Below, piece after piece: positions 1 through 64,000 of a stretch of DNA of 64,000 nt. Made by a program: the position numbers and the translations under genes. Origin of the DNA: Sphingobacterium sp. CZ-UAM (GTDB lineage Bacteria; Bacteroidota; Bacteroidia; Sphingobacteriales; Sphingobacteriaceae); contig NZ_MTCM01000001.1 of NCBI RefSeq assembly GCF_002000245.1, positions 744,001-808,000 on the forward strand, written 5' to 3'. The notes under the pieces were generated by a model, which had not been told where the DNA came from, ran no database searches, and was given only the letters and a program-made list of their open reading frames with translations. Each line of letters begins with the position of its first letter. Position 1 is the stretch's first letter.

Positions 1-594
1 TAATAAAGCTAAGTCTTGAATAAATTCAAAATCTTCAGCTTCAATAGCGGCTGTACGAGCTGATTTTCCAGATTCTAAATGTTCTTTAACAATGGAAAGT
101 ATATCAAAAGTCTTTTTTGCATCTTTATCACCGCCTGTTTTTGCCATTTTCTCCACTTTCTGGATACGTTTTACGACCGTATCCAAATCCTTTAATTGCA
201 GTTCGGTATCGATGATTTCTTTATCTCTGATTGGATCTACTGAACCGTCCACATGAATGACATTACCATCATCAAAACATCTCAAAACGTGAATGATCGC
301 ATTTGTCGTACGAATATTTCCCAAGAACTGATTCCCTAATCCTTCTCCTTTTGATGCGCCTTTTACCAATCCGGCGATATCAACGATTTCAATGGTATTC
401 GGAACGATACGTTGTGGATTGACTAATTCAGCTAATTTATTTAGACGGGCATCCGGTACGGTAATTACCCCAACATTTGGTTCAATAGTACAAAATGGAA
501 AGTTTGCTGCCTGTGCTTTCGCATTTGACAGACAGTTAAATAATGTTGATTTACCAACGTTTGGTAAACCTACGATACCGCATTGTAAAGCCAT
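1..594 (-). CDS. ychF: YchF-family redox-regulated GTPase/ATPase (5' part only)
   Basis: The gene begins at 594 on the minus strand and runs off the left edge, leaving the first 198 codons. The N-terminus carries a textbook OBG/YchF P-loop, GLPNVGKST, at residues 8-16 and a G3/switch region reading [20 protein letters not shown], both diagnostic of the YchF branch of translation-associated P-loop NTPases. YchF proteins prefer ATP over GTP, bind ribosomes and damp oxidative-stress responses. The remaining coiled-coil and TGS domain would lie outside the window. It is divergent from the Rieske gene, with about 70 bp between the two starts. Confidence 0.95.
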
Positions 595-662
595 ATATAG
601 TGCAAATTTTTGAAATTGCACAAAGATAGAAAATTCACTGTAATTTTTAACTATCTTGTACC

Positions 663-1010
663 ATGCTTCAGTGGTACAAAATTGACGATGCCCAATTTTT
701 AAAGGATAAAGGGATAATAGAGCATAAGGTTGGTGGAAAGACCATTTGTCTAACTTGGTTTGAAGATCAATTGTACGCGTTTTCCAGAAAATGTCCGCAT
801 GCGGGAGCTCCCTTGAAAAATGGTTGGTGTGAACGAGGGAAAGTGATCTGTCCCTTTCATCGGCATGAGTTTGATCTTGTGACAGGGAAAGGCAATCCTG
901 CTCAGCATGATTTTATTCATATATACCCGGTCAAAGAAGAAGACAGTGCCTATTTTGTAGGTATTGAGACAGGTTTTTGGCAAAATTTTCTAGGTTCTAA
1001 AAGTAACTAA
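663..1010 (+). CDS. Rieske [2Fe-2S] domain protein
   Basis: A 115-residue protein that is essentially one Rieske domain. The cluster ligands are visible as C44-P-H46, then 16 residues, then C63-P-F-H66, the standard CxH...CxxH arrangement. It has no signal peptide, membrane segment or oxygenase domain, so it is a cytoplasmic small Rieske ferredoxin of the NirD/ferredoxin type that would pass electrons to an unidentified partner. The N-terminal strand WYKI and the GxTICLTW segment are typical of this fold. It stands alone ahead of gpsA; the partner reductase or oxygenase is not in the window. Confidence 0.9.
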
Positions 1011-1056
1011 AGTATCATATCTCTCCATGCAATCGCATATCTAAGCAGTAAATAAG

Positions 1057-1064
1057 TATATTTG
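1057..1064 (+). promoter_or_regulatory. Candidate Bacteroidota -7 element before gpsA
   Basis: TATATTTG followed by C matches the Bacteroidota -7 consensus TAnnTTTG(Y), 22 bp before the gpsA ATG. No convincing TTG/TTTG -33 element is seen at the usual distance, so this is a tentative call. Confidence 0.35.
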
Positions 1065-1086
1065 CTTTCGAAAACAAATTAAAAAC

Positions 1087-2091
1087 ATGCAGGGGAAAAA
1101 GATTGGTATAATAGGTAGCGGGAGCTGGGCGACGGCGATGATTAAGATGCTATGCGAAAATGACCAAGATAAACATATTTTTTGGTGGATTAGAAAAGAG
1201 GAAGATGCTGAATACATCCAAAAATTTAAACATAACCCGACCTATTTGAGCGGGGTCGCTGTTGATTTGAGTATTACCAGCATTGATACGAATGCCAAAA
1301 ATGTAGTTGCTAATTCGGATATTGTTATTTTAAATACGCCAGCAGCTTATTTGAAAGATGCACTGCGGGGTGTCACCCAGGAAGACTTCAAGGATAAAAT
1401 AGTTGTATCCGCTATCAAAGGGATTATTCCTAAGGACAACTTAATTATCGGGGAGTTTTTGGAGCAGTACTATGCTATCGATATGAAACAGATCTGTGTG
1501 ATTGGTGGTCCCTGTCACGCCGAAGAAGTAGCCTTGGGGAAGCTGTCGTACTTGACATTTGGTTGTAAAAATTTGGATAATGCGGCCTTGGTGGCTTCAT
1601 TTTTATCTTCCCGGGTTATTAAAACGATCCTTTCAGAAGATATCTTAGGAATTGAATTTGGAGCCGTATTAAAGAATATTTATGCATTGGCAGGGGGGAT
1701 ATGCCATGGATTAGGCTATGGCGACAACTTTCAGGCTGTATTGGTTTCCAACGCTATTCGGGAGATGCGTCGTTTTGTAGCTAAAGTAGATGGCGACACA
1801 TCCCGTGATGTCAATACTTCTGCTTACCTAGGCGATTTATTGGTTACGGCATACTCACAATTCAGTCGCAACAGAACATTTGGGAATATGATCGGAAAAG
1901 GGTATAGTGTGCAATCTGCTCAGCTCGAAATGAATATGGTCGCTGAAGGCTATTATGCGTCCGCCTGTATTCAGCAATATGCAGAAAAGTATGCTGTTGA
2001 ACTGCCTATTTGTGATGCCGTATATCAGATTTTATATGCTCATCAACCTGCATCCAAAATTATTCAGGCTTTGAGCGAAAAATTAACTTAA
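1087..2091 (+). CDS. gpsA: NAD(P)H-dependent glycerol-3-phosphate dehydrogenase
   Basis: A 334-residue cytosolic enzyme that reduces dihydroxyacetone phosphate to sn-glycerol 3-phosphate for phospholipid synthesis. The N-terminal Rossmann motif GSGSWATA at residues 11-18, the SAIKGI segment around residue 118 and the substrate-binding GGPCHAEEVA stretch near 142-151 (GPSHAEEV in most members) are all present, followed by the conserved KNIYALAGG helix of the C-terminal domain. Length is normal for the family. hemF follows after 17 bp in the same direction, so the two are probably co-transcribed although their pathways differ. Confidence 0.96.
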   Translation: MQGKKIGIIGSGSWATAMIKMLCENDQDKHIFWWIRKEEDAEYIQKFKHNPTYLSGVAVDLSITSIDTNAKNVVANSDIVILNTPAAYLKDALRGVTQEDFKDKIVVSAIKGIIPKDNLIIGEFLEQYYAIDMKQICVIGGPCHAEEVALGKLSYLTFGCKNLDNAALVASFLSSRVIKTILSEDILGIEFGAVLKNIYALAGGICHGLGYGDNFQAVLVSNAIREMRRFVAKVDGDTSRDVNTSAYLGDLLVTAYSQFSRNRTFGNMIGKGYSVQSAQLEMNMVAEGYYASACIQQYAEKYAVELPICDAVYQILYAHQPASKIIQALSEKLT

Positions 2092-2108
2092 ACCTAGCAA
2101 CGAAGTAG

Positions 2109-3008
2109 ATGATAACAAAAGAAGCGATTGCTTTAGCTTATAAAGAAATTCAAGATGAAATATGCCAGGCGCTGGAGCGTTTGGATGGTTCGGCCCGGTT
2201 TGAAGAAGAACTATGGGAAAGAGAAGGCGGAGGCGGAGGTCGTACACGGATTATTCAGAACGGTAATATATTGGAAAAAGGTGGAGTCAACTTTTCTGCT
2301 GTACATGGTAAATTACCGGAAACCATAAAGAAAGCCTTTGGTGTTGATGAAGATGATTTCTTTGCCACCGGAGTTTCCATTGTTATCCATCCCAATAATC
2401 CATGGGTGCCCATTATCCATATGAACATCCGATATTTCGAATTGAATGAACAAATGCGATGGTTTGGAGGGGGAATCGACCTGACACCGCATTATGTAAA
2501 TGAAACGGATGCCCGTTTTTTTCATCAGCAGTTAAAATCGGTCTGTGATAAACATAATCCGAGCTTTTACGATGAATTTAAAAAATGGGCCGATGACTAT
2601 TTTTTCATTCGCCACAGGGAGGAAACTCGGGGAATAGGCGGCGTTTTCTACGATAAGCTAAATACCGCGAAGACCGGAATGTCTATGGAAGATATTTTTG
2701 CATTTTCCTGTGACTTGGGCCGTAGCTTTGCGCCGACCTATACTGCGCTGGTCGAAAAAAATAGAAGTAAAACATTTAATGAGGCGCAGAAAAATTGGCA
2801 ATTGATCCGTCGGGGACGTTACGTTGAGTTTAACTTAGTCTGGGATTCCGGTACTAAATTTGGACTTGAAACAAATGGCCGCATAGAGTCTATATTGATG
2901 AGTCTACCTGCCCAGGCCAATTGGGTATATGACCATCGACCTGAAGAAGGCTCCGAAGAAGCCAAGACCTTATCCTTATTGCGAAAAGGTATTAACTGGA
3001 TTTCATAA
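2109..3008 (+). CDS. hemF: Oxygen-dependent coproporphyrinogen III oxidase
   Basis: A 299-residue protein of the aerobic coproporphyrinogen oxidase family, which decarboxylates two propionates of coproporphyrinogen III to give protoporphyrinogen IX in heme synthesis. Conserved blocks are clear: the GGGGGRTR segment (residues 40-48), WFGGGIDLTPHYV, RGIGGVFYD, and the C-terminal RRGRYVEFNLVWDSGTKFGL signature. It lies 17 bp after gpsA and just before the M16 peptidase pair. Presence of HemF rather than only HemN indicates an aerobic lifestyle. Confidence 0.96.
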   Translation: MITKEAIALAYKEIQDEICQALERLDGSARFEEELWEREGGGGGRTRIIQNGNILEKGGVNFSAVHGKLPETIKKAFGVDEDDFFATGVSIVIHPNNPWVPIIHMNIRYFELNEQMRWFGGGIDLTPHYVNETDARFFHQQLKSVCDKHNPSFYDEFKKWADDYFFIRHREETRGIGGVFYDKLNTAKTGMSMEDIFAFSCDLGRSFAPTYTALVEKNRSKTFNEAQKNWQLIRRGRYVEFNLVWDSGTKFGLETNGRIESILMSLPAQANWVYDHRPEEGSEEAKTLSLLRKGINWIS

Positions 3009-3024
3009 AATCGAAAAAAACAGC

Positions 3025-4284
3025 ATGGTTTCATACCAGAAATTTACATTAGAAAATGGACTTCGTGTATTAGTGCACGAAGATCACAACACGGCTATGG
3101 CCTGTGTGAATATATTATATGACGTCGGCGCTCGCGACGAATCTCCTGAGCAGACTGGTTTTGCCCATTTGTTTGAGCATCTCATGTTTGGTGGGAGCGT
3201 TAATATCCCTAATTTTGATACAGAGCTGCAAAAAGTTGGTGGTGAGAACAATGCTTTTACAAGCAATGATATTACCAATTACTATATTACATTACCTTCT
3301 TCCAATCTGGAGACCGCACTCTGGTTGGAATCCGACCGCATGTTAAGTCTGGCATTCTCTCCGCAGAGCCTTGAAGTACAGCGAAATGTCGTGAGCGAAG
3401 AGTTTAAACAACGCTATCTTAATCAACCCTATGGCGATGCCTGGCTCAAGCTGCGTCCACTGGCTTATAAGGTTCACCCATATCGTTGGGCTACTATTGG
3501 GAAAGAGCTGAAACACATCGAAGATGCAACGATGGCAGATGTCAAAGCCTTCTTTAAATTGCATTACAACCCACAGAGTGCAATTATGGTTATTTCGGGG
3601 GATGTACATTATGAGGAAGTGAAATCCTTGGTGGAAAAATGGTTTGGCGATATTGCGCCTGGCCAAAAATACAATCGGCAGTTACCGCAAGAGCCGAAAC
3701 AGCAGGAATTGAGAAGAGAAACTGCTTATGCAGCGGTACCTTTGGATGCCCTGTATATGGCATTTCATGGCCCAGCACGGTTAGAAGAGGGATATTTCGC
3801 AATGGATTTGCTATCGGATATCCTTTCCAGAGGCTCTTCGTCAAGGCTTTATCGTAGATTGGTAAAAGAGGAGCAACTCTTTAGTGAATTAAATGCCTAT
3901 GTCATGGGCAGCATCGATAATAACTTATTTGTTATTGAAGGCAAACCCTCCGAAGGAGTATCATTGGAGGAAGCCGAACGTGCTGTATGGGCTGAGCTTG
4001 ATCTATTGAAAAAAGAGTTGGTGTCTGACTCCGAGCTGGAAAAGGTGAAAAATAAAATCGAGTCAACAAATGTGTTTGCCGAATTATCTATCTTGGATAA
4101 GGCGATGAATTTGGCTTTTCATGAATTGCTTGGTGACGCCAACGGCATTAATACAGAAGTGTCAAAATATCTAGCTGTCACTGCCGAAGAAGTACAACAG
4201 CAAGCAAAAGCTATTTTTAATCCCGAAAACGCATCAATATTAATGTATAAAGCACAAGAGGAGGAGGTACGACATGTTGGATAG
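3025..4284 (+). CDS. M16 family zinc metallopeptidase, catalytic subunit
   Basis: A 419-residue protein when started at the ATG at 3025, which begins directly with the conserved strand FTLENGLRVLV; a longer reading frame from 2929 overlaps hemF and is unlikely. The inverted zinc motif HxxEH is intact (H48-L-F-E51-H52), with the third glutamate ligand in the LETALWLESDRM helix about 75 residues later. No signal peptide is seen, so the protein should be cytoplasmic. It overlaps the next gene by 11 bp, and the two form the catalytic and non-catalytic halves of a two-subunit M16 peptidase similar to mitochondrial processing peptidase or PqqF-like pairs. The substrate is unknown. Confidence 0.93.
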   Translation: MVSYQKFTLENGLRVLVHEDHNTAMACVNILYDVGARDESPEQTGFAHLFEHLMFGGSVNIPNFDTELQKVGGENNAFTSNDITNYYITLPSSNLETALWLESDRMLSLAFSPQSLEVQRNVVSEEFKQRYLNQPYGDAWLKLRPLAYKVHPYRWATIGKELKHIEDATMADVKAFFKLHYNPQSAIMVISGDVHYEEVKSLVEKWFGDIAPGQKYNRQLPQEPKQQELRRETAYAAVPLDALYMAFHGPARLEEGYFAMDLLSDILSRGSSSRLYRRLVKEEQLFSELNAYVMGSIDNNLFVIEGKPSEGVSLEEAERAVWAELDLLKKELVSDSELEKVKNKIESTNVFAELSILDKAMNLAFHELLGDANGINTEVSKYLAVTAEEVQQQAKAIFNPENASILMYKAQEEEVRHVG

Positions 4285-5596
4285 AACAAAAGCACCCGAA
4301 TTCCGTGAAATCGGTCATATAAGCTTGAAAGAACCTGTCAAAAAGCAGTTTGCCAACGGACTACCTGTGTATATATTTCATTCTCCTGAACAGGAACTTG
4401 TCCGTATTGAGTGGATTTTTGAGAATAAGTATCTCGATGGGCAAATCGAAAACCCGCTGCTTAACAGTGCATTAAGTGCCTTGCTTAAAGAGGGGACAAT
4501 GAGTATGTCAAGCGCTGAAATTGCAGACAAAGTAGATTTTTATGGCGCATTTCTTGTCCCTGAATATTCTTTCGATGTAACTTCCCTGTCTTTGTATACC
4601 TTAAATCGACACAGTAAGGTTTTACTACCACTTGTAAAAGATATTTTAACGGAAGCATCGATTCCGCAAGAAGAACTTGATACCTATCTGCGTAATAACA
4701 AACAAAAGTTTCAGGTATCGATTCAAAAAAATGATTACCTAGCGAGACGCAAGTTCTATAATCTGATCTTCGGTGAAAGTAACCGTTATGGGCGTACACC
4801 AAAATTCGAAGATTATGATGCCATTAGCCGTGAGCAATTGATAGAACTGTATCGAAAAGAAATTGTTCCTGATAATTGTACCTTGATTGTTTCGGGCAAT
4901 GTCTCCGAAGATCTCATCAGTGAACTGGAACAGATCTTTGGATTTGAGTGGCTTAAACTTGGGACCGCCTCCTCTGCGGATGGCCCATTATTAACGCAAA
5001 AGTCGGGCGATTTGGCATATGAAGAGAAAGAAAATGCGCTGCAATCAGCCATTCGTTTAGGAAGTCAGACTATATCGAGAACCCATCCGGATTACCCCGC
5101 ATTACAGTTTGTAAATACGCTGCTCGGGGGCTTTTTTGGCTCCAGACTGATGCGTAATATCCGAGAGGAAAAAGGATATACCTACAGTATTGGGTCGGCC
5201 GTAGCAACATTAAAGCATACTGGATTTTTGACCATTGCGACAGAAGTAGGCGTAGAGGTGACGAATGCGACTTTAGCCGAGATAGAAAAGGAAATCGATC
5301 TGCTAAAGACCACATTGGCGTCGGTAGAGGAAGTTGATTTGGTAAAAACCTATATGGAAGGATCAATGCTGGGATCGTTAGAGAGTATATTTTCTCATGC
5401 GGATAAATTCAAGAGTGTTCTTTTGAACGATATGAACTTAACGTATTATTCTTATTACATGGAGGAAATTAAAAATATGACACCCGAAAAAGTTCGTGAT
5501 ATTGCCAATAAATACCTTGATTTTAAGCAAATGGTAAAGGTTATTGTGGGTAAGTTCAATCCAATGGAGCCGATTCATCAAGCGGTTGTAAATTAA
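4274..5596 (+). CDS. M16 family peptidase-like, non-catalytic subunit
   Basis: A 440-residue M16 fold lacking the zinc site: where HxxEH should be, the sequence reads ALSALLKEGT. It keeps the glycine-rich/R-Y region of the partner subunit, GGFFGSRLMRNIREEKGYTY (around residues 283-302), which in M16B heterodimers contributes substrate contacts to the active half. The ATG at 4274 lies inside the end of the upstream catalytic gene, so translational coupling and 1:1 assembly are likely. The pair therefore acts as a single enzyme; this gene alone should be inactive. Confidence 0.92.
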   Translation: MLDRTKAPEFREIGHISLKEPVKKQFANGLPVYIFHSPEQELVRIEWIFENKYLDGQIENPLLNSALSALLKEGTMSMSSAEIADKVDFYGAFLVPEYSFDVTSLSLYTLNRHSKVLLPLVKDILTEASIPQEELDTYLRNNKQKFQVSIQKNDYLARRKFYNLIFGESNRYGRTPKFEDYDAISREQLIELYRKEIVPDNCTLIVSGNVSEDLISELEQIFGFEWLKLGTASSADGPLLTQKSGDLAYEEKENALQSAIRLGSQTISRTHPDYPALQFVNTLLGGFFGSRLMRNIREEKGYTYSIGSAVATLKHTGFLTIATEVGVEVTNATLAEIEKEIDLLKTTLASVEEVDLVKTYMEGSMLGSLESIFSHADKFKSVLLNDMNLTYYSYYMEEIKNMTPEKVRDIANKYLDFKQMVKVIVGKFNPMEPIHQAVVN

Positions 5597-5667
5597 ATTT
5601 CTCAGACTACAAAAATCAAATTCAACTTTGTATTTTTGGTTTTTGTTAAAAAAGCATACGATCCAGC

Positions 5668-6621
5668 ATGGAATTAAAATTAAACAGACCATTGGTATTT
5701 TTCGATTTAGAGACGACAGGTGTTAATGTTGCAACCGATCGAATTGTCGAAGTATCATTTTTGAAAGTGATGCCCAATGGTGAAGAAACTGTATATACGA
5801 AGAAAATTAACCCGGAAAGACCTATTCCTGCAGAATCCACGTTTTTTCATGGCATTCGTGATGAGGATATTAAAGACGCACCTACATTTAAAACCATTGC
5901 TGTAGAATTGGCTACCTTCATCGGTGATGCGGATTTGGCAGGATACAATTCGAATAAGTTTGATGTGCCGATGCTTATGGAAGAATTTTTACGTGCTGGC
6001 GTAGACTTTTCGTTGGAAGGCCGTGCCTTTGTTGATGTACAAAACATCTTCCATCAAATGGAACAGCGTACATTAAAAGCCGCCTATAAGTTCTATTGCG
6101 ATGAGAACCTGGAGAATGCGCATACCGCTGAAGCAGATGTACGTGCGACTTACGAAGTGTTAAAAGCGCAACTCACCAAGTATGAGGGAGCAGCATTTGA
6201 GGATCGTCATGGGGTCGTTTCGTATCCTGTAGTCAATGATGTCGCTGCTTTACACGAATTTACCAACTTAAGTAAGCCTGTAGATTTTGCAGGGCGCATT
6301 GTATATAACGAAGATGGATTAGAAACCATCAATTTTGGTAAGCACAAAGGAAAACCTATTGTGGAAGTATTTGAGCAGGAACCAAGTTATTACGCCTGGA
6401 TGCAGAACGGTGATTTCCCTTTATACACCAAAAAGGTATTGGAAAATATCTGGATAAAATATAAGAAAGAAAAAAGTGAGCAAAAAGCGAAAGCAGCATC
6501 TAATCATTCGGTAGAGGATAAAAAGACTGCTAAAAAGGAATTCAATCAACAGAAAGAAGAGACAGCTCAAAGTATCTCGCTGGATATGCTGAAAGAATTG
6601 CAGGATAAATTTAAAAAATAA
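5668..6621 (+). CDS. DnaQ-like DEDDh 3'-5' exonuclease
   Basis: A 317-residue protein. Residues 8-180 form a DnaQ-type exonuclease with FDLETTG (ExoI, D13/E15), GYNSNKFDVPML (ExoII) and the HTAEADV segment (ExoIII, H and D), so catalytic residues are complete. Residues about 215-262 form a second small domain, INFGKHKGKPI...EPSYYAWMQNGDFP, that resembles the C-terminal domain of exonuclease X-like proteins. The last 50 residues are lysine-rich. It could be the polymerase III epsilon-type proofreader or a repair exonuclease; the added domain makes the repair role more plausible. A possible -7 element TATTTTTG lies at 5631-5638. Confidence 0.9.
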   Translation: MELKLNRPLVFFDLETTGVNVATDRIVEVSFLKVMPNGEETVYTKKINPERPIPAESTFFHGIRDEDIKDAPTFKTIAVELATFIGDADLAGYNSNKFDVPMLMEEFLRAGVDFSLEGRAFVDVQNIFHQMEQRTLKAAYKFYCDENLENAHTAEADVRATYEVLKAQLTKYEGAAFEDRHGVVSYPVVNDVAALHEFTNLSKPVDFAGRIVYNEDGLETINFGKHKGKPIVEVFEQEPSYYAWMQNGDFPLYTKKVLENIWIKYKKEKSEQKAKAASNHSVEDKKTAKKEFNQQKEETAQSISLDMLKELQDKFKK

Positions 6622-6648
6622 CTTTATTAATAGCTTAGAAAAAGGATT

Positions 6649-7605
6649 ATGGAATTCAAACAAGAAGTGGAGCATGTACAATGTTTGATTATTGGTTCAG
6701 GTCCAGCGGGGTATACTGCAGCGATTTATGCAGCCCGTGCGGATATGAAACCGGTGGTTTATACAGGTATTGTACCGGGGGGGCAATTGACACAAACAAC
6801 AGAAGTAGACAATTTTCCGGGATATCCAAAAGGGATTACCGGTCCGGTTATGATGGAAGATCTGCGGGAACAAGCTGAACGCTTTGGGACATCTGTGCGC
6901 TTTGGTTATGTGACCAAAGTAGATTTTACTGGCGATGTACATCGTGTAGAAATTGATGGCACAGTACAAGTTACTGCAGATACAGTGATTATTGCTACAG
7001 GAGCAACAGCAAAATGGCTGGGCTTGGAATCTGAACAAAAATATAACGGTTTTGGGGTATCAGCTTGTGCTGTATGCGACGGTTTCTTCTTTAAAAATCA
7101 GGAAGTGGCCATTGTGGGTGCTGGAGATACTGCCGCTGAGGAAGCCACTTACCTTGCGAAATTATGTTCCAAAGTACATATGTTAGTGCGCCGTGATGAG
7201 TTCCGCGCATCCAAAGCCATGGTACACCGCGTTATGAACACACCTAATATCGAAGTACATTACAACTCCGAAGCAAAAGAGGTTTTAGGTGATGGCCAGG
7301 TAGTCACTGGAATTCGCGTCATCAACAACAAAGACCAATCCGAGAAAGTCCTGGAAGTGACAGGTTTCTTCGTTGCAATTGGTCATAAACCGAATACGGA
7401 GTTATTTACGGGGATATTGGATATGGATGAAACTGGCTACCTGATTACTAAGCCAGATAGTACTGCAACCAATATACCTGGAGTCTTTGCATGTGGAGAT
7501 GTACAGGATAATATATTTCGTCAAGCAATTACTGCCGCCGGTACCGGCTGTATGGCTGCGCTTGAAGCAGAAAGATACCTTGCTGCCAAAGAAAGCGGAG
7601 AATAA
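6649..7605 (+). CDS. trxB: Thioredoxin-disulfide reductase
   Basis: A 318-residue FAD/NADPH enzyme reducing thioredoxin. The FAD-binding GSGPAGYTAA lies near residues 16-25, the redox-active pair is C140-A-V-C143-D-G, the NADPH motif GAGDTAAEEA follows, and the C-terminal FAD motif GVFACGDVQD is present. Length and order match low-molecular-weight bacterial TrxB. It is 27 bp behind the exonuclease gene and is the last gene of the rightward run, with a strong terminator 73 bp after its stop. Confidence 0.97.
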   Translation: MEFKQEVEHVQCLIIGSGPAGYTAAIYAARADMKPVVYTGIVPGGQLTQTTEVDNFPGYPKGITGPVMMEDLREQAERFGTSVRFGYVTKVDFTGDVHRVEIDGTVQVTADTVIIATGATAKWLGLESEQKYNGFGVSACAVCDGFFFKNQEVAIVGAGDTAAEEATYLAKLCSKVHMLVRRDEFRASKAMVHRVMNTPNIEVHYNSEAKEVLGDGQVVTGIRVINNKDQSEKVLEVTGFFVAIGHKPNTELFTGILDMDETGYLITKPDSTATNIPGVFACGDVQDNIFRQAITAAGTGCMAALEAERYLAAKESGE

Positions 7606-7677
7606 CACAATCTGCAAAATAGGGAATTCCAACAACGGATTACTCCCAATAGAATATATGGATTAAAGTTGCTGTCC

Positions 7678-7706
7678 AAAAAGCCCGATTTGATATCGGG
7701 CTTTTT
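7678..7706 (+). terminator. Rho-independent terminator after trxB
   Basis: AAAAAGCCCGAT and ATCGGGCTTTTT form a perfect 12-bp stem (7678-7689 with 7695-7706) closed by a 5-nt loop and followed by more T residues. It ends the gpsA-to-trxB region. Confidence 0.93.
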
Positions 7707-7764
7707 TTTAGATAACTGCTATTTACCTGGATCTATCTTGTAAAAATAAATAAGTCCTGGGCAG

Positions 7765-7829
7765 AATATAAAAATAGTTTTCAAAAAGACTACTTGATTA
7801 GTAGTCTTTTTGAAAACTATTTTTATATT
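7765..7829. repeat. 29-bp perfect inverted repeat (very stable hairpin)
   Basis: Positions 7765-7793 and 7801-7829 are perfect reverse complements (29 bp) around the 7-nt loop TTGATTA. A further CAGAA (7762-7766) can pair with TTCTG (7831-7835) across a small bulge. The stem is AT-rich and is not followed by a clean T-run, and another terminator already sits just upstream, so ordinary termination does not explain it. The right foot contains TATATTTG (7824-7831), a match to the -7 promoter consensus. It could be an extruding promoter element, a miniature mobile-element remnant, or a very stable 5'-leader or 3'-end structure. Confidence 0.85.
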
Positions 7830-7831
7830 TG
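7824..7831 (+). promoter_or_regulatory. Candidate -7 promoter element for the SusC/SusD/sulfatase operon
   Basis: TATATTTG matches TAnnTTTG and lies on the right foot of the 29-bp inverted repeat, about 280 bp before susC. A transcript from here would include the small ORF at 7896. No -33 TTTG is found at the usual 17-23 bp spacing, so confidence is low. Confidence 0.3.
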
Positions 7832-7895
7832 TTCTGTCGTTAACAATTGGCGTTGGCAACGAACATAAAATCTAGACTACAAATTTTGAACAAGT

Positions 7896-7994
7896 ATGAA
7901 AAACGACTATCTAATCGCTTTTAGAAGCAACGGAGAAACTACTCCAATTTTTAATTCCTTCCTTTTCATTTGTCGAATGCGAATGTGCTGTTAA
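7896..7994 (+). CDS. Small upstream ORF ending in Cys/Met residues (possible leader peptide)
   Basis: A 32-residue ORF from an ATG, starting MKNDYLIAFRSNGETTP and ending ICRMRMCC. Five of its last seven residues contain sulfur (C26, M28, M30, C31, C32). It sits in the long leader of the SusC-SusD-sulfatase-sulfatase operon, 113 nt before the SusC start. The last two Cys codons and the stop lie in a short hairpin (7985-7998) followed by five T residues, an arrangement that resembles a transcription attenuator in which Cys- or Met-tRNA supply is sensed. It has no recognisable domain. That it is translated is inference; an alternative is a fortuitous ORF in a long leader. Confidence 0.5.
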   Translation: MKNDYLIAFRSNGETTPIFNSFLFICRMRMCC

Positions 7995-8006
7995 GCACCC
8001 CTTTTT
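7985..8006 (+). promoter_or_regulatory. Possible attenuator hairpin at the end of the small leader ORF
   Basis: GTGCT (7985-7989) and AGCAC (7994-7998) can pair around a 4-nt loop, followed by CCC and TTTTT to 8006. The stem is only 5 bp, weak for a terminator, but it exactly covers the two terminal Cys codons and the stop of the leader ORF. Confidence 0.3.
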
Positions 8007-8107
8007 CCTTATTTATACTTCGTTAAGTAAGTAATTCGAATTTTAATAACAAGGATACCAATGGCGTTGGCACTTGTTTGCGTATTCACTTTAAAATAGA
8101 ACTGACA

Positions 8108-11100
8108 ATGAAAAATTTCAGCGTACTTTCGTATGCTATATTAATCCTGCTTGTACTGTATACCTTTGTACCGGTCCTGGCACAGCAACCTCAACCGATC
8201 ATCAATGCCTCCTTAATAGGAACAGTAATTGATGGCACGACCAAAGAACCCATTGAAGGGGTGACCATACAACTAGAGGCCGTAACACATAGTGTAAAAA
8301 CAGACCGTAATGGTAAGTTTCAATTTGTCACGGGACAGAAACTTCCTTTTACCCTTATCCTAACCTTTGTTGGTTATCAGAAGAAAAGGGTCGTCGTAAA
8401 TACCTCTCCGGCTGTTATTGAGCTTTCTCCAAGCTCGGAGGATCTGGAGGAAGTCGTGGTGGTCGGATACGGAACCCAAAAACGACGTGATTTGACGGGG
8501 GCAGTGGCTTCCTTACCGGAAAACCTCCTTAAACAACCAGTGTCTTCGCTCGATCAGACCTTAAAAGGTGGAATCGCCGGTGTTCAGGTTACACAAACCT
8601 CAGGACAGCCTGGAGGAGGGGTGAGCATTCGTATTCGGGGCGGTGCTTCCATACAAGGTGGAAATGAGCCGCTGTATGTCATCGATGGCTTTCCAGTATA
8701 TAATCAGACAGAAAGTACAGGTGTCGGAAGCGGTACTCCCGTGAATCCTTTAGCCAGTATCAATCCTGCAGATATTGAAAGTATTGAAGTGCTTAAAGAC
8801 GCTGCGGCGACTGCAATATATGGATCGCGCGGTGCGAATGGCGTTATTCTGGTCACCACGAAAAAAGGAAAAGCCGGCCATGTGCAGTTAAACTATGATG
8901 GTAGTATCGGGACACAAACTGTGCTCAAAAAGATTGATGTGCTGAAAGCGCGTGATTTTGCCATTCTCCGCAACGATGCGCTGTATGATGCCAACCCAAG
9001 TTTGGGGCCAAATCAATATCGGAAACAGTCAGAACTGGATCAATTGGGCGAAGGAACAGATTGGCAAAAAGCGGCCTTCCGGACCGGAAGAATACAAAAC
9101 CACCAACTATCGTTGTCTGGAGGAGCTGAGAAGGTTCAGTATTTTCTGGGTGCTAATTATTTTGATCAGGAAGGTGTCATCCTAAATACAGATTTCAGAC
9201 GCTTGGGATTTCGCTCAAATATCAACGCAAATCCCTTCGATCGCCTGCAGGTAGGGGCCAACTTATCCATTAATAAAACAAACGCACAGATCGCTCCAGC
9301 AGGTATTGTGAATGCATTGCTTATTATGCCGCCGACAGCAACGATATACGAACCTAATGGTACTTACACACTGCGTAACCCCTTTGAGAATATTTTCGCT
9401 AATCCGATAGCAACATTGAAAGAAACGACAAATACATCAAATGGTTTACGGGTTTTGGGTACTTCCTTTGCGCAATATCGTATTTTACAAGGACTGCAGG
9501 CAAAAGTGCTTTTTGGGGTCGATCTGAATAATCGGGATGACAAATTCTATCTTCCGTCTTATATCTATGAGGGTGCGGGATCGAAGGGGGAGGCGAGCTT
9601 AGGAAATTTAAATGGTAACTCTTGGTTGAATGAAAATACCCTAACCTATACCGGGGTTATCGGACAGCATAATTTTAACGCGCTCCTTGGTTTTACACAA
9701 CAGGAAAATAAAAACGAAGTATTTAGTGCCGGTGCGCAGAATTTTGTTACAGATGATTTACTTTTCAATAGTTTACAGAGTGGGTCTACCTTGACTCGAC
9801 CTTCGTCGGACACTTATAATTGGGTCTTGCATTCCTATTTAGCACGGGTAAACTATAATTATTCAAATAAATACTATGTTTCAGCCAGCATACGCCGTGA
9901 TGGTAGCTCCAGGTTTGGCGCTAACAATAAATGGGGCAATTTTCCCTCATTGGCATTCTCCTGGCGTATAATAAATGAACCTTTTTTTAAACAGGCTTTC
10001 CCTGCTATTGATGACTTTAAAATACGAACAAGTTTTGGTACAACCGGAAATCAGGAGATAGGACAATATCAGTCACTCTCCACACTGTATAGCCTAAATT
10101 ATCTCTTTGGAAATAACGTGGTCACAGGCTTTGCGTCGCAACGGGTTCCAAACAAGAATCTGGGCTGGGAAACCACGTTCCAATATGATGCTGGTTTTGA
10201 CCTTTCACTCTTGAAAAACCGATTACAGTTTACCGCCGACTATTATTATAAAAAGACGAAAGACCTATTGTTGAATGTTGAGATACCCTGGACCTCAGGT
10301 TATGCCACTTCCTTACAAAACTTTGGATCTGTTTCAAATCAAGGTTTGGAGTTTGGCCTGAAATCAAAAAATCTACAGGGAAACTTTAGTTGGAATACAG
10401 ATCTAAATATCTCTTTTAACCGAAATAAAGTGTTAACTATTGGTGAAGGAGCTACATCTTACATTACTGGAAACTATATTATTAAGGTAGGAGAGCCTTT
10501 GGGTACTTTCTATGGGACCGTAATCGATGGTATTTTACAACTGGGTGAGGAGAGTAGTAAAGGAGTATTAACCGGGAACGCCAATCCGAAGGCTGGGGAT
10601 CGCGTGTATAAGGATATTAATGGCGACGGCCAGTTTACCACTGCCAACGACCGGACCATCATCGGCAACGCACAACCTGATTTTATATTTGGTATCAGTA
10701 ATACGCTTTCTTACAAAGGATTTGATTTGTCTTTCTTGATTCAGGGAACTGTTGGCAATGACTTACTGAACATCAACCGCCAAAACCTTGAGATGTTTAC
10801 CGGTCAGCAGAACGCATCAATTGATGCACTTAAACGCTGGACAACAAGCAATCCAAGTCAGCTATACCCGAGGGCCAAGCTGGATCCTGCTCCGGTATTC
10901 TCGAATCAGTTTGTTGAAAGTGGATCATTTGCCCGGCTGAAATCCCTGCAGTTTGGCTACAACTTTCCAAAAGAATGGTTGAAAAATGCACATATTACAA
11001 ATTTGAACCTATATCTGGCTGCACAAAATCTATTGACATGGACCAATTATAGGGGGTTTGATCCTGAGGTAACTTCAGGTAGCAATGTCCAGATTGGTAC

Positions 11101-11161
11101 GGATGCTGGAATTTATCCTGCCGCTAAGTCTATATCTATAGGTTTATCCTTAACCTTCTAA
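8108..11161 (+). CDS. SusC/RagA-family TonB-dependent outer-membrane transporter
   Basis: A 1017-residue outer-membrane protein counted from the ATG at 8108, which is followed at once by a signal peptide ending at VLAQQ; an in-frame TTG at 8078 would spoil the signal peptide. Next comes a carboxypeptidase-regulatory-like beta domain (GTVIDGTTKEPIEGVTI...), then the TonB-box and plug (EEVVVVGYGTQKRRDLTGAV), and a long beta-barrel ending in ISIGLSLTF with a terminal aromatic residue. It imports oligosaccharides across the outer membrane with its SusD partner, which follows after 15 bp. The sulfatases downstream point to a sulfated glycan as ligand. Confidence 0.96.
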   Translation: MKNFSVLSYAILILLVLYTFVPVLAQQPQPIINASLIGTVIDGTTKEPIEGVTIQLEAVTHSVKTDRNGKFQFVTGQKLPFTLILTFVGYQKKRVVVNTSPAVIELSPSSEDLEEVVVVGYGTQKRRDLTGAVASLPENLLKQPVSSLDQTLKGGIAGVQVTQTSGQPGGGVSIRIRGGASIQGGNEPLYVIDGFPVYNQTESTGVGSGTPVNPLASINPADIESIEVLKDAAATAIYGSRGANGVILVTTKKGKAGHVQLNYDGSIGTQTVLKKIDVLKARDFAILRNDALYDANPSLGPNQYRKQSELDQLGEGTDWQKAAFRTGRIQNHQLSLSGGAEKVQYFLGANYFDQEGVILNTDFRRLGFRSNINANPFDRLQVGANLSINKTNAQIAPAGIVNALLIMPPTATIYEPNGTYTLRNPFENIFANPIATLKETTNTSNGLRVLGTSFAQYRILQGLQAKVLFGVDLNNRDDKFYLPSYIYEGAGSKGEASLGNLNGNSWLNENTLTYTGVIGQHNFNALLGFTQQENKNEVFSAGAQNFVTDDLLFNSLQSGSTLTRPSSDTYNWVLHSYLARVNYNYSNKYYVSASIRRDGSSRFGANNKWGNFPSLAFSWRIINEPFFKQAFPAIDDFKIRTSFGTTGNQEIGQYQSLSTLYSLNYLFGNNVVTGFASQRVPNKNLGWETTFQYDAGFDLSLLKNRLQFTADYYYKKTKDLLLNVEIPWTSGYATSLQNFGSVSNQGLEFGLKSKNLQGNFSWNTDLNISFNRNKVLTIGEGATSYITGNYIIKVGEPLGTFYGTVIDGILQLGEESSKGVLTGNANPKAGDRVYKDINGDGQFTTANDRTIIGNAQPDFIFGISNTLSYKGFDLSFLIQGTVGNDLLNINRQNLEMFTGQQNASIDALKRWTTSNPSQLYPRAKLDPAPVFSNQFVESGSFARLKSLQFGYNFPKEWLKNAHITNLNLYLAAQNLLTWTNYRGFDPEVTSGSNVQIGTDAGIYPAAKSISIGLSLTF

Positions 11162-11176
11162 CTTATACAGATCGCA

Positions 11177-12646
11177 ATGAAAAAAAAATATTATCCCATC
11201 ACCTTATTCATCGTTTTGTTAACCGGAATATCTTGTTCAAAATTGACTGAGAAGCCCGAGAGCGCATTGGTTTCGGAGCAGTTCTACCTGAATCAAGGAC
11301 AGGCCGTTGCTGCAGTGACAGGTACTTATCGAAAACTGTATGAAACAGGACAATCTTTGTACAACAGTTTATTTCAGATTGCTGTGGAAATGGCGACAGA
11401 TGATTATGAGGCCGGACCTCGCGCGCGGAATGCCCATGTGCGCGCTATAAGCAACTTAACCCACGACGCCTCAAATGACCGAATGGAACAACTCTGGAAA
11501 CAGAGTTATGATGCCATTAATGCATCAAATCTGAATATCGTTAATATTGAAGCGATGACGCAAAATCAGATTGATGTCACCATACAGCAACGGTTGATCA
11601 ATGAAGCCAAATTCCTACGGGCATTACATTATTTCAATCTAGTACGCTGGTTTGGCCCTGTTCCACTCGTTTTACGTCCGATTGAAGGTTTATCGGCAGA
11701 AGAACTGTATGTGTCAAAGGCGTCAGAAAATGAGGTCTATGCACAGATTATAAACGATTTAAAAGCGGCTTCCAGCTTGCCGAATTATAAAAATTATGGC
11801 GATGCAGACAAAGGGCGGGCTACATCCGGTGCGGCTAAAAGCCTTCTGGCAAAGGTATACCTGACCCAGTCAGATTGGACTAATGCGAAGCTGCTGGCCA
11901 AGGATGTGATTGACAAAGAAGGATATGCGCTTTTTCCAGATTTTTCAGATGTCTTCAATACAGAGAAAAAAAATGGTATTGAACATATTTTTTCGGCGCA
12001 ATTTAAAGGAAATAGTGGTTACCAAGGGAATTCATTGGCAAGTCGTTCTGCGCCGGCGGATATACCCGGGATCAATGGGGACTATGCCGATGCTTTACAT
12101 AGCGAGGGTGGTCTCTATAAGAGCTTCGCAGTAGATGATAAACGCCTTTCTGTGACCTTTACAACAGGTATGATATCACCCAAAGATGGTAAATACTATG
12201 CGCTGACCAAACCACAATTCAATAAGTATTATGACCAGACCGTGGTCGGTAATCAATCTCAGTCTTCAAAAAATACGCCCATCATACGATATGCTGAAGT
12301 TTTGCTTATACTGGCTGAAGCAGAGAATGAATTAAATGGTCCAACACAGGAGGCTCGGGATGCAATTAATGCGGTGCGCGCAAGGGCCGGCATCGAAAAG
12401 CTGTCTGGGACTGAAAACAAAGATAGCTTTCGGGAACTGGTATTTGAGGAACGACGGAAAGAATTGGTGTACGAGTACCAGCGCTGGTTTGATTTGGTAC
12501 GTCGAGGGGCGAATTATTATATCAGCAAATTAAAAGCTGCGGGAAAAACGAATGCCGCACCGCGACATCTTCATTTTCCAACGCCGCAACGAGAGCTGAA
12601 TTTGAATCCGAAATTGGTTCAACATCCGGACTGGTTGGCCAAATAG
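11177..12646 (+). CDS. SusD/RagB-family nutrient-binding lipoprotein
   Basis: A 489-residue surface glycan-binding lipoprotein that caps the SusC barrel. The N-terminus is a lipoprotein signal with the lipobox ending at GISC, so the mature protein starts at Cys20. The body shows the SusD TPR helices (INEAKFLRALHYFNLVRWFGPVPLV) and the typical C-terminal blocks IRYAEVLLILAEAENEL, AINAVRARAG and EERRKELVYEYQRWFDLVRRG. It lies 15 bp after susC and about 60 bp before the first sulfatase, which fits one operon. Confidence 0.96.
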   Translation: MKKKYYPITLFIVLLTGISCSKLTEKPESALVSEQFYLNQGQAVAAVTGTYRKLYETGQSLYNSLFQIAVEMATDDYEAGPRARNAHVRAISNLTHDASNDRMEQLWKQSYDAINASNLNIVNIEAMTQNQIDVTIQQRLINEAKFLRALHYFNLVRWFGPVPLVLRPIEGLSAEELYVSKASENEVYAQIINDLKAASSLPNYKNYGDADKGRATSGAAKSLLAKVYLTQSDWTNAKLLAKDVIDKEGYALFPDFSDVFNTEKKNGIEHIFSAQFKGNSGYQGNSLASRSAPADIPGINGDYADALHSEGGLYKSFAVDDKRLSVTFTTGMISPKDGKYYALTKPQFNKYYDQTVVGNQSQSSKNTPIIRYAEVLLILAEAENELNGPTQEARDAINAVRARAGIEKLSGTENKDSFRELVFEERRKELVYEYQRWFDLVRRGANYYISKLKAAGKTNAAPRHLHFPTPQRELNLNPKLVQHPDWLAK

Positions 12647-12707
12647 TGAATTACAGCGCTGTGAGAAAATAATTTGATTTTATTCGCATCGCAAAATATG
12701 ATAAATT

Positions 12708-14300
12708 ATGAAAACAATATACATTCTTATCGCACTTTGTATAAGCTGGATATTCAATAAGAGTATAGCGCAGGACAAACGACCAAATATTGTGTTGATC
12801 CTAGTTGATGACTTGGGTTTTTCAGATATAGAACCTTATGGTGGAATAGATTTCCGTACACCAAATTTGACAGAGCTGGCAAAACAGGGGACCCGGTTCC
12901 AGGAATTTTATAATAATTCGATCTGTGCTCCCACTCGCGCAACATTGTTGACAGGTCAATATGCCCATCGTGCTGGTATAGGATATTTTAATGTTAACCT
13001 GGGCTTACCCGCATACCAGGGATTTTTAAACCACGAATCGCAGACGCTGGCCGAAGTACTGAAAGGAGCGGGGTATTCCACCATTATTTCTGGAAAATGG
13101 CATGTTGGCGATGACTATGATCAATGGCCAGCGCAGCGAGGTTTTGAACGCTCGTTTAATTTTGTGGGCGGTGCATCCAATTTTTATGAAATTAATGGGC
13201 CTGAAAATCCTAGTGTACCCTTGTACCGAAATAACAAACCATTCTATCTACCCAAGGGACGTTATCTAACCGACGAAATTACAGATCAGGCAATTGGTTT
13301 TCTGCGCGAGCAGGCGCAGGATAAAAAACCTTTTTTTCTGTATCTCGCCTTTAATGCACCTCATTGGCCTTTGCAAGCTCCAGAACACGAAACCCAGAAA
13401 TATCAGGGAGTATATCAGCAGGGCTGGGACAGTTTGCGTATGAAACGCTATGAAAATGCGGTTCAAAAGGGCGTTTTCCCTAAAGGCCAGCCTATTGCCG
13501 CAAAGGACTCAACTGTGCAGCAATGGAACAAGCTTACCTATGATGAACAGCAATATTGGCAACGTCGACAGCAGGTGTTTGCCGCCATGGTCGATCGGGT
13601 GGACCAAAGTATTGGAAAAGTCAGGCAAACATTAAAAGAACTCAAGAAAGACAAAAATACGATCATCATCTTTTTGTCCGACAATGGAGCCCAGGGTGGA
13701 GAGCGCAACCGAATCTACACCTCCCGAAATACAGAGACTGTAGGTTTGCCAGGTTCTTATGATATGCAAAATAGCAACTGGTCCCAAACAGGGAATTCCC
13801 CTTTGCGAAGCTATAAGGATAACCCCTATGAAGGGGGAATCGGGGCACCTTTCATTGTCTGGTTCCCAAAGGAAGTGAAAGCGAACGTCGTTAAAAAGGG
13901 GACGGGGCACCTGATTGATATTGCACCTACGCTATATGATTTTGCACAAGCAAAATACCCGTCAACACAAGGGGATTCAACCATCAATCCTTTACCAGGC
14001 CTTAGTCTGCGCGAATTGTTGCGCACTGATAAAAATCAGATTGACCGTCAAAGCCCACTGTTTTGGGAACGTGCAGGTAATAAAGCTGTACGATATGGTA
14101 AATGGAAACTTGTGTCTTTATTCAAAGATGGGAATAAGCCACAGCTTTACAATATTGATGAAGACAGAGGGGAAAATAAGAATGTTGCAGAACAATATCC
14201 AGCAATTGTCCAAGACCTCGAAGCACGTTATAAAATATGGGCACAGCAGAATGGTGTCGTGGACTATAATCTGCTGAAAACAAACAACCAATTTCGTTAG
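12708..14300 (+). CDS. Arylsulfatase (type I, formylglycine-dependent)
   Basis: A 530-residue secreted sulfatase with a signal peptide ending near SIAQ. The metal-binding start RPNIVLILVDDLG and the modification motif C73-A-P-T-R are intact, so Cys73 would be converted to formylglycine; the enzyme that does this is not in the window. SGKWHVGD and the LSDNGA segment supply further active-site residues. It hydrolyses sulfate esters, presumably on the glycan bound by the upstream SusC/SusD pair. It and the next gene are clearly paralogous in tandem (NNSICAPTRA...LTGQY in both). Confidence 0.95.
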   Translation: MKTIYILIALCISWIFNKSIAQDKRPNIVLILVDDLGFSDIEPYGGIDFRTPNLTELAKQGTRFQEFYNNSICAPTRATLLTGQYAHRAGIGYFNVNLGLPAYQGFLNHESQTLAEVLKGAGYSTIISGKWHVGDDYDQWPAQRGFERSFNFVGGASNFYEINGPENPSVPLYRNNKPFYLPKGRYLTDEITDQAIGFLREQAQDKKPFFLYLAFNAPHWPLQAPEHETQKYQGVYQQGWDSLRMKRYENAVQKGVFPKGQPIAAKDSTVQQWNKLTYDEQQYWQRRQQVFAAMVDRVDQSIGKVRQTLKELKKDKNTIIIFLSDNGAQGGERNRIYTSRNTETVGLPGSYDMQNSNWSQTGNSPLRSYKDNPYEGGIGAPFIVWFPKEVKANVVKKGTGHLIDIAPTLYDFAQAKYPSTQGDSTINPLPGLSLRELLRTDKNQIDRQSPLFWERAGNKAVRYGKWKLVSLFKDGNKPQLYNIDEDRGENKNVAEQYPAIVQDLEARYKIWAQQNGVVDYNLLKTNNQFR

Positions 14301-14450
14301 GCCTAGAAAGTGGGCCGGCGAAAAACTTCATGACATATCTAAAACGTGTAAAAAAGTGCATTGATACGCATGAAACTTAACATGTATACCGCCAAAGACA
14401 GCGGACATACCTCAATCTAAACATTATTGATGAACAAATAATTTAAATAG

Positions 14451-16073
14451 ATGAAAAAAGTAACACTATGTATCGCCCTTATTTTGGGATGGGCAGGTGC
14501 TCTTTTGGCACAAGAAAAAAAGCCTAATATTATTCTGATTCTCGCCGACGACCTGGGGTACTCCGATTTAGGTGCCTATGGTTCGGAAATCGAAACTCCT
14601 AACCTGGATCGTTTAGCTAACGAGGGAATACGTCTAAAACAATTTTATAACAACTCCATCTGTGCCCCGACACGCGCATCACTGATTACCGGTCAGTATC
14701 AGCATAAGGCCGGAGTAGGTTATTTTTCCAATGATCTGGGCTTACCAGCCTATCAAGGTTATATCAACGCCGAATCATTGACCATTGCTGAAGTTCTTCG
14801 CTCAAATGGATACATTACAGCGACCTCGGGCAAATGGCATGTGTCAGGAAAAGGGAAGAGCCTACCCTGGGACCGCGGTTTCGACTTGGTTTTTCCGAAA
14901 GAAGAGAAGAATTCAGATTCGGGCGCTCCAACCTTTAAAGGAGCGACAGATGCCGCAGGCTATCCCTTGGAGAGTTCCTTTTCTACAGAGATCATCAATC
15001 GAGAGGCCGAAGGTTTTCTGGATCAGATCAAAGGTCAGGACAAGCCCTTCTTTCTATATTTGGCGCATACTGCACCGCATTGGCCTTTAGTGGCTTTGCC
15101 GCAGGATATTGCGAAGTACAAAGGACGGTACGATAAAGGTTGGGAGAGTATTCGTCGGGCACGTTTTGAGCGCCAAAAAGAGCTGGGGATCGTCGATCAA
15201 ACAACAACACTTTCTATTGCTGACGAAGATATTTACGATTGGCAACGTTTATCCTTTGACCAAAGGCAGTTGTGGGCCAGGAAAATGGAAGTGTTCGCTG
15301 CAATGGTCGATCGCTTGGATCAGACCATCGGTAAATTGCTGCAAAAACTCAAAGAAAATGGACAATTAGACAATACGCTAATTGTGTTCCTGTCCGATAA
15401 TGGTGCACCTGCGGAGGACTTGGTTCGCTGGTTCCATGGTGCCCGGTTAAACAGTGGACCAGTGGGCACCGTAGGTTCGTTTGAATCACAAAGCAAAAAT
15501 TGGTCCTATGCATCAAATACACCATTCAAGGCATTTAAAGATTATACCTACGAAGGTGGAATCAATGCCCCATTTATCGCCTGGTTTCCCGGGAAGATTG
15601 CAAAAGGCGTGAAAAAGGGAATTGGTCATATCATTGATTTGGCGCCAACTTTTTATGAACTCGCCGGAGCTATTTATCCCAAGGAATTTCAAGGGCATCA
15701 GGCAAATAAACTCCCCGGGAAAAGCTTACTTCCAGTCCTTTTTAATCAAGAGGATACTGTAAAGCGCGAAGAAGGTCTTTTTTGGGAACGGGCCGGGAAT
15801 CGTGCAGCACGGATAGGAAAGTGGAAACTGGTGTCCACATGGCCTTCCTACAAATGGGAACTATATGACCTGGAACAGGATCCGACAGAACGAAAAGATA
15901 TTGCCGCCAAGCATCACGACGTTGTGTCCCGACTATCCACGGCTTACTTTCGCTGGGCCAAGGAAAACGGGGTAGTGGATTTTGCAGAATTAGAAAGTAA
16001 AGAGCCGGTCAGTATGAAGGAGTTTAGGGAAATTAAGGTGCAGGAAATTGCAGCACCAGCATTTCGTTTCTAA
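14451..16073 (+). CDS. Arylsulfatase (type I), tandem paralogue
   Basis: A 540-residue secreted sulfatase with a signal peptide ending at LLAQ, the start KPNIILILADDLGYSD, the formylglycine motif C71-A-P-T-R, SGKWHVSG and FLSDNGAPAED. It shares the overall plan of the preceding sulfatase but differs in its central and C-terminal stretches, suggesting the two act on different sulfate positions of one glycan. The 150-bp gap between them holds no ORF of note. The C-terminal tail beyond ENGVVDF is about 25 residues longer than in its paralogue. Confidence 0.95.
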   Translation: MKKVTLCIALILGWAGALLAQEKKPNIILILADDLGYSDLGAYGSEIETPNLDRLANEGIRLKQFYNNSICAPTRASLITGQYQHKAGVGYFSNDLGLPAYQGYINAESLTIAEVLRSNGYITATSGKWHVSGKGKSLPWDRGFDLVFPKEEKNSDSGAPTFKGATDAAGYPLESSFSTEIINREAEGFLDQIKGQDKPFFLYLAHTAPHWPLVALPQDIAKYKGRYDKGWESIRRARFERQKELGIVDQTTTLSIADEDIYDWQRLSFDQRQLWARKMEVFAAMVDRLDQTIGKLLQKLKENGQLDNTLIVFLSDNGAPAEDLVRWFHGARLNSGPVGTVGSFESQSKNWSYASNTPFKAFKDYTYEGGINAPFIAWFPGKIAKGVKKGIGHIIDLAPTFYELAGAIYPKEFQGHQANKLPGKSLLPVLFNQEDTVKREEGLFWERAGNRAARIGKWKLVSTWPSYKWELYDLEQDPTERKDIAAKHHDVVSRLSTAYFRWAKENGVVDFAELESKEPVSMKEFREIKVQEIAAPAFRF

Positions 16074-16152
16074 AAAATAAATTTTCAAATAAAACAGCAT
16101 TTCTATAATCCGATTGAATGCGATTTAAACGATGCAGTTTATATTCCATTAA

Positions 16153-16186
16153 AAAGGCACCATGTTCCATTGGGTCTGGTGCCTTT
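16153..16186 (+). terminator. Rho-independent terminator after the sulfatase operon
   Basis: AAAGGCACCA (16153-16162) pairs perfectly with TGGTGCCTTT (16177-16186). It ends the sulfatase transcript, and because it is symmetric it may also serve rnhA, which converges from the right. Confidence 0.85.
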
Positions 16187-16253
16187 CTATATCCGAATTA
16201 TATTCGGCTATTATTAAGTCATTGCTCAACCTGACTGTTGAAACCTTACCGTT

Positions 16254-16748
16254 CTATTTATTTTCTTCGACTTCAAATACCGTGTCAATCTTCCAATTGG
16301 CTTTATCTTTGGACGCAGCCACTGCCAAACGGTCACAACGCTCGTTCAAGGGATGTCCGGCATGGCCTTTTACCCACACTAATTTGACCTTATGCAGTTT
16401 ATAAACATTCATTAAACGCATCCAAAGGTCTTTATTCTTTTTACCTGCAAAGCCTTTTTGGATCCATCCATATACCCAATTTTTGTCAATAGCATCGATC
16501 ACATATTTGGAATCAGAATAAACCGTAACGTTCTGATTTAAGTTTTTTAACGCTTCGAGGCCTACTATGACGGCCATCAATTCCATACGGTTATTGGTCG
16601 TTTTTCTATATCCTCCAGAGAATTCTTTTTCAATTAATTTGCCTTTGAATGCCTCGTTGTCGCCTGTATAGATAGTCCTTAAGATGGTTCCATACCCCCC
16701 TGGGCCCGGATTTCCACTGGATGCCCCGTCTGTATATAATTCGATCAT
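16254..16748 (-). CDS. rnhA: Ribonuclease HI
   Basis: A 164-residue RNase H that cuts RNA in RNA-DNA hybrids. The catalytic carboxylates are in [17 protein letters not shown] (Asp), [13 protein letters not shown] (Glu) and VYSDSKYVI (Asp), with the late [15 protein letters not shown] block providing the loop His and last Asp. The ATG at 16748 begins right at the first strand; a TTG nine bases upstream is less likely. Its minus orientation separates the sulfatases from the fucosidase, showing that the glycan locus is not a single transcript. Confidence 0.95.
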
Positions 16749-16954
16749 ACCTTCCAAACTTAGATAAATTTGTGTTTAAATACAATTATAATTGTGCGGA
16801 CTCCCTGCGACATCCTGACAATCTGTATATAATATGATTTATTCGGTTTAGCATAAGCGTTTTCGCTGTAATTTATCGCTTACACGATAAAATTATGACG
16901 ATTTATATGTATTTTGCTGGCTTAAACTCGTTATGTACTCGATAATTTAACTTT

Positions 16955-18790
16955 ATGAAGTTTCAAAAGGTTTCTCTTTTTGTTCTTTTAGCGTCGGCAT
17001 GTTTCAACGTCAGCGCACAGAACACAACGTCAGCTCAAAAAATGCAGTGGTTTGAGGATGCCAAGCTGGGTGTCTTTATTCATTGGGGGATATATTCCGT
17101 TGATGGTATCTCAGAATCATGGTCTTTCTTCAATAATTATATTAACCACGATAATTATATCAAACAGCTTGATGGTTTTACCGCCAAAAACTATAAGCCA
17201 AGCGAATGGGCTAAATTGATCAAACAAGCTGGGGCGAAGTACAGCGTCATTACAACAAAACATCATGATGGAATCTCTTTATGGAATACCAAAGCGGACA
17301 AAGCCATCACCACGGTGAAAGATGCCGCTGCCAAACAGGATGTTATTACACCATTTGTAGAGGCTATCCAACAGGAGGGGCTACATACCGGTCTCTACTA
17401 TTCTTTACCAGACTGGAGCCATCCTTATTACGACGTATTTACCCGTGCAAGAAAACGCTACGAACTGGCTAAGGAGCCCGATCGTTGGAACCATTATGTT
17501 GAATATTATCAAAAACAGTTAAGCGAGTTATCACAACAATATAAACCCGAATTGATTTGGTTTGATGGGGATTGGGAACATAGTGCTGAGGAGTGGAAAT
17601 CTAAGGAAACTTTATCGCTGTTGCGCAAATATAACCCCAATATCATTATTAATTCGCGTTTAAATCACCATGGCGATTACGAGACTCCTGAGCAAGGCAT
17701 TCCAGTAACCCGGCCGGACGCTAAATTCTGGGAACTTTGCTATACCATGAATGACTCTTGGGGATATCAGCCTTTTGATAAGAAATACAAATCACCCAAT
17801 ATGATTATCCGTACGTTGGTCGATTGTATCTCCATGGGGGGCAATCTCCTTTTGGATATTGGTCCAAAAGCGGATGGAAGCATTCCAGAAGAGCAGATAA
17901 ATATTTTGAAGCAGCTGGGTAGATGGACGAATAAACACGCAGCCGCTATTTATGGAACTAGAGCAGGTATCCCATTCGAAAATTATAACGGTAAGTCCGC
18001 TTTATCAAAAGATGGAAAAACCCTTTATCTCTATGTATATGAGCAGAAAACACAATTGCAACTTAAGGGATTGCTGAATAATTCCGTTCAACGGATTTCC
18101 GTTGTCGGGGATGCGGCTTCGAAGGTGATGGCAACAGCTTCCGATGCAACGATCCAGTTGGATCTGACGAAAGTGAACTTCGATCAGGATGTCACAGTAT
18201 TGGCAGTGGAATTTAAGGATAAGGTTCGGTGGCAAACCCCGCAGGAAAAAGCGGTAAGTTTGGTATCTGTGTTAAATAATAAGCATACTGTTACCGCTTT
18301 AAATCAGATTGCATCAACCCTGCACGATGGAAAAAATATTTTTGATCATTCCGGTTTGACTTTAGACGGTTTGGAAACCAAGCTGCCAACAGGAAATCTG
18401 ACAAACCCAACTGTATTAGATTGGATAAAAAATCATGCCGAAGCACTTTATGAAACTGGAAAAGGACTGCCGGAGGGACATTATGAAGGATTAAGCGCAG
18501 TTTCCAAAGATCGTCAGACCCTCTATCTTTTTGTCGAAGGGACACCGACAGGACCCATCGCGTTAAAAGGAATAAAGAATGGGATTGCACGGATTCGGTT
18601 GGTAGGAGAAGGTTCTATGATCAATCATGAAATTTTCAATAAATTATACTGGAGCAGTATTCCGGGGATCGTTTATATTCAGGCACCAAAGGAACGCCTG
18701 GATAAAAATATGACTGTTATTGCCGTACTATTGGACTCACCCTTGGCATTGCACCGTGAGAAAGTTGGCGCAATTGAAAATAACCTTTAA
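16955..18790 (+). CDS. GH29 alpha-L-fucosidase with duplicated C-terminal domain
   Basis: A 611-residue secreted enzyme (signal peptide to NVSAQ). The GH29 barrel occupies roughly residues 25-320, with the hallmark KLGVFIHWGIYSV, ITTKHHDGISLW, the nucleophile region ELIWFDGDWEH near residue 200, and GGNLLLDIGPKADGSIP. It removes terminal alpha-L-fucose. After the barrel, two similar modules follow: AAAIYGTRAGIPFENY...LSKDGKTLYLYV (from about 325) and AEALYETGKGLPEGHY...VSKDRQTLYLFV (from about 492), so the usual C-terminal beta domain appears in tandem duplicate. Together with the sulfatases this suggests a sulfated fucose-containing substrate. Confidence 0.94.
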   Translation: MKFQKVSLFVLLASACFNVSAQNTTSAQKMQWFEDAKLGVFIHWGIYSVDGISESWSFFNNYINHDNYIKQLDGFTAKNYKPSEWAKLIKQAGAKYSVITTKHHDGISLWNTKADKAITTVKDAAAKQDVITPFVEAIQQEGLHTGLYYSLPDWSHPYYDVFTRARKRYELAKEPDRWNHYVEYYQKQLSELSQQYKPELIWFDGDWEHSAEEWKSKETLSLLRKYNPNIIINSRLNHHGDYETPEQGIPVTRPDAKFWELCYTMNDSWGYQPFDKKYKSPNMIIRTLVDCISMGGNLLLDIGPKADGSIPEEQINILKQLGRWTNKHAAAIYGTRAGIPFENYNGKSALSKDGKTLYLYVYEQKTQLQLKGLLNNSVQRISVVGDAASKVMATASDATIQLDLTKVNFDQDVTVLAVEFKDKVRWQTPQEKAVSLVSVLNNKHTVTALNQIASTLHDGKNIFDHSGLTLDGLETKLPTGNLTNPTVLDWIKNHAEALYETGKGLPEGHYEGLSAVSKDRQTLYLFVEGTPTGPIALKGIKNGIARIRLVGEGSMINHEIFNKLYWSSIPGIVYIQAPKERLDKNMTVIAVLLDSPLALHREKVGAIENNL

Positions 18791-18813
18791 TCGCTGCTAA
18801 ACAAAATATTGGC

Positions 18814-18844
18814 GCCCAAGATGATAGCATCTTGGGCTTTTTTA
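18814..18844 (+). terminator. Rho-independent terminator after the fucosidase gene
   Basis: GCCCAAGATG (18814-18823) pairs with CATCTTGGGC (18829-18838) over the loop ATAG, followed by six T residues. Confidence 0.92.
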
Positions 18845-18909
18845 TCCAGTCAAAATAATTTTTGTTGCCGCTGTTATGGCGGGAATTATTTTTATGCTAA
18901 CTTAGGACG

Positions 18910-19368
18910 ATGAGTCTATTATATACCTCTCTTATAGCGCTGTCAACTGCCGTGCTATGTATTTCCTGTACTGCGGGAGATGGCAATAAAGTGGAGCGAC
19001 AACGTGCAGATTCGCTGACGAATGAAGTGGTTAAAGGAAAAATGAGTTTGGAACGACTGGCCAAATCAGATGAATTTATGTATTTCAATGAAAAATACTT
19101 TTATGAACCGGCTGATTTGAAGGCGATACCTAAATTTGACAAGGTGCAGATTCAAATTGTAACCTATCGCATTTATAAACATGTTAAGCTGTCAGCCAAC
19201 CGTTATCATTTTGCTGTAAAACAAGCAAAAGATCTGCATATCCCCAATAAGGCTTTTGTCTACTATCAACGTTCTTTTGATGAGATGAACCGAAAAGCTG
19301 CTACTAGTAAAGATTCGATCCGACTGGAACTTCCCGATGACTATGCTACTAAATTGCTAAAAGAGTAG
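18910..19368 (+). CDS. Hypothetical lipoprotein
   Basis: A 152-residue protein with a short N-terminal hydrophobic segment and a plausible lipobox (CISC, lipidation at Cys20). The mature part is highly charged and mostly helical in appearance, with no domain recognised. It stands between the fucosidase terminator and the sirtuin gene and may share a transcript with the latter (75-bp gap). No function can be assigned. Confidence 0.75.
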   Translation: MSLLYTSLIALSTAVLCISCTAGDGNKVERQRADSLTNEVVKGKMSLERLAKSDEFMYFNEKYFYEPADLKAIPKFDKVQIQIVTYRIYKHVKLSANRYHFAVKQAKDLHIPNKAFVYYQRSFDEMNRKAATSKDSIRLELPDDYATKLLKE

Positions 19369-19443
19369 TGTATTTGTTTATTATCTAAAAAGTATCCTTT
19401 CGAACCCAATAGATTTATTTATTTTTAGGGACTAAGCAAGCAA

Positions 19444-20151
19444 ATGGAAAAGAAAAATATTGTTGTTTTAACCGGAGCAGGTATTTCAGCTGAAAGCGGG
19501 ATACCAACCTTTAGGGATGCAAATGGATTATGGGAAGGACATGATGTGATGGCTGTTGCTTCTATTGAAGGCTGGAAGAAAAACCCAGCACTTGTTCAGC
19601 AATTTTACAACCTTAGACGGAAGGCAGCGTTAGCCGCAAAACCAAATGCAGCGCATCTCGCTTTGCAGCAGTTAGAGTCGGCCTACCAGGTCACCATCAT
19701 TACGCAGAATGTAGATCTGTTGCATGAGCAGGCCGGATCTACAAAGATTATACATTTACACGGTCGATTGGATCAATCCAAGTCGTCCATTGACGATCGT
19801 TTGATTTACCCCATTGAGGGGGATGAGATAAAGATGGGAGATCTCTGCGAAAAAGGCAGTCAATTGCGACCGAATATCGTGTGGTTTGGTGAGGCTGTTC
19901 CAGAGATTGAACGGGCAATGGCCTATGTTTCTAAAGCAGATATCCTAATCATCATCGGAACTTCCCTGCAGGTTTATCCAGCGGCCGGACTGCGACAATT
20001 TGCACCAAGCTATTGCCGCTCATTTTTGATAGACAAGCAGATTCCGGATAGCACAAGATTGGGGCGTATAAAATGCTTTGAGGAGGCCGCGACTGTTGCG
20101 GTTCCTATTTTGGTAACTCAGCTGCTTCAGGAAGCCTCAGTTGGAGAATGA
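19444..20151 (+). CDS. cobB: NAD-dependent protein deacylase (sirtuin) without the zinc-finger cysteines
   Basis: A 235-residue Sir2-family enzyme that removes acyl groups from lysines with NAD as co-substrate. NAD-binding GAGISAESGIPTFRDANGLW (residues 11-30), TQNVDLLHEQAG and the catalytic-His block HLHGRL are intact. FYNLRRKAA carries the Tyr-x-x-Arg pair typical of class III sirtuins that accept succinyl or malonyl groups. The four cysteines that normally bind structural zinc are absent: the region after HLHG has only one Cys (MGDLCEKGSQLRPNIVWFGE). It is probably still active, since catalytic residues are retained. Confidence 0.92.
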   Translation: MEKKNIVVLTGAGISAESGIPTFRDANGLWEGHDVMAVASIEGWKKNPALVQQFYNLRRKAALAAKPNAAHLALQQLESAYQVTIITQNVDLLHEQAGSTKIIHLHGRLDQSKSSIDDRLIYPIEGDEIKMGDLCEKGSQLRPNIVWFGEAVPEIERAMAYVSKADILIIIGTSLQVYPAAGLRQFAPSYCRSFLIDKQIPDSTRLGRIKCFEEAATVAVPILVTQLLQEASVGE

Positions 20152-20262
20152 TATAACAGTGCATTATAAACACAGGTAGTTTACGGTTTGAACGAGGAGA
20201 AAGTTGCGTAAAACCTCATAAATAGGATAACTTTATTGAGAGATAGATTAAAAACTTAAAAA

Positions 20263-21360
20263 ATGAAAAGAATAATAGGACTGATTTGTAGTTCGGTATT
20301 GGCCATTTCTTGCCACAATAACTCGGCGATCAAAGTAAATCATAGTACAAACAATGCGCCGATACAATTGGATAGTGCGCAAGCAAGACATTTGCTTACC
20401 TTGCCCTTGCATTGTATTGAAGTTGAATATCCGAACAAATTGGGACAGGTACTCGGAAGTGACAAAGATCTAAAAGGGCCGCGCGCGCTACATCCAATTT
20501 TTTACGGCTGTTTTGACTGGCACTCTTCTGTTCATGGTTATTGGTCAATTGTCCGAATTTTGAAACAATTTCCTGATCTAGACAAGTCTGGCCTGATCCG
20601 GAAGCAGCTCAATCAGATTATTACAGCAGAAAATGCGGCAACAGAATTAGCATTCTTTCAAGATAAAAATAATAAAAACTTTGAACGCACCTACGGTTGG
20701 GCCTGGTTATTACAACTGCAAAAAGAGTTATTGACCTGGAAAGATCCCGATGCGGAACGCTGGGCAAAAATTCTGGATCCAATGGCAAAACATATTGTGA
20801 AAGCCTATCAGGAATATTTGCCGAAATTGGTGTATCCAATTCGTACTGGCTATCATGATAATTCAGCTTTTGGTCTCTCGCTGGCTTTAGATTATGCAAG
20901 GGGAGCCAATAATGTTGCCTTTGAAAAATCATTAACGACAAATGCGGTAAGGTTATATGACCATGACAAAAATTGTAATATTTCCTTTGAGCCTAGCGGT
21001 AGTGATTTTCTTTCCCCTTGTCTTGAAGAGGCGCTATGCATGAGTGCGGTTTTGGGGCAAGATGAATATCGCAAATGGCTAAAGGACTTTCTTCCGGAGC
21101 TTTTTAATCCAGACTTTAATTTGGAACCCGGCATTGTAAAAGATCGTACAGATGGGCATCTAGTTCACTTGGATGGATTGAATTTTAGCCGGGCCACCTG
21201 TTTAAATGGTATTGCTAAGGCACTGCCTGAGCTGAATCATCTACATGGTCTCGCCAATAAGCACTTAAAATATTCATTACCAAATATCACCTCCAAGGAT
21301 GACTATATGGGCTCCCATTGGTTGGGGACTTTTGCACTTTATGCACTTTCTAAAAATTAG
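20263..21360 (+). CDS. DUF2891 family lipoprotein
   Basis: A 365-residue protein with a lipoprotein signal (lipobox ending SVLAISC, Cys17). The body matches the DUF2891 pattern: HCIEVEYPNKLGQVL, HPIFYGCFDWHSSVHGYWSIVR, YGWAWLLQLQKEL and a C-terminal GLNFSRATCLNGIA segment. The helical, Trp/His-rich make-up is reminiscent of an alpha/alpha toroid and of a hydrolase, but no activity is established for the family as far as I know. It is transcribed rightwards alone, with a terminator just after. Confidence 0.88.
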   Translation: MKRIIGLICSSVLAISCHNNSAIKVNHSTNNAPIQLDSAQARHLLTLPLHCIEVEYPNKLGQVLGSDKDLKGPRALHPIFYGCFDWHSSVHGYWSIVRILKQFPDLDKSGLIRKQLNQIITAENAATELAFFQDKNNKNFERTYGWAWLLQLQKELLTWKDPDAERWAKILDPMAKHIVKAYQEYLPKLVYPIRTGYHDNSAFGLSLALDYARGANNVAFEKSLTTNAVRLYDHDKNCNISFEPSGSDFLSPCLEEALCMSAVLGQDEYRKWLKDFLPELFNPDFNLEPGIVKDRTDGHLVHLDGLNFSRATCLNGIAKALPELNHLHGLANKHLKYSLPNITSKDDYMGSHWLGTFALYALSKN

Positions 21361-21406
21361 GCCCACGGTCTGCTAAAAGCTGGGATTGGATCGACGCTTA
21401 CAGCAC

Positions 21407-21444
21407 TAAGCTACAGTTTCTGAATTTACAGAATCTGTAGCTTA
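21407..21444. terminator. Convergent hairpin terminator between DUF2891 and HxlR genes
   Basis: TAAGCTACAG (21407-21416) pairs with CTGTAGCTTA (21435-21444), continuing past a T/T mismatch with TTCTG/CAGAA and a 6-nt loop. The right arm includes the stop codon of the minus-strand HxlR gene. Confidence 0.75.
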
Positions 21445-21792
21445 CATATTTGTCTCGCCCCATTCATCCATAAGTACTAAAATTTTTTCCAATGAACGCC
21501 CCAATGCTGTTAGTTCATATTCTACTTTGGGTGGTACTTGTTGATAAACGATCCGATTGATCAGTTTATCCTGCTCAAGTTCTTTCAATTTGGCAATCAG
21601 CATGCGCTCTGAAATACCGACAAGTCTTTTTCGCAATTCACCATAACGCAACCTTTCTTCATGTAGGAGATAGGAGAGGATATTTATTTTCCATCTTCCC
21701 CCAATTACGGATAAAGTGAAAGCGATGCCACAATGACCTTTCCAGAAAGTTTCGTTGATATTATTGGTGGAGCTTTCTTTTCTGTTATTCAT
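21442..21792 (-). CDS. HxlR-family winged-helix transcriptional regulator
   Basis: A 116-residue regulator from the ATG at 21792. It shows the HxlR core CGIAFTLSVIGGRWKINILSYLL, RYGELRKRLVGISERMLIAKLKELE and the wing VPPKVEYELTALGRSL. The conserved early Cys, a redox-sensing site in several relatives such as HypR, is present in GHCGIAFTL. It is divergent from the DoxX gene 94 bp away, the usual arrangement for a regulator and its target. Confidence 0.93.
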   Translation of the reverse strand: MNNRKESSTNNINETFWKGHCGIAFTLSVIGGRWKINILSYLLHEERLRYGELRKRLVGISERMLIAKLKELEQDKLINRIVYQQVPPKVEYELTALGRSLEKILVLMDEWGETNM

Positions 21793-21886
21793 ACTTACTT
21801 TTCTGTTGGTATCATACAATTTCGTGCGTACTGTTATTGATGCAATTTAATAAAGAAATTTGTAGCTCATCTTATAAAGTATAAAA

Positions 21887-22258
21887 ATGGAAACAACAAA
21901 ATCTATCGTTCATTGGTTGAGCTACGCCTATTACCTCTATGTATTTGGTTATGCTTCCTTATTTAAAGTTTTTCAGAAACAGTCCATGATGCAGAGTATG
22001 GATTCTTTGGGGTTTAACAAAACCTGGACATTAGGCATTGGAATAGGCGAGTTGCTGGGTGTTATATTTCTTCTTATAGGTTTGTACAAACCAGAATTCA
22101 AAACAGTAGGAATTTTACTTTTATTTCCATTTGCGATTGGTGCTTTTACGGCACATATGGCTCATCAGGAATATAATCATTATTATAATTCATTACTAAT
22201 GTGTATGCTTAGTATTATCCTTCTTGCGACCGACAAAAATTTTAAAATTAGTATTTAG
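21887..22258 (+). CDS. DoxX-family membrane protein
   Basis: A 123-residue inner-membrane protein with four predicted hydrophobic helices and the DoxX-like features YASLFKVFQKQSMMQSMDSLGF and GIGELLGVIFLLIGLYKP. DoxX proteins are linked to quinone-dependent redox or thiol-stress systems, but the activity here is unknown. It is probably controlled by the divergent HxlR regulator. Confidence 0.88.
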   Translation: METTKSIVHWLSYAYYLYVFGYASLFKVFQKQSMMQSMDSLGFNKTWTLGIGIGELLGVIFLLIGLYKPEFKTVGILLLFPFAIGAFTAHMAHQEYNHYYNSLLMCMLSIILLATDKNFKISI

Positions 22259-22416
22259 TGTTCTGCTAGCCCAGCAGTGTTATGAGAAGACAAAGCCAGT
22301 GACACACAACTTACTTTAGAATTAAACAAAACGATTTCTTTTCAGGATGAGTTCATAAGAGAGACCACAGGTCATTTTAACAATTCTATCCATCGAGTAA
22401 TAAAACAAAATCTATT

Positions 22417-24609
22417 ATGACGAAGAAAAGAGAACGCATTGAAAAAGCAGAAAATCAGATTGAAAATGAAAAAATAAGATCATTAAACCAGCATATCTCT
22501 GATGCAAGTGGTGAACAGATGAGAACAGATCAGGGCGTTAGGATCAATGATGATCAAAACTCGCTTAAAGCTGGCGAGCGGGGTGCCACGCTATTGGAGG
22601 ATTTTATTCTCCGGGAAAAAATTACCCATTTTGATCATGAACGTATTCCTGAACGTGTGGTACATGCCCGTGGGGCGGGAGCGCATGGTATTTTCAGGTT
22701 ATATAAATCGTTGGGTAATTTAACAAAGGCTGGCTTTTTGAATAACACTGAAATCGAAACTCCTGTTTTTGTACGTTTTTCAACTGTAGCAGGTTCCAGA
22801 GGCTCAACAGACCTTGCTCGCGATGTACGTGGTTTTGCGGTTAAATTTTACACGCAAGAGGGTAACTTTGATTTGGTGGGCAATAATATGCCTGTGTTTT
22901 TTATTCAGGACGCCATGAAATTTCCAGATCTGGTACATGCGGTAAAACCTGAACCCGACAATGAGATTCCCCAAGCGGCATCGGCTCACGACACTTTTTG
23001 GGATTTTATTTCCTTAATGCCCGAATCTACCCATATGGTCATGTGGCTCATGAGTGACCGTGCTATCCCGCGGAGTTATCGGATGATGGAAGGCTTTGGT
23101 GTACATACTTTCCGGCTTATTAATGAAAAGGGGGAGTCAAATTTTGTGAAATTCCACTGGAAACCTTTGCTCGGTGTGCATTCTGTAGCCTGGGATGAAG
23201 CGCAAAATATCTCGGGGAAGGATCCCGATTTTCATCGGCGTGATCTATGGGAGGCAATTGAAAGCGGGGTTTTTCCAGAGTGGGAGCTAGGTATACAGAT
23301 TATTCCTGAAGCCGATGAATTTAAATTTGATTTTGACTTATTGGATCCGACGAAAATCGTGCCTGAAGAATTGGTGCCTGTCCAGCGGATTGGAAAGATG
23401 ACCCTCAATAAAAATCCCGATAACTTTTTTGCCGAAACAGAGCAGAGTGCTTTTCATGTTGGGAATATCGTGCCTGGGATAGATTTCACGAATGACCCCT
23501 TGCTCCAGGGGCGGCTATTTTCGTATACAGATACTCAGCTGATACGCCTGGGCGGTCCTAATTTTCACGAGATCCCGATTAATCGGCCCATAAGCCCATC
23601 ACATAACAACCAGCGTGATGGATTTATGCGTCAGCGCATTGACAGAGGTAAGACGAGTTATGGGCCCAATTCTTTGGGTAACAATTATCCGGCTCAGGTT
23701 AAAGAAGCCGAGGGAGGTTTTACGAGCTATCAAGAACGCATCGATGCTAAAAAAATAAGAGGCAGAAGCGCGAGCTTCCGCGATCATTTTAGCCAGGCAC
23801 GGTTATTTTTTCATAGCCAGTCCGAACCCGAAAAAAATCATCTGATCGATGCCTTTCGTTTTGAATTAGGAAAGGTTAAAGCTGTCTCTGTACGCCAGCG
23901 TATGATTGGTATCCTGTCACTGGTAGACGTAGAATTGGCTACTAAAGTGGCAGCTGGACTGGGACTCAAGCTGCCCCAAAAACCAGAACAACCTATTAAT
24001 CACAGTATCCTCGCTGATGGTAATCCAGCCGATTATGAGCCTATTCAGGTGAAAGCAACCCTGGAGAAATCTAATGCTTTGAGTATGGAAAACACAGTTA
24101 AAAATACCATTCGGAGTCGAAAAGTTGCTGTACTTGCTGCGGATGGCGTAAATGGGGAATCCTTAATGAAGGTTACAGAACTGCTAATGGGAGAGGGTGC
24201 CGTTGTACATGTTATTGCTCCTAAACACGGTGAAATAATTGCATCTAACAAGTCAAAGATATTGGTGGAAGAGAGCTTATTGACCGGAGCATCCGTCTTA
24301 TACGATGCGGTATATGTGCCTGGAGGAAAACGTAGTGTAGCAACACTGGCAGAAGAACCCGATGCGATCCATTTCTTGAATGAAGCTTTCAAGCACTGTA
24401 AGGCAATCGCGATTGATGCCGAAGCAAAGGAGATCTTGCGGCAAACTTATTTTTTCGAAAAATTGCCGGCTGAAAGTTCTGAAGTTCCGACATTGGCTGA
24501 TGGAGTTTTTATTGGAGAGGATCCCGCTATCTTGGCGGATCAGTTTATAAAAGCAATTGCAAAACACCGATTTTGGGAACGTGAAAAACTGCGGCAGGTG
24601 CCAGCTTAA
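22417..24609 (+). CDS. katE: Large-subunit (clade 2) heme catalase with C-terminal DJ-1/PfpI-like domain
   Basis: A 730-residue hydroperoxidase II-type catalase that breaks down hydrogen peroxide. The catalytic His block is FDHERIPERVVHARGAGAHG; the NxxPVFFIQD segment supplies the Asn; the heme-proximal Tyr lies in RLFSYTDTQLIRLGGPNF. Residues about 570-725 form the flavodoxin/DJ-1-like domain found only in large-subunit catalases (SRKVAVLAADGVNGESL...VYVPGGKRSVATL). The N-terminal extension is charged. It converges on the ankyrin gene across a shared terminator. Confidence 0.97.
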   Translation: MTKKRERIEKAENQIENEKIRSLNQHISDASGEQMRTDQGVRINDDQNSLKAGERGATLLEDFILREKITHFDHERIPERVVHARGAGAHGIFRLYKSLGNLTKAGFLNNTEIETPVFVRFSTVAGSRGSTDLARDVRGFAVKFYTQEGNFDLVGNNMPVFFIQDAMKFPDLVHAVKPEPDNEIPQAASAHDTFWDFISLMPESTHMVMWLMSDRAIPRSYRMMEGFGVHTFRLINEKGESNFVKFHWKPLLGVHSVAWDEAQNISGKDPDFHRRDLWEAIESGVFPEWELGIQIIPEADEFKFDFDLLDPTKIVPEELVPVQRIGKMTLNKNPDNFFAETEQSAFHVGNIVPGIDFTNDPLLQGRLFSYTDTQLIRLGGPNFHEIPINRPISPSHNNQRDGFMRQRIDRGKTSYGPNSLGNNYPAQVKEAEGGFTSYQERIDAKKIRGRSASFRDHFSQARLFFHSQSEPEKNHLIDAFRFELGKVKAVSVRQRMIGILSLVDVELATKVAAGLGLKLPQKPEQPINHSILADGNPADYEPIQVKATLEKSNALSMENTVKNTIRSRKVAVLAADGVNGESLMKVTELLMGEGAVVHVIAPKHGEIIASNKSKILVEESLLTGASVLYDAVYVPGGKRSVATLAEEPDAIHFLNEAFKHCKAIAIDAEAKEILRQTYFFEKLPAESSEVPTLADGVFIGEDPAILADQFIKAIAKHRFWEREKLRQVPA

Positions 24610-24626
24610 TGCAAATTTGCCATACA

Positions 24627-24659
24627 AAAGTAAAGCCCGCTTTAAGCGGGCTTTACTTT
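24627..24659. terminator. Bidirectional terminator between catalase and ankyrin genes
   Basis: AAAGTAAAGCCCGC (24627-24640) pairs perfectly with GCGGGCTTTACTTT (24646-24659) over a 5-nt loop; the arms are symmetric and can serve both converging genes. Confidence 0.9.
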
Positions 24660-24670
24660 GAAATACTTAT

Positions 24671-25144
24671 TTAGTTTTGCAATATTGTAATGGCGGCTTC
24701 ATTACCTTGTTGTACAGCTAGATCCATAACCGAAAGTCCACGCACATCCAATAAGGTTTTGTTCGCCCCTTTTTCCAACAGAAGTTGTAATACCTCGTTT
24801 CTGCCAAACATGGCAGCAAACATAAGCGCTGTTCCACCATTTCCATGCTGTAGGTCTAAATTAGCGCCATAGTGGATTAAAAGTTCCGCAATGTCTTTAT
24901 ATCCTTTAAAAGCAACACCCATAAGCGCAGTATTCCCTCCCAGATCTTGAGCGTTAACGTCCGCACCTGCTTCCAGCAAAACTCGTGCAGCTTGAATTTG
25001 ATTATTATAGCAGGCAATAATTAATGGCGTATAGCCTTTATCGTCACGACAATTCAAATCAATATCCTGTCGGATAAGTTCTTGTAGTACCGCAACGTTT
25101 CCTAATCGTGCTGCGTGAATAATCACTTGTGTCATTTGTATCAT
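24671..25144 (-). CDS. Ankyrin-repeat protein next to the catalase gene
   Basis: A 157-residue protein made almost wholly of ankyrin repeats: GYTPLIIACYNNQIQAARVLLEAGADVNAQ, GNTALMGVAFKGYKDIAELLIHYGANLDLQ and GGTALMFAAMFGRNEVLQLLLEKGANKTLL are the three clear units, with a partial repeat on each side. There is no signal peptide, so it should be cytoplasmic. In Pseudomonas an ankyrin protein (AnkB) encoded beside the catalase gene katB is needed for full catalase activity; the side-by-side placement with katE here suggests a similar role, by inference. ATGs at 25144 and 25135 are both possible starts. Confidence 0.9.
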   Translation of the reverse strand: MIQMTQVIIHAARLGNVAVLQELIRQDIDLNCRDDKGYTPLIIACYNNQIQAARVLLEAGADVNAQDLGGNTALMGVAFKGYKDIAELLIHYGANLDLQHGNGGTALMFAAMFGRNEVLQLLLEKGANKTLLDVRGLSVMDLAVQQGNEAAITILQN

Positions 25145-25265
25145 AGTGCTATCTTTTAATATTGCAAAGACATTTTTTAAGAAGCTCTTTTGTTGGAGCC
25201 TTAATTTTAAACATAAAGTTATCTAAAAGCCAGTTTCAAAGTTTCCCAGCTTTTAGATAATTCAA

Positions 25266-25418
25266 TTAAGCCGCACCCCGGATTACCCGTAATAACACAA
25301 CTATAATTGCGATGACCAACAAGATGTGGATTATATTTCCTGTCGCATAACCTCCAAAAAAACTGATTGCCCAAATGATTACCAAAATGACGGCAATGAT
25401 GTATAATAAATTTCCCAT
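25266..25418 (-). CDS. Small lmo0937-type membrane protein
   Basis: A 50-residue protein beginning MGNLLYIIAVILVIIW and ending RVIRGAA, with two hydrophobic helices around a FFGGYATGN turn. This is the pattern of the lmo0937 family of stress-associated small membrane proteins that are widespread in Bacteroidota. Function is unknown. It is a single gene between the ankyrin and the 95-residue protein genes. Confidence 0.85.
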   Translation of the reverse strand: MGNLLYIIAVILVIIWAISFFGGYATGNIIHILLVIAIIVVLLRVIRGAA

Positions 25419-25599
25419 AATATTGATATATTTTTCACTAAGAACAACAGCCGTTTGATGATTGTTTTATAATAAAAAAAACAAACGATCTGCTGCTGAC
25501 TACGGTTATCTGTTAAAGTTTCTATTTACTGAAGTTGAATAATCTACGATATATTGTTTCCCTTTTATTCAAGAAGGATAAACTCAAAAAAAGAACACA

Positions 25600-25887
25600 A
25601 TGGCAAAAGCGTATTTACAAATAACCTTAAAAATCAATCCTAGTGAAAAAGGTGCAGTAACAGGCATATATAACAAATTTCAGGACGCGTTTCTTGATCA
25701 GATAAAAGGCGCGATCGCAATGGAACTACTCGTTGGAGATGAGCATGTTCAGCTATTGCATGTTTTTGATACAGCAGAAGACGCTCACGTTTTCCTATCG
25801 ACCGAGTTGTTCAATAACGATATCCTTGTCGCATTAAAATCCCTTGCTGTAGATACACCTGAGATCAGAATTTATACCGTTTTATAG
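25600..25887 (+). CDS. Hypothetical 95-residue protein, possible alpha-beta barrel fold
   Basis: Starts MAKAYLQITLKI and ends PEIRIYTVL, with an alternating strand-helix-strand pattern and a closing strand that resemble dimeric alpha-beta barrel (ABM/quinol monooxygenase-like) proteins. No catalytic motif is recognised. It precedes cinA by 68 bp in the same direction and could share its transcript. Confidence 0.75.
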   Translation: MAKAYLQITLKINPSEKGAVTGIYNKFQDAFLDQIKGAIAMELLVGDEHVQLLHVFDTAEDAHVFLSTELFNNDILVALKSLAVDTPEIRIYTVL

Positions 25888-25955
25888 TGCCGATATTTGT
25901 GGAACAGTTATTCCAGTAAGAAAGAGATAATTTCTGAAGTTCAATTCAAACAAGT

Positions 25956-26456
25956 ATGGACAAAATACAGTTTTCCGAGGTATTGCTCAAGCGAATTAAG
26001 GATTCGCTATTTGCTCGTCAGGAGCGTTTAGCCGTGGCTGAGAGTGTCACAGCGGGTATGTTGCAATTTGCCTGCGCGCAGATGGAAAATGCGACAGATG
26101 TATTTGCTGGAGGCATTACAGCATATACTATCGAAGAAAAGACTCGTTTATTACAAGTCGATGTCAAGGAAGCCGAGCAATGTGATTGTGTCTCTCCGGG
26201 GATTACAGAACAAATGGCGGCTAGGATAACTACGTTATTTCAGACGGGATGGGGCATTGCGACCACGGGTTATGCAACGATTGTACCCGAATCAGAAGGA
26301 AAACTATATGCCTTTTTTTCAATCGCTTACCAAGGTCAGGTTTTAATTACCGAAAAAGTTGAGCTGGATCCGCAAACCGTAGCTGAGGAGGCTCAGTTTA
26401 CGTATACTACGAAAGCCCTACAGGCATTTTGTTTGACCTTAGAAAAATCATTTTAA
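25956..26456 (+). CDS. CinA-family protein (nicotinamide-nucleotide amidohydrolase type)
   Basis: A 166-residue single-domain CinA C-terminal protein. The family core AVAESVTAGMLQFACAQ, FAGGITAYTIEEKTRLLQV and the GWGIATTGYA segment are recognisable. Relatives (PncC) deamidate NMN to NaMN in pyridine-nucleotide recycling. The canonical AESCTGG motif reads AESVTAG here and the GxTGxAGP block is replaced by ATTGYATI, so activity is not certain; a diverged paralogue is possible. Confidence 0.82.
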   Translation: MDKIQFSEVLLKRIKDSLFARQERLAVAESVTAGMLQFACAQMENATDVFAGGITAYTIEEKTRLLQVDVKEAEQCDCVSPGITEQMAARITTLFQTGWGIATTGYATIVPESEGKLYAFFSIAYQGQVLITEKVELDPQTVAEEAQFTYTTKALQAFCLTLEKSF

Positions 26457-26474
26457 AAGATTAGACAAAATATA

Positions 26475-26501
26475 AGGAGCAGCCTTTTGTGGACTGCTCC
26501 T
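26475..26501. terminator. Convergent terminator between cinA-like and GT4 genes
   Basis: AGGAGCAG (26475-26482) pairs with CTGCTCCT (26494-26501) over an 11-nt loop that can form two further G-C pairs. Confidence 0.75.
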
Positions 26502-26506
26502 ATTCC

Positions 26507-27688
26507 TTATGCTTCTTGCTTTAAATCAAACGAGTGATAATCCTTATAGTGGACTAAGGACCTTATTGGTGTGGTCAATGTCGATAAAAGTGCTATATAT
26601 GATTTAGCGACCATCTTCCAGGTTGTCTGTTCCCCGTAACTACGTGCTTTGAAGCGATGCCATGCAAGTAATCGCCGAGACTTATAGAGTAATTTGATAT
26701 GCTGACCCATTTTTTTGATATCATTAAATGGTGTGAGAATTCCCCGATCATCTTTCAAAAGATCTGCTGCATGCCAATAAGGTGTTGATATAACAGCGGC
26801 TCCCGCGCCAACAGCAAAAGATAGGGTACCACTACTGATCTGTTGTTCATGTTGATAAGGAGACAAGTAAATATCACAAGCAGTTAAATATTCTTTTAAC
26901 TGCTCATCCGTTAAGAATTCGTCCACAAAAACCACTTTATCTTGCAATTGCAACTGTTCTACCAGACTTTTTAATTCAAACCGATAGGATTCACCTTCGT
27001 GGGCTAATACATTCGGATGTGTTTTGCCGACAATGAGATATTTGAAATTTGGTAAATCTAGGCCTTCCAACGAGCGGATGGCGTACTCAAGTCCTTTACT
27101 TCGGCCGATCAATCCAAAAGTCATCATCACAAAATAATCCTGAAGACCCAATCGATATTTTGATAGCCCCTGTTTGTAGTCAAATTGTGGTACACCATGT
27201 GGTATAACGTTGATTTTTTTAGGGTCAACCATCGGAAATAGCTCGTTTAACAATTCACTTCCCTTTGGCGATAAGGCTACCACGGCTTGCGATTTTATAA
27301 GAAGCGCTTCCATAATTTCCTTTTGACGCAATGAGGGCGATAGTAATATGGTATGAAATATAGTTAACAAAGGTATAGTTAAATGATTGATCAGCTGATT
27401 GATAAATACCCCATCGGCGCCACCGAATATTCCATATTCGTGCTGTACAATGCAATAGTCGTACTCGGCATTGATAATATGGCTGGCTTGGATATAACTG
27501 TCTAGCCTTTCCTTATCTATAACAAAGCGTACTGATGGGTCGAACTTTTCAATGCCAGATTTTGAAACGGCGATTACATCGACGATAATATCTTTGTCCG
27601 CGCTCATGCCTTGTTTAAGATCTTTTGAGAACGTTGCCAATCCACATTCCTGGGGTGGATAAGTGCTTATAATAACGATTCTTTGCAT
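26507..27688 (-). CDS. GT4-family glycosyltransferase
   Basis: A 393-residue GT-B-fold enzyme. The N-terminal domain starts IVIISTYPPQECGLATFSKDL, and the C-terminal nucleotide-sugar domain holds FGLIGRSKGLEYAIRSL, CDIYLSPYQHEQQISSGTLSFAVGAGAAVISTPYWHAADLL; the GLATF/HEYGIFGG layout recalls mannosyl- or glucosyl-transferases acting on soluble or exported sugars. The acceptor cannot be told. Immediately upstream (5 bp) is a 40-codon ORF in the same direction. It is isolated from the large heptose cluster at 53-60 kb. Confidence 0.9.
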   Translation of the reverse strand: MQRIVIISTYPPQECGLATFSKDLKQGMSADKDIIVDVIAVSKSGIEKFDPSVRFVIDKERLDSYIQASHIINAEYDYCIVQHEYGIFGGADGVFINQLINHLTIPLLTIFHTILLSPSLRQKEIMEALLIKSQAVVALSPKGSELLNELFPMVDPKKINVIPHGVPQFDYKQGLSKYRLGLQDYFVMMTFGLIGRSKGLEYAIRSLEGLDLPNFKYLIVGKTHPNVLAHEGESYRFELKSLVEQLQLQDKVVFVDEFLTDEQLKEYLTACDIYLSPYQHEQQISSGTLSFAVGAGAAVISTPYWHAADLLKDDRGILTPFNDIKKMGQHIKLLYKSRRLLAWHRFKARSYGEQTTWKMVAKSYIALLSTLTTPIRSLVHYKDYHSFDLKQEA

Positions 27689-27693
27689 AATAC

Positions 27694-27816
27694 CTAGGCC
27701 TTTTTTGTTTCTTCTTTCTCGTTATTTACCGGGATATCCAAAATAGCCATCAGTAATAGATAATATCCCTTTTCTAGTCCCATTTTTTTTGCTTGTTGTT
27801 CTATATTATTTTCCAT
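27694..27816 (-). CDS. Small hypothetical ORF directly before the GT4 gene
   Basis: A 40-residue ORF from the ATG at 27816, starting MENNIEQQAKKMGLEKGYYL and ending EETKKA, with charged ends around a short hydrophobic stretch (GYYLLLMAILDI). Its stop is only 5 bp before the GT4 start, suggesting translational coupling. No family recognised; it may be a leader or a small regulatory subunit. Confidence 0.5.
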   Translation of the reverse strand: MENNIEQQAKKMGLEKGYYLLLMAILDIPVNNEKEETKKA

Positions 27817-28128
27817 ATTAAGTATTATGATTAAGGTGGTATATTGTTTTCCTTTTGTAAATCAAAAGCTGTACCCAAAAGACCGTATTTATATCATACC
27901 CGTAGTTTTCAAATGCCGAATCCGTAAAGTTTGCGGCATTAACCGCAAAAAAACACCGCAACTAAGTATTTTTCTCTTAGTGAGGAAATTTATTCCTTGA
28001 TTGAAAAAGGTATTGTCATAGCTATTTATTTTCTATCCTCATTCTAAACAATAAGCGCCAGATAATGGTTTATGTACGAAATCACAACAGCGAGAATATG
28101 TGAAGTCTTAAACAGTATTTATTAGGAT
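27817..28128. other. Divergent intergenic region with small inverted repeats
   Basis: About 310 bp between divergent genes. It holds overlapping inverted repeats: AATGCCG (27912-27918) with CGGCATT (27934-27940), and TTTGCGG (27930-27936) with CCGCAAA (27943-27949). These mutually exclusive pairings could be an operator or a leader structure. No ORF of note and no clear promoter pair. Confidence 0.4.
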
Positions 28129-28512
28129 ATGATAGAAAAGAATAATTCAAAAAAAATCAATGATCATTTGGCCAATGAGCGCACTTTTTTAGCCTGGATA
28201 ACCACCAGCTTGGGTATCATGGGATTTGGTTTTGTCGTCGTTAAGTTTTCGTTGTTTATACAGCAGGTAACCTTAATGCTTAACTCAAAAAAGACCATGG
28301 ATATTGAACCGGAATATTCTGGGATTGTTGGTGTTTCCATCGTTCTTATAGGTTCTGTTACTGTTGTATTGGCTTATATCAAATATAGGAAAGTGGCCAA
28401 ACAGATTGAAGCGGAGAACTTTACTTACGGTTCGTACGGAATTGCTTTGATGTCGGCTTGCTTTCTCATTATTGGCCTGTTATTAGGTTGGCACTTGGTC
28501 GAGAGCCTATAG
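28129..28512 (+). CDS. YidH/DUF202 family membrane protein
   Basis: A 127-residue inner-membrane protein. The DUF202 signature NDHLANERTFLAWITTSLGIMGFGFVVVKF is at the N-terminus, followed by two more hydrophobic helices (GVSIVLIGSVTVVLAYI and IALMSACFLIIGLLLGWHLV). Function is unknown across the family. It is divergent from the GT4 pair and monocistronic in appearance. Confidence 0.92.
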   Translation: MIEKNNSKKINDHLANERTFLAWITTSLGIMGFGFVVVKFSLFIQQVTLMLNSKKTMDIEPEYSGIVGVSIVLIGSVTVVLAYIKYRKVAKQIEAENFTYGSYGIALMSACFLIIGLLLGWHLVESL

Positions 28513-28753
28513 CATGACTTTCTAAATAGGACTGTGTAATCGACATTCCCTTCTTTTTTATTTGATCAAAAGTGTCCGCTACAAAATAGGTCATCTATGC
28601 ATACCCAAATTAATTAGAGGGAGCATTGGAAGCTTCAGGAAAATACACTTTGTGGAGTTTTTGCAGATAGTAAATAGACCGTGACGAATATTAAAAGGTT
28701 CTCTATAAAATGATAAATAGCGTGTTAATTTGTACCCTCGTAATACGATAGAT

Positions 28754-29737
28754 ATGAATAAAATAACAACGGCTTTACTGTTGACAATATTGTATTTCAG
28801 TGGATGTGCGCAGGAGGTAAAAGATAAGGTAATGTCAAGCGGCGATCGGATAAGCTATCTTTCTGAAAAGGTTCGTCGGTTCAAGCAAGAGCCACTGTAC
28901 CAGCTGGAGGTCGAAAGTGTTTTGAGTTTCAGTATTCTGATGAATGGCTGTCCTGTTTATTCGAATTTTGATCAAAGGCCTGGAATGGCGAGAGTGGATA
29001 TCAATCCATATATCCTTAAAAGTGGTCAACAACAGGTTACTATAGCGCTTTATCCTGGTTACGATGGCCAAGGCACGGTCAAACAGTATCTCGAAAACGG
29101 TAGCAAATTTTCCCTTAAAATTGAGAAAACAGGTTGGGATAAAGGTGGTAACTTGAAGACTCCGGAAGAAATTGTTTTGTATAAAACTGCTAATGAAACA
29201 ACAGATTTAGCGAAATTGAAAACGTACAAAAAAGATATTCATTTTAAAGCCGATGTTCCTTATCAGCTCGAGGGATGGACAAATGGGCAGGATTTGACCC
29301 AATTGGATCGCGTACAGTTAGAACAGCAGGTTCTCAGCTTCTATAAACAGATGTTATCTGCTTTTGAAAACAAGGAATTCGATGATCTAAATACAAAATT
29401 CCTAAAGGCGGATGCGGAATGGTATCAAGCCTTGTACTTCCCCAAAGATATTATTACAAAGTTCCAAACGACAAAGGGTAGGAAGGGGAAGTCCGTTGCA
29501 ATAACTTTATCAACTTCAACGCGAAATTCACGTACATTTTATTCGCTCCAGAATTACGATCTGAAATTTTACGGAGATGGCCGATTGGTTCGGCTAGAGT
29601 CGCGGTATGGCGCTAATAAGGGTGAATCTTTGTTAGGCTATGAAGACATCGATAAAAACGGCCTAAATAGAAAAACTTTTGTCGATATGCTGTTGTATAT
29701 GCCCAAAGGATCGACCTCCCTGGAGATTATTAGATAA
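28754..29737 (+). CDS. Hypothetical lipoprotein
   Basis: A 327-residue protein from the ATG at 28754, which gives a lipoprotein signal with the lipobox YFSGC; a TTG 24 bases upstream would blur it. The mature protein has alternating hydrophobic strands and aromatic residues, with the segment FSILMNGCPVYSNFD early on and a C-terminal YSLQNYDLKFYGDGRLVRLESRYG that looks beta-rich. No family assigned. Neighbours give no clue. Confidence 0.75.
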   Translation: MNKITTALLLTILYFSGCAQEVKDKVMSSGDRISYLSEKVRRFKQEPLYQLEVESVLSFSILMNGCPVYSNFDQRPGMARVDINPYILKSGQQQVTIALYPGYDGQGTVKQYLENGSKFSLKIEKTGWDKGGNLKTPEEIVLYKTANETTDLAKLKTYKKDIHFKADVPYQLEGWTNGQDLTQLDRVQLEQQVLSFYKQMLSAFENKEFDDLNTKFLKADAEWYQALYFPKDIITKFQTTKGRKGKSVAITLSTSTRNSRTFYSLQNYDLKFYGDGRLVRLESRYGANKGESLLGYEDIDKNGLNRKTFVDMLLYMPKGSTSLEIIR

Positions 29738-29835
29738 AAGGCCGCTCAAAAGAACTTGTTGGATTATTTTTGATAAATAAAACCCCTTGCCGGAAAGAAT
29801 AAGTGGTACCCTCATATAGACCAAGAAAATAATTA

Positions 29836-30020
29836 CTAAAGATTTTTTGTGTTTTCAATGAACGCTATCGCCGCATCTATGTAATTCTTTTTTGCATTTT
29901 TTATGACCTCCTGGGTTTCTCTATAGGTTAGTTTTGTCTTACCCCATTTTTGGTGTCATATCGATGTGGTGAATATCCGTCCGCATAATTAATCGCTTTA
30001 CGGAAATAGGTTAAGCTCAT
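29836..30020 (-). pseudogene. Small frameshifted gene or remnant
   Basis: From the ATG at 30020 the minus strand reads MSLTYFRKAINYADGYSPHR then YDTKNG, after which the frame hits a stop. One base on, a second frame continues without break as GKTKLTYRETQEVIKNAKKN then YIDAAIAFIENTKNL and stops at 29836. A single missing G in the GGGG run near 29943-29946 would join them into a coherent 61-residue protein. Either a real gene has been inactivated, or the base call is wrong. Its start codon lies inside the left arm of the 21-bp hairpin at 30016-30069. The family was not recognised. Confidence 0.55.
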
Positions 30021-30069
30021 TCTACGCTTAAAAATAGTGATCTAATCGTATTTTTAAGCGTAGAATGAG
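30016..30069. repeat. 21-bp perfect inverted repeat downstream of the antiporter gene
   Basis: CTCATTCTACGCTTAAAAATA (30016-30036) is perfectly reverse-complementary to 30049-30069 over a 12-nt loop. It lies 24 bp past the stop of the minus-strand antiporter gene. There is no T-run outside the stem, so it is not a textbook terminator, though it may act as one or as an mRNA 3'-end stabiliser. Confidence 0.85.
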
Positions 30070-30092
30070 TAGAACTGAGATCCAAATTACGA

Positions 30093-31670
30093 TTAACTTT
30101 TCATATTCATTCGTTCTTCCTGAAGATCAAGTAAACGAAGATGTTTTCGAATGATTTCTTCGTCCAACAGAAGCTCTTCTCGATTTTTATTGATTAACCA
30201 GATCCGCTGAGCTTCCAGGATGTCGATATAGATTTTTCGGTACTCGGCATAGTTAATGATGATTTCCGAACTGGTCAATTGATTTTCATATTTCTGCAGC
30301 TGGTCTTTCAAAGTCGGAAAGCTATCTATTTTGTCAGCATAATCTTTACGGATTTTCTCTACCGCTACTTGAGCAAGTTTGTTTTGAATTTCGTAATCAA
30401 TCTCCTTTTCTGTTCGTACGAAATCCCGATCTATCGGCGGAAATTTCTTTAATAAAAAAGGGAGGGTGAGTCCCTGTACCAACAATGTTAACAGGATAGC
30501 AACGAATGTGATGAAAAGGATCAGATTTCTTTGGGGAAAAGGTGTACCGTTCTCTAAGGTAAGGGGAATTGAAAGTGCTGCGGCTAGGGAAACGACACCG
30601 CGCATTCCTGTCCAGCCAATGATCAGGGGTGTTTTCCAGCCCGGAGACTGTGCATCGGCCACGGTGATGAAATTTCTCATCACTAGTGTGGTAATTACTG
30701 CACCATAGCCGGCGAAGATTCTTACAATAATCAGAACAGCAGTAACCGCAACTCCATAACCGATTGCGGTAGATATATCAGTATCGCCCAATCCGTTTAC
30801 GATTTCAGGCAGGTCCAAACCAATGAGCATAAAAACAATTCCGTTCAGCAAAAAGCAAAAACTTTCCCAAACCGTTACAGTACGTATTCTAGATGCGCTA
30901 CTCAAAAAATCGTGGCTGCGGTAGGAAAGAAATAGACCACCACTTACCACCGCCAAAACTCCGGAAGCATGCAGCTCCTCGGCGACCAGATACATTGAAA
31001 ATGGCGCAATAAAAGTGAGCAATATGTCTGTATTTGAATCAGTTGGTAGAATCTTGTGCATTTTCAAGAAAATATAGGCAAGTCCAAGTCCTATACCTAC
31101 GCCGCCGACACACATCCAGATAAAGCTTCCTGCGGCCTCGTACCATACAAATTGACCTGTAGCAGCAGCTATCATCGCAAAGCGGAAAATAATCAGCGAG
31201 GAAGCATCATTCAGCAAGCTTTCGCCTTCAAGAATTGAAGCTAGTCTCTTCGGTACTTTCACAAATTTTAATATTGCACCAGCGCTCACAGCGTCAGGCG
31301 GAGAAACTATTCCACCCAATAAAAATCCAAGGGCTAAAGAAAATCCGGGAATAAAATAGTTCGCAAAAACCGCTACTGATAATGCGGTGAAAAATACCAC
31401 CACAAAAGCAAAGCTAAAAATAATCCGGCGCCATCGCCAAAGTTCCTTCCAAGAGGTTGACCAAGCCGCTTCATACAATAATGGTGGTAAGAAAATAATA
31501 AATATTAATTCAGGTTCTACTTTTATGGCTGGTACTCCCGGAATAAAACTTATTAAAAGTCCCGCCAATACAAGCAAAACAGGATAAGCTACCTGAATTT
31601 TTTTTGCCAGCATAATGAGCATGGTAATCAGCAGAACCAAAAATAGATAGAATGCGAAATTTTCTAACAT
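30093..31670 (-). CDS. CPA1-family Na+/H+ antiporter
   Basis: A 525-residue inner-membrane antiporter with about 11-12 transmembrane helices followed by a charged cytoplasmic tail of roughly 120 residues (from KKFPPIDRDFVRTEKEID). The CPA1 ion-site motif lies in GGIVSPPDAVSAGAIL and the second in EGESLLNDASSLI (the ND pair of the family). It exchanges Na+ (or K+) for protons and supports pH and salt tolerance. Single gene; a large hairpin follows its stop. Confidence 0.93.
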   Translation of the reverse strand: MLENFAFYLFLVLLITMLIMLAKKIQVAYPVLLVLAGLLISFIPGVPAIKVEPELIFIIFLPPLLYEAAWSTSWKELWRWRRIIFSFAFVVVFFTALSVAVFANYFIPGFSLALGFLLGGIVSPPDAVSAGAILKFVKVPKRLASILEGESLLNDASSLIIFRFAMIAAATGQFVWYEAAGSFIWMCVGGVGIGLGLAYIFLKMHKILPTDSNTDILLTFIAPFSMYLVAEELHASGVLAVVSGGLFLSYRSHDFLSSASRIRTVTVWESFCFLLNGIVFMLIGLDLPEIVNGLGDTDISTAIGYGVAVTAVLIIVRIFAGYGAVITTLVMRNFITVADAQSPGWKTPLIIGWTGMRGVVSLAAALSIPLTLENGTPFPQRNLILFITFVAILLTLLVQGLTLPFLLKKFPPIDRDFVRTEKEIDYEIQNKLAQVAVEKIRKDYADKIDSFPTLKDQLQKYENQLTSSEIIINYAEYRKIYIDILEAQRIWLINKNREELLLDEEIIRKHLRLLDLQEERMNMKS

Positions 31671-31873
31671 TTATTCGTTTTAGATGCATAAATATATATT
31701 AAATTTTTAAAAAGATTTAAGGCCCATTTAAAATTTATACCAAAGAAAGCGCATTTAAATGTTCCTCTGGAAAGCTGGTTCCTTTAACACGCATTGATGA
31801 CTATAATAAACATGAAGTGTTATCCGTAATCTTTACAGTAAAAGTCACAAAAAAGTACAAGTCGATGATGAGA

Positions 31874-31903
31874 AAAGAGTCAACCCGTTGGGGTCGACTC
31901 TTT
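31874..31903 (-). terminator. Terminator after the alpha/beta hydrolase gene
   Basis: AAAGAGTC (31874-31881) pairs with GACTCTTT (31896-31903); an inner ACCC/GGGT stem and a 4-nt loop complete it. On the minus strand it is followed by TTTTC, 40 bp past the hydrolase stop. Confidence 0.85.
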
Positions 31904-31944
31904 ACTTTGCAGGTATAAACGCAATACGGATCTGTCAAAAAGCA

Positions 31945-32871
31945 CTAAAATGCCGGTGCTGCGGTGTTCAGATCAGAATTCAGAAAGTCGTCAATCATCG
32001 GAACTAACCAATCCATGCGGTACATCATACCGATATGTGTTGTTCCAGGGAGGATAGCCAGACGAGATTTGGGTAATCCGTGTATATCGCCCATTTTCCC
32101 ACCTCCTAAGGCACGAAATAATGCCAATGCATGTTCATACTGTATTCCATCGGCATCGCCGATGGCCATAAATAAGGGGGCTTTTATTTGTTTTGCGTCT
32201 TTGGACCAGTCATAGGGTTCTAGATCGATGCTGATCACTTTCTTTACAAATTCGGGAAAATGTTTTGGATCATTACCGAGGCTGTCGTATTGCTTCTCGA
32301 TTGGCGAACCTTTAAATATATCCGCAGTTATCGACGAATAGGATGCTTCTACATCAGGCCACCATCCGTCATGTGCATAGCTACCTGACAATACAATAAG
32401 CCTTCGTACCTGCTCGGGATGCCGTATAGCCAGTTGAAATGCTACGCCACCCCCCATGCTGTAGCCCAATATGTCGGCACTATCTATTTGAAGATGTTTC
32501 AATAGGCCGGATACATCATCGGCCATCCCCTCATAACTGATTTTTCGTGCAATGTCTCTGGTCCGTCCATGTCCCTGCATTTCCGCGACTATTACTTTCC
32601 GACCTTTAAACATGGGGATAGCCTGAGACCAGTTCAATGGGATCGTCATATAAGATCCGTGAAGTAATACAAGAGGTTTACCCTCGCCGTAAACTTCATA
32701 ATACATTTTTAATCCATTCACATCAGCATAACCCGTTTCGGATGGCTTGGCTGTTTTAGCAATCGACCTGTTTTCTGGAGAGTCCGTACGATCGTTTTTC
32801 TGCTGTTGACAGGATAGTAATAATGTGAAAAATATTACCATCATTCGCCCTAATGTTTTTTTGGTTTCCAT
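31945..32871 (-). CDS. Alpha/beta-hydrolase lipoprotein
   Basis: A 308-residue hydrolase. The N-terminal hydrophobic segment ends in a lipobox (LLLSC), predicting attachment to a membrane. The alpha/beta fold is clear: VLLHGSYMTIPLNW (oxyanion HG), the nucleophile elbow GYSMGGG, IVLSGSY, and the catalytic His in LPGTTHIGM near the C-terminus; the acid is probably in AIGDADGI. Substrate unknown (ester, lactone or similar). Single gene with its own terminator. Confidence 0.9.
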   Translation of the reverse strand: METKKTLGRMMVIFFTLLLSCQQQKNDRTDSPENRSIAKTAKPSETGYADVNGLKMYYEVYGEGKPLVLLHGSYMTIPLNWSQAIPMFKGRKVIVAEMQGHGRTRDIARKISYEGMADDVSGLLKHLQIDSADILGYSMGGGVAFQLAIRHPEQVRRLIVLSGSYAHDGWWPDVEASYSSITADIFKGSPIEKQYDSLGNDPKHFPEFVKKVISIDLEPYDWSKDAKQIKAPLFMAIGDADGIQYEHALALFRALGGGKMGDIHGLPKSRLAILPGTTHIGMMYRMDWLVPMIDDFLNSDLNTAAPAF

Positions 32872-33074
32872 ATTTATCTGATTGTTAAAATTTTATAAGC
32901 AAATCTATCCATTTTTGATGTTGGGTTTAGACCGCATATCCGACAATTTCAAGGGGGAAAAACGACAAAAGGACAAATACCATGGCAATATCTAGGAAAG
33001 GGCGGCTCTTTTCTAAAAGCTATCAGATAACAGACAAGAGAAAACCTGAATTAGGAAAGCTGACTTTGGGACAT

Positions 33075-33114
33075 AACCTATAAGAGAGGAGCTACAGCTC
33101 CTCTCTTATAGGTT
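33075..33114. terminator. 19-bp perfect hairpin downstream of the surface lipoprotein gene
   Basis: AACCTATAAGAGAGGAGCT (33075-33093) is perfectly complementary to 33096-33114 with only two bases between arms. It sits 36 bp past the stop of the minus-strand gene at 33151, so it probably marks its 3' end, although no T-run follows. Confidence 0.7.
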
Positions 33115-33150
33115 CATTGATTTAGGGGATTAAAAAATGCGGTAAATTCT

Positions 33151-34833
33151 TTATTCGGCTACACAACGGATCGGAAAAGCTTGAAATTTATTCATAACAT
33201 TATTGTCGCCGGGTGTATTTACCACCATATCCATAGAAGATCCCTGTAGATAATAGATATTGTTTCCCTCGGTATAACTTGTATGGAAATAAGCAAATTG
33301 TCCGCGATGTTCATAGCCCAGTGGACCATAAATACCTCCATAATCATGTGTTTGAACACGGCCACCTACAGGAAGAGTCAATTTCACATTTTTGTTGCGT
33401 ATACTGGTCAGAACTTTTGCAGCACTGTAATTAGACTGACTAGCGGCCCATGACCCGATATTGCTTGCTGTTGTGCCGTTGATCAGGAACTCAGCTTCTC
33501 TTTTGGTGGGTATGCGATAACCACTGGGACAAGGATCGGCAGCAGTTTTTACGGGTGCATTTTCAGTGCCACTATTCCAGGCATTGTCTGGTTGTACAAT
33601 ATTTGAACTCCAATTCGTTACACCGGGCCAGTTCGCGGTTCCTATTGCTGGTATTCTTCCCCATTGATAAAAATTACCGTAGAGATCCATCGTTGAAGGA
33701 TCCTGATCAGGGTCGATGTTGATGCTGGCACCTGGGGCACCCAAGTCATAGCGCATCCAGATGACCCCATTGATACGCGCTGCTTTTTGTCCCTGATGAT
33801 CCAGGAAAACATCTTTTGGATTGATACGGATCCGGAGATCATATTTCACGCCCGGGCTGATAACCAGATTATTAAGAGAGATAATATTTTGCGGGGTCAG
33901 AGGTCCAATTGTAATAGATGCTAGGTTAAGCTTACCAGTAGAGGTCGTGGCATTCAAGATTACTGGATTTGAAACAATAGTTGCCGTATTAAGCGTTTGA
34001 AATATAAGTGGAACATTTCCGACTTCGTCCGATTGCGATGGCACGCCATTAGATAATTGAATAGTCGTTGTCAGAAAGTGAGGGCTAATCGAAGCACTGA
34101 TGGCAGTAACCTCATATCCAGTCGCCGAAGCATCAATGATTGTGGTGATCATGCTCATCTTATGTGCCAATGTGATATCTATATAATTGACTGTGTTGCC
34201 ACTGACAACCATATTGTCTTTCCTAAAATACATAAAGTCCGTACTGCCGGAAACGCCCACTAAACTTGATGTCGTTAATGTTTTGTTTGCTGGATTCGCA
34301 AAAGTAATCGAAGGAAGATCTGTTGTACTGTTTACGGAGTAAGCAACAAAGGTATAACTTTGTCCGGCATCCAAACTCAATTGGGTGGTACTGTTTTCGC
34401 TTCCACGAATATAATCCCGTTCAGTGACATATTCCCCGGAGGAATTATACACGGCCATTTTATAACGTATTCCCGGATCAAGCGGTTTTGTTTCTGTACT
34501 GGCTTTGGTGCCTGCTTTCGTCGTAATAGGCTCATGCAAGTAGGCCGGAGCCAGCTCTGCAACCAGCGTGTATTCATCATTGAAAGCGGTCTCCTGATAC
34601 TGGACTTTGTTATTATCGGTGGTATGAAGTCCTGTTGCTGATTTTTTTTCTATATTTTCTTCGTTGTCATAATGGTTGCCCAGTATATTGACTTTAACCA
34701 CAGCTTTTTCTGCTGAGACAGCAGAATGGTCATCTTTTGTATGGCAGCCTGCGAGGGCAAACAAAACAATAAAAAGTAAAGCCGTCATTCCGCAGATAGA
34801 ATTGAATCTGTTGTTGAAAATCTTATTCTTCAT
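33151..34833 (-). CDS. Fimbrillin-like/FISUMP-domain surface lipoprotein
   Basis: A 560-residue lipoprotein (lipobox FALAGC). Residues about 100-370 resemble fimbrillin/Mfa-type adhesin domains, with YKMAVYNSSGEYVTERDY, SLDAGQSYTFVAYSVNST and VSPGVKYDLRI-like strands (ISPGVKYDLRIRINP). The C-terminal part (from about 385) has DLYGNFYQWGR, ADPCPSGYRIPTKREAEFL and a final FPIRCVAE, the pattern of the FISUMP (Fibrobacter major paralogous) domain. It is likely a cell-surface or fimbrial component. A 62-residue gene precedes it by 80 bp in the same direction. Confidence 0.88.
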   Translation of the reverse strand: MKNKIFNNRFNSICGMTALLFIVLFALAGCHTKDDHSAVSAEKAVVKVNILGNHYDNEENIEKKSATGLHTTDNNKVQYQETAFNDEYTLVAELAPAYLHEPITTKAGTKASTETKPLDPGIRYKMAVYNSSGEYVTERDYIRGSENSTTQLSLDAGQSYTFVAYSVNSTTDLPSITFANPANKTLTTSSLVGVSGSTDFMYFRKDNMVVSGNTVNYIDITLAHKMSMITTIIDASATGYEVTAISASISPHFLTTTIQLSNGVPSQSDEVGNVPLIFQTLNTATIVSNPVILNATTSTGKLNLASITIGPLTPQNIISLNNLVISPGVKYDLRIRINPKDVFLDHQGQKAARINGVIWMRYDLGAPGASINIDPDQDPSTMDLYGNFYQWGRIPAIGTANWPGVTNWSSNIVQPDNAWNSGTENAPVKTAADPCPSGYRIPTKREAEFLINGTTASNIGSWAASQSNYSAAKVLTSIRNKNVKLTLPVGGRVQTHDYGGIYGPLGYEHRGQFAYFHTSYTEGNNIYYLQGSSMDMVVNTPGDNNVMNKFQAFPIRCVAE

Positions 34834-34913
34834 TTTTTCTATTTCGGTTAATAGTAAGTCCGTTAGTCAATTATTCTTATCAAGTAGCGTCCCCATCTTC
34901 AGGCTCAGCTGAG

Positions 34914-35102
34914 CTACCAGTCGAGGTCTGTTGATGTTTCCGGCATGTTCTGCCACTCCGTATTTACATTGCTATTAGGTTTGGTTGTTGCCGAACCTGC
35001 AGCAATTTCAGCCTCCATGCTAACATGTACGGTTTTTATTTGAGGTAGCTCGTACTTCTCCTTTGTCAAATTGACAAGTATGTTTTTATTTACGGTTCTC
35101 AT
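34914..35102 (-). CDS. Small protein paired with the fimbrillin-like lipoprotein gene
   Basis: A 62-residue protein with a charged N-terminus, the central run KYELPQIKTVHVSMEAEIAA and a polar tail GSATTKPNSNVNTEWQ ending DLDW. It lacks a signal peptide or membrane segment. Short ORFs with a similar Y-x-x-P...V-x-V...GS pattern often sit just before Bacteroidota fimbrillin-like genes, from memory and unchecked here. It is co-oriented and 80 bp before the lipoprotein gene, so it likely belongs to the same operon. Role unknown. Confidence 0.7.
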   Translation of the reverse strand: MRTVNKNILVNLTKEKYELPQIKTVHVSMEAEIAAGSATTKPNSNVNTEWQNMPETSTDLDW

Positions 35103-35610
35103 TTCTCGTTTTTTTAATGGTTTTCTTTTTAATTCGCTGTAACCTGATATCCCATCAGCTTTCTGCGTTTTATTTTATAAATTTTACTGTGTATATGAAT
35201 TTCAGGACACAATTAAACGAAAAGGACCTTGCCAAAGAAAATTGGCTACGATTAATATCATTTTCATAATAATAGATTTTTTCCAAATTTACAGAAGTCC
35301 CGAATAGTGAAAAATCGCTAGTGCTAGTGATTTTTCCTGTTTTGGATTTAAGCTTGCATATTTAATTTTGGAATGGTTGTCGTATCGTTCGATTCTGAAC
35401 ATTTGGTGTCCGATTATGATCAATCTCTGATTATAAATATATTTTAGTGCGTTGGTTAACAGTGGTATACTGTTTTGGCAAGCGAGTTGATTAGGAAGTT
35501 AATCGAGAAAATTGCGTAAAAGATCAAGCGAAAATCAACCGCTTTTTTGCAACAAAAACCGAAAAAAGCGACATGAATTATATTACTCAGAATCTAAAAC
35601 CTAACATCTT
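35103..35610. other. 508-bp divergent intergenic region with two hairpins
   Basis: Lies between the small-protein/lipoprotein operon (left) and the serine hydrolase (right). GAAAAATCGCTA (35309-35320) pairs with TAGTGATTTTTC (35325-35336) with one G-T pair. CGCTTTTTT (35540-35548) pairs with AAAAAAGCG (35562-35570) about 40 bp before the hydrolase start, where it could be an attenuator or leader structure. AT-rich; no ORF of note. Confidence 0.5.
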
Positions 35611-37416
35611 ATGAAGGTCATAAAATCTTTACCTATTGCCCTTATTTTCGGCCTAATGGTCGCAACAGCTTGTGCGCAAACCGAAAGTCAGCTCCAAAAA
35701 GAAATTTCTGCTGTTGAATCGGGGCTGATACCACCTGTCCGCTTTGTGGGGGAGCCATCTTGGGATATTGCCTCACGCATGAAGTTTTATAATATTCCTG
35801 GTGTGAGTATAGCTGTTATCAAAGATTCCAAGGTCATCTGGAGTAAGAGCTACGGTGTTGTAGATCTTGAATCCAAGGCTCCAGTCACTACTAAAACATT
35901 GTTTCAGGTTGCTTCGATGAGTAAGCCGGTCAGTGCTTATGCTGCGTTAAAAGAAGTAGAGCTTGGTAAGTTAGCTGTAGATACGGATGTGAATTCATTT
36001 TTAACGTCATGGAAAGTTCCAGTAAACGAATGGACCAAAACGAGAAAAGTCACCCTCAAGAATATCGTCAGCCATACTGCTGGTTTCACGGTAAGTGGAT
36101 TTCCAGGATATAAGGTAACAGATCCTATTCCCACGGCAGTGGAGGTGTTGAAAGGGGAAAAGCCCGCCAATACCCCTGCAGTCTTTGTCGATAAGCTTCC
36201 GGGAGCAAATTTTCGCTATTCAGGAGGTGGATATACTGTGATGCAACAGATGCTTATCGATATTGAGAGGAAAGATTACACAAGCATTATGAATGAGAAA
36301 GTACTGCTGCCATTGGGAATGAAGAATAGCACATTCGCACAACCACTTCCAGCCGCACAGGCAGCGCTTGCCGCCACAGCCTATTCTGCAGATGGAAAGC
36401 CTGTTGAAGGACGATATCATGTTTATCCGGAGCAGGCTGCAGCAGGATTGTGGTCTACAGCTGAAGACTACGCCAAGTTTGTGATTGATATTCAACATAC
36501 ATTGGCAGGCAAAAGCAGTACAGTTATTTCCAAAAAAACGGCAGAAGAGTTTACCAGTCCTTTCATTGAATCCTTTATCGGTCTAGGGCTGTTCATTGAA
36601 AACTATGCCGGAGCGGTTTACTTTTGTCATGGCGGCTGGAATGAAGGTTTTAGTTCTTATTTTATAGGAAGCAAGACAAGTGGTGACGGGGTTGTTGTAC
36701 TAACAAATACCAACAAACCCTTATTTGTCAACGAACTCGTTCGCGCTGTCGCTTTAACCTATCAATGGTCAAATTACATTGCTCCAGCTAATAAAATTTT
36801 ACCGTCAAGCGCAAAAGAGCTGAGTTCATATGTTGGTCGTTATCGTGCTGATAAATATGGAATCATCAAAGTCTATATGGAAAATGATAAACTGATGGCT
36901 ATTCAGAATCTGGACGCACCCGTTGAACTGATTAAAGTTGGGGTAGACACTTTCGCAATGCATGACTGGGATTTTAAAATGGCCTTTGTAAAAGATAAAG
37001 CTACAGGTAAGCAGGAGCTTGTTCAGATTTTGCGTGATAAAACAATCCATGCCAGAAATCCAAAACTTAATGCAGGCGATATGATTCCGCTGGAGCTGAT
37101 TTTAGGAGGTCATTTTGAACGGGGAGTTAAAGCTTATCAACGGGCAAAACAAGAGGACAGTGGGCATCGCTTGCTTTCAGAAGGTTTTCTGAATGGCACA
37201 GGATATGAGCTCCTTTCTCAAAAGAAATTGACCCAAGCGATCGATATTTTTAAGGTCAATACAATTTTATACCCAAAGAGCGAAAATGTATACGATAGTC
37301 TGGCAGAAGCATATCTGAAAGCAGGTCAGAGAGACAAAGCAAAGCAGTGCTATATAAAGCTGCTCGAAATCAATCCTAAAAATGAAAAAGCAAATAAGAT
37401 TTTAGAAACCTTATAA
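35611..37416 (+). CDS. Serine beta-lactamase-like hydrolase with C-terminal TPR segment
   Basis: A 601-residue exported protein (signal peptide to VATACAQ; the Cys makes a lipoprotein possible). Residues about 45-390 form a class C beta-lactamase/esterase (S12) fold: the nucleophile motif S102-M-S-K105, the FRYSGGGYTVMQQ segment with the Y-S-G second motif, and H-G-G in CHGGWNEGF. A middle beta domain follows, then a TPR-type tail ENVYDSLAEAYLKAGQRDKA. Such proteins are esterases, D-aminopeptidases or lactamases; which one is unknown. Single gene. Confidence 0.9.
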   Translation: MKVIKSLPIALIFGLMVATACAQTESQLQKEISAVESGLIPPVRFVGEPSWDIASRMKFYNIPGVSIAVIKDSKVIWSKSYGVVDLESKAPVTTKTLFQVASMSKPVSAYAALKEVELGKLAVDTDVNSFLTSWKVPVNEWTKTRKVTLKNIVSHTAGFTVSGFPGYKVTDPIPTAVEVLKGEKPANTPAVFVDKLPGANFRYSGGGYTVMQQMLIDIERKDYTSIMNEKVLLPLGMKNSTFAQPLPAAQAALAATAYSADGKPVEGRYHVYPEQAAAGLWSTAEDYAKFVIDIQHTLAGKSSTVISKKTAEEFTSPFIESFIGLGLFIENYAGAVYFCHGGWNEGFSSYFIGSKTSGDGVVVLTNTNKPLFVNELVRAVALTYQWSNYIAPANKILPSSAKELSSYVGRYRADKYGIIKVYMENDKLMAIQNLDAPVELIKVGVDTFAMHDWDFKMAFVKDKATGKQELVQILRDKTIHARNPKLNAGDMIPLELILGGHFERGVKAYQRAKQEDSGHRLLSEGFLNGTGYELLSQKKLTQAIDIFKVNTILYPKSENVYDSLAEAYLKAGQRDKAKQCYIKLLEINPKNEKANKILETL

Positions 37417-37455
37417 TAAAAGTGTAATGAACTAATTTTTTGCTAATTTGCACAT

Positions 37456-37722
37456 ATGTCAATGCATGCAAATAGCTATCAATTATTTTCCAAAGAGATT
37501 CTATCGATCTGGAAAAACCAAGATGTCTCCTATATTAAGGTAGAAGAATTGTCTACCATCGAAGGGATTACCTTTTTTGAGCTAATACCTGATTCGGAGC
37601 TTTTGGATGGGGGAGAACAGGATACGCTTTATGCGATTGATTCGGATGATGTCGAGGATATGCTATTATTCAGCAAAAATATTAGGTTTGTCGTCCATAA
37701 TATTTATTTGGAAGAAGATTAA
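37456..37722 (+). CDS. Hypothetical acidic 88-residue protein
   Basis: An acidic cytoplasmic protein beginning MSMHANSYQLFSKEILSIW and ending IYLEED, with no known motif. It follows the serine hydrolase by 39 bp on the same strand. Codon use looks like its neighbours, which supports a real gene. Function unknown. Confidence 0.7.
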   Translation: MSMHANSYQLFSKEILSIWKNQDVSYIKVEELSTIEGITFFELIPDSELLDGGEQDTLYAIDSDDVEDMLLFSKNIRFVVHNIYLEED

Positions 37723-37834
37723 GCGAATTGGACTTCTCTATAACACTTATGTGAATATTTTTTATTTTTTGTAGCGTGGAAGATAAGTTTTACGTATGAT
37801 GTAAATAGCACATTTTATAGTAAACCAAATAATT

Positions 37835-38545
37835 ATGAAATTAACCCGACTGCTTTCCTTGATAGTTCTTTGTGCAGCTTGTAAAAAAGATAATCAGTCC
37901 TACGAAGAGCTCTATAAAAAGGCTGATGAAAAAATTGTTGAAATTGAGGAGTTGATCAAGACATCATCTTGTAGCAATCTCAGCAGTTTGCGAATTGATA
38001 GTGTTATTGGTGGGTATAATGGTGGTTACAATGCTGTTTACAGATACTTTCCCGTAGGTAATGAGACAAAAAATGCCTACAACAAACTGAAATCCGAGTA
38101 TATGTCATTGTTGGAGGCCGCTAGAAAATTAGATGAACGGCCAATATTGACTATGTTGGTTGAATCTGAGCCTCATTTTGGAATTGGTTGTATGGATGGT
38201 TCTCCGAAAGTACTGTTGGCATCAGATTTTAACCTCGAGCAAACGAGAGAAAAATTGAATACGAATATAAGCGCATTAGAAACTTTCTATGCTAACCCAA
38301 TCTGTGCTGACCCGAGTAATTGGTATGCGCTACCGATAGTTAAAGACTGCAAATTGAAATATGTACTATTTCAAAATGATTCAAATAACGAAAGCAGAAG
38401 GGATTTTAATGCTATTTATCGTCAACATCAAGCCTTATCTCGTAGACTGGCTAAATTGGATCCCAGCTATGTAAAATGTGAAAATTTACTTGCTTCTCCC
38501 AAAGGCGTACGTTGTGAAAACAATAAACCGGTGATAGAAGAATAG
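37835..38545 (+). CDS. Hypothetical lipoprotein
   Basis: A 236-residue protein with a short signal and lipobox (IVLCAAC, lipidated at Cys19). The mature part is helical with repeated KKAD/KLKSEY-type heptads and six further cysteines, among them CSNL, GIGCMDG, NPICAD and VRCENN, which could form disulfides in the periplasm. No family recognised. It converges on the AraC gene with only 16 bp between stops. Confidence 0.75.
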   Translation: MKLTRLLSLIVLCAACKKDNQSYEELYKKADEKIVEIEELIKTSSCSNLSSLRIDSVIGGYNGGYNAVYRYFPVGNETKNAYNKLKSEYMSLLEAARKLDERPILTMLVESEPHFGIGCMDGSPKVLLASDFNLEQTREKLNTNISALETFYANPICADPSNWYALPIVKDCKLKYVLFQNDSNNESRRDFNAIYRQHQALSRRLAKLDPSYVKCENLLASPKGVRCENNKPVIEE

Positions 38546-38561
38546 CAGATTGCCGTAAATT

Positions 38562-39572
38562 TTATTTTATTGAATCTTTCTCAGCATATGTATCCGCTTT
38601 CTTTCGAAATTGATTGGGGGCTATGCCACATTGCTTTTTGAATGCGACCGAAAAGGACGAGGGCGATGAATATCCTGTTCTGAAGGCAATCTCCTTAATG
38701 GATAGATCAGTTGTTTTTAATAGGGAGATTGCTTCTCGAATATGTACTTTTGTTGCAAATTGGAAGAGGCCCATGCCAAATATGTTCTTAAATTCCTTTT
38801 TCAGTTTATATTCATTGACACCGAATTTGATAGCTAATTGCTCGATTGTATAGAATTCTCTGGTATTTTTCACGATGAAATCCTGGATCGTATAGAATAA
38901 ATTGGCATCAGTTTCTCCAAAACTACCGCTCATATCGCTTTGCGTTTCTTCTTGATCGATCCATTCAAATAGTAATTGTAGTAGGATCATCGTTCTACCT
39001 TTCATAAAGTACTGTCGTTGAATACCTTTTTTGCGGCAGGATCTCATTTCCTCAAGGATATGAAGCATCTGTGGACTGATTGGAATGCCCTCTTCGACAA
39101 GTCGGACAAAATTATTCTTGTCAACCTGAGCGATAAATAAATCTATCAGCTGTGTTTCCGCAACAAACTGATGGAAATAGTCAGATTCCACATAGATATC
39201 GAAATTGCGATAAGCGATACCTTTCCTGAAAAATATTTCCACATCTGATTCAGATGGTGTGAAATAGATATAATTATGCTGCGGTAGATAGCTATTGTAC
39301 TTTTTGTTAATGCTGTCTTTTAGCACATGTTGATTCAGGAAAAAGGCGACCTGAATATAGTTTTTTGTCGAAGTTTTATACGTTAATGTGATGTCTTGAG
39401 CATAGGTATATGCGTAATCTCTAATGATAAATTCTGGGCTTTCGTAAATATAGGTTGTCGTAAAACTGCCTAATGGGGTTTTCAGATGTTTTACGGTTTG
39501 CTCATCCGCGTCCTGATCGTAAAAACATAATACTTCATCCATCAGTTCCCGATTTGTTTTAATTGCTCCCAT
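38562..39572 (-). CDS. AraC-family regulator, probably of the siderophore receptor
   Basis: A 336-residue regulator. The last 100 residues form the double helix-turn-helix: FYTIEQLAIKFGVNEYKLKKEFKNIFG and LSIKEIAFRTGYSSPSSFSVAFKKQCGIAPNQFRKK. The N-terminal sensing domain is of the kind seen in PchR-like regulators that bind iron-siderophore complexes. It is divergent from the TonB-dependent siderophore receptor gene with 97 bp between the starts, so it most likely controls that gene. Confidence 0.92.
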   Translation of the reverse strand: MGAIKTNRELMDEVLCFYDQDADEQTVKHLKTPLGSFTTTYIYESPEFIIRDYAYTYAQDITLTYKTSTKNYIQVAFFLNQHVLKDSINKKYNSYLPQHNYIYFTPSESDVEIFFRKGIAYRNFDIYVESDYFHQFVAETQLIDLFIAQVDKNNFVRLVEEGIPISPQMLHILEEMRSCRKKGIQRQYFMKGRTMILLQLLFEWIDQEETQSDMSGSFGETDANLFYTIQDFIVKNTREFYTIEQLAIKFGVNEYKLKKEFKNIFGMGLFQFATKVHIREAISLLKTTDLSIKEIAFRTGYSSPSSFSVAFKKQCGIAPNQFRKKADTYAEKDSIK

Positions 39573-39601
39573 ATTCTAATGTTTTTCTCCCGAATTCGAA
39601 A

Positions 39602-39630
39602 TTTGATTGCCCAAATGTGCTCTACTTTTG
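39602..39630 (+). promoter_or_regulatory. Candidate promoter of the siderophore receptor gene
   Basis: TACTTTTG (39623-39630, followed by C) matches the -7 consensus TAnnTTTG, and TTTG (39602-39605) lies 17 bp upstream as a -33 element. Transcription would start about 35 bp before the receptor ATG. Confidence 0.55.
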
Positions 39631-39669
39631 CGGTGTAAATTTAATTATATTAATTCTAAATAGTAGAGT

Positions 39670-41916
39670 ATGTTAAAGAAAAGTATCCTTTGGAGCATCT
39701 TGGTTTTACCCACTGTTGTATTGGCACAAAGCGACAAGACAGAAAAAGGGAAGAATAAAATAAATCCTGCAGTTGACTCCATAAAGGTGGATAGTACAAA
39801 ATCCTATGTGCTATCGACAGCGAACGTTGTTGCTAACAGAACAACAATACCTTCTTCGACCTTACGTCTTGGTGAAAACCTTTTGGTGACACCGCAAAAT
39901 ATTCAGGTTATCGATCAGCGTCTGCTCCAGGATCAGATGATATTAACGACTGCGGAAGGTTTGTCGCGCAATGTAAGTGGTGTGCGAACGATCACGCATC
40001 AGGAAGAGGGCAGTGTTGGAATTGCTGTACGTGGATTTCAAGCATCAAATCTTCGGAATGGGATGGACGTAAGTGGTAGTTTTGGACCACTACGTGAAGA
40101 CATGGCTTTTGTGGAGCGTGTTGAATTCGTGAAGGGGCCGGCAGGCTTTATGATGGGTAATACGCAGCCTGGCGGTTTCTATAATATCGTGACCAAAAAG
40201 CCGTCTGGAAATAATCAAAGAACAGCGCAAATGAACTTGGGAAGCTACAATTTATTACGCGCCGCGGTTGATATTGACCAGCGCTTGAGCAGTGATGGTA
40301 AGTTTTTAGGCCGGTTTAACGTTATGGGAACCAAGAAAGGAAATTTTCAGCAAAATGTCGCTCACGAACAATTTGTTCTGAACCCATCCTTTAAGTATAA
40401 TGCCAGCGAAAATACGAATGTAATATTTGAATATATTCTCTCACAAAATAATTTTGAGGGTGGATTTGCAAAATATGCCTATGGTATTGATGGTTTTAAG
40501 GAGGTAAAGAAGAACTTTTCATTTAGCGATCCAATTATAGATCCGACCAAGTCCTGGGAACACAACATTTTCGGTACAATTAATCATAACTTTAACGAAG
40601 ACTGGCTGTTGACGGCACAGTTCGGTTACGTCCGCTCCGAAATGGAAGGAGCTTCCCTGTATGCGAATTACAATACGATTGCTTTAAAAGATGGTGCTGA
40701 TGGTGTAAAAAAGGGGGATGTAACCCGTAACCTCAGTATAAACGATGCATTGAATACATCAACTGTCGGGCAGATATTTACGCGGGGTAAATTCAAAACA
40801 GGAGAGATCAGCCACCATATTCTTGCAGGATTAGACATGGGCAAGAAATTCTATGTGGCGGATTGGTCCGAAGCCGGTAGTATTATCGATCCCAGCAAAA
40901 GGCTGCCGGTCAATTCCGATGGAGAGGTGATCTTTAATATTTATAATCCTATCTATGGCAATTTGACCAAGGATATGTTGCCAGTGTATGATCGATCCAA
41001 GTCATTGCGGGAACGTGGCGCCAATTATATATCGGATTATTCGTATACTTCTGTCCATATTCAGGATGAAGTCCATTTTTTAGAGGATAAGTTGAGGATT
41101 GCCGCCGGCCTAAGGTATACGGAGACGAAGAAAGTGTCTATGGCCAATAAGGGTAATGAAGTTAAAAATGAGGCGTTTACACCGCGATTTAGTGTGGCAG
41201 GGCTGTTGACGCCTACCTTTACCCTCTATGCGTTATATGACGAGACATTTCAGGAACAGACTGGGGTACTGTTGAATGGAGGAACTGCCGAACCATCCTA
41301 CGGGCGAAATAAAGAGGTCGGCCTGAAGAAAACCTGGTTTCAGAATAAACTGATAACCAATTTGACCGCTTATCATCTGACGAAGACCAATATGCTTACT
41401 GCAGCCGGAGTGGACAATCCCGGAAAGTTTGAACAATCTGGCGAAGCAACTTCAAAGGGAATCGAATTGGATGTCAACGGGCTTATTAACAAAAACTGGA
41501 ATCTGGTATTCAATTATGCTTATACTGACGCCAAGGTTACGAAAGATAAAGATCCCAAAAAGATCGGTGGAATGTTATACGGTACAGCCCGTCATATTAG
41601 CAATGCATGGATAAAATATACAATTACAGAAGGGAGTTTAGAAGGCCTTGGATTTTCCGCAGGCTACGAATATCAGGCCAAGCGTGCAACCTGGCCAGTT
41701 GTCCAGGATCATAAGTACCTACCTGATGATCTGTTTTCTATAGATTTGGGCGCGTCCTATCAGAAACATAACTATCACATTGCACTTTTGGTCAATAACG
41801 TGACAAACCGCTATAATTACGTTGGTTTCTATCCCGGAGCCTGGGGCTATACCCATTATGGCTGGCGGACGGTCAACCCACAGGGGTTCAGGTTAAACCT
41901 CGCCTATAAGTTCTAA
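39670..41916 (+). CDS. TonB-dependent siderophore receptor
   Basis: A 748-residue outer-membrane receptor with a signal peptide ending at VLAQ. The plug domain shows TPQNIQVIDQRLLQDQMILT, VRGFQASNLRNGMDVSG and VEFVKGPAGFMMGNTQPGG, the pattern of FhuA/FpvA-type siderophore receptors. The barrel ends GFRLNLAYKF with a terminal Phe. It lacks the SusC-type N-terminal domain and has no SusD partner, so the cargo is a ferric siderophore rather than a glycan. Regulated most likely by the divergent AraC protein and iron status. Confidence 0.94.
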   Translation: MLKKSILWSILVLPTVVLAQSDKTEKGKNKINPAVDSIKVDSTKSYVLSTANVVANRTTIPSSTLRLGENLLVTPQNIQVIDQRLLQDQMILTTAEGLSRNVSGVRTITHQEEGSVGIAVRGFQASNLRNGMDVSGSFGPLREDMAFVERVEFVKGPAGFMMGNTQPGGFYNIVTKKPSGNNQRTAQMNLGSYNLLRAAVDIDQRLSSDGKFLGRFNVMGTKKGNFQQNVAHEQFVLNPSFKYNASENTNVIFEYILSQNNFEGGFAKYAYGIDGFKEVKKNFSFSDPIIDPTKSWEHNIFGTINHNFNEDWLLTAQFGYVRSEMEGASLYANYNTIALKDGADGVKKGDVTRNLSINDALNTSTVGQIFTRGKFKTGEISHHILAGLDMGKKFYVADWSEAGSIIDPSKRLPVNSDGEVIFNIYNPIYGNLTKDMLPVYDRSKSLRERGANYISDYSYTSVHIQDEVHFLEDKLRIAAGLRYTETKKVSMANKGNEVKNEAFTPRFSVAGLLTPTFTLYALYDETFQEQTGVLLNGGTAEPSYGRNKEVGLKKTWFQNKLITNLTAYHLTKTNMLTAAGVDNPGKFEQSGEATSKGIELDVNGLINKNWNLVFNYAYTDAKVTKDKDPKKIGGMLYGTARHISNAWIKYTITEGSLEGLGFSAGYEYQAKRATWPVVQDHKYLPDDLFSIDLGASYQKHNYHIALLVNNVTNRYNYVGFYPGAWGYTHYGWRTVNPQGFRLNLAYKF

Positions 41917-41958
41917 TGAAAACCAGGATACGTTAAAATTAGTTTTCCTAAATCTTAC

Positions 41959-41989
41959 CTAAGGGTGCCCTTAAATCTGGCGCCCTTAG
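41959..41989 (+). terminator. Terminator after the siderophore receptor gene
   Basis: CTAAGGGTGCC (41959-41969) pairs with GGCGCCCTTAG (41979-41989) with one T-G pair, followed by TTTTCT. Confidence 0.85.
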
Positions 41990-42481
41990 TTTTCTACCTT
42001 GTTACAGGTCCTGCAGTGGCGTTATTCAGGTTACAGGTTCTAAACAAGGTAAATAGGAACAATCCTTATCTCCTGTTATGGCTCCATAGAGACACATACG
42101 ACCTTGTCATAAATAAGTGCATTGTGGGGGCTTGACAAGCGCTATAGCTGTGCCAGGGAACAGCTCTCTTTGTATCAATAGAATACCGAAAATGGAGTCC
42201 GACGAGCTGCTATGTACAAGTTATTTTTAGTTACGCTGGAGGGCAGGGCCAATGAGACAATTTTAAGCGCGAAGTTGAAGAGTAGGGTATTCGAATCGCG
42301 TATTTCGGGTAAGATCTGAAGGTAGTCATCAATTGTACCAATATTTCCTGTTTCTGTTCCATTAATTGAGGTTTTCGTCCTATATCTAAACGCAAAGTGA
42401 ATATTAACTTTATTGCCAACGAAGAATCTATTGAGTTGCTGTAAGTAACGTATAGATTGGATTAAAACATAATTTATAACG
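41990..42481. other. Intergenic region of about 490 bp, possible gene remnants
   Basis: Between the receptor terminator and the short AraC-type gene. A 35-codon ORF from 42212 on the plus strand and a minus-strand open stretch from about 42440 to 42175 both look partly protein-like, but neither has a recognisable family, and they overlap each other. I see no RNA gene or repeat here. Confidence 0.3.
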
Positions 42482-42844
42482 ATGATGATCAACGGAAGAG
42501 ATTTTTGGAAAAAAAATGATGAGGAAACAATCCTTGCATTTAAAACACTCATTGAGCAGTATCTTCATAAACACAAACGACTGGATTTTTATTTGTCCAA
42601 GCTTAATATTTCAAAACTGGAATTAGAGCGGATATCGGCAGATGTGTTGGGTTTATCTCCTGCAAAGTTTTTACGGAATTTTATAGTGGAGCGCATTAAG
42701 AAAGATTTGACAACAACGGAAATTCGCATGAAAACCTTGTGTGACAAGTATGGCTTTGCTTCGGCATCGACATTGACACGGTTTGTAAAATCGAGCACTG
42801 GTATGACTCCTAGCCAGTATAGGGCGCTTAAGTATGAAAAATAG
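42482..42844 (+). CDS. Minimal AraC-type DNA-binding protein
   Basis: A 120-residue protein consisting of an AraC double helix-turn-helix alone. The second half matches the family well: TTTEIRMKTLCDKYGFASASTLTRFVKSSTGMTPSQYRALK. The first helix-turn-helix (LDFYLSKLNISKLELERISADVLGLSPAKFLRNFIVERIKK) follows a short N-terminus, and no ligand-binding domain is present. Two ATGs (42482, 42485) are possible. It may be a truncated regulator or a genuinely small one. Confidence 0.82.
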   Translation: MMINGRDFWKKNDEETILAFKTLIEQYLHKHKRLDFYLSKLNISKLELERISADVLGLSPAKFLRNFIVERIKKDLTTTEIRMKTLCDKYGFASASTLTRFVKSSTGMTPSQYRALKYEK

Positions 42845-42861
42845 CTGGCTATCCAATAGGG

Positions 42862-43086
42862 CTACCTACTACCCATTGCAACTTTCGTCACCCTTTGGTT
42901 CACAGCTTCCTTTTGTGAACTAAGGGTTTTTAATCCTAAAATCAGGTTTAAGACCATCTGAATTTCTAATCCTTCATCGTGAGCATGCTGTACGCTAATC
43001 AGGGTTTGGAGCGCTATTTTATCCTTTTTCTTAATCAATCGAATCAACGCTCCTCGGCAGGCATGTGGAGGGTCTGCAAAAAGCTA
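42862..43086 (-). pseudogene. Possible degraded coding segment
   Basis: An open stretch on the minus strand from an in-frame stop at 43086 reads LIRLIKKKDKIALQTLISVQ then HAHDEGLEIQMVLNLILGLK and ends KVAMGSR, with protein-like composition but no ATG start and no family I recognise. It could be the tail of a decayed gene or chance. Confidence 0.25.
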
Positions 43087-43395
43087 CACTGCTCGCAGCC
43101 ATAATCGTTGATTTTTGTACAATAACAAGGTATTTCTAACATTACCGCTACGGTTTATTACCTAATTTTTATTTTTCAGTTTAGTTACTTTTTTTTAAAT
43201 AATTGTAAATAAAATACCTTAAAACAAATTTAAAACTTCCTCCTTTCTACCTTCTATTGATAAAACGTATTACTACGCTAAACTGTCGAAGGCATATTGC
43301 TGTTGATACATGCCTTCACTCTTAGCACCCTTCTTGTAGTACCATGTACAGATCAACCTTAATAATATCAATTTAAACAAAAGAGAGGATAAGTT
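43087..43395. other. AT-rich leader region before the ECF sigma gene
   Basis: About 310 bp with no ORF of note. GAAGGCAT (43288-43295) pairs with ATGCCTTC (43310-43317), and a purine-rich GAGAGGA lies 10 bp before the sigma-factor ATG. It presumably holds the promoter of the sigma gene, but no clear -7/-33 pair was found. Confidence 0.4.
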
Positions 43396-43896
43396 ATGGA
43401 CAACTACAATTTAAATGTACTTATTAACGAGAAAAGAGGTATGTTAAATCACTTCGCAGCTAAATTTACCACCGATCCGGATGAAAAGGAAGATCTGATT
43501 CAAGAAACTTGGATCCGGGCCCTAAAATCGCTCGATAAGTTTGTACAGCATCCTAAATTAATGAGCTGGTTGTATGTGATTATGAAACATGTTTATATTA
43601 ATAAGTACCGTAAAACAAAACGCGTTGATGAAATTCAGGATACATATGTTGCCTTAGAAAGCTCCAATAATATAGTCCATAATAAGGAAGTTAATAAATT
43701 TATGGCAGAAGATATCGAGAAAGCAATGTGTAAGTTAACACCTGAAAACTATGAGATCTTCCGCTTGTTTTTGGAAGGTTATAAATACAATGAAATTGCC
43801 GACTACTTTAATATGCCAGAAGGAACAATAAAGACGCGGATTCATGTATCCCGTAAAAAATTACAGAAGCAGCTTAAATTATATAAATTGAATTAA
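43396..43896 (+). CDS. ECF-type RNA polymerase sigma factor
   Basis: A 166-residue sigma-70 family protein. Region 2 is seen as DPDEKEDLIQETWIRALKSLDKF and SWLYVIMKHVYINKYRKTKR, and region 4 as LTPENYEIFRLFLEGYKYNEIADYFNMPEGTIKTRIHVSRKKLQKQL. No anti-sigma factor or transducer receptor is adjacent; the next gene is on the other strand. It therefore looks like an orphan ECF sigma factor whose signal and regulon cannot be told from here. Confidence 0.93.
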   Translation: MDNYNLNVLINEKRGMLNHFAAKFTTDPDEKEDLIQETWIRALKSLDKFVQHPKLMSWLYVIMKHVYINKYRKTKRVDEIQDTYVALESSNNIVHNKEVNKFMAEDIEKAMCKLTPENYEIFRLFLEGYKYNEIADYFNMPEGTIKTRIHVSRKKLQKQLKLYKLN

Positions 43897-44108
43897 TTTT
43901 CCACTGTTTATTTTATGATTACAAAGTGAAATCAAACTTCAACTCGTGGACTCCACTTTAAAGGTTTCCCGTGTTGTTGTTTGATTTTTGTGATTCACAC
44001 TTTGATAAATTGGGCAATCGTCTTGTAAGGTCTTCTTATTTTGCTGTAGAAAGGCCAAGAAATAAAGTAATTGCCAACCCGACAAGGGGTTGGACAATTC
44101 AATACAAC

Positions 44109-44993
44109 TTACATCGCAATTTTCCCACCTGTAACAGCGATCGTAGCTCCAGCGATATAACTGCTCTCTTCTGAGGCCAAGAAAACATAAGCCGGTGCAA
44201 TTTCGGCTGGTTGTGCAGGTCTTTTGATAGGACTATCCTTCCCGAAATTCTCAGGTTCGGGCATCGTTGAAGGGATTAGCGGCGTCCACACCGGACCGGG
44301 AGCAACGGCATTGACGCGAATTCCTTTGTCCTGTTCGAGAAGCATCTGCGCAAGATTGGCCGTGAAATTCTGAATGGCGCCTTTCGTTGCAGCATAATCG
44401 AGTAGCACGGCGTTGGGATGATAGGAATTGACGGAGGCTGTATTGATGATCGAACTCCCGGCCTCCATATACGGGACGGCTGCCTTACATAAATAAAACA
44501 TACTGCGAATATTCGTTTCAAAGGTGCGGTCCCATTCCTGGGACGTCAGTTCTTCCAGCGTTTTATGGGCCATCTGGTAGGCGGCATTATTGACGAGAAT
44601 GTCTATTCCTCCCAATTCTCGGACAGCGAGATCGATAAGTCCGTTAGCATAGGTTTCGTCCCGCAGATCGCCTTTGGAAAGAATGGCTTTGCGACCAGCT
44701 TTTTCCACCAGACGGGCAGTTTCGGCCGCATCCCCGTCCTCCATATCATAGCCGTAGCTAATGATTAGATCTGCCCCTTCTCGGGCATAGGCAATGGCTA
44801 CGGCGCGACCTATCCCTGAATCTCCACCAGTGATGATGGCGCGGGCCCCTTTAAGCCTTCCGTTGCCGACATAGCTTTCTTCACCATGATCGGCCAAAGG
44901 CTTCATTTCGGCTTCAATGCCGGGCACCTGTTGTTCTTGTTTAGGAAAAGGGGGAACTGGATATTTCGTGTGTGGATTTTTAAATTGTGTCAT
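44109..44993 (-). CDS. Short-chain dehydrogenase/reductase, stress type
   Basis: A 294-residue classical SDR. The cofactor motif is GGDSGIGRAVAIAYAREGAD, followed by ILVNNAAYQ, the Ser in IINTASVNSYH and the catalytic Tyr-x-x-x-Lys in LDYAATKGA. The N-terminal extension with a proline-rich start (FKNPHTKYPVPPFPKQEQQ) is typical of the YghA/GSP39 branch linked to general stress. Substrate unknown. Confidence 0.92.
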   Translation of the reverse strand: MTQFKNPHTKYPVPPFPKQEQQVPGIEAEMKPLADHGEESYVGNGRLKGARAIITGGDSGIGRAVAIAYAREGADLIISYGYDMEDGDAAETARLVEKAGRKAILSKGDLRDETYANGLIDLAVRELGGIDILVNNAAYQMAHKTLEELTSQEWDRTFETNIRSMFYLCKAAVPYMEAGSSIINTASVNSYHPNAVLLDYAATKGAIQNFTANLAQMLLEQDKGIRVNAVAPGPVWTPLIPSTMPEPENFGKDSPIKRPAQPAEIAPAYVFLASEESSYIAGATIAVTGGKIAM

Positions 44994-45201
44994 AGTATTG
45001 ATTTTAAGTTTAACTTATCTCTCGCTAAAAAGAACCGCTGGAAATTCGAAATAGTTCATAAAAATTATAAACCTAATCGTCATTTCTATTTGATGGCAAT
45101 CGAGTCATCACCTGCATAGGCGGCTTTTTCGATTATTTTTTCGAAAAATTTAACCCGTGAAGTTGGCCGGATAAATATGAAAGTGCTTGAACAGTAATGC
45201 G

Positions 45202-47397
45202 TTATTTCCAGGTTATCCGTACTGTACCCGTTCCTGCTAGCTCAAACAGGCCAGGCGATTTTTCTTTAATGGTCTGATAGTTGGATTTATTTTTCTGTCT
45301 GACTTCAAATGTTGAAAGCCCTATTTGGGAAGTGCGGATCAGCCTGATCGTACACTTGAATCGAGAACTGCCCGTCAGATCGAATGAGGCTGACTTTTTG
45401 CTGGTCTGAAAGTTTGTGACCGGATAATCTATAAAGATAAGGAGATCTGGATCAGCTAGCCTGTAATATTGTCGCGGGACAATCCCAAAGGCGAGACCCG
45501 CACCGTATACTTCCTGACCAACGGTTCCGTTTTTTTCCCAGCCGTCGTGGAGATCTTCAAGGGGAATCCATAGATCATTTTGAACTTCTCCCGTCTTAAC
45601 ATCCTCCGAGATTATTTCACGAGGTAACATTGGTGGAAAATAGTAAGCTAACCTATCCAGCGCATATTTAATAAATTCTGGAATAAGTATTTTTAAAGCG
45701 GGTAGAATTTCTATTCCATTGCTGACCTCCAGGTAATGATGAAGGGCTGCAAACACTTCCAATTCTTCATAAGCTGCTGTATATGGCGCATCATTTAATG
45801 GAAAAACGCCAAAAAAATAGGGGAAATTTTGCCCATACCCGTAATCACATTCCCAAATCTGGCAGTTTTTGAATATACCTGCCAGACAGCAGTAACTCAA
45901 TTCTAAGTAGCGTGATTCTCCCGTTTCTTTGTACATTTCGACCAATGCGCCTGCAGCAAAGGTGGTATTATTGGCCTGATAGAAGATGTCAAAAGCCAAG
46001 CCATCCAGGCTTTTTAAGGCTTTTTCGGCCTCACGAATAAATCGTTTTTCGCCTGTTAGGTGCCAGGCCATCAGCATCACATGAGCATAGGAACCCGGAA
46101 CATCTTTTTCACCGCCCTTCCCGGGCGAAGTTTCCGCTTTTAATACTTCCAGGGTCGTCATTTTATAAAACACCGGCCAGTTATATTCAAAATGTCTGGC
46201 TACATGAATAGCGTAATCCACTGAATCCAAAAAAAGTTTTCTTGCCGTCTGCCCACCCCGTAATGCCAATCGCGCAAGATTCAACAGCGGATGGTGAAGA
46301 TACCAGGAATCCATTACCATTTCACGTTTCTGTTCCTCGGATTTGTCGAGCTTGTCTTCGAGTGCTGGATGCCAGCGTACAATAGTTTTTAGCTGTTCGT
46401 CGTAAAACACTTTCAGCCCGCTATCCAGATCATTAAAAAGCGGATGATCAGAACCATCCCATGTCAAATATTCCTGTAAGGGCAAAAGTACGGCCAATTG
46501 CACCATAATTTCACTAGGAGTTTCGTAATCTGCTACATAGGCATTTAGAAAAGGAATACCATTCGTCTGAGTCCAGCAGCCCTTATTATGATAGAGATCG
46601 TTCATTACATTCTTGGCGATCGCTATCCAGTCATGATATTTTGGTTCGGGTTTTGGTATGAGGGTATAAATGCTGGATAAATGATCGAGAAATTTTGTAG
46701 CAATGTCATTATCCGCTACGGGGATATGCTGGTCCAACAAAACAAATGCATCGGATAGGATATATTCGGTATCCGCTGGAAGCGGCTTTTGAGCGTTTAT
46801 GGGAAGCTGGAAACCTATCTCTGGCCAGTTCCCACCTACAGTTTCCCGAAGGGACGCTTCGGTTGCCTGGCAATATGCCGATATTGCCGTCAGATTTTGG
46901 AAATAAAACACCGAACCGACAGTCGGTTTGGTCATGCTAAAATAAAGCTGGCCCGACCTTGTTCCTACTTGATGTGCATGAATAATACCGGCCGTATTTT
47001 GGACATTCCCTTCCTTGGTAAGAGGGGCGATATCCCGTGGCCAGAAGGGTATCAATATTGGTAAGTTTCCCCGAAAGCTGGTTGTATAACGAAATACTGC
47101 TTTTTCATTAGCAGGAATCGATATAGTCATACGATAGTATCCTAATCGCGTGGTAGCGGTTACAAGAATTTCATTAGGCTTCTCGTCGATATTTACTTTT
47201 TCAAAGTTACTATTCATTCCAAAGGCCAGTCTGAAAGCGATCCGCCCACCATTTGGCCAGGTGGAAACTAACCATATGGAATCTCCAGTATTGAATAGTT
47301 TGATATTGTAATTTTCAATAGACAGTTCACATATATGCTTATGTCGAGCGATATCTGCTTGAACGGTTGCCATCCATGGTGTAACAGGGTTTATCAT
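45202..47397 (-). CDS. Large cytoplasmic protein, possible alpha/alpha-toroid enzyme, function unknown
   Basis: A 731-residue protein with no signal peptide. The first 220 residues are beta-rich (WLVSTWPNGGRIAFRLAFGM, YYRMTISIPANEKAVFRY). Residues about 235-600 are helical with repeated aromatic-rich pairs such as MDSWYLHHPLLNLARLALRGG, FEYNWPVFYKMTTLEV, GSYAHVMLMAWHLTGEKRF and FAAGALVEMYKETGESRY, strongly reminiscent of the (alpha/alpha)6 toroids of glycoside hydrolases and lyases; a final beta segment follows. The N-terminal beta plus toroid plan fits a carbohydrate-active enzyme, but I recognise no family. Single gene. Confidence 0.8.
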   Translation of the reverse strand: MINPVTPWMATVQADIARHKHICELSIENYNIKLFNTGDSIWLVSTWPNGGRIAFRLAFGMNSNFEKVNIDEKPNEILVTATTRLGYYRMTISIPANEKAVFRYTTSFRGNLPILIPFWPRDIAPLTKEGNVQNTAGIIHAHQVGTRSGQLYFSMTKPTVGSVFYFQNLTAISAYCQATEASLRETVGGNWPEIGFQLPINAQKPLPADTEYILSDAFVLLDQHIPVADNDIATKFLDHLSSIYTLIPKPEPKYHDWIAIAKNVMNDLYHNKGCWTQTNGIPFLNAYVADYETPSEIMVQLAVLLPLQEYLTWDGSDHPLFNDLDSGLKVFYDEQLKTIVRWHPALEDKLDKSEEQKREMVMDSWYLHHPLLNLARLALRGGQTARKLFLDSVDYAIHVARHFEYNWPVFYKMTTLEVLKAETSPGKGGEKDVPGSYAHVMLMAWHLTGEKRFIREAEKALKSLDGLAFDIFYQANNTTFAAGALVEMYKETGESRYLELSYCCLAGIFKNCQIWECDYGYGQNFPYFFGVFPLNDAPYTAAYEELEVFAALHHYLEVSNGIEILPALKILIPEFIKYALDRLAYYFPPMLPREIISEDVKTGEVQNDLWIPLEDLHDGWEKNGTVGQEVYGAGLAFGIVPRQYYRLADPDLLIFIDYPVTNFQTSKKSASFDLTGSSRFKCTIRLIRTSQIGLSTFEVRQKNKSNYQTIKEKSPGLFELAGTGTVRITWK

Positions 47398-47648
47398 AGT
47401 ATCAAAATTAAAGCTTCTTTTCTTCGGCCTATTATTCCCAACTAGCTGATGAAGCGTGCTGCTCCAGCAAAAGTTTTATTAAATATTTCAAATCTTGCGA
47501 GTGAGAGATATATGGTTTGTCAAATGGTAGATATATTAATATAAACTGTTAGCTATTTAAAGAAAAATAATTTAGTGCAAACAAACACATGTTAGCTCTT
47601 GTCCTTTTAGTGAAGACTGCTTGTCCCAGTCATGAAGAAAGTTTTTTT

Positions 47649-47683
47649 TAGCTAGGTTCTTTCCAACCTAGCTATTTTCTTTT
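47649..47683 (+). terminator. Orphan plus-strand terminator
   Basis: TAGCTAGGTT (47649-47658) pairs perfectly with AACCTAGCTA (47665-47674) and is followed by TTTTCTTTT. No plus-strand gene lies upstream within 3 kb, so it may end a small RNA made from the 47.4-47.6 kb region. Confidence 0.75.
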
Positions 47684-47875
47684 ATATCGCTTCGGTTCGA
47701 ACACCTTGGGCATCCTCATGGCTATTATTGATAGCCTGAAATGATTAAAAGTCTTGTTGGCTTCTTTACTACATAAAGTAAACCTTGCGATGGCAAAATT
47801 TGATGCACTATTTTGGGAGGAAACGAACACCTTGCTGTTCCATTTTTTTTTAAAGGAGAGGTCAGAATTAAAATT

Positions 47876-47903
47876 AAAAATGCCCGAATCTTCGGGCATT
47901 TTT
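47876..47903 (-). terminator. Terminator of the YciF-type gene
   Basis: AAAAATGCCCGAA (47876-47888) pairs with TTCGGGCATTTTT (47891-47903); on the minus strand it is followed by AATTTTAATT, 6 bp past the stop codon. Confidence 0.92.
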
Positions 47904-47908
47904 AATCG

Positions 47909-48427
47909 TTAGGATGCAGACTCGTTAACGCTGGAGATCGCGATATCTGTCAGCAGGCTATCTGTTTGTTTTTCTTCATCCAAAGTCTGCTGGAGCAGTT
48001 GTTCAGCTTCGCTATGCTCCATAAGTTTTGCATAGGTCACCAAACAGCCGTAGCTCGCAATCTCATAATGTTCTACTTTTTGTGCAGCCGAAATAAGTGC
48101 TGCATCCAATGCAGGGTCGCCTTCAAAACTGTCGATAATCTCGTCAGCTTCCTCTAACAAACCTTCCATTGCCTTGCATTTTTTGCCTCTTGCACTCATA
48201 TTCAAACTGGAGAAGACCTCTTTTAAACGTTCAACATGGCCTTCTGTCTGTTCGTAGTGCTGATCAAATGCTTGTTTCAGCTCATCGCTCTCGGCTGCCT
48301 TGCTCAGCTTTTTAAGGCCTTTCAGAAGTTGTTTCTCCGCACCCAGGATATCTTTTAACTCGTCTACGAATAACTCATGTAAATGCGCATTCGGCATTTG
48401 TTGATTGTTTTGCGTTGATGTTGCCAT
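47909..48427 (-). CDS. YciF-family ferritin-like protein (DUF892)
   Basis: A 172-residue helical protein. The DUF892 pattern is plain: HELFVDELKDILGAEKQLLKGLKKL, FDQHYEQTEGHVERLKEVF, KCKAMEGLLEEADEII and KVEHYEIASYGCLVTYAKLM, with the Glu and His residues of a ferritin-like di-iron site spaced along four helices. These proteins are stress-induced and of unknown exact role. Cytoplasmic, single gene with its own terminator. Confidence 0.94.
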   Translation of the reverse strand: MATSTQNNQQMPNAHLHELFVDELKDILGAEKQLLKGLKKLSKAAESDELKQAFDQHYEQTEGHVERLKEVFSSLNMSARGKKCKAMEGLLEEADEIIDSFEGDPALDAALISAAQKVEHYEIASYGCLVTYAKLMEHSEAEQLLQQTLDEEKQTDSLLTDIAISSVNESAS

Positions 48428-48514
48428 AATTTTAATATTTTATAATTTTATAAAGGGAACAGCGCTAAGAAAGTGATGGTTTGATTCTTTTTAAAATCAT
48501 TTTTAATGAATGCT

Positions 48515-49243
48515 TTATTTGAAAAAATTTCGTATTGTCTGCGCATTCGCTGGCGCAAAAGCCTGCTGGTCGTTATCAAAATAGAGGTAAACATCTTTTC
48601 CTTCTTTTTGACAGTTTGTGCAGTAGTCCGCCCAAGCTTCTAAATTTTCCCTAGTGTAGCTCCCTTCATATTTGTTTCCGGGACCATGCAGACGAATGTA
48701 AACAAAATCTGCCGTCAGCAGTTGTGGGCTTTGATATCCAGCAAGGTCATAAATGCAATAGGCGCAATTGTGCTGCTCAAGTAGTTGGTAAACTTCCGCA
48801 ACATTCCAGGAATGATCTCGAAACTCAAATGCAAACCTGTGATCGGCAGGCAACAATTTTAGAAAATACGCCAAACGTTCTGGATTAACCCGCCATTTTG
48901 GTGGCAATTGAAATAGGATAGGTCCTAGTTTTTTCCTTAGGTAAGACGCTCTTTCGATAAATTGGTCGATGTCCGCAGGTTCGACGTGAAGTTTTTTCAA
49001 ATGTGTGATAAAGCGGCTACCTTTTACCGCAAACACAAAGTCCTCAGGAACCTGTTTATACCAATTTTCAAACATTCCCGTTGTAGGTAACCTATAAAAT
49101 GAATTATTAATCTCTGCGGAATAGAAATGTTTCGAATAATAATTCAACAGGTCTTCGTTCTTAAGCCCCGCCGGATAATACGTGTTTTTCCAATGTTTAT
49201 AATGCCAACCTGATGTTCCTACATAAATCTTTCCCTTTTTCAT
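48515..49243 (-). CDS. DUF72 family protein
   Basis: A 242-residue protein from the ATG at 49243, beginning MKKGKIYVGTSGWHYKHW; an upstream in-frame extension reaches into the tRNA terminator and is unlikely. DUF72 landmarks include EINNSFYRLPT, FAVKGSRFITHLKKL, GPILFQLPPKW, FAFEFRDHSW and VYIRLHGPGNKYEGSY. The fold is a TIM barrel related to xylose isomerase/endonuclease IV enzymes; the reaction is unknown. Single gene. Confidence 0.94.
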   Translation of the reverse strand: MKKGKIYVGTSGWHYKHWKNTYYPAGLKNEDLLNYYSKHFYSAEINNSFYRLPTTGMFENWYKQVPEDFVFAVKGSRFITHLKKLHVEPADIDQFIERASYLRKKLGPILFQLPPKWRVNPERLAYFLKLLPADHRFAFEFRDHSWNVAEVYQLLEQHNCAYCIYDLAGYQSPQLLTADFVYIRLHGPGNKYEGSYTRENLEAWADYCTNCQKEGKDVYLYFDNDQQAFAPANAQTIRNFFK

Positions 49244-49347
49244 CTTCGTATTGTTAAGCTTACAGGAAATGAACAGGGCTATCAATTGAATGGTTGGCAA
49301 AAAATAAAGATTAGGAATAAAAGGCTGTTGAAATGCCTTATAAATTA

Positions 49348-49380
49348 AAAAAGGCAAATCATTTTATGATCTGCCTTTTT
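49348..49380 (-). terminator. Terminator after tRNA-His
   Basis: The hairpin pairs AAAAAGGCA/TGCCTTTTT and ATCAT/ATGAT around a TTT loop. Read on the minus strand it immediately follows the tRNA and ends in a T-run. Confidence 0.85.
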
Positions 49381-49382
49381 GG

Positions 49383-49455
49383 GTAAGTAATCGGGCTCGA
49401 ACCGACGACCCCTAGAACCACAATCTAGTGCTCTAACCAACTGAGCTATACCTAC
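49383..49455 (-). tRNA. tRNA-His(GTG)
   Basis: The minus strand folds as a full cloverleaf: acceptor GTAGGTA with TACTTAC (one G-T pair), D arm GCTC/GAGC, anticodon stem CTAGA/TCTAG with loop TTGTGGT giving anticodon GTG, and T arm with TTCGAGC. An extra G at position -1 (49456) faces C at 49382, the identity pair of histidine tRNAs. CCA is not fully encoded. Confidence 0.97.
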
Positions 49456-49656
49456 CGTGATTTTGATGTCACAAAAGTAGTATTATACGCCATATCTTCC
49501 AAATGTTTTTTAAACTTTTTAATTAAACAATTGTCTATCAAATGGTATATTTTTATCAGATGGTATGATAAGGCGGTAAAAGATAATATTCGCGTAATAT
49601 TTTCGCTGCAAATATCCATTATTGGACCTTGGTCTATTATTTGTACATTACTATTT

Positions 49657-50217
49657 ATGGGAAAATTTTTAAAATTTTTAATTATCTTAGCCATTTTGGC
49701 AGTGGGGGCTTGGTTTGTTTATCAAAAGTATAACAGTGGACCCAGAGTGGAAAGTAAACACCAGCTTTTGGTGGACCGTATTGAAGCCATGGGGAAATTG
49801 GAATTGGTCAAATACCGTTACAGCGATGTCGTAGAACATAAAAATATCAATACTTTTTTGCCTACGGCTAGCGTTTTGCTTATTGTGAAGGCTGATGCCG
49901 TTGGTTGTGTTAATTTAACAAAACTGACACCCGAGGATATTAAGGTGGTTGGAGACTCTGTTTCTATTAAACTGCCAGCACCGGAAATTTGTTACATCAA
50001 GATTGACCACGAGGCCTCAAAAGTCTATGATACGAAGATGGCTTTCCTAAGAGAGGCAGAACTGGTTGATGAAGCCTATAAAACTGCTGAAAAAGCGGTA
50101 GCCGATGATGTGAAAAAATCCGATATTCTGCAGCAGACCAAAGCAAATGCAACTACGGTCTTTAAACCATTATTACAAGGATTGGGATTTTCAAAAATCA
50201 ACCTGACATTCGAATAA
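49657..50217 (+). CDS. DUF4230 family membrane-anchored protein
   Basis: A 186-residue protein from the ATG at 49657, beginning with one N-terminal membrane helix (FLKFLIILAILAVGAWFVY). The outer part has the DUF4230 features LVDRIEAMGKLELVKYRY, VLLIVKADAVGCVNLTKL and LPAPEICYIKIDHEASKVYD. It is likely anchored in the inner membrane facing the periplasm. Function unknown. It converges on the small lipoprotein gene. Confidence 0.88.
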   Translation: MGKFLKFLIILAILAVGAWFVYQKYNSGPRVESKHQLLVDRIEAMGKLELVKYRYSDVVEHKNINTFLPTASVLLIVKADAVGCVNLTKLTPEDIKVVGDSVSIKLPAPEICYIKIDHEASKVYDTKMAFLREAELVDEAYKTAEKAVADDVKKSDILQQTKANATTVFKPLLQGLGFSKINLTFE

Positions 50218-50245
50218 ATTCACTGCTTGTTGGGTAAAATAAAAA

Positions 50246-50271
50246 AAGCTAGACACGGAGGTGTCTAGCTT
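50246..50271 (-). terminator. Terminator between DUF4230 and small lipoprotein genes
   Basis: AAGCTAGACAC (50246-50256) pairs perfectly with GTGTCTAGCTT (50261-50271). On the minus strand it is followed by TTTTTATTTT, so it mainly ends the lipoprotein transcript; it may also serve the plus strand. Confidence 0.88.
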
Positions 50272-50364
50272 CCTACAATAAATCTATCTCCGGCCGTCTC
50301 CCGACGGAAGAGCACATAATTATGCTATTATCACTGGATGAACAATAATCAAAACCATATCGTT

Positions 50365-50580
50365 TTATTTTTTTGCAGATGTGTCTGGTTGTGGCGTAGG
50401 CGGAATATCACCTCGCGATTCCCTTGAATTCGTATCTCGATACTGGATTGTTGTCGTGTCATTTGGTACAGAATCACGCATTAATTCACTCGATTTCTGA
50501 TCAGTGGTTTTACCATTGCATCCGTAAATTGCGAATAGAATGGCTGATGCCGCCATAAAGGCTTTCGTTGTCTTCTTCAT
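50365..50580 (-). CDS. Small lipoprotein
   Basis: A 71-residue protein with a signal peptide and lipobox (AIYGC, Cys21). The mature part is a polar, disordered-looking tail (TTDQKSSELMRDSVPNDTTT...PPTPQPDTSAKK). No known domain. It is divergent from the response-regulator gene about 230 bp away. Confidence 0.75.
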   Translation of the reverse strand: MKKTTKAFMAASAILFAIYGCNGKTTDQKSSELMRDSVPNDTTTIQYRDTNSRESRGDIPPTPQPDTSAKK

Positions 50581-50807
50581 AAGGATTACATTTATTAATC
50601 TGTTGCGCTGTCAAGCAGGCATTGTATTAATAGAACAGCTCCATCTCAAAAGTCGTTTAATTTTTTAAATTTTAGTTTTTTTGATTATCTATTCGATACC
50701 CCCCCGTCTTAGTAGCTCTATACGTTGATATATTTTTGTGAAAAACTTTTTACAGTTTACTTATGTTCCTATTAGTATAGATAATAAGTTCATGTAAATT
50801 GGAAATT

Positions 50808-51464
50808 ATGATACAGTTAATGCTTGTAGACGACCATCATTTAGTGAGAAATGGTTTTCGACTAATTTTGGAAACTCAAGAAGATATGGCTGTATTGGCT
50901 GATGTCGAGAGTGCGGAAGGAGCTTTGGATTTGTTGGCACAAAATAAGCTCCCGGATATCATTTTAACGGACGTGAAAATGGAAAAAATGAATGGCATCA
51001 CATTCATAGGACGTATCAAGGAAAAATATCCGCAAATCAAAGTACTTGCCCTTTCGATGATGAACGATATACAGACAGTTTTTGAAGTGTTACGTGCTGG
51101 CGGAGACGGTTATCTCGTCAAAGATAGTTCCGCTGATGAGGTCGTCTTTGGGATTCGCCAGATTGCGAACGGAGAGAAATACCTAAGTGTTTCATTAGGC
51201 CTTTCCTGTATAGAGAATTACAGACTATACATGGAAAATAATCCGGATAAAGGGTTTATAATGACTAAATATGATATCTCTGAACGGGAATTGGCTGTGC
51301 TTGAATTGATTTCAGAAGGCTATACCAATGCAGAGATCGCTGACCGTATATTTTTAAGTAAACGTACAGTGGAAGGACATCGGCAGCGCCTGATCGAAAA
51401 AACGAGAACGAGAAATACAGCTGAATTGGTCAGATTCGGTTTTCATAATATGCTTTTACATTAA
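50808..51464 (+). CDS. NarL/FixJ-type response regulator (orphan)
   Basis: A 218-residue regulator counted from the ATG at 50808 (a TTG 9 bases upstream is less likely). The receiver domain has the acidic pair D8-D9, the phosphoacceptor D55 in ILTDVKMEKMNG and the Lys in GYLVKDSS. The C-terminal LuxR helix-turn-helix reads ISERELAVLELISEGYTNAEIADRIFLSKRTVEGHRQRL. No histidine kinase is adjacent, so its partner is elsewhere. A 67-residue gene follows after 14 bp. Confidence 0.95.
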   Translation: MIQLMLVDDHHLVRNGFRLILETQEDMAVLADVESAEGALDLLAQNKLPDIILTDVKMEKMNGITFIGRIKEKYPQIKVLALSMMNDIQTVFEVLRAGGDGYLVKDSSADEVVFGIRQIANGEKYLSVSLGLSCIENYRLYMENNPDKGFIMTKYDISERELAVLELISEGYTNAEIADRIFLSKRTVEGHRQRLIEKTRTRNTAELVRFGFHNMLLH

Positions 51465-51478
51465 TAAAATAAATAGTT

Positions 51479-51682
51479 ATGGCGACAAAAAATGAAAATA
51501 GACTGGTGGGAAAAGAAATGGAGAAAAAGAAAAAAGTGAAACTTGGTACCGATGGTGAAGTGTTAAAAGATGTGGATCATAAAGATAGGGGGGACGCTGA
51601 AGCGGGAGTGGATCCGCAGGTTGACCAACTGAATGATATGCCAAATGATCCTACGGACCGGCCCAAAGAGAAAAGGAAATAA
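51479..51682 (+). CDS. Small, highly charged hypothetical protein
   Basis: A 67-residue Lys/Asp/Glu-rich protein (MATKNENRLVGKEMEKKKKV... ending DRPKEKRK) that is probably disordered. It directly follows the response regulator and may share its transcript. Its stop codon lies within the left arm of a 22-bp terminator stem. Function unknown. Confidence 0.7.
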   Translation: MATKNENRLVGKEMEKKKKVKLGTDGEVLKDVDHKDRGDAEAGVDPQVDQLNDMPNDPTDRPKEKRK

Positions 51683-51722
51683 AGAAAGTCGCTTCAGTAG
51701 GCGACTTTCTTTATTTCCTTTT
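51671..51722. terminator. 22-bp bidirectional terminator overlapping the upstream stop codon
   Basis: Positions 51671-51692 and 51701-51722 are perfect reverse complements over an 8-nt loop. The arms are A-rich then T-rich, so either strand ends in a T-rich tract. The left arm contains the TAA of the 67-residue gene and the right arm ends 1 bp before the stop of the converging gene. Confidence 0.9.
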
Positions 51723-51723
51723 C

Positions 51724-51972
51724 CTAGTTTTTGCCTTGTTTCTCAATAGCCTTGATCAGCTCATCCTTGGTCATATCGTGACGGCCAGTGATTTCAAGTT
51801 TTTTGGCCATTTGCAAGAGTTCATCTTTTGTTTTACTGGCATTGCCATTTTCGGTACTTCGTTGAGCTGACGAACCTTTTGTGTTACTTTTGTTCATGCT
51901 TTTTGCTTTGTCAGTGTTGCCATGTGACTGTCCTTTGGACGTGTTACTGGCGGTACGTTTCGCTGTGTTCAT
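51724..51972 (-). CDS. Small protein with Rho N-terminal/SAP-like motif
   Basis: An 82-residue protein. The first 45 residues are Ser/Thr/Asn/Lys-rich and likely disordered; the last 35 (TKDELLQMAKKLEITGRHDMTKDELIKAIEKQ) form a helix-turn-helix pattern like the Rho termination factor N-terminal or SAP domain, which binds nucleic acid. Similar short proteins are common in stress clusters of Bacteroidota. Role unknown. Confidence 0.8.
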   Translation of the reverse strand: MNTAKRTASNTSKGQSHGNTDKAKSMNKSNTKGSSAQRSTENGNASKTKDELLQMAKKLEITGRHDMTKDELIKAIEKQGKN

Positions 51973-52078
51973 AATATTTTGATTTACGTGTTACTTAATA
52001 GCTGAACAGCTTAGTGAACCTAAATGTTGACCGATTTACTACGTAAAGATCATGTACTTCTACGTCTTTTTAAGGGAT

Positions 52079-52618
52079 TTATGTCTTTGCAAAAGCTTTA
52101 ATAATTGCTTTATTGAATTCCGGTAGATCATCAGGTGTACGGCTACTTATTAGTCCCTCGTCAATGACAACAGCACTATCTTCCCAATTGGCACCAGCGT
52201 TGATTAAATCTATTTTAATTGCTTCTACCGAAGTCATTTTCTTGCCTCTGACAAGATCTGCATTGATCAAAAGCTGTGGCCCATGGCAGATGGCAGCAAT
52301 TGGTTTATTACGCTCCCAAAAAGCGTTAATCAATGCAATGGCAGTCTTGTTGGTGCGAAGTTTATCGGGATTGACGACACCACCGGGTAGTAGGAGGGCG
52401 TCGTATTTATTTTCCTCGGCCTCCTGAAGCGTGACATCGACAGCATACGCTTTAGACCATTCATCGCCTTTTTTTGAGCGAACTTTATCCTTTGAAGGTG
52501 AGATAATATGGGTTTTGGCACCTGCATTTTCCAATGCTTCTTTCGGACTGCTCAACTCGATTTCTTCAAAACCATCGGCAACCAGGATAGCGATCTTTTT
52601 ATCTTTTAATTTTTCCAT
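52079..52618 (-). CDS. DJ-1/PfpI-family protein
   Basis: A 179-residue single-domain DJ-1/PfpI protein. The nucleophile elbow is AAICHGPQLL with the reactive Cys, the Glu near the start is in GFEEIELSSP, and the GGVVNPDKLR segment matches the family. Members are reported as glyoxalases, deglycases or proteases; which applies is unknown. It lies in the stress-gene group and is related to, but separate from, the C-terminal domain of the catalase. Confidence 0.93.
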   Translation of the reverse strand: MEKLKDKKIAILVADGFEEIELSSPKEALENAGAKTHIISPSKDKVRSKKGDEWSKAYAVDVTLQEAEENKYDALLLPGGVVNPDKLRTNKTAIALINAFWERNKPIAAICHGPQLLINADLVRGKKMTSVEAIKIDLINAGANWEDSAVVIDEGLISSRTPDDLPEFNKAIIKAFAKT

Positions 52619-52758
52619 GTGAAGAAATGTTTTGTTCTTATATGTTTTGTTCTTATATTGAACGGTTTTCCTTCATGGAAAGTTTGATTAATCTGAAATT
52701 AAACTGCATTTCCGCAAACCCTTTGTCCTTGAACATTGTCCATTTTGTAAATCATACT

Positions 52759-53766
52759 ATGATGCTTAAAATTGCTGTTTTCCGTGCGCTTCAATTGGGT
52801 GATCTGCTCTGTGCAATGCCCGCAATCACCGCATTAAAATATAATTATCCTGAATCTAGGTTATATTTTATTGGCCTCCCGCATATGAGGCCGCTATTGC
52901 AGCGCTTCGATTGTGTGGATGAATTTATAGCCTTTCCTGGGCATCCCGAACTCCCGGAACTCCCTTGTCATCCTTTGGCTTTGGCAGATTTTGTAAAACG
53001 AATGCAAGCTGAAAAGTTTGATCTCCTTCTACAACTACAAGGAAATGGTACAATCGTAAATGATTTCTTAAAGAATTTTGGAGCCAAGCGGTTGGTTGGC
53101 TTTCGACCGAGTGGATCAGCGGAGGACAGCGGCTGGCTTGAATATCCCGATAAGCTGCATGAAGTAGATCGGCATTTGGCACTTATTGACTTCTTGGGTC
53201 TCCAAATTCCAAATAGGACCATGTACTATCCTTTATTTAGCTCGGATTGGTCTGGCTTTGAAGTAATAAAAAATAGGCTTGCTTATCCTTTTGTTATTGT
53301 TCATGTGGGAAGCCGGGATACAAACAGGCAGTGGCCGCTTGAAAATTTTGTACAGTTAGCAGAGCACCTCCATGCCAAAGGTTACCAAATTGTGCTGACA
53401 GGAGTCTCAGCGGAGAAGCAAAGGATCGCTACGTTTGAAAACCTGCTGACTTTCAAGGTGCTCAACCTATGCGCGCAGCTCGATCTGGGCGTACTGGGCT
53501 GTCTTGTGCAGCAAGCTTTCCTGGTCATCTGTAACTGCACGGGAATCTCACATATCGCGGCCGCCTTGGAAACCCGAAGTATTGTGCTCAGCATGGACGG
53601 CGAGCCCGAACGATGGGGACCTCAGAATAAGTGCATACATAAAACCTTTGACGCAAGAAAACCCATCCAATTAACTGATATTTTTAGTGCAATTGATTCC
53701 CTTCATGAATTTCAGTCTCCCGTCGGTCAAAACGTAGCAGCAACTCCGAAAATTTCTCGAGGATAG
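52759..53766 (+). CDS. GT9-family (heptosyltransferase-type) glycosyltransferase
   Basis: A 335-residue enzyme from the ATG pair at 52759/52762, where the family's opening LKIAVFRALQLGDLLCAMPAI begins; an upstream extension to 52627 lacks homology. GT9 landmarks are LLLQLQGNGTIVNDFL, VIVHVGSRDTNRQWPLENF, LVICNCTGISHIAAAL and the ERWGP block. Donors are ADP-heptoses in the known members. It is on the plus strand, convergent with the minus-strand heptose operon, and its last 83 bp overlap the end of the other GT9 gene. Confidence 0.9.
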   Translation: MMLKIAVFRALQLGDLLCAMPAITALKYNYPESRLYFIGLPHMRPLLQRFDCVDEFIAFPGHPELPELPCHPLALADFVKRMQAEKFDLLLQLQGNGTIVNDFLKNFGAKRLVGFRPSGSAEDSGWLEYPDKLHEVDRHLALIDFLGLQIPNRTMYYPLFSSDWSGFEVIKNRLAYPFVIVHVGSRDTNRQWPLENFVQLAEHLHAKGYQIVLTGVSAEKQRIATFENLLTFKVLNLCAQLDLGVLGCLVQQAFLVICNCTGISHIAAALETRSIVLSMDGEPERWGPQNKCIHKTFDARKPIQLTDIFSAIDSLHEFQSPVGQNVAATPKISRG

Positions 53767-54784
53767 TATCCACCGTGAATGGGGTATATTCCGCCTGAGT
53801 GTGTTGCTGATCGACAAAAATATTGATGGAATTTTTGGAGCGTTTGCCAGCACTGACAGGGTATAATATAAAGGTAGACTCCTGCGACCAAGGGATATGT
53901 TGAGGATTTGTCTGTGCATAAAGCACTAGGGTCGGGGTCTTTAAGGCACAAGCCATGTGAACCAAACCTGTATTGACTGTAATCACGGCCCTCGCACCCT
54001 TGACAAGTGAGAGTAGATCCGGGATAGATGTCTTACCGATGAGGTTGAACATTTGTCGCGACCCGATATTTTTTCGGCAGGCAGCCAAATAATCGTTATC
54101 ATTTTTACCCACGAGTAGCACCGGATAATGCTGGTCGAGCAACTTTTGAATAAGTTCCTGCGCGATTTCTACCGGAATACGCCGCTTTTCTTCCGAAACA
54201 TCATAATTAAGGATGATATAGTGACTAAGTGGCGCTGCTAATCTTAAACTGCAGGGATGATCCGGCATTTTTAAGGTAGGAAGCCTATTTGTATGCGATG
54301 AGATCCCTAAATGAGTTAGCAGCCCCAGATCTCGTATAATTTGATGCTGAACCTGAAATAATGGTTCTTGGTCTGGCACCCAATCAGTAAGCAGGGCATA
54401 GGGGTTCTCCCGCATATACGCTGCCCGTTTGGGAATGCCTGCCATATACGCCAGGAAGATAGCAGCCATGGGATTCTGGCTATAAACGTTAAAAATCAGG
54501 CAGCCATCAAAATGCAGTGCTTTGATAACGTGAATAAGGGCTTCGGTGCTTGCTGCTGAATCTTGCTCTGTTAGTTTCATCCAGGGGGCATCGTATTGGA
54601 TATAGTCATCAATAGTCCCCAGATACGGTATAATTGGAATGGCCATTTTTGAGGCAAGCAGCGTAATTTTGCAGGATGGCATTTGATGTTTAATTTCCTG
54701 GAGCGCTGCATTGTTCATAATAAGATCACCCATATTATCGAGGCGAATGACCAATAGGTTTCTACAATCTTTCCACTGTCCCAT
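53684..54784 (-). CDS. GT9-family heptosyltransferase, last gene of the heptose operon
   Basis: A 366-residue GT9 enzyme beginning MGQWKDCRNLLVIRLDNMGD, with the family start NLLVIRLDNMGDLIMNNAALQ, then ILNYDVSEEKRRIPVEI, AVITVNTGLVHMACAL and PQHIPWSQES. It should transfer heptose onto a lipopolysaccharide core or another surface glycan. It begins 1 bp after the stop of hldE, so translation is almost surely coupled. Its tail overlaps the converging GT9 gene by 83 bp. Confidence 0.93.
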   Translation of the reverse strand: MGQWKDCRNLLVIRLDNMGDLIMNNAALQEIKHQMPSCKITLLASKMAIPIIPYLGTIDDYIQYDAPWMKLTEQDSAASTEALIHVIKALHFDGCLIFNVYSQNPMAAIFLAYMAGIPKRAAYMRENPYALLTDWVPDQEPLFQVQHQIIRDLGLLTHLGISSHTNRLPTLKMPDHPCSLRLAAPLSHYIILNYDVSEEKRRIPVEIAQELIQKLLDQHYPVLLVGKNDNDYLAACRKNIGSRQMFNLIGKTSIPDLLSLVKGARAVITVNTGLVHMACALKTPTLVLYAQTNPQHIPWSQESTFILYPVSAGKRSKNSINIFVDQQHTQAEYTPFTVDTILEKFSELLLRFDRRETEIHEGNQLH

Positions 54785-54785
54785 A

Positions 54786-56276
54786 TTAGCTTATTTTCTT
54801 TAATACTTGCTTATTTTCCTGCACACGCTGGATGATTTTGGTCGTTGATTGCTGGTGCACATGCTCAACATAAACCAATTTGGTCCCCAAGGAGTGCAAC
54901 AATCCCTTTTCGGGTATATCTTCATCCCGGTAAGCTTCGCCCTTTACAAATACATGTGGTCTTACCTTTTCTAAAAGTGGGATCGGATTATCGGAGCCTG
55001 CATCGCCAAAAGGGACGACGTAATCCACGGCTTCCAGCGCGCAAAGCACTTCAATACGATCCTCCAGCCTGTTCACTGGGCGCGAAGCTCCTTTCAACCG
55101 GCTAATGCTATCATCCGTATTGATGCCTACGATAAGGATATCGCCCGTTGCTTTCGCCTTGCCCAGGTAATGGGCATGCCCGGCGTGGAAAATATCGAAA
55201 CAGCCATTGGTAAAGACCAGGCGATGTTCTTTGCGGAGCCTATCGCATAGTGCTTCTAATTCGTTCAGTTCAGCTATAACTTTGTTATTCGGTTCGCGGA
55301 TCTTTTGCGCCAGTTCCTGAAAGCTACAAGATGCGGTTCCACTTTTTGCTATTCCGATATGTGCTGCCTTGATACTCAAATCAATAGCGTTATCCTGATC
55401 GAGCCCGTTAAAATAGGCGAGACAGAGCGCCGTCAGAAATGTATCGCCGGCGCCCGAAAAATTACCTTCTTTTATCTCAGGCACCCGGTAATGGATAGGG
55501 GCGCCGTCCCTTTTGAATAGAATAACACCATCTTTGTCTAATGTAAGCGCCACCCAGTGCGCATTGGCGACTTCAGCCAGCTGCTTCGACCACTGCATCC
55601 CCTGACGGGCGCGATCTTCATTTTCTCGCTGGCCTAATATCAGGCGCGCCTCTTCATAGTTCGGTTTGATCAGATTCGGACGAAGGCAGCTGTATTTCCG
55701 GTAATCTTTACTATCCACAACAATTATTTTAGGATGCAGTTGTTGCTCCTGATAGAGCATCTGAATTAATTCGTCCGGAATGCTGCCTTTATCATAATCC
55801 GCAATGAAAACAATATCAACCGATTGAAGGGCATCTTTAACCGCTAGCAGGTAGTATTGTAGCATGGCATCGTCAAAGCTATATTTTTGACCGATATCGT
55901 AACGTAGCAAACACTGTTGCTCCCTTCGCAGTCGTGTCTTGGTAAGCGTCTGGCAGCTTTTACTATACAAAATTCCATTAGTTTCAATTCCTTTTTGCTG
56001 CAGCTGATCTGCAATAAGGGCAGCATTGGAATCGTCCCCAAGCACGGTAACAACAGATACGATTGCTCCCATACTGTGAAGATTAACGATGACGTTTCCA
56101 GCTCCGCCGAGGCAATGCACAACGGTATTCACATCAAGTACCGGAACACCTACATCGGGCGCAAGCCTTTTACACGCACCGTCAAGATAGATATCCAGCA
56201 TACAATCTCCAAGAACCAAAACCTTTGGTTTGTTAAATCCATTCTCTACCAATTCATTTAATCTCGTATCCTTCAT
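54786..56276 (-). CDS. hldE: Bifunctional heptose-7-phosphate kinase / heptose-1-phosphate adenylyltransferase
   Basis: A 496-residue two-domain enzyme. Residues about 1-320 are a PfkB-type kinase (VLVLGDCMLDIYLDG, GGAGNVIVNLHSMGA, and the catalytic GNFSGAGDTFLTAL). Residues about 345-485 are a nucleotidyltransferase with FTNGCFDIFHAGHAHYLGKAK and the ISRLKGASRPVN block. It phosphorylates D-glycero-beta-D-manno-heptose 7-phosphate at C1 and later adds AMP to the 1-phosphate, giving ADP-heptose. Its start overlaps the end of gmhB by 23 bp and its stop abuts the GT9 gene, so the operon is tightly coupled. Confidence 0.95.
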   Translation of the reverse strand: MKDTRLNELVENGFNKPKVLVLGDCMLDIYLDGACKRLAPDVGVPVLDVNTVVHCLGGAGNVIVNLHSMGAIVSVVTVLGDDSNAALIADQLQQKGIETNGILYSKSCQTLTKTRLRREQQCLLRYDIGQKYSFDDAMLQYYLLAVKDALQSVDIVFIADYDKGSIPDELIQMLYQEQQLHPKIIVVDSKDYRKYSCLRPNLIKPNYEEARLILGQRENEDRARQGMQWSKQLAEVANAHWVALTLDKDGVILFKRDGAPIHYRVPEIKEGNFSGAGDTFLTALCLAYFNGLDQDNAIDLSIKAAHIGIAKSGTASCSFQELAQKIREPNNKVIAELNELEALCDRLRKEHRLVFTNGCFDIFHAGHAHYLGKAKATGDILIVGINTDDSISRLKGASRPVNRLEDRIEVLCALEAVDYVVPFGDAGSDNPIPLLEKVRPHVFVKGEAYRDEDIPEKGLLHSLGTKLVYVEHVHQQSTTKIIQRVQENKQVLKKIS

Positions 56277-56835
56277 AATGTTTGTTTTTTAACGCAATAA
56301 GCTGATTGAGCTCCGTGAAATCATCAAGAACAAAATCGGGTGTAAATTTGGGATTGCTAATCCGGTCGTCTAAACGTTCTCTTTTGTTTCTATCTACCAG
56401 AATGGTATGACAGCCCGCTGCCCGGCCCGCGGCTACATCGTTGAGAATATCACCGATCATCCAGGATTTTTTGAGGTCGATGTGGAGGTCGTCAGCTGCC
56501 TTAAAAAGTAAACCGGGCAGTGGTTTACGGCAGTCACACTGTGGCTCCGCTGTCACATCCGAATGTGGGCAATAATAAATCCCGTCCAAGATGATATGTT
56601 CGGTTTTCAGCTGATCCCGTAGCTCCGAAAACGCGATTTCCAGATCTGCTACGGTAAAATACCGTTTGGCAATGCCAGACTGGTTGCTGATCACGACTAA
56701 TTTATAGCCTCTTTTTTGAAGTAGCCGGAGCGCAGGAAAAATATCAGGGTAACATTTGATACGGGCAGGATCAACGTTGTAAGGCACATCCTTGATGAGC
56801 GTTCCGTCTTTGTCCAGAAATATTGCTTTTTCCAT
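56254..56835 (-). CDS. gmhB: D,D-heptose 1,7-bisphosphate 7-phosphatase
   Basis: A 193-residue HAD-IIIA phosphatase. The nucleophile motif is FLDKDGTLIKDVPYN (D8 and D10), the second VVISNQSGIAK, and the zinc loop is CPHSDVTAEPQCDCRKP, distinctive of GmhB. It dephosphorylates the 7-position between the two HldE steps. It lies 3 bp after the GT4-GmhA fusion gene and overlaps hldE by 23 bp. Confidence 0.95.
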   Translation of the reverse strand: MEKAIFLDKDGTLIKDVPYNVDPARIKCYPDIFPALRLLQKRGYKLVVISNQSGIAKRYFTVADLEIAFSELRDQLKTEHIILDGIYYCPHSDVTAEPQCDCRKPLPGLLFKAADDLHIDLKKSWMIGDILNDVAAGRAAGCHTILVDRNKRERLDDRISNPKFTPDFVLDDFTELNQLIALKNKHYEGYEIK

Positions 56836-56838
56836 TGT

Positions 56839-58695
56839 TTATGCGATCAGTTTTTTGTGAACGAGATGATGTTGCTTGGAAATGGAACCCAGGTTCATCT
56901 GCTGCTCGACCAGGGCACAGAGCTGATGGATGATATGGAGCTGGACTTCCTGGATGCGTGCGGTGTTCTCGGAGGGAACTATCAGATTGTATTCGCCATA
57001 GGCTGTCGCCTGTCCACCGTCTTTTCCGAGGAGGTTTACACAGGTAATATCCATCTTGTTAGCCTCCTTAAGTGCATTGATGATATTCTCCGATTTTCCG
57101 CTCGTGCTCAGGCAAATAAGCATATCCCCCGGCTGTCCCAATGCTTGAACTTGCCGTGAGAAAATACTGTCGTAACCGAAATCATTTGCCCATGCGGTCA
57201 GGACCGAAGAATCCGTATTCAGGGAAATTACAGGATACCCCGGCCGATGTGGAATTTCAAAACGGCCGATCAGCTCCGCCGCAAAATGTTGGCTTTCAGC
57301 AGCGCTGCCGCCGTTACCACAGATCATGATCTTCTTACCCTGACGCAAGACATCCACCATTTTGTAAGCCAGTCTGGCAATGCCTCCGGCCAAAACTTCG
57401 GCCGCCAGTTCAAAGGTCCGGGAAGAGCCCATAAAAGTATCCTTAATCTGCTCAATCGCTTCTTTTTCGCGCCGCATTGGTATACATTGCTCGTAAAGTT
57501 GCGCAATACTTTCACTGATTTTGTTCCAGGTAAAGCTTCGCATATGTTTCAGTGCATTAACCGCGAACCGGGTACGTTTTCGCTCATCATTAATTAAATC
57601 CACTATCGCCGCGGAAAGCTGTTGCGGTTGCTGCGGCGGCACCAGGATGCCTGTCTCCCCGTTGCGTACGGTAAAGGAAATACCCCCGACGTCTGCACCG
57701 ATAACAGGTGTACCGCAGGCCATCGACTCCAAAGGAGTGATACCAAAAGGTTCATACCAAGGGGTGGTAATAAACAATTCACTTGCAGCATAATAATATT
57801 TGAGTGTATCCCGTGTTTTCTGTCCAGTGAAAATCACCTTATCGCTTACATTCAGCGCGGAACAAAGCTGTTGAAGACGCATAAATTCTGCTTGGTCATC
57901 CGCGGCCTCCAGGTTCCCGCCAACAACCAGCAGCCTTAATTCGGGAAGCAGGTGCTGGGCATGGGAAAACGCCTCGATCACGTTGTCGATGCCCTTACGT
58001 TTCACCATACGTCCAAGCTGTAAAATATAGGTAAATGCTGGATCGAGTCCCAACTTTTCTTTTGCTTCTGTCCGGTCCAAGGGGTGGAAGTCATTGGGGT
58101 TATAACCGCATGGGATAATTTCTATTTTATCCTGTGGGGCCTGATAATGTTGAATCAGATCCTTTAGATCATTTGGGCATTCAGCGATAATGCGCTCAGC
58201 CTGCCAAATGATATCTTTTTCGATTTGTTCCCGCACTTTAGGAAATTTATCCGAACAGCCCTGATGTAATCGACGGACAGCACCTAGGGCATGAAAAGTA
58301 ATAACAAAAGGGATTTTAAGTTGTTTTTTTAGTGCCATCGCTACCATCCCTGAAAGCCAAAAATGGGCATGGACCAAATGGTAGCTGAGCTCATTACCTT
58401 GGATAAACTTGATCATTGCTGAACTGAATTCGTCCATGCATCCATAAAGCTCTTCCTTCGGAAGTATATGAGCTGGACCAGCCTCCACGTGGATCACACG
58501 GATCAGCGGTTTCCAGTAGATAATCTGTTCTTGCTCCTCGCTTTCCTTTCGTGTATAGATATCGACCTGGTAGCCCAGCAAAGCAAGCTGAGTGGCTACC
58601 TCCGCAACATAAACATTTTGCCCACCACTATCTTTGCCACCTAAAGTGGCCAATGGAGAGGCATGATCACTGATAAAAGCTATTTTCTTTTGCAT
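56839..58695 (-). CDS. Fusion of GT4 glycosyltransferase and GmhA sedoheptulose-7-phosphate isomerase
   Basis: A 618-residue protein with two enzymes in one chain. Residues 1 to about 400 form a GT-B GT4 transferase of the sucrose-synthase-like subgroup: LGGKDSGGQNVYVAEVATQL, FHALGAVRRLHQG, LQLGRMVKRKGIDNVIEAF and PWYEPFGITPLESMACGTPV. After a linker, residues about 415-600 are a full GmhA: GNGGSAAESQHFAAELIGRF, the STSGKSENIINAL phosphate site, LLGKDGGQAT and RIQEVQLHIIHQLC with the late His. GmhA makes D-glycero-D-manno-heptose 7-phosphate from sedoheptulose 7-phosphate, the first step completed by the next two genes. The join is in frame with no stop or shift. Confidence 0.95.
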   Translation of the reverse strand: MQKKIAFISDHASPLATLGGKDSGGQNVYVAEVATQLALLGYQVDIYTRKESEEQEQIIYWKPLIRVIHVEAGPAHILPKEELYGCMDEFSSAMIKFIQGNELSYHLVHAHFWLSGMVAMALKKQLKIPFVITFHALGAVRRLHQGCSDKFPKVREQIEKDIIWQAERIIAECPNDLKDLIQHYQAPQDKIEIIPCGYNPNDFHPLDRTEAKEKLGLDPAFTYILQLGRMVKRKGIDNVIEAFSHAQHLLPELRLLVVGGNLEAADDQAEFMRLQQLCSALNVSDKVIFTGQKTRDTLKYYYAASELFITTPWYEPFGITPLESMACGTPVIGADVGGISFTVRNGETGILVPPQQPQQLSAAIVDLINDERKRTRFAVNALKHMRSFTWNKISESIAQLYEQCIPMRREKEAIEQIKDTFMGSSRTFELAAEVLAGGIARLAYKMVDVLRQGKKIMICGNGGSAAESQHFAAELIGRFEIPHRPGYPVISLNTDSSVLTAWANDFGYDSIFSRQVQALGQPGDMLICLSTSGKSENIINALKEANKMDITCVNLLGKDGGQATAYGEYNLIVPSENTARIQEVQLHIIHQLCALVEQQMNLGSISKQHHLVHKKLIA

Positions 58696-58706
58696 GATAT
58701 TTTGAG

Positions 58707-59648
58707 TTAGTTAATTTTTTGATGAATGAGATAAGTCCATTGTTGTGCAAAACGCTGGATATCAAAAAGGTCAGCGGCCTTCTGTGCGGCCTGTTCGCCT
58801 AAGTGCTGCGCATGTTTCGGATTGTCAAGTAGCATTTTCATTTTTTCGACCAAAATGTCGATGTCCAAACCTATATATCCCGTTTTTCCATTTTCGATAA
58901 TAGTTGATAGCTCAGTGGTCGCCAAACCCACTACGGGCAAGCCGACCATCATCGCTTCACAGATCGCCAGCCCGAGACTCGTATACCGGATCGGATTGAA
59001 AAAAAAACGATAGTCTTTAATGAATTCAGGGAGTTCCGGATGCAATACCTCTCCAATACCCCAAGGTTCATTGCCCATGCCGATCAGATCTAGCGGCACC
59101 TGTTTTTGGACGCGCTCAAATAAGTCACTACCCAGCATGCGACCACGGGAAGGCAGGTTGTTAACAACCACAATCCCTCTGTCGAGAAGACCTGTATATT
59201 TAACGCCATGTACTTCCACACCATGGGTGATAACCCGTACGTCCGGGAGATCCGTTTTCCACATCAATTGATTGAAATGCGTCACATGCACCAATGTTAC
59301 TGCAGGATTTGTCACGGGATGCACCTCATCACAGGGATGCTGCCAGGGCGGGTCATGCTCAATATAAATACCCGGGAGTTGACGCTGCTCCGACGATAAG
59401 ATATCATATTGATCTTGCAGATAATTTTCATCACATTGAAAGAGAATAAGGTCCAGTTCAAGATTCCGCACCTCGCTCGCCGGAACCTCGATCACATTTT
59501 CTCCAAAAGGGAAGGTGCTGCCCCGGCCGACATATCTTGAGCCATGTTCCGGGGTATAGGGAACATAAAGAATGTAATCCCCCAGGGATAAATAGTATAA
59601 ATAAGAACCATGGATGTGCCAAGTGAGGACGCGTGGTTTGTGTGCCAT
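58707..59648 (-). CDS. GT4-type glycosyltransferase, first gene of the heptose operon
   Basis: A 313-residue GT-B glycosyltransferase. The N-terminal half (VLTWHIHGSYLYYLSLGDYILYVPYT) is shorter than in most GT4 enzymes, while the C-terminal half keeps YRFFFNPIRYTSLGLAICEAMMVGLPVVGLATTELSTII and ENGKTGYIG. Donor and acceptor unknown. It is 11 bp ahead of the GT4-GmhA fusion and divergent from the MFS gene, with about 230 bp of promoter region between. Confidence 0.88.
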   Translation of the reverse strand: MAHKPRVLTWHIHGSYLYYLSLGDYILYVPYTPEHGSRYVGRGSTFPFGENVIEVPASEVRNLELDLILFQCDENYLQDQYDILSSEQRQLPGIYIEHDPPWQHPCDEVHPVTNPAVTLVHVTHFNQLMWKTDLPDVRVITHGVEVHGVKYTGLLDRGIVVVNNLPSRGRMLGSDLFERVQKQVPLDLIGMGNEPWGIGEVLHPELPEFIKDYRFFFNPIRYTSLGLAICEAMMVGLPVVGLATTELSTIIENGKTGYIGLDIDILVEKMKMLLDNPKHAQHLGEQAAQKAADLFDIQRFAQQWTYLIHQKIN

Positions 59649-59882
59649 AATTTTTCTTGTTTAATAAAAATGTAAAAGGATCAATCCAACTATCGAGGTC
59701 ACGTTCGTCCCGACCAAGCCTAGTCAACTTATCTTTTGATTAATGAACTGCTGACGGCGGCAGTTGGTTGAATGGACTAATACCCTTTTAAAGGAAAGAA
59801 ATACGCCGTGTTGCGTATAAAAACTATATTTTAACTTTTGAGCAACCAAACTATCTAGGCAGACGTTACATCAGAAAACGTT

Positions 59883-61355
59883 ATGGATATCAAGCCAAAG
59901 CTGCATCTGGAACCAGCAGAAATTAATCGAAGTCTGCGCATGGTCATTATCGATGGCTTGTGTTCTGAAGTGGTTGTCTGTTTGAGCAGTGGCGCGATTT
60001 TAATCGGTGCTGCACTGCTGCTCGGAGCAAGCAATTTCCAGATCGGCCTACTCGCTTCTTTTCCTACGCTTTGTAACTTGGCACAACTGCTTACCATTTT
60101 ATTGATACAACGTTACCCCAACAGAAAGTTAATTACGGTGTTAGCGGTATTTCTGGCAAAGATACCGCTGTTGATTATTGGAATCGTGCTATGGAGAAAT
60201 ACACAGCTATCCTTCAGTATCCTGCTGATTTTTATGTTTATTCATTATTTTCTGAGTGCCCTAGGTGGGGCCGGCTGGAATGCCTGGATTAAGGATCTTG
60301 TTCCCGAACAGCAGCTGGGAACTTATTTTTCCAAACGTACACGGCTCATGCAGCTAACAAATATTGCGATAAGTCTGGCTGTGGCAGCGTTGGTTGATTA
60401 CTATACCAGGAACAGGGGGGATGAATTACCCAATCTGTACGGCATTTATTTTTTTGCTGCTGGTCTGATAGGTGCAATTGGTGCGTTCTTTCTCGTACAG
60501 GTCAGCGAACCCAAACAGGAAATATCTGGCGGGAATTTAGGAAGTTTATTGCTTGAGCCCCTAAAAAACACAAACTTTAAAAATCTGCTTATTTTTAATG
60601 CGGCATGGGTACTGGCCATTAACTTAGCGATTCCCTTTTTCACCGTGTTTATGCTTAAAACCTTGGGGCTGTCGATGAAAGTCGTTATTTTGCTGACCGT
60701 GGTCAGCCAGGTCGCCAGTGTTGCCGGCCTGCCTTTATGGGGCAAATTGTCGGATCGGTATAGTAATAAAAGTATAATTTACCTGACGGCACCGATCTAT
60801 ATCTGTTGTATTCTTTTATGGATATTTGTTGGCATCTATTCCCGGGCACTGCCCAACCTGATTCTTTTGGTTCTTCTCCATATCATGACCGGAATCTCGA
60901 CTGGAGGCATCAATTTGGCGCTCACAAATATTGGCCTGAAACTCGCGCCAAAAACTGACGCTATTATATATATCACCGTAAAGAATATGGTCGCCTCTTT
61001 TTTTACCGCACTGGGGCCAATATTGGGCGGTTTACTGGTAGACTACTTCGCGACGCGCGAACTGCAGATCAGTATTTCCTGGAAAAGTCCGAATTTGGAA
61101 TCCGTCGCAAAATTGATTTATCTGCATGAATGGAATTTTCTGTTTCTACTGGCTTCAATACTGGCCTTTTTTTCGCTCCGCTGGCTTGGCAAAGTGCAGG
61201 AAAACGGGGAGGTAAGTCACCAATTGGTAAAGCGTATTATGAAAAAGCGGTTTCGGGCCGGGTTAAAAGAACGTCTGCTCGTGGGGAATATTATTACTTT
61301 ACATGCGCAGTTAAAGCAGATTTTGAAACGGAAGGATCTCCCCGCCAAGGAATAA
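59883..61355 (+). CDS. MFS transporter
   Basis: A 490-residue inner-membrane protein with about 12 transmembrane helices. The A-type loop shows FKNLLIFNAAWVLAINLAIPFFTVF and the MFS-like GKLSDRYSNKSIIYL motif after helix 8; an SRxxR-type loop after helix 2 reads QRYPNRKLI. It is divergent from the heptose operon and could export a related sugar or metabolite, but that is position-based inference. The charged C-terminal tail (KKRFRAGLKERLL) is cytoplasmic. Confidence 0.88.
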   Translation: MDIKPKLHLEPAEINRSLRMVIIDGLCSEVVVCLSSGAILIGAALLLGASNFQIGLLASFPTLCNLAQLLTILLIQRYPNRKLITVLAVFLAKIPLLIIGIVLWRNTQLSFSILLIFMFIHYFLSALGGAGWNAWIKDLVPEQQLGTYFSKRTRLMQLTNIAISLAVAALVDYYTRNRGDELPNLYGIYFFAAGLIGAIGAFFLVQVSEPKQEISGGNLGSLLLEPLKNTNFKNLLIFNAAWVLAINLAIPFFTVFMLKTLGLSMKVVILLTVVSQVASVAGLPLWGKLSDRYSNKSIIYLTAPIYICCILLWIFVGIYSRALPNLILLVLLHIMTGISTGGINLALTNIGLKLAPKTDAIIYITVKNMVASFFTALGPILGGLLVDYFATRELQISISWKSPNLESVAKLIYLHEWNFLFLLASILAFFSLRWLGKVQENGEVSHQLVKRIMKKRFRAGLKERLLVGNIITLHAQLKQILKRKDLPAKE

Positions 61356-61398
61356 GCTAAGGCCCGGACTGCCCAGCAAGGCCGGGGGCGGTCGCCCG

Positions 61399-62133
61399 CT
61401 AGATGTCGATGAGGGCAAAACTGGTATCATCGCCATGATGCGCCTTCAAAACAGGAACGGCCACATTGTAAATCGGGATGCCTGCGGGGGATTGCGCTTT
61501 AAATTTGCCCGCATGTGCATGGCCGTGGAATGCGGCTGTGACATTTCGGCGCTGAATAGGTTCCATCAGATGCGTAGAACCCAAAAAAGGGTAGATCTCT
61601 TTGGGTTCGCCCACTACAGTTTCGGCGATGGGAGCGTAATGGAGCAGCGCTACCTTTTTTATGTCTGTATATTCCTGCTCTAGCCTTGCTAGCGCCCGAT
61701 CCAATAGGAGGGATTCGTTAACTGCTTCCTGAACAAAACTTTTCATCGCATCTTCGCCAAACATCGAGAGCATATAGCGGTCAAAGCCGCCGCCAAACCC
61801 CTTCACGCCAGCAAAACCGATGCCTGCTGTGACAATAGCCTCCCCATCCAGGACGCTGACCTTGCTATCTGTCAGAATCTGACGAATCTGCTTTTGACGG
61901 CCTTTTTCATAGTCGTGATTCCCTAGAACTGCAATCACCGGAACTTTTAAGTGCTGTAATTCCGCAACGAGCATTTCCGCTTCTTCTTCGTCACCCGTAT
62001 CTGTCAGATCGCCACATAAGAGCAGAACTTTGGCTTTTGTGGAAATTTCCTCAAATATAGTTTTCCATTTTCCATGTTGGCTCTGATTCATATGAATATC
62101 ACCTATTGCTGCAATTGTTGTTTTCTTTGCCAT
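61399..62133 (-). CDS. Calcineurin-like metallophosphoesterase
   Basis: A 244-residue binuclear-metal phosphoesterase. The metal-binding signature is complete: GDIHMNQS (D-x-H), LCGDLTDTGD (GD), LGNHDYEKG (GNHD), LLHYAP (H) and FHGHAHAGK (GHxH). No signal peptide, so it acts in the cytoplasm. It follows the nucleotidyltransferase-fold gene with only 2 bp between stop and start, so the two probably work together. The substrate is unknown. Confidence 0.93.
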   Translation of the reverse strand: MAKKTTIAAIGDIHMNQSQHGKWKTIFEEISTKAKVLLLCGDLTDTGDEEEAEMLVAELQHLKVPVIAVLGNHDYEKGRQKQIRQILTDSKVSVLDGEAIVTAGIGFAGVKGFGGGFDRYMLSMFGEDAMKSFVQEAVNESLLLDRALARLEQEYTDIKKVALLHYAPIAETVVGEPKEIYPFLGSTHLMEPIQRRNVTAAFHGHAHAGKFKAQSPAGIPIYNVAVPVLKAHHGDDTSFALIDI

Positions 62134-62135
62134 CG

Positions 62136-62879
62136 CTATACAGTTTTTATCGTATATGATTTATAATCCCATTCTTTGATATCAATTTGGTATTGCGTCT
62201 GATCAATCAGCGGACCCAAACACACTTTTTCGAGGCAGGGAGGAAGATCATACTGTTCCTGCGCACGTTTGATCAGTTCGTCGAACAAATCCCGTGGGAT
62301 AATATCGCGATAATCATGTGGATAAGTAAACTGGAATATAATCAGCTGCGCCAGTAGAAGATGCCAATGTTGATCCATGCGCATCAATAAATGATTCCAG
62401 TCGAATTGTTTTCCATAACGGAGCCACAGATGATTAATGTCAGCACTATCATGACGTTCCCGATTTTGTACGTATAATTTGCACCAGACAAGTTCTTCTG
62501 CCGGAACGTAGCGCACCGGCGTGTCAAATAAGATGCCTTCCGGTGCACGATCGTACCAATCTTGTTCTATCGTGCAGTTATGATTGACACTATCGAATAT
62601 GATATCAATAAAATAAGGTGCTTTATGAATTTTGGCAAGCCAGCGGACATCGGTCAATTCAGTCTGGTAACCATTGGCGGCAAAATGTTTCAGTATTGCC
62701 GGATAAGCACTGCTTTTGCAAAAAATATCGAGATCTTTGGTGGGCCGGATAATCCCCGTGTAATGAAACATTGCCAGTGCCCCGCCAACCATAAAAGAGC
62801 TGCCGCTGCTGTTTAGCAGCTGTAGTGTATCCTGAAAGAATGTAATGCATTCTTTAGGGGGATTATCAAGATCGATCAT
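62136..62879 (-). CDS. Nucleotidyltransferase-fold protein coupled to the metallophosphoesterase
   Basis: A 247-residue protein counted from the ATG at 62879 (MIDLDNPPKE); an in-frame ATG at 62954 gives 25 more residues and is also possible. The N-terminal half shows the minimal nucleotidyltransferase core: SFMVGGALAMFHYTG, then RPTKDLDIFCKSS with the D-x-D metal pair, and a later FIDIIFDS Asp. This resembles the AbiEii/DUF6036 group. The rest is helical. Paired with the phosphoesterase gene on the same transcript; the pair may add and remove a nucleotidyl or phosphate group, by inference. Confidence 0.8.
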   Translation of the reverse strand: MIDLDNPPKECITFFQDTLQLLNSSGSSFMVGGALAMFHYTGIIRPTKDLDIFCKSSAYPAILKHFAANGYQTELTDVRWLAKIHKAPYFIDIIFDSVNHNCTIEQDWYDRAPEGILFDTPVRYVPAEELVWCKLYVQNRERHDSADINHLWLRYGKQFDWNHLLMRMDQHWHLLLAQLIIFQFTYPHDYRDIIPRDLFDELIKRAQEQYDLPPCLEKVCLGPLIDQTQYQIDIKEWDYKSYTIKTV

Positions 62880-63114
62880 AGTATCATTTTTAGTTAAAAC
62901 AGCCTTAAAATCGTAGTAGTTTGGATTTAGCTCATGAAAACGTATTCCCCACATTTAGCTCGGGTATAAGTACTTGATTTCCATTCTCAGGCAAACCGCT
63001 TCGATGCCTGCAGAGGTTCTCATTAAAGCAAAAGGAGCTGTTTTATGACAAAGGATTCAACCCTAAACGGCTTTACTCTTGTTTATCGAACAATTAAATT
63101 AAACTGAAAAAATC

Positions 63115-63600
63115 ATGGAAAGTTTATTCGGCTCGGGTGAGGAGCTCTCAATGGTTCAGATGGGAATGCGTGCATTGATTATGTTTATGGTAGCCCTATT
63201 TTTAGTTCGTTTGGGTGGAATCAGGATATTGGGCAGAAAATCAGGAGTGGATTTTGTGATTATAATCATGTTGGGTTCGGTATTGGCACGGGGCATAGTA
63301 GGTGCATCGCCTTTTATGTCGACTGTATTTGCAGGAGCTGTAATGATTATGGTCAATAAGATTTTGGCGCAAGTATCGGCTCGCCTCCCTTATTTGGGTA
63401 ATCTCGTCAAAGGGAAACCTGCTGTATTATATAAAAATGATCAGATTCAATGGGATCAGATGGATCGTTTGGGAGTTAGCCGAACAGATTTATTGACCAG
63501 TTTGCGCCTGGAGACGCACAGTAAGCATCTCGATGAAGTTGATATCGCATTCATGGAACCCAACGGTAGGATCAGCTTTACCCTGAAAACAAAAGCATAA
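63115..63600 (+). CDS. DUF421 (YetF-like) membrane protein
   Basis: A 161-residue protein. Three hydrophobic helices (ALIMFMVALFLVRLGGIRILG, FVIIIMLGSVLARGIVG, VFAGAVMIMVNKILAQV) carry the DUF421 features GRKSGVDFV and GSVLARGIVG, followed by the YetF domain with GKPAVLYKNDQI, RTDLLTSLRLE and VDIAFMEPNGRISF. Anchored in the inner membrane; function unknown but linked to sporulation or stress in other bacteria. A DUF6766 gene follows after 23 bp. Confidence 0.93.
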   Translation: MESLFGSGEELSMVQMGMRALIMFMVALFLVRLGGIRILGRKSGVDFVIIIMLGSVLARGIVGASPFMSTVFAGAVMIMVNKILAQVSARLPYLGNLVKGKPAVLYKNDQIQWDQMDRLGVSRTDLLTSLRLETHSKHLDEVDIAFMEPNGRISFTLKTKA

Positions 63601-63623
63601 TATCTTATCATAAAATAACAGTT

Positions 63624-64000
63624 ATGAAAACGAAAGATTCTTATTCCTTTTTATACCGGAATGGTTTGAGCCTGGTATTCTTAATCCTTTTTATTTTTGC
63701 GCTCGGAATGCAATTTGTCACAGGTTGGAAGGTACACAACGAGGAGTTACAACAAGCGCAGCAAGCGCCTTTGACATTAGTTTCCTACCTCAGAACCGGA
63801 CATTTTATTTCAGCCACTTTTGAAAATTTTGAAAGTGAATTTTTACAGATGGCGCTTTACGTCATGCTTACGGTGGGATTGCGCCAATGGGGATCCGCGG
63901 AATCAAAAAAGCTGGATGAACCTGAGGAGGTGGACCGTGAACCAAAACCCGGACCGGACGCACCTTATCCTGTTCGAAAAGGAGGATGGCTGCTGCGTAT
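63624..64000 (+). CDS. DUF6766-family membrane protein (5' part only)
   Basis: Starts MKTKDSYSFLYRNGLSLVFL and runs off the right edge after about 125 codons. It has an N-terminal hydrophobic helix (LVFLILFIFALGMQFVTGW), the segment GHFISATFENFESEFLQMALYVMLTVGL with a second helix, and a proline/charged stretch, all of which match DUF6766 proteins. It is co-oriented and close to the DUF421 gene, so the two may be co-transcribed. Confidence 0.85.
   Translation, partial: MKTKDSYSFLYRNGLSLVFLILFIFALGMQFVTGWKVHNEELQQAQQAPLTLVSYLRTGHFISATFENFESEFLQMALYVMLTVGLRQWGSAESKKLDEPEEVDREPKPGPDAPYPVRKGGWLLR

Follow-up and report, generated by a model that had tools for sequence, protein, structure and literature searches.

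Across Bacteroidota, a recurring arrangement places a short open reading frame (ORF), free in its body but cysteine-coded at its end, downstream of a promoter of the sulfur type and ahead of a sulfur operon headed by susC. The window analysed here is a stretch of 64,000 nucleotides from Sphingobacterium sp. CZ-UAM (contig NZ_MTCM01000001.1, positions 744,001 to 808,000), in which a sequence-only reading had pointed to a 32-codon ORF ending in Cys and Met codons as a possible sulfur-sensing attenuator. Our comparisons argue for a cysteine-sensing leader peptide, a reading to which we assign a probability of roughly 0.8. Its most likely role would be that of a switch turning sulfur scavenging on when cysteine is short.

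The ORF lies in the ∼275-nt leader of an operon encoding, on the forward strand, a SusC/RagA TonB-linked outer-membrane protein with a PIINASL-type N-terminus (susC, 8108-11161), a SusD/RagB lipoprotein (susD, 11177-12646) and two sulfatases (PF00884; 12708-14300 and 14451-16073). Upstream are trxB (6649-7605) and, between trxB and the leader, the trxB terminator (near 7683-7708). The promoter region contains a palindrome with 20-bp arms and the core CTACT-N5-AGTAG (7774-7820, no strand assigned), probably a regulator binding site, followed by the TATATTTG element (7824-7831, forward strand), a sequence of the Bacteroidota -7 type from which transcription is predicted to start a few nucleotides downstream. 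Box 1, a stem-loop of the form TCGTT-AACAATTGGCGTTGGC-AACGA (7837-7862, forward strand), is placed at the 5′ start of the transcript and is kept in many leaders of the genus; it separates the TATATTTG element from the ATG of the leader ORF, ∼60-65 nt downstream of that element. Behind the ORF (7896-7994, forward strand) comes box 2, a stem-loop AACAAG...AATGGCGTTGG...CTTGTT (8048-8078, forward strand) located 30 nt before susC. Scanning the window against Rfam at gathering thresholds returned tRNA only, with no match to a known riboswitch or T-box.

The leader ORF translates to MKNDYLIAFRSNGETTPIFNSFLFICRMRMCC, with the Cys codons TGC (7986-7988) and TGT (7989-7991) directly before the stop codon TAA (7992-7994). 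Comparison with orthologues confirmed that a 32-codon ORF with a Cys-coded end exists and that both ORF and tail are conserved beyond chance. Its length was 32 codons in eight orthologues of the window's own group, and substitutions were spread evenly over codon positions 1, 2 and 3 (37/39/35). Constant length combined with even substitutions is the pattern predicted for a leader under selection for its translation, length and tail but not for its peptide. In most orthologues the second terminal Cys gives way to R or S; the R-M-C before it (CGA ATG TGY, 7980-7988, forward strand) was kept. A sensor role for the last Cys of the window, which the sequence-only reading had included in the sensor, is not supported by this.

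A search with the leader DNA matched many genomes of the genus, mostly in separate stretches (palindrome plus box 1; box 2). The exact 14-mer GGCGTTGGCACTTG from the 3′ half of box 2 was found at ∼145 sites in 67 of the 94 Sphingobacterium genomes, its reversed control at 0, and 141 sites were analysed with the 8 kb downstream of each. At 103 of these 141 sites an ATG ORF of 15-56 amino acids ended in R-M-C plus 0-6 residues, a criterion set after viewing 27 loci, so that the Sphingobacterium counts are descriptive. The 103 ORFs encoded 99 different leader peptides with bodies unrelated between clusters; as in an attenuator, a short leader ORF is retained in relatives with a drifting body. Tails were coded CGA ATG TGT (72), CGA ATG TGC (28) or CGC ATG TGC (3). 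The ORF was present in 31 of 45 SusC clusters, among which seven of the eight nucleotides of CGAATGTG were fixed, the eighth (the third base of CGA) was shared by 30/31, and the following base was T or C only, compared with a mean of 0.22 bits per base over the 50 nt upstream of this core. The near-invariant CGA shows that some constraint at the nucleotide or codon level acts beyond Cys. In most Sphingobacterium leaders a single Cys codon is conserved, whereas classical attenuators have more. The ORF is deleted from two leaders (L096, L097) that retain box 1, the next hairpin and box 2 and may be natural variants with lost Cys control; in two others (L078, L087) the tail Cys is lost. Since the ORF can be missing or lack its Cys, it is not essential everywhere.

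Loci from other genera were picked solely by similarity of the SusC N-terminus to that of the window, without consulting the leaders, and 20 less similar SusC loci that this search also returned served as controls. An upstream ATG ORF with at least three Cys in its last six codons was found at 24/55 loci, as against 0/20 controls and 0.2% of dinucleotide shuffles. When all 20 amino acids were compared, only Cys was strongly enriched (23 loci, 0.17 expected). The last Cys codon touched the stop in 18 of these 23, and wobble was mixed (TGT 57, TGC 25). Tails of these ORFs run to three, four or even six consecutive Cys at the stop, as in MRCCCCCCA (L296), QYCCCC (L290), ARMCCTCCC (L273) and SRMCVSCCC (L277), the last two of which retain the R-M-C of Sphingobacterium. 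Clustering of Cys codons near the stop is a further attenuator feature. Because the tails had been read before the Cys-tail measure was set, loci from named genomes were tested in turn, now requiring two Cys, yielding 13/16 against 6/64 (p = 4e-8) for genomes that partly overlap the first locus set and loci that are not independent by descent. Among the named genomes with Cys tails are members of Flavobacterium (MKKRMCCR, MKKCLCCK), Mucilaginibacter, Pedobacter, Parapedobacter, Flavihumibacter and Aquirufa. The sequence-only reading had proposed that relatives be searched for the same leader pattern, and this expectation was borne out: a Cys-coded leader ORF before SusCD-sulfatase and other sulfur operons is conserved within the genus and beyond.

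Several leaders carried variants of this arrangement. In L248 and L251 the mini-ORFs M-M-C-stop and M-I-C-stop are preceded by GGAGG, a Shine-Dalgarno-like sequence of a kind unusual for Bacteroidota. Flavobacterium-type leaders (L322, L326, L329, L343, L344, L348, L349, L351) have a second Cys mini-ORF ∼150-240 nt upstream of the first, with the sequences MCFCC, MCSCC, MCICC and MCCCR. At L383, a locus from a Cyclobacteriaceae bacterium with a less similar SusC, an upstream ORF ends in LCSCCCC, which suggests that the Cys leader may reach beyond the window-type SusC branch.

The genes behind these leaders point to sulfur. Sulfatases were present within 8 kb of 38/103 leader sites of the genus and at 18/40 other-genera loci, compared with 0/20 controls, an excess that partly reflects ancestry shared with the query. 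Other leaders of the genus head operons with a YeiH-type transporter (a putative sulfate exporter family, the match falling short of the model's cut-off), with rhodanese/metallo-beta-lactamase proteins, thioredoxin-like proteins or a sigma factor. Sulfatases, the YeiH-type transporter and the rhodanese/metallo-beta-lactamase proteins are downstream genes of the kind expected behind a cysteine attenuator, and sulfate freed by sulfatases feeds cysteine synthesis. At L160 and L144 the leader heads two membrane proteins and a metallo-beta-lactamase/rhodanese protein; a Pfam scan of one membrane protein from operons of this type gave no match.

The promoter leads in the same direction. TATATTTG was the commonest 8-mer in the leaders of relatives, and the palindrome, of the type AGTCTACTN5AGTAGACT, placed AGTAG 18-20 nt before TAnnTTTG in 81/89 palindrome-bearing leader sites of the genus. 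Its right half thus occupies the -33 promoter position, replacing the -33 element. The palindrome was also seen at loci outside susC leaders (L214, L220, L228, L224, L225, L215). Less exact versions are found before a Cys/Met-metabolism PLP enzyme in two species, before a thioredoxin-like gene with an aminotransferase next to it in three, and before a peroxiredoxin at one of the loci read. Occurrence before sulfur and redox genes points to a sulfur regulator; the palindrome is its predicted site, and the loci bearing it probably form a candidate sulfur regulon. A Cys-ending ORF before the PLP enzyme (MNRHMGCVC, L224) had no counterpart in the second species and was attributed to chance. No convincing Cys leader was found directly before cysH and cysD in a stretch excluding the start of that operon.

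We propose that scarce cysteinyl-tRNA would stall the ribosome at the Cys codon or codons adjoining the stop, and in Sphingobacterium the fixed CGA codon two positions earlier may help. Such a stall would alter the behaviour of the rest of the leader so that susC and the downstream genes are expressed. With ample cysteine the ribosome would finish and depart, and the leader would remain off. In the off state, the post-ORF hairpin and box 2 may fold over the start of susC, the leader may be exposed to Rho, or it may pair with an antisense RNA.

An intrinsic terminator on the sense strand, by comparison, fared poorly as a general off switch. The sequence-only reading had drawn attention to the small hairpin that spans the Cys codons and the stop (7985-7998, forward strand; GTGCT-GTTA-AGCAC, 5 bp) and to the T-run three bases 3′ of it (T8002-8006). 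This hairpin occurs in close orthologues only, a 5-bp hairpin alone is weak evidence, and as a terminator it does not appear to exceed chance: a scan gave 6 terminator-like sites against 1.8 in shuffles, 4 of the 6 being the promoter palindrome, and the leader fold showed no excess stability over shuffles (z -0.21). Sense-strand intrinsic terminators were found in 16/89 Sphingobacterium leaders and in none of the other-genera leaders scanned (0/55), and the general terminator was dropped for the family on the latter count. In several leaders of the genus (e.g., L006; judged by eye), the stop is followed directly by a run of pyrimidines that might base-pair with the 5′ arm of the next hairpin, which is the arrangement of classical attenuation.

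Other readings of the tail were weighed against cysteine sensing. If CGAATGTG were a recognition motif in RNA or DNA for a protein or small RNA, its Arg-Met-Cys reading would be incidental, and the use of CGA in 100/103 genus leaders despite five synonymous Arg codons, like the near-invariance of the 8-nt core in 31 clusters, would fit such a site. However, the next base follows Cys wobble (T or C only), a stop comes within a few codons and the frame is kept, in counts partly set by the RMC search rule; as an independent point, other genera without the motif carry in-frame Cys runs in mixed codons. We consider a recognition motif improbable. Methionine, alone or together with cysteine, was suggested as the sensed amino acid by the window tail CRMRMCC, and Met is frequent in Sphingobacterium tails generally, but one Met of RMRMC belongs to the fixed 8-nt core and Met-rich tails were found at 0/55 other-genera loci (0.08 expected). 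Given this lack of Met enrichment in 55 relatives, the part that the sequence-only reading had granted to Met was rejected, and we leave methionine sensing almost no chance. We give equally little credence to the idea that the tail senses metal or redox state as a nascent chain, or that it acts as a Cys-rich peptide in its own right. Cys runs could bind metal, and nascent-chain sensors with Cys motifs exist, yet a terminal Cys is still inside the ribosome at the stop, the bodies are unrelated, ORFs as short as the M-M-C and M-I-C mini-ORFs occur, and the genes downstream concern sulfur and not metals.

A stronger contender, which we nevertheless regard as unlikely, is that an antisense RNA acting on the box-2 hairpin is the main control and that the leader ORF merely keeps the leader translated. 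The DonS-type cis-antisense RNAs of Bacteroides PULs are 78-128 nt long and antisense to susC homologues (PMC7366714). Among relatives, 23/55 loci (e.g., L273, L281, L300) had a terminator-like site on the antisense strand, mostly 97-122 nt before susC, as did 38/89 genus leaders (0.9 expected in each set), and a position ∼100 nt before susC fits the size and location of DonS. CAAAnnTA, an antisense -7-like word, is concentrated no more than 20 nt from where susC starts. Box 2, ∼30-60 nt before susC across leaders, covaries: its outer stem changes on both sides in 9/9 inter-genus pairs, and the whole structure gave 27 covarying cells against 9.0 in shuffles, in an alignment padded by hand. Antisense terminator, CAAAnnTA and covarying box 2 together suggest that leaders of relatives encode a DonS-like cis-antisense RNA, here predicted from sequence and, unlike DonS, joined to a Cys leader ORF and a covarying hairpin. 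Against antisense control as the main layer, it leaves the Cys enrichment at the ORF end unexplained, and the antisense-strand terminator is missing from the window's own orthologue group. Support at the window locus therefore extends to the Cys leader and box 2 only.

The box-2 loop is UUGGCG in one leader class, and a CGCCAA hairpin occupies the same position in the other; the two almost never occur together. Six leaders (L246, L260, L264, L273, L292, L295) have a hairpin loop GUAACGCCAAUCAC ∼70 nt before susC, with a core that is the reverse complement of the UUGGCG core. UUGGCG/CGCCAA loop pairing plus a leader peptide is also found in the ColIb-P9/IncI repZ leader. The likeness is a lead only, for no cis pairing partner was found here and the genes are unrelated. 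A two-layer switch, in which a stall on Cys shortage governs a cis-antisense RNA kissing the UUGGCG/CGCCAA loop of box 2 before susC, would couple the sensing of an amino acid to antisense regulation of sulfur scavenging at the outer membrane throughout Bacteroidota, and we rate it as rather a long shot. Pairing of a trans-encoded RNA with CAATTGGCGTTG was rejected, since the only exact complement in the own genome is the box-1 copy. Box 2 as a second coding ORF was also discarded, its frame differing between loci by eye.

Cys-coded leaders have precedents in other phyla. Mycobacteria and further Actinobacteria have leader ORFs that end in Cys codons (PMC1262725, PMC4633059), and polycysteine leader ORFs were described there by Canestrari et al. 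2020, as cited in PMC13236596. Like the Bacteroidota leaders, the mycobacterial ones lie in front of sulfur genes and place Cys codons immediately before the stop of a short upstream ORF, and no conserved hairpin terminator was found there either (PMC1262725). They differ in that the Bacteroidota leaders, in another phylum, precede SusC/D uptake and sulfatase genes, can be present in several copies per genome and, in Sphingobacterium, end in R-M-C with one fixed Cys. Whereas the mycobacterial leaderless sORF lies at the transcript 5′ end, the Sphingobacterium ORF would be preceded by a 5′ region of ∼60 nt, which contains box 1 and is measured from the promoter element to the ATG. The uORFC-8-2 motif before cysS in Rhodobacterales is likewise an upstream ORF with Cys codons, two in tandem, read as ribosome-mediated attenuation (PMC8632094), but it has an intrinsic terminator and controls Cys-tRNA synthetase, whereas the Bacteroidota leaders have no conserved sense-strand terminator and would control scavenging. 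The Cys leader ORFs described in Actinobacteria and alphaproteobacteria control cysteine synthesis or tRNA charging, and a literature search of partial coverage returned no Cys leader ORF for Bacteroidota or SusC/D systems.

If cysteine sensing by these leaders holds, one SusC/D branch would serve sulfur rather than carbon supply, and a Cys-ending leader ORF plus palindrome would be a sequence tag for sulfur-scavenging loci among SusC/D operons of unknown substrate. It would also offer a system in which leader translation and antisense RNA may be coupled. In the window, an alpha-L-fucosidase gene (16955-18790) follows the two sulfatases after a gap of 880 nt, and the substrate of the operon is possibly sulfated and fucose-containing.
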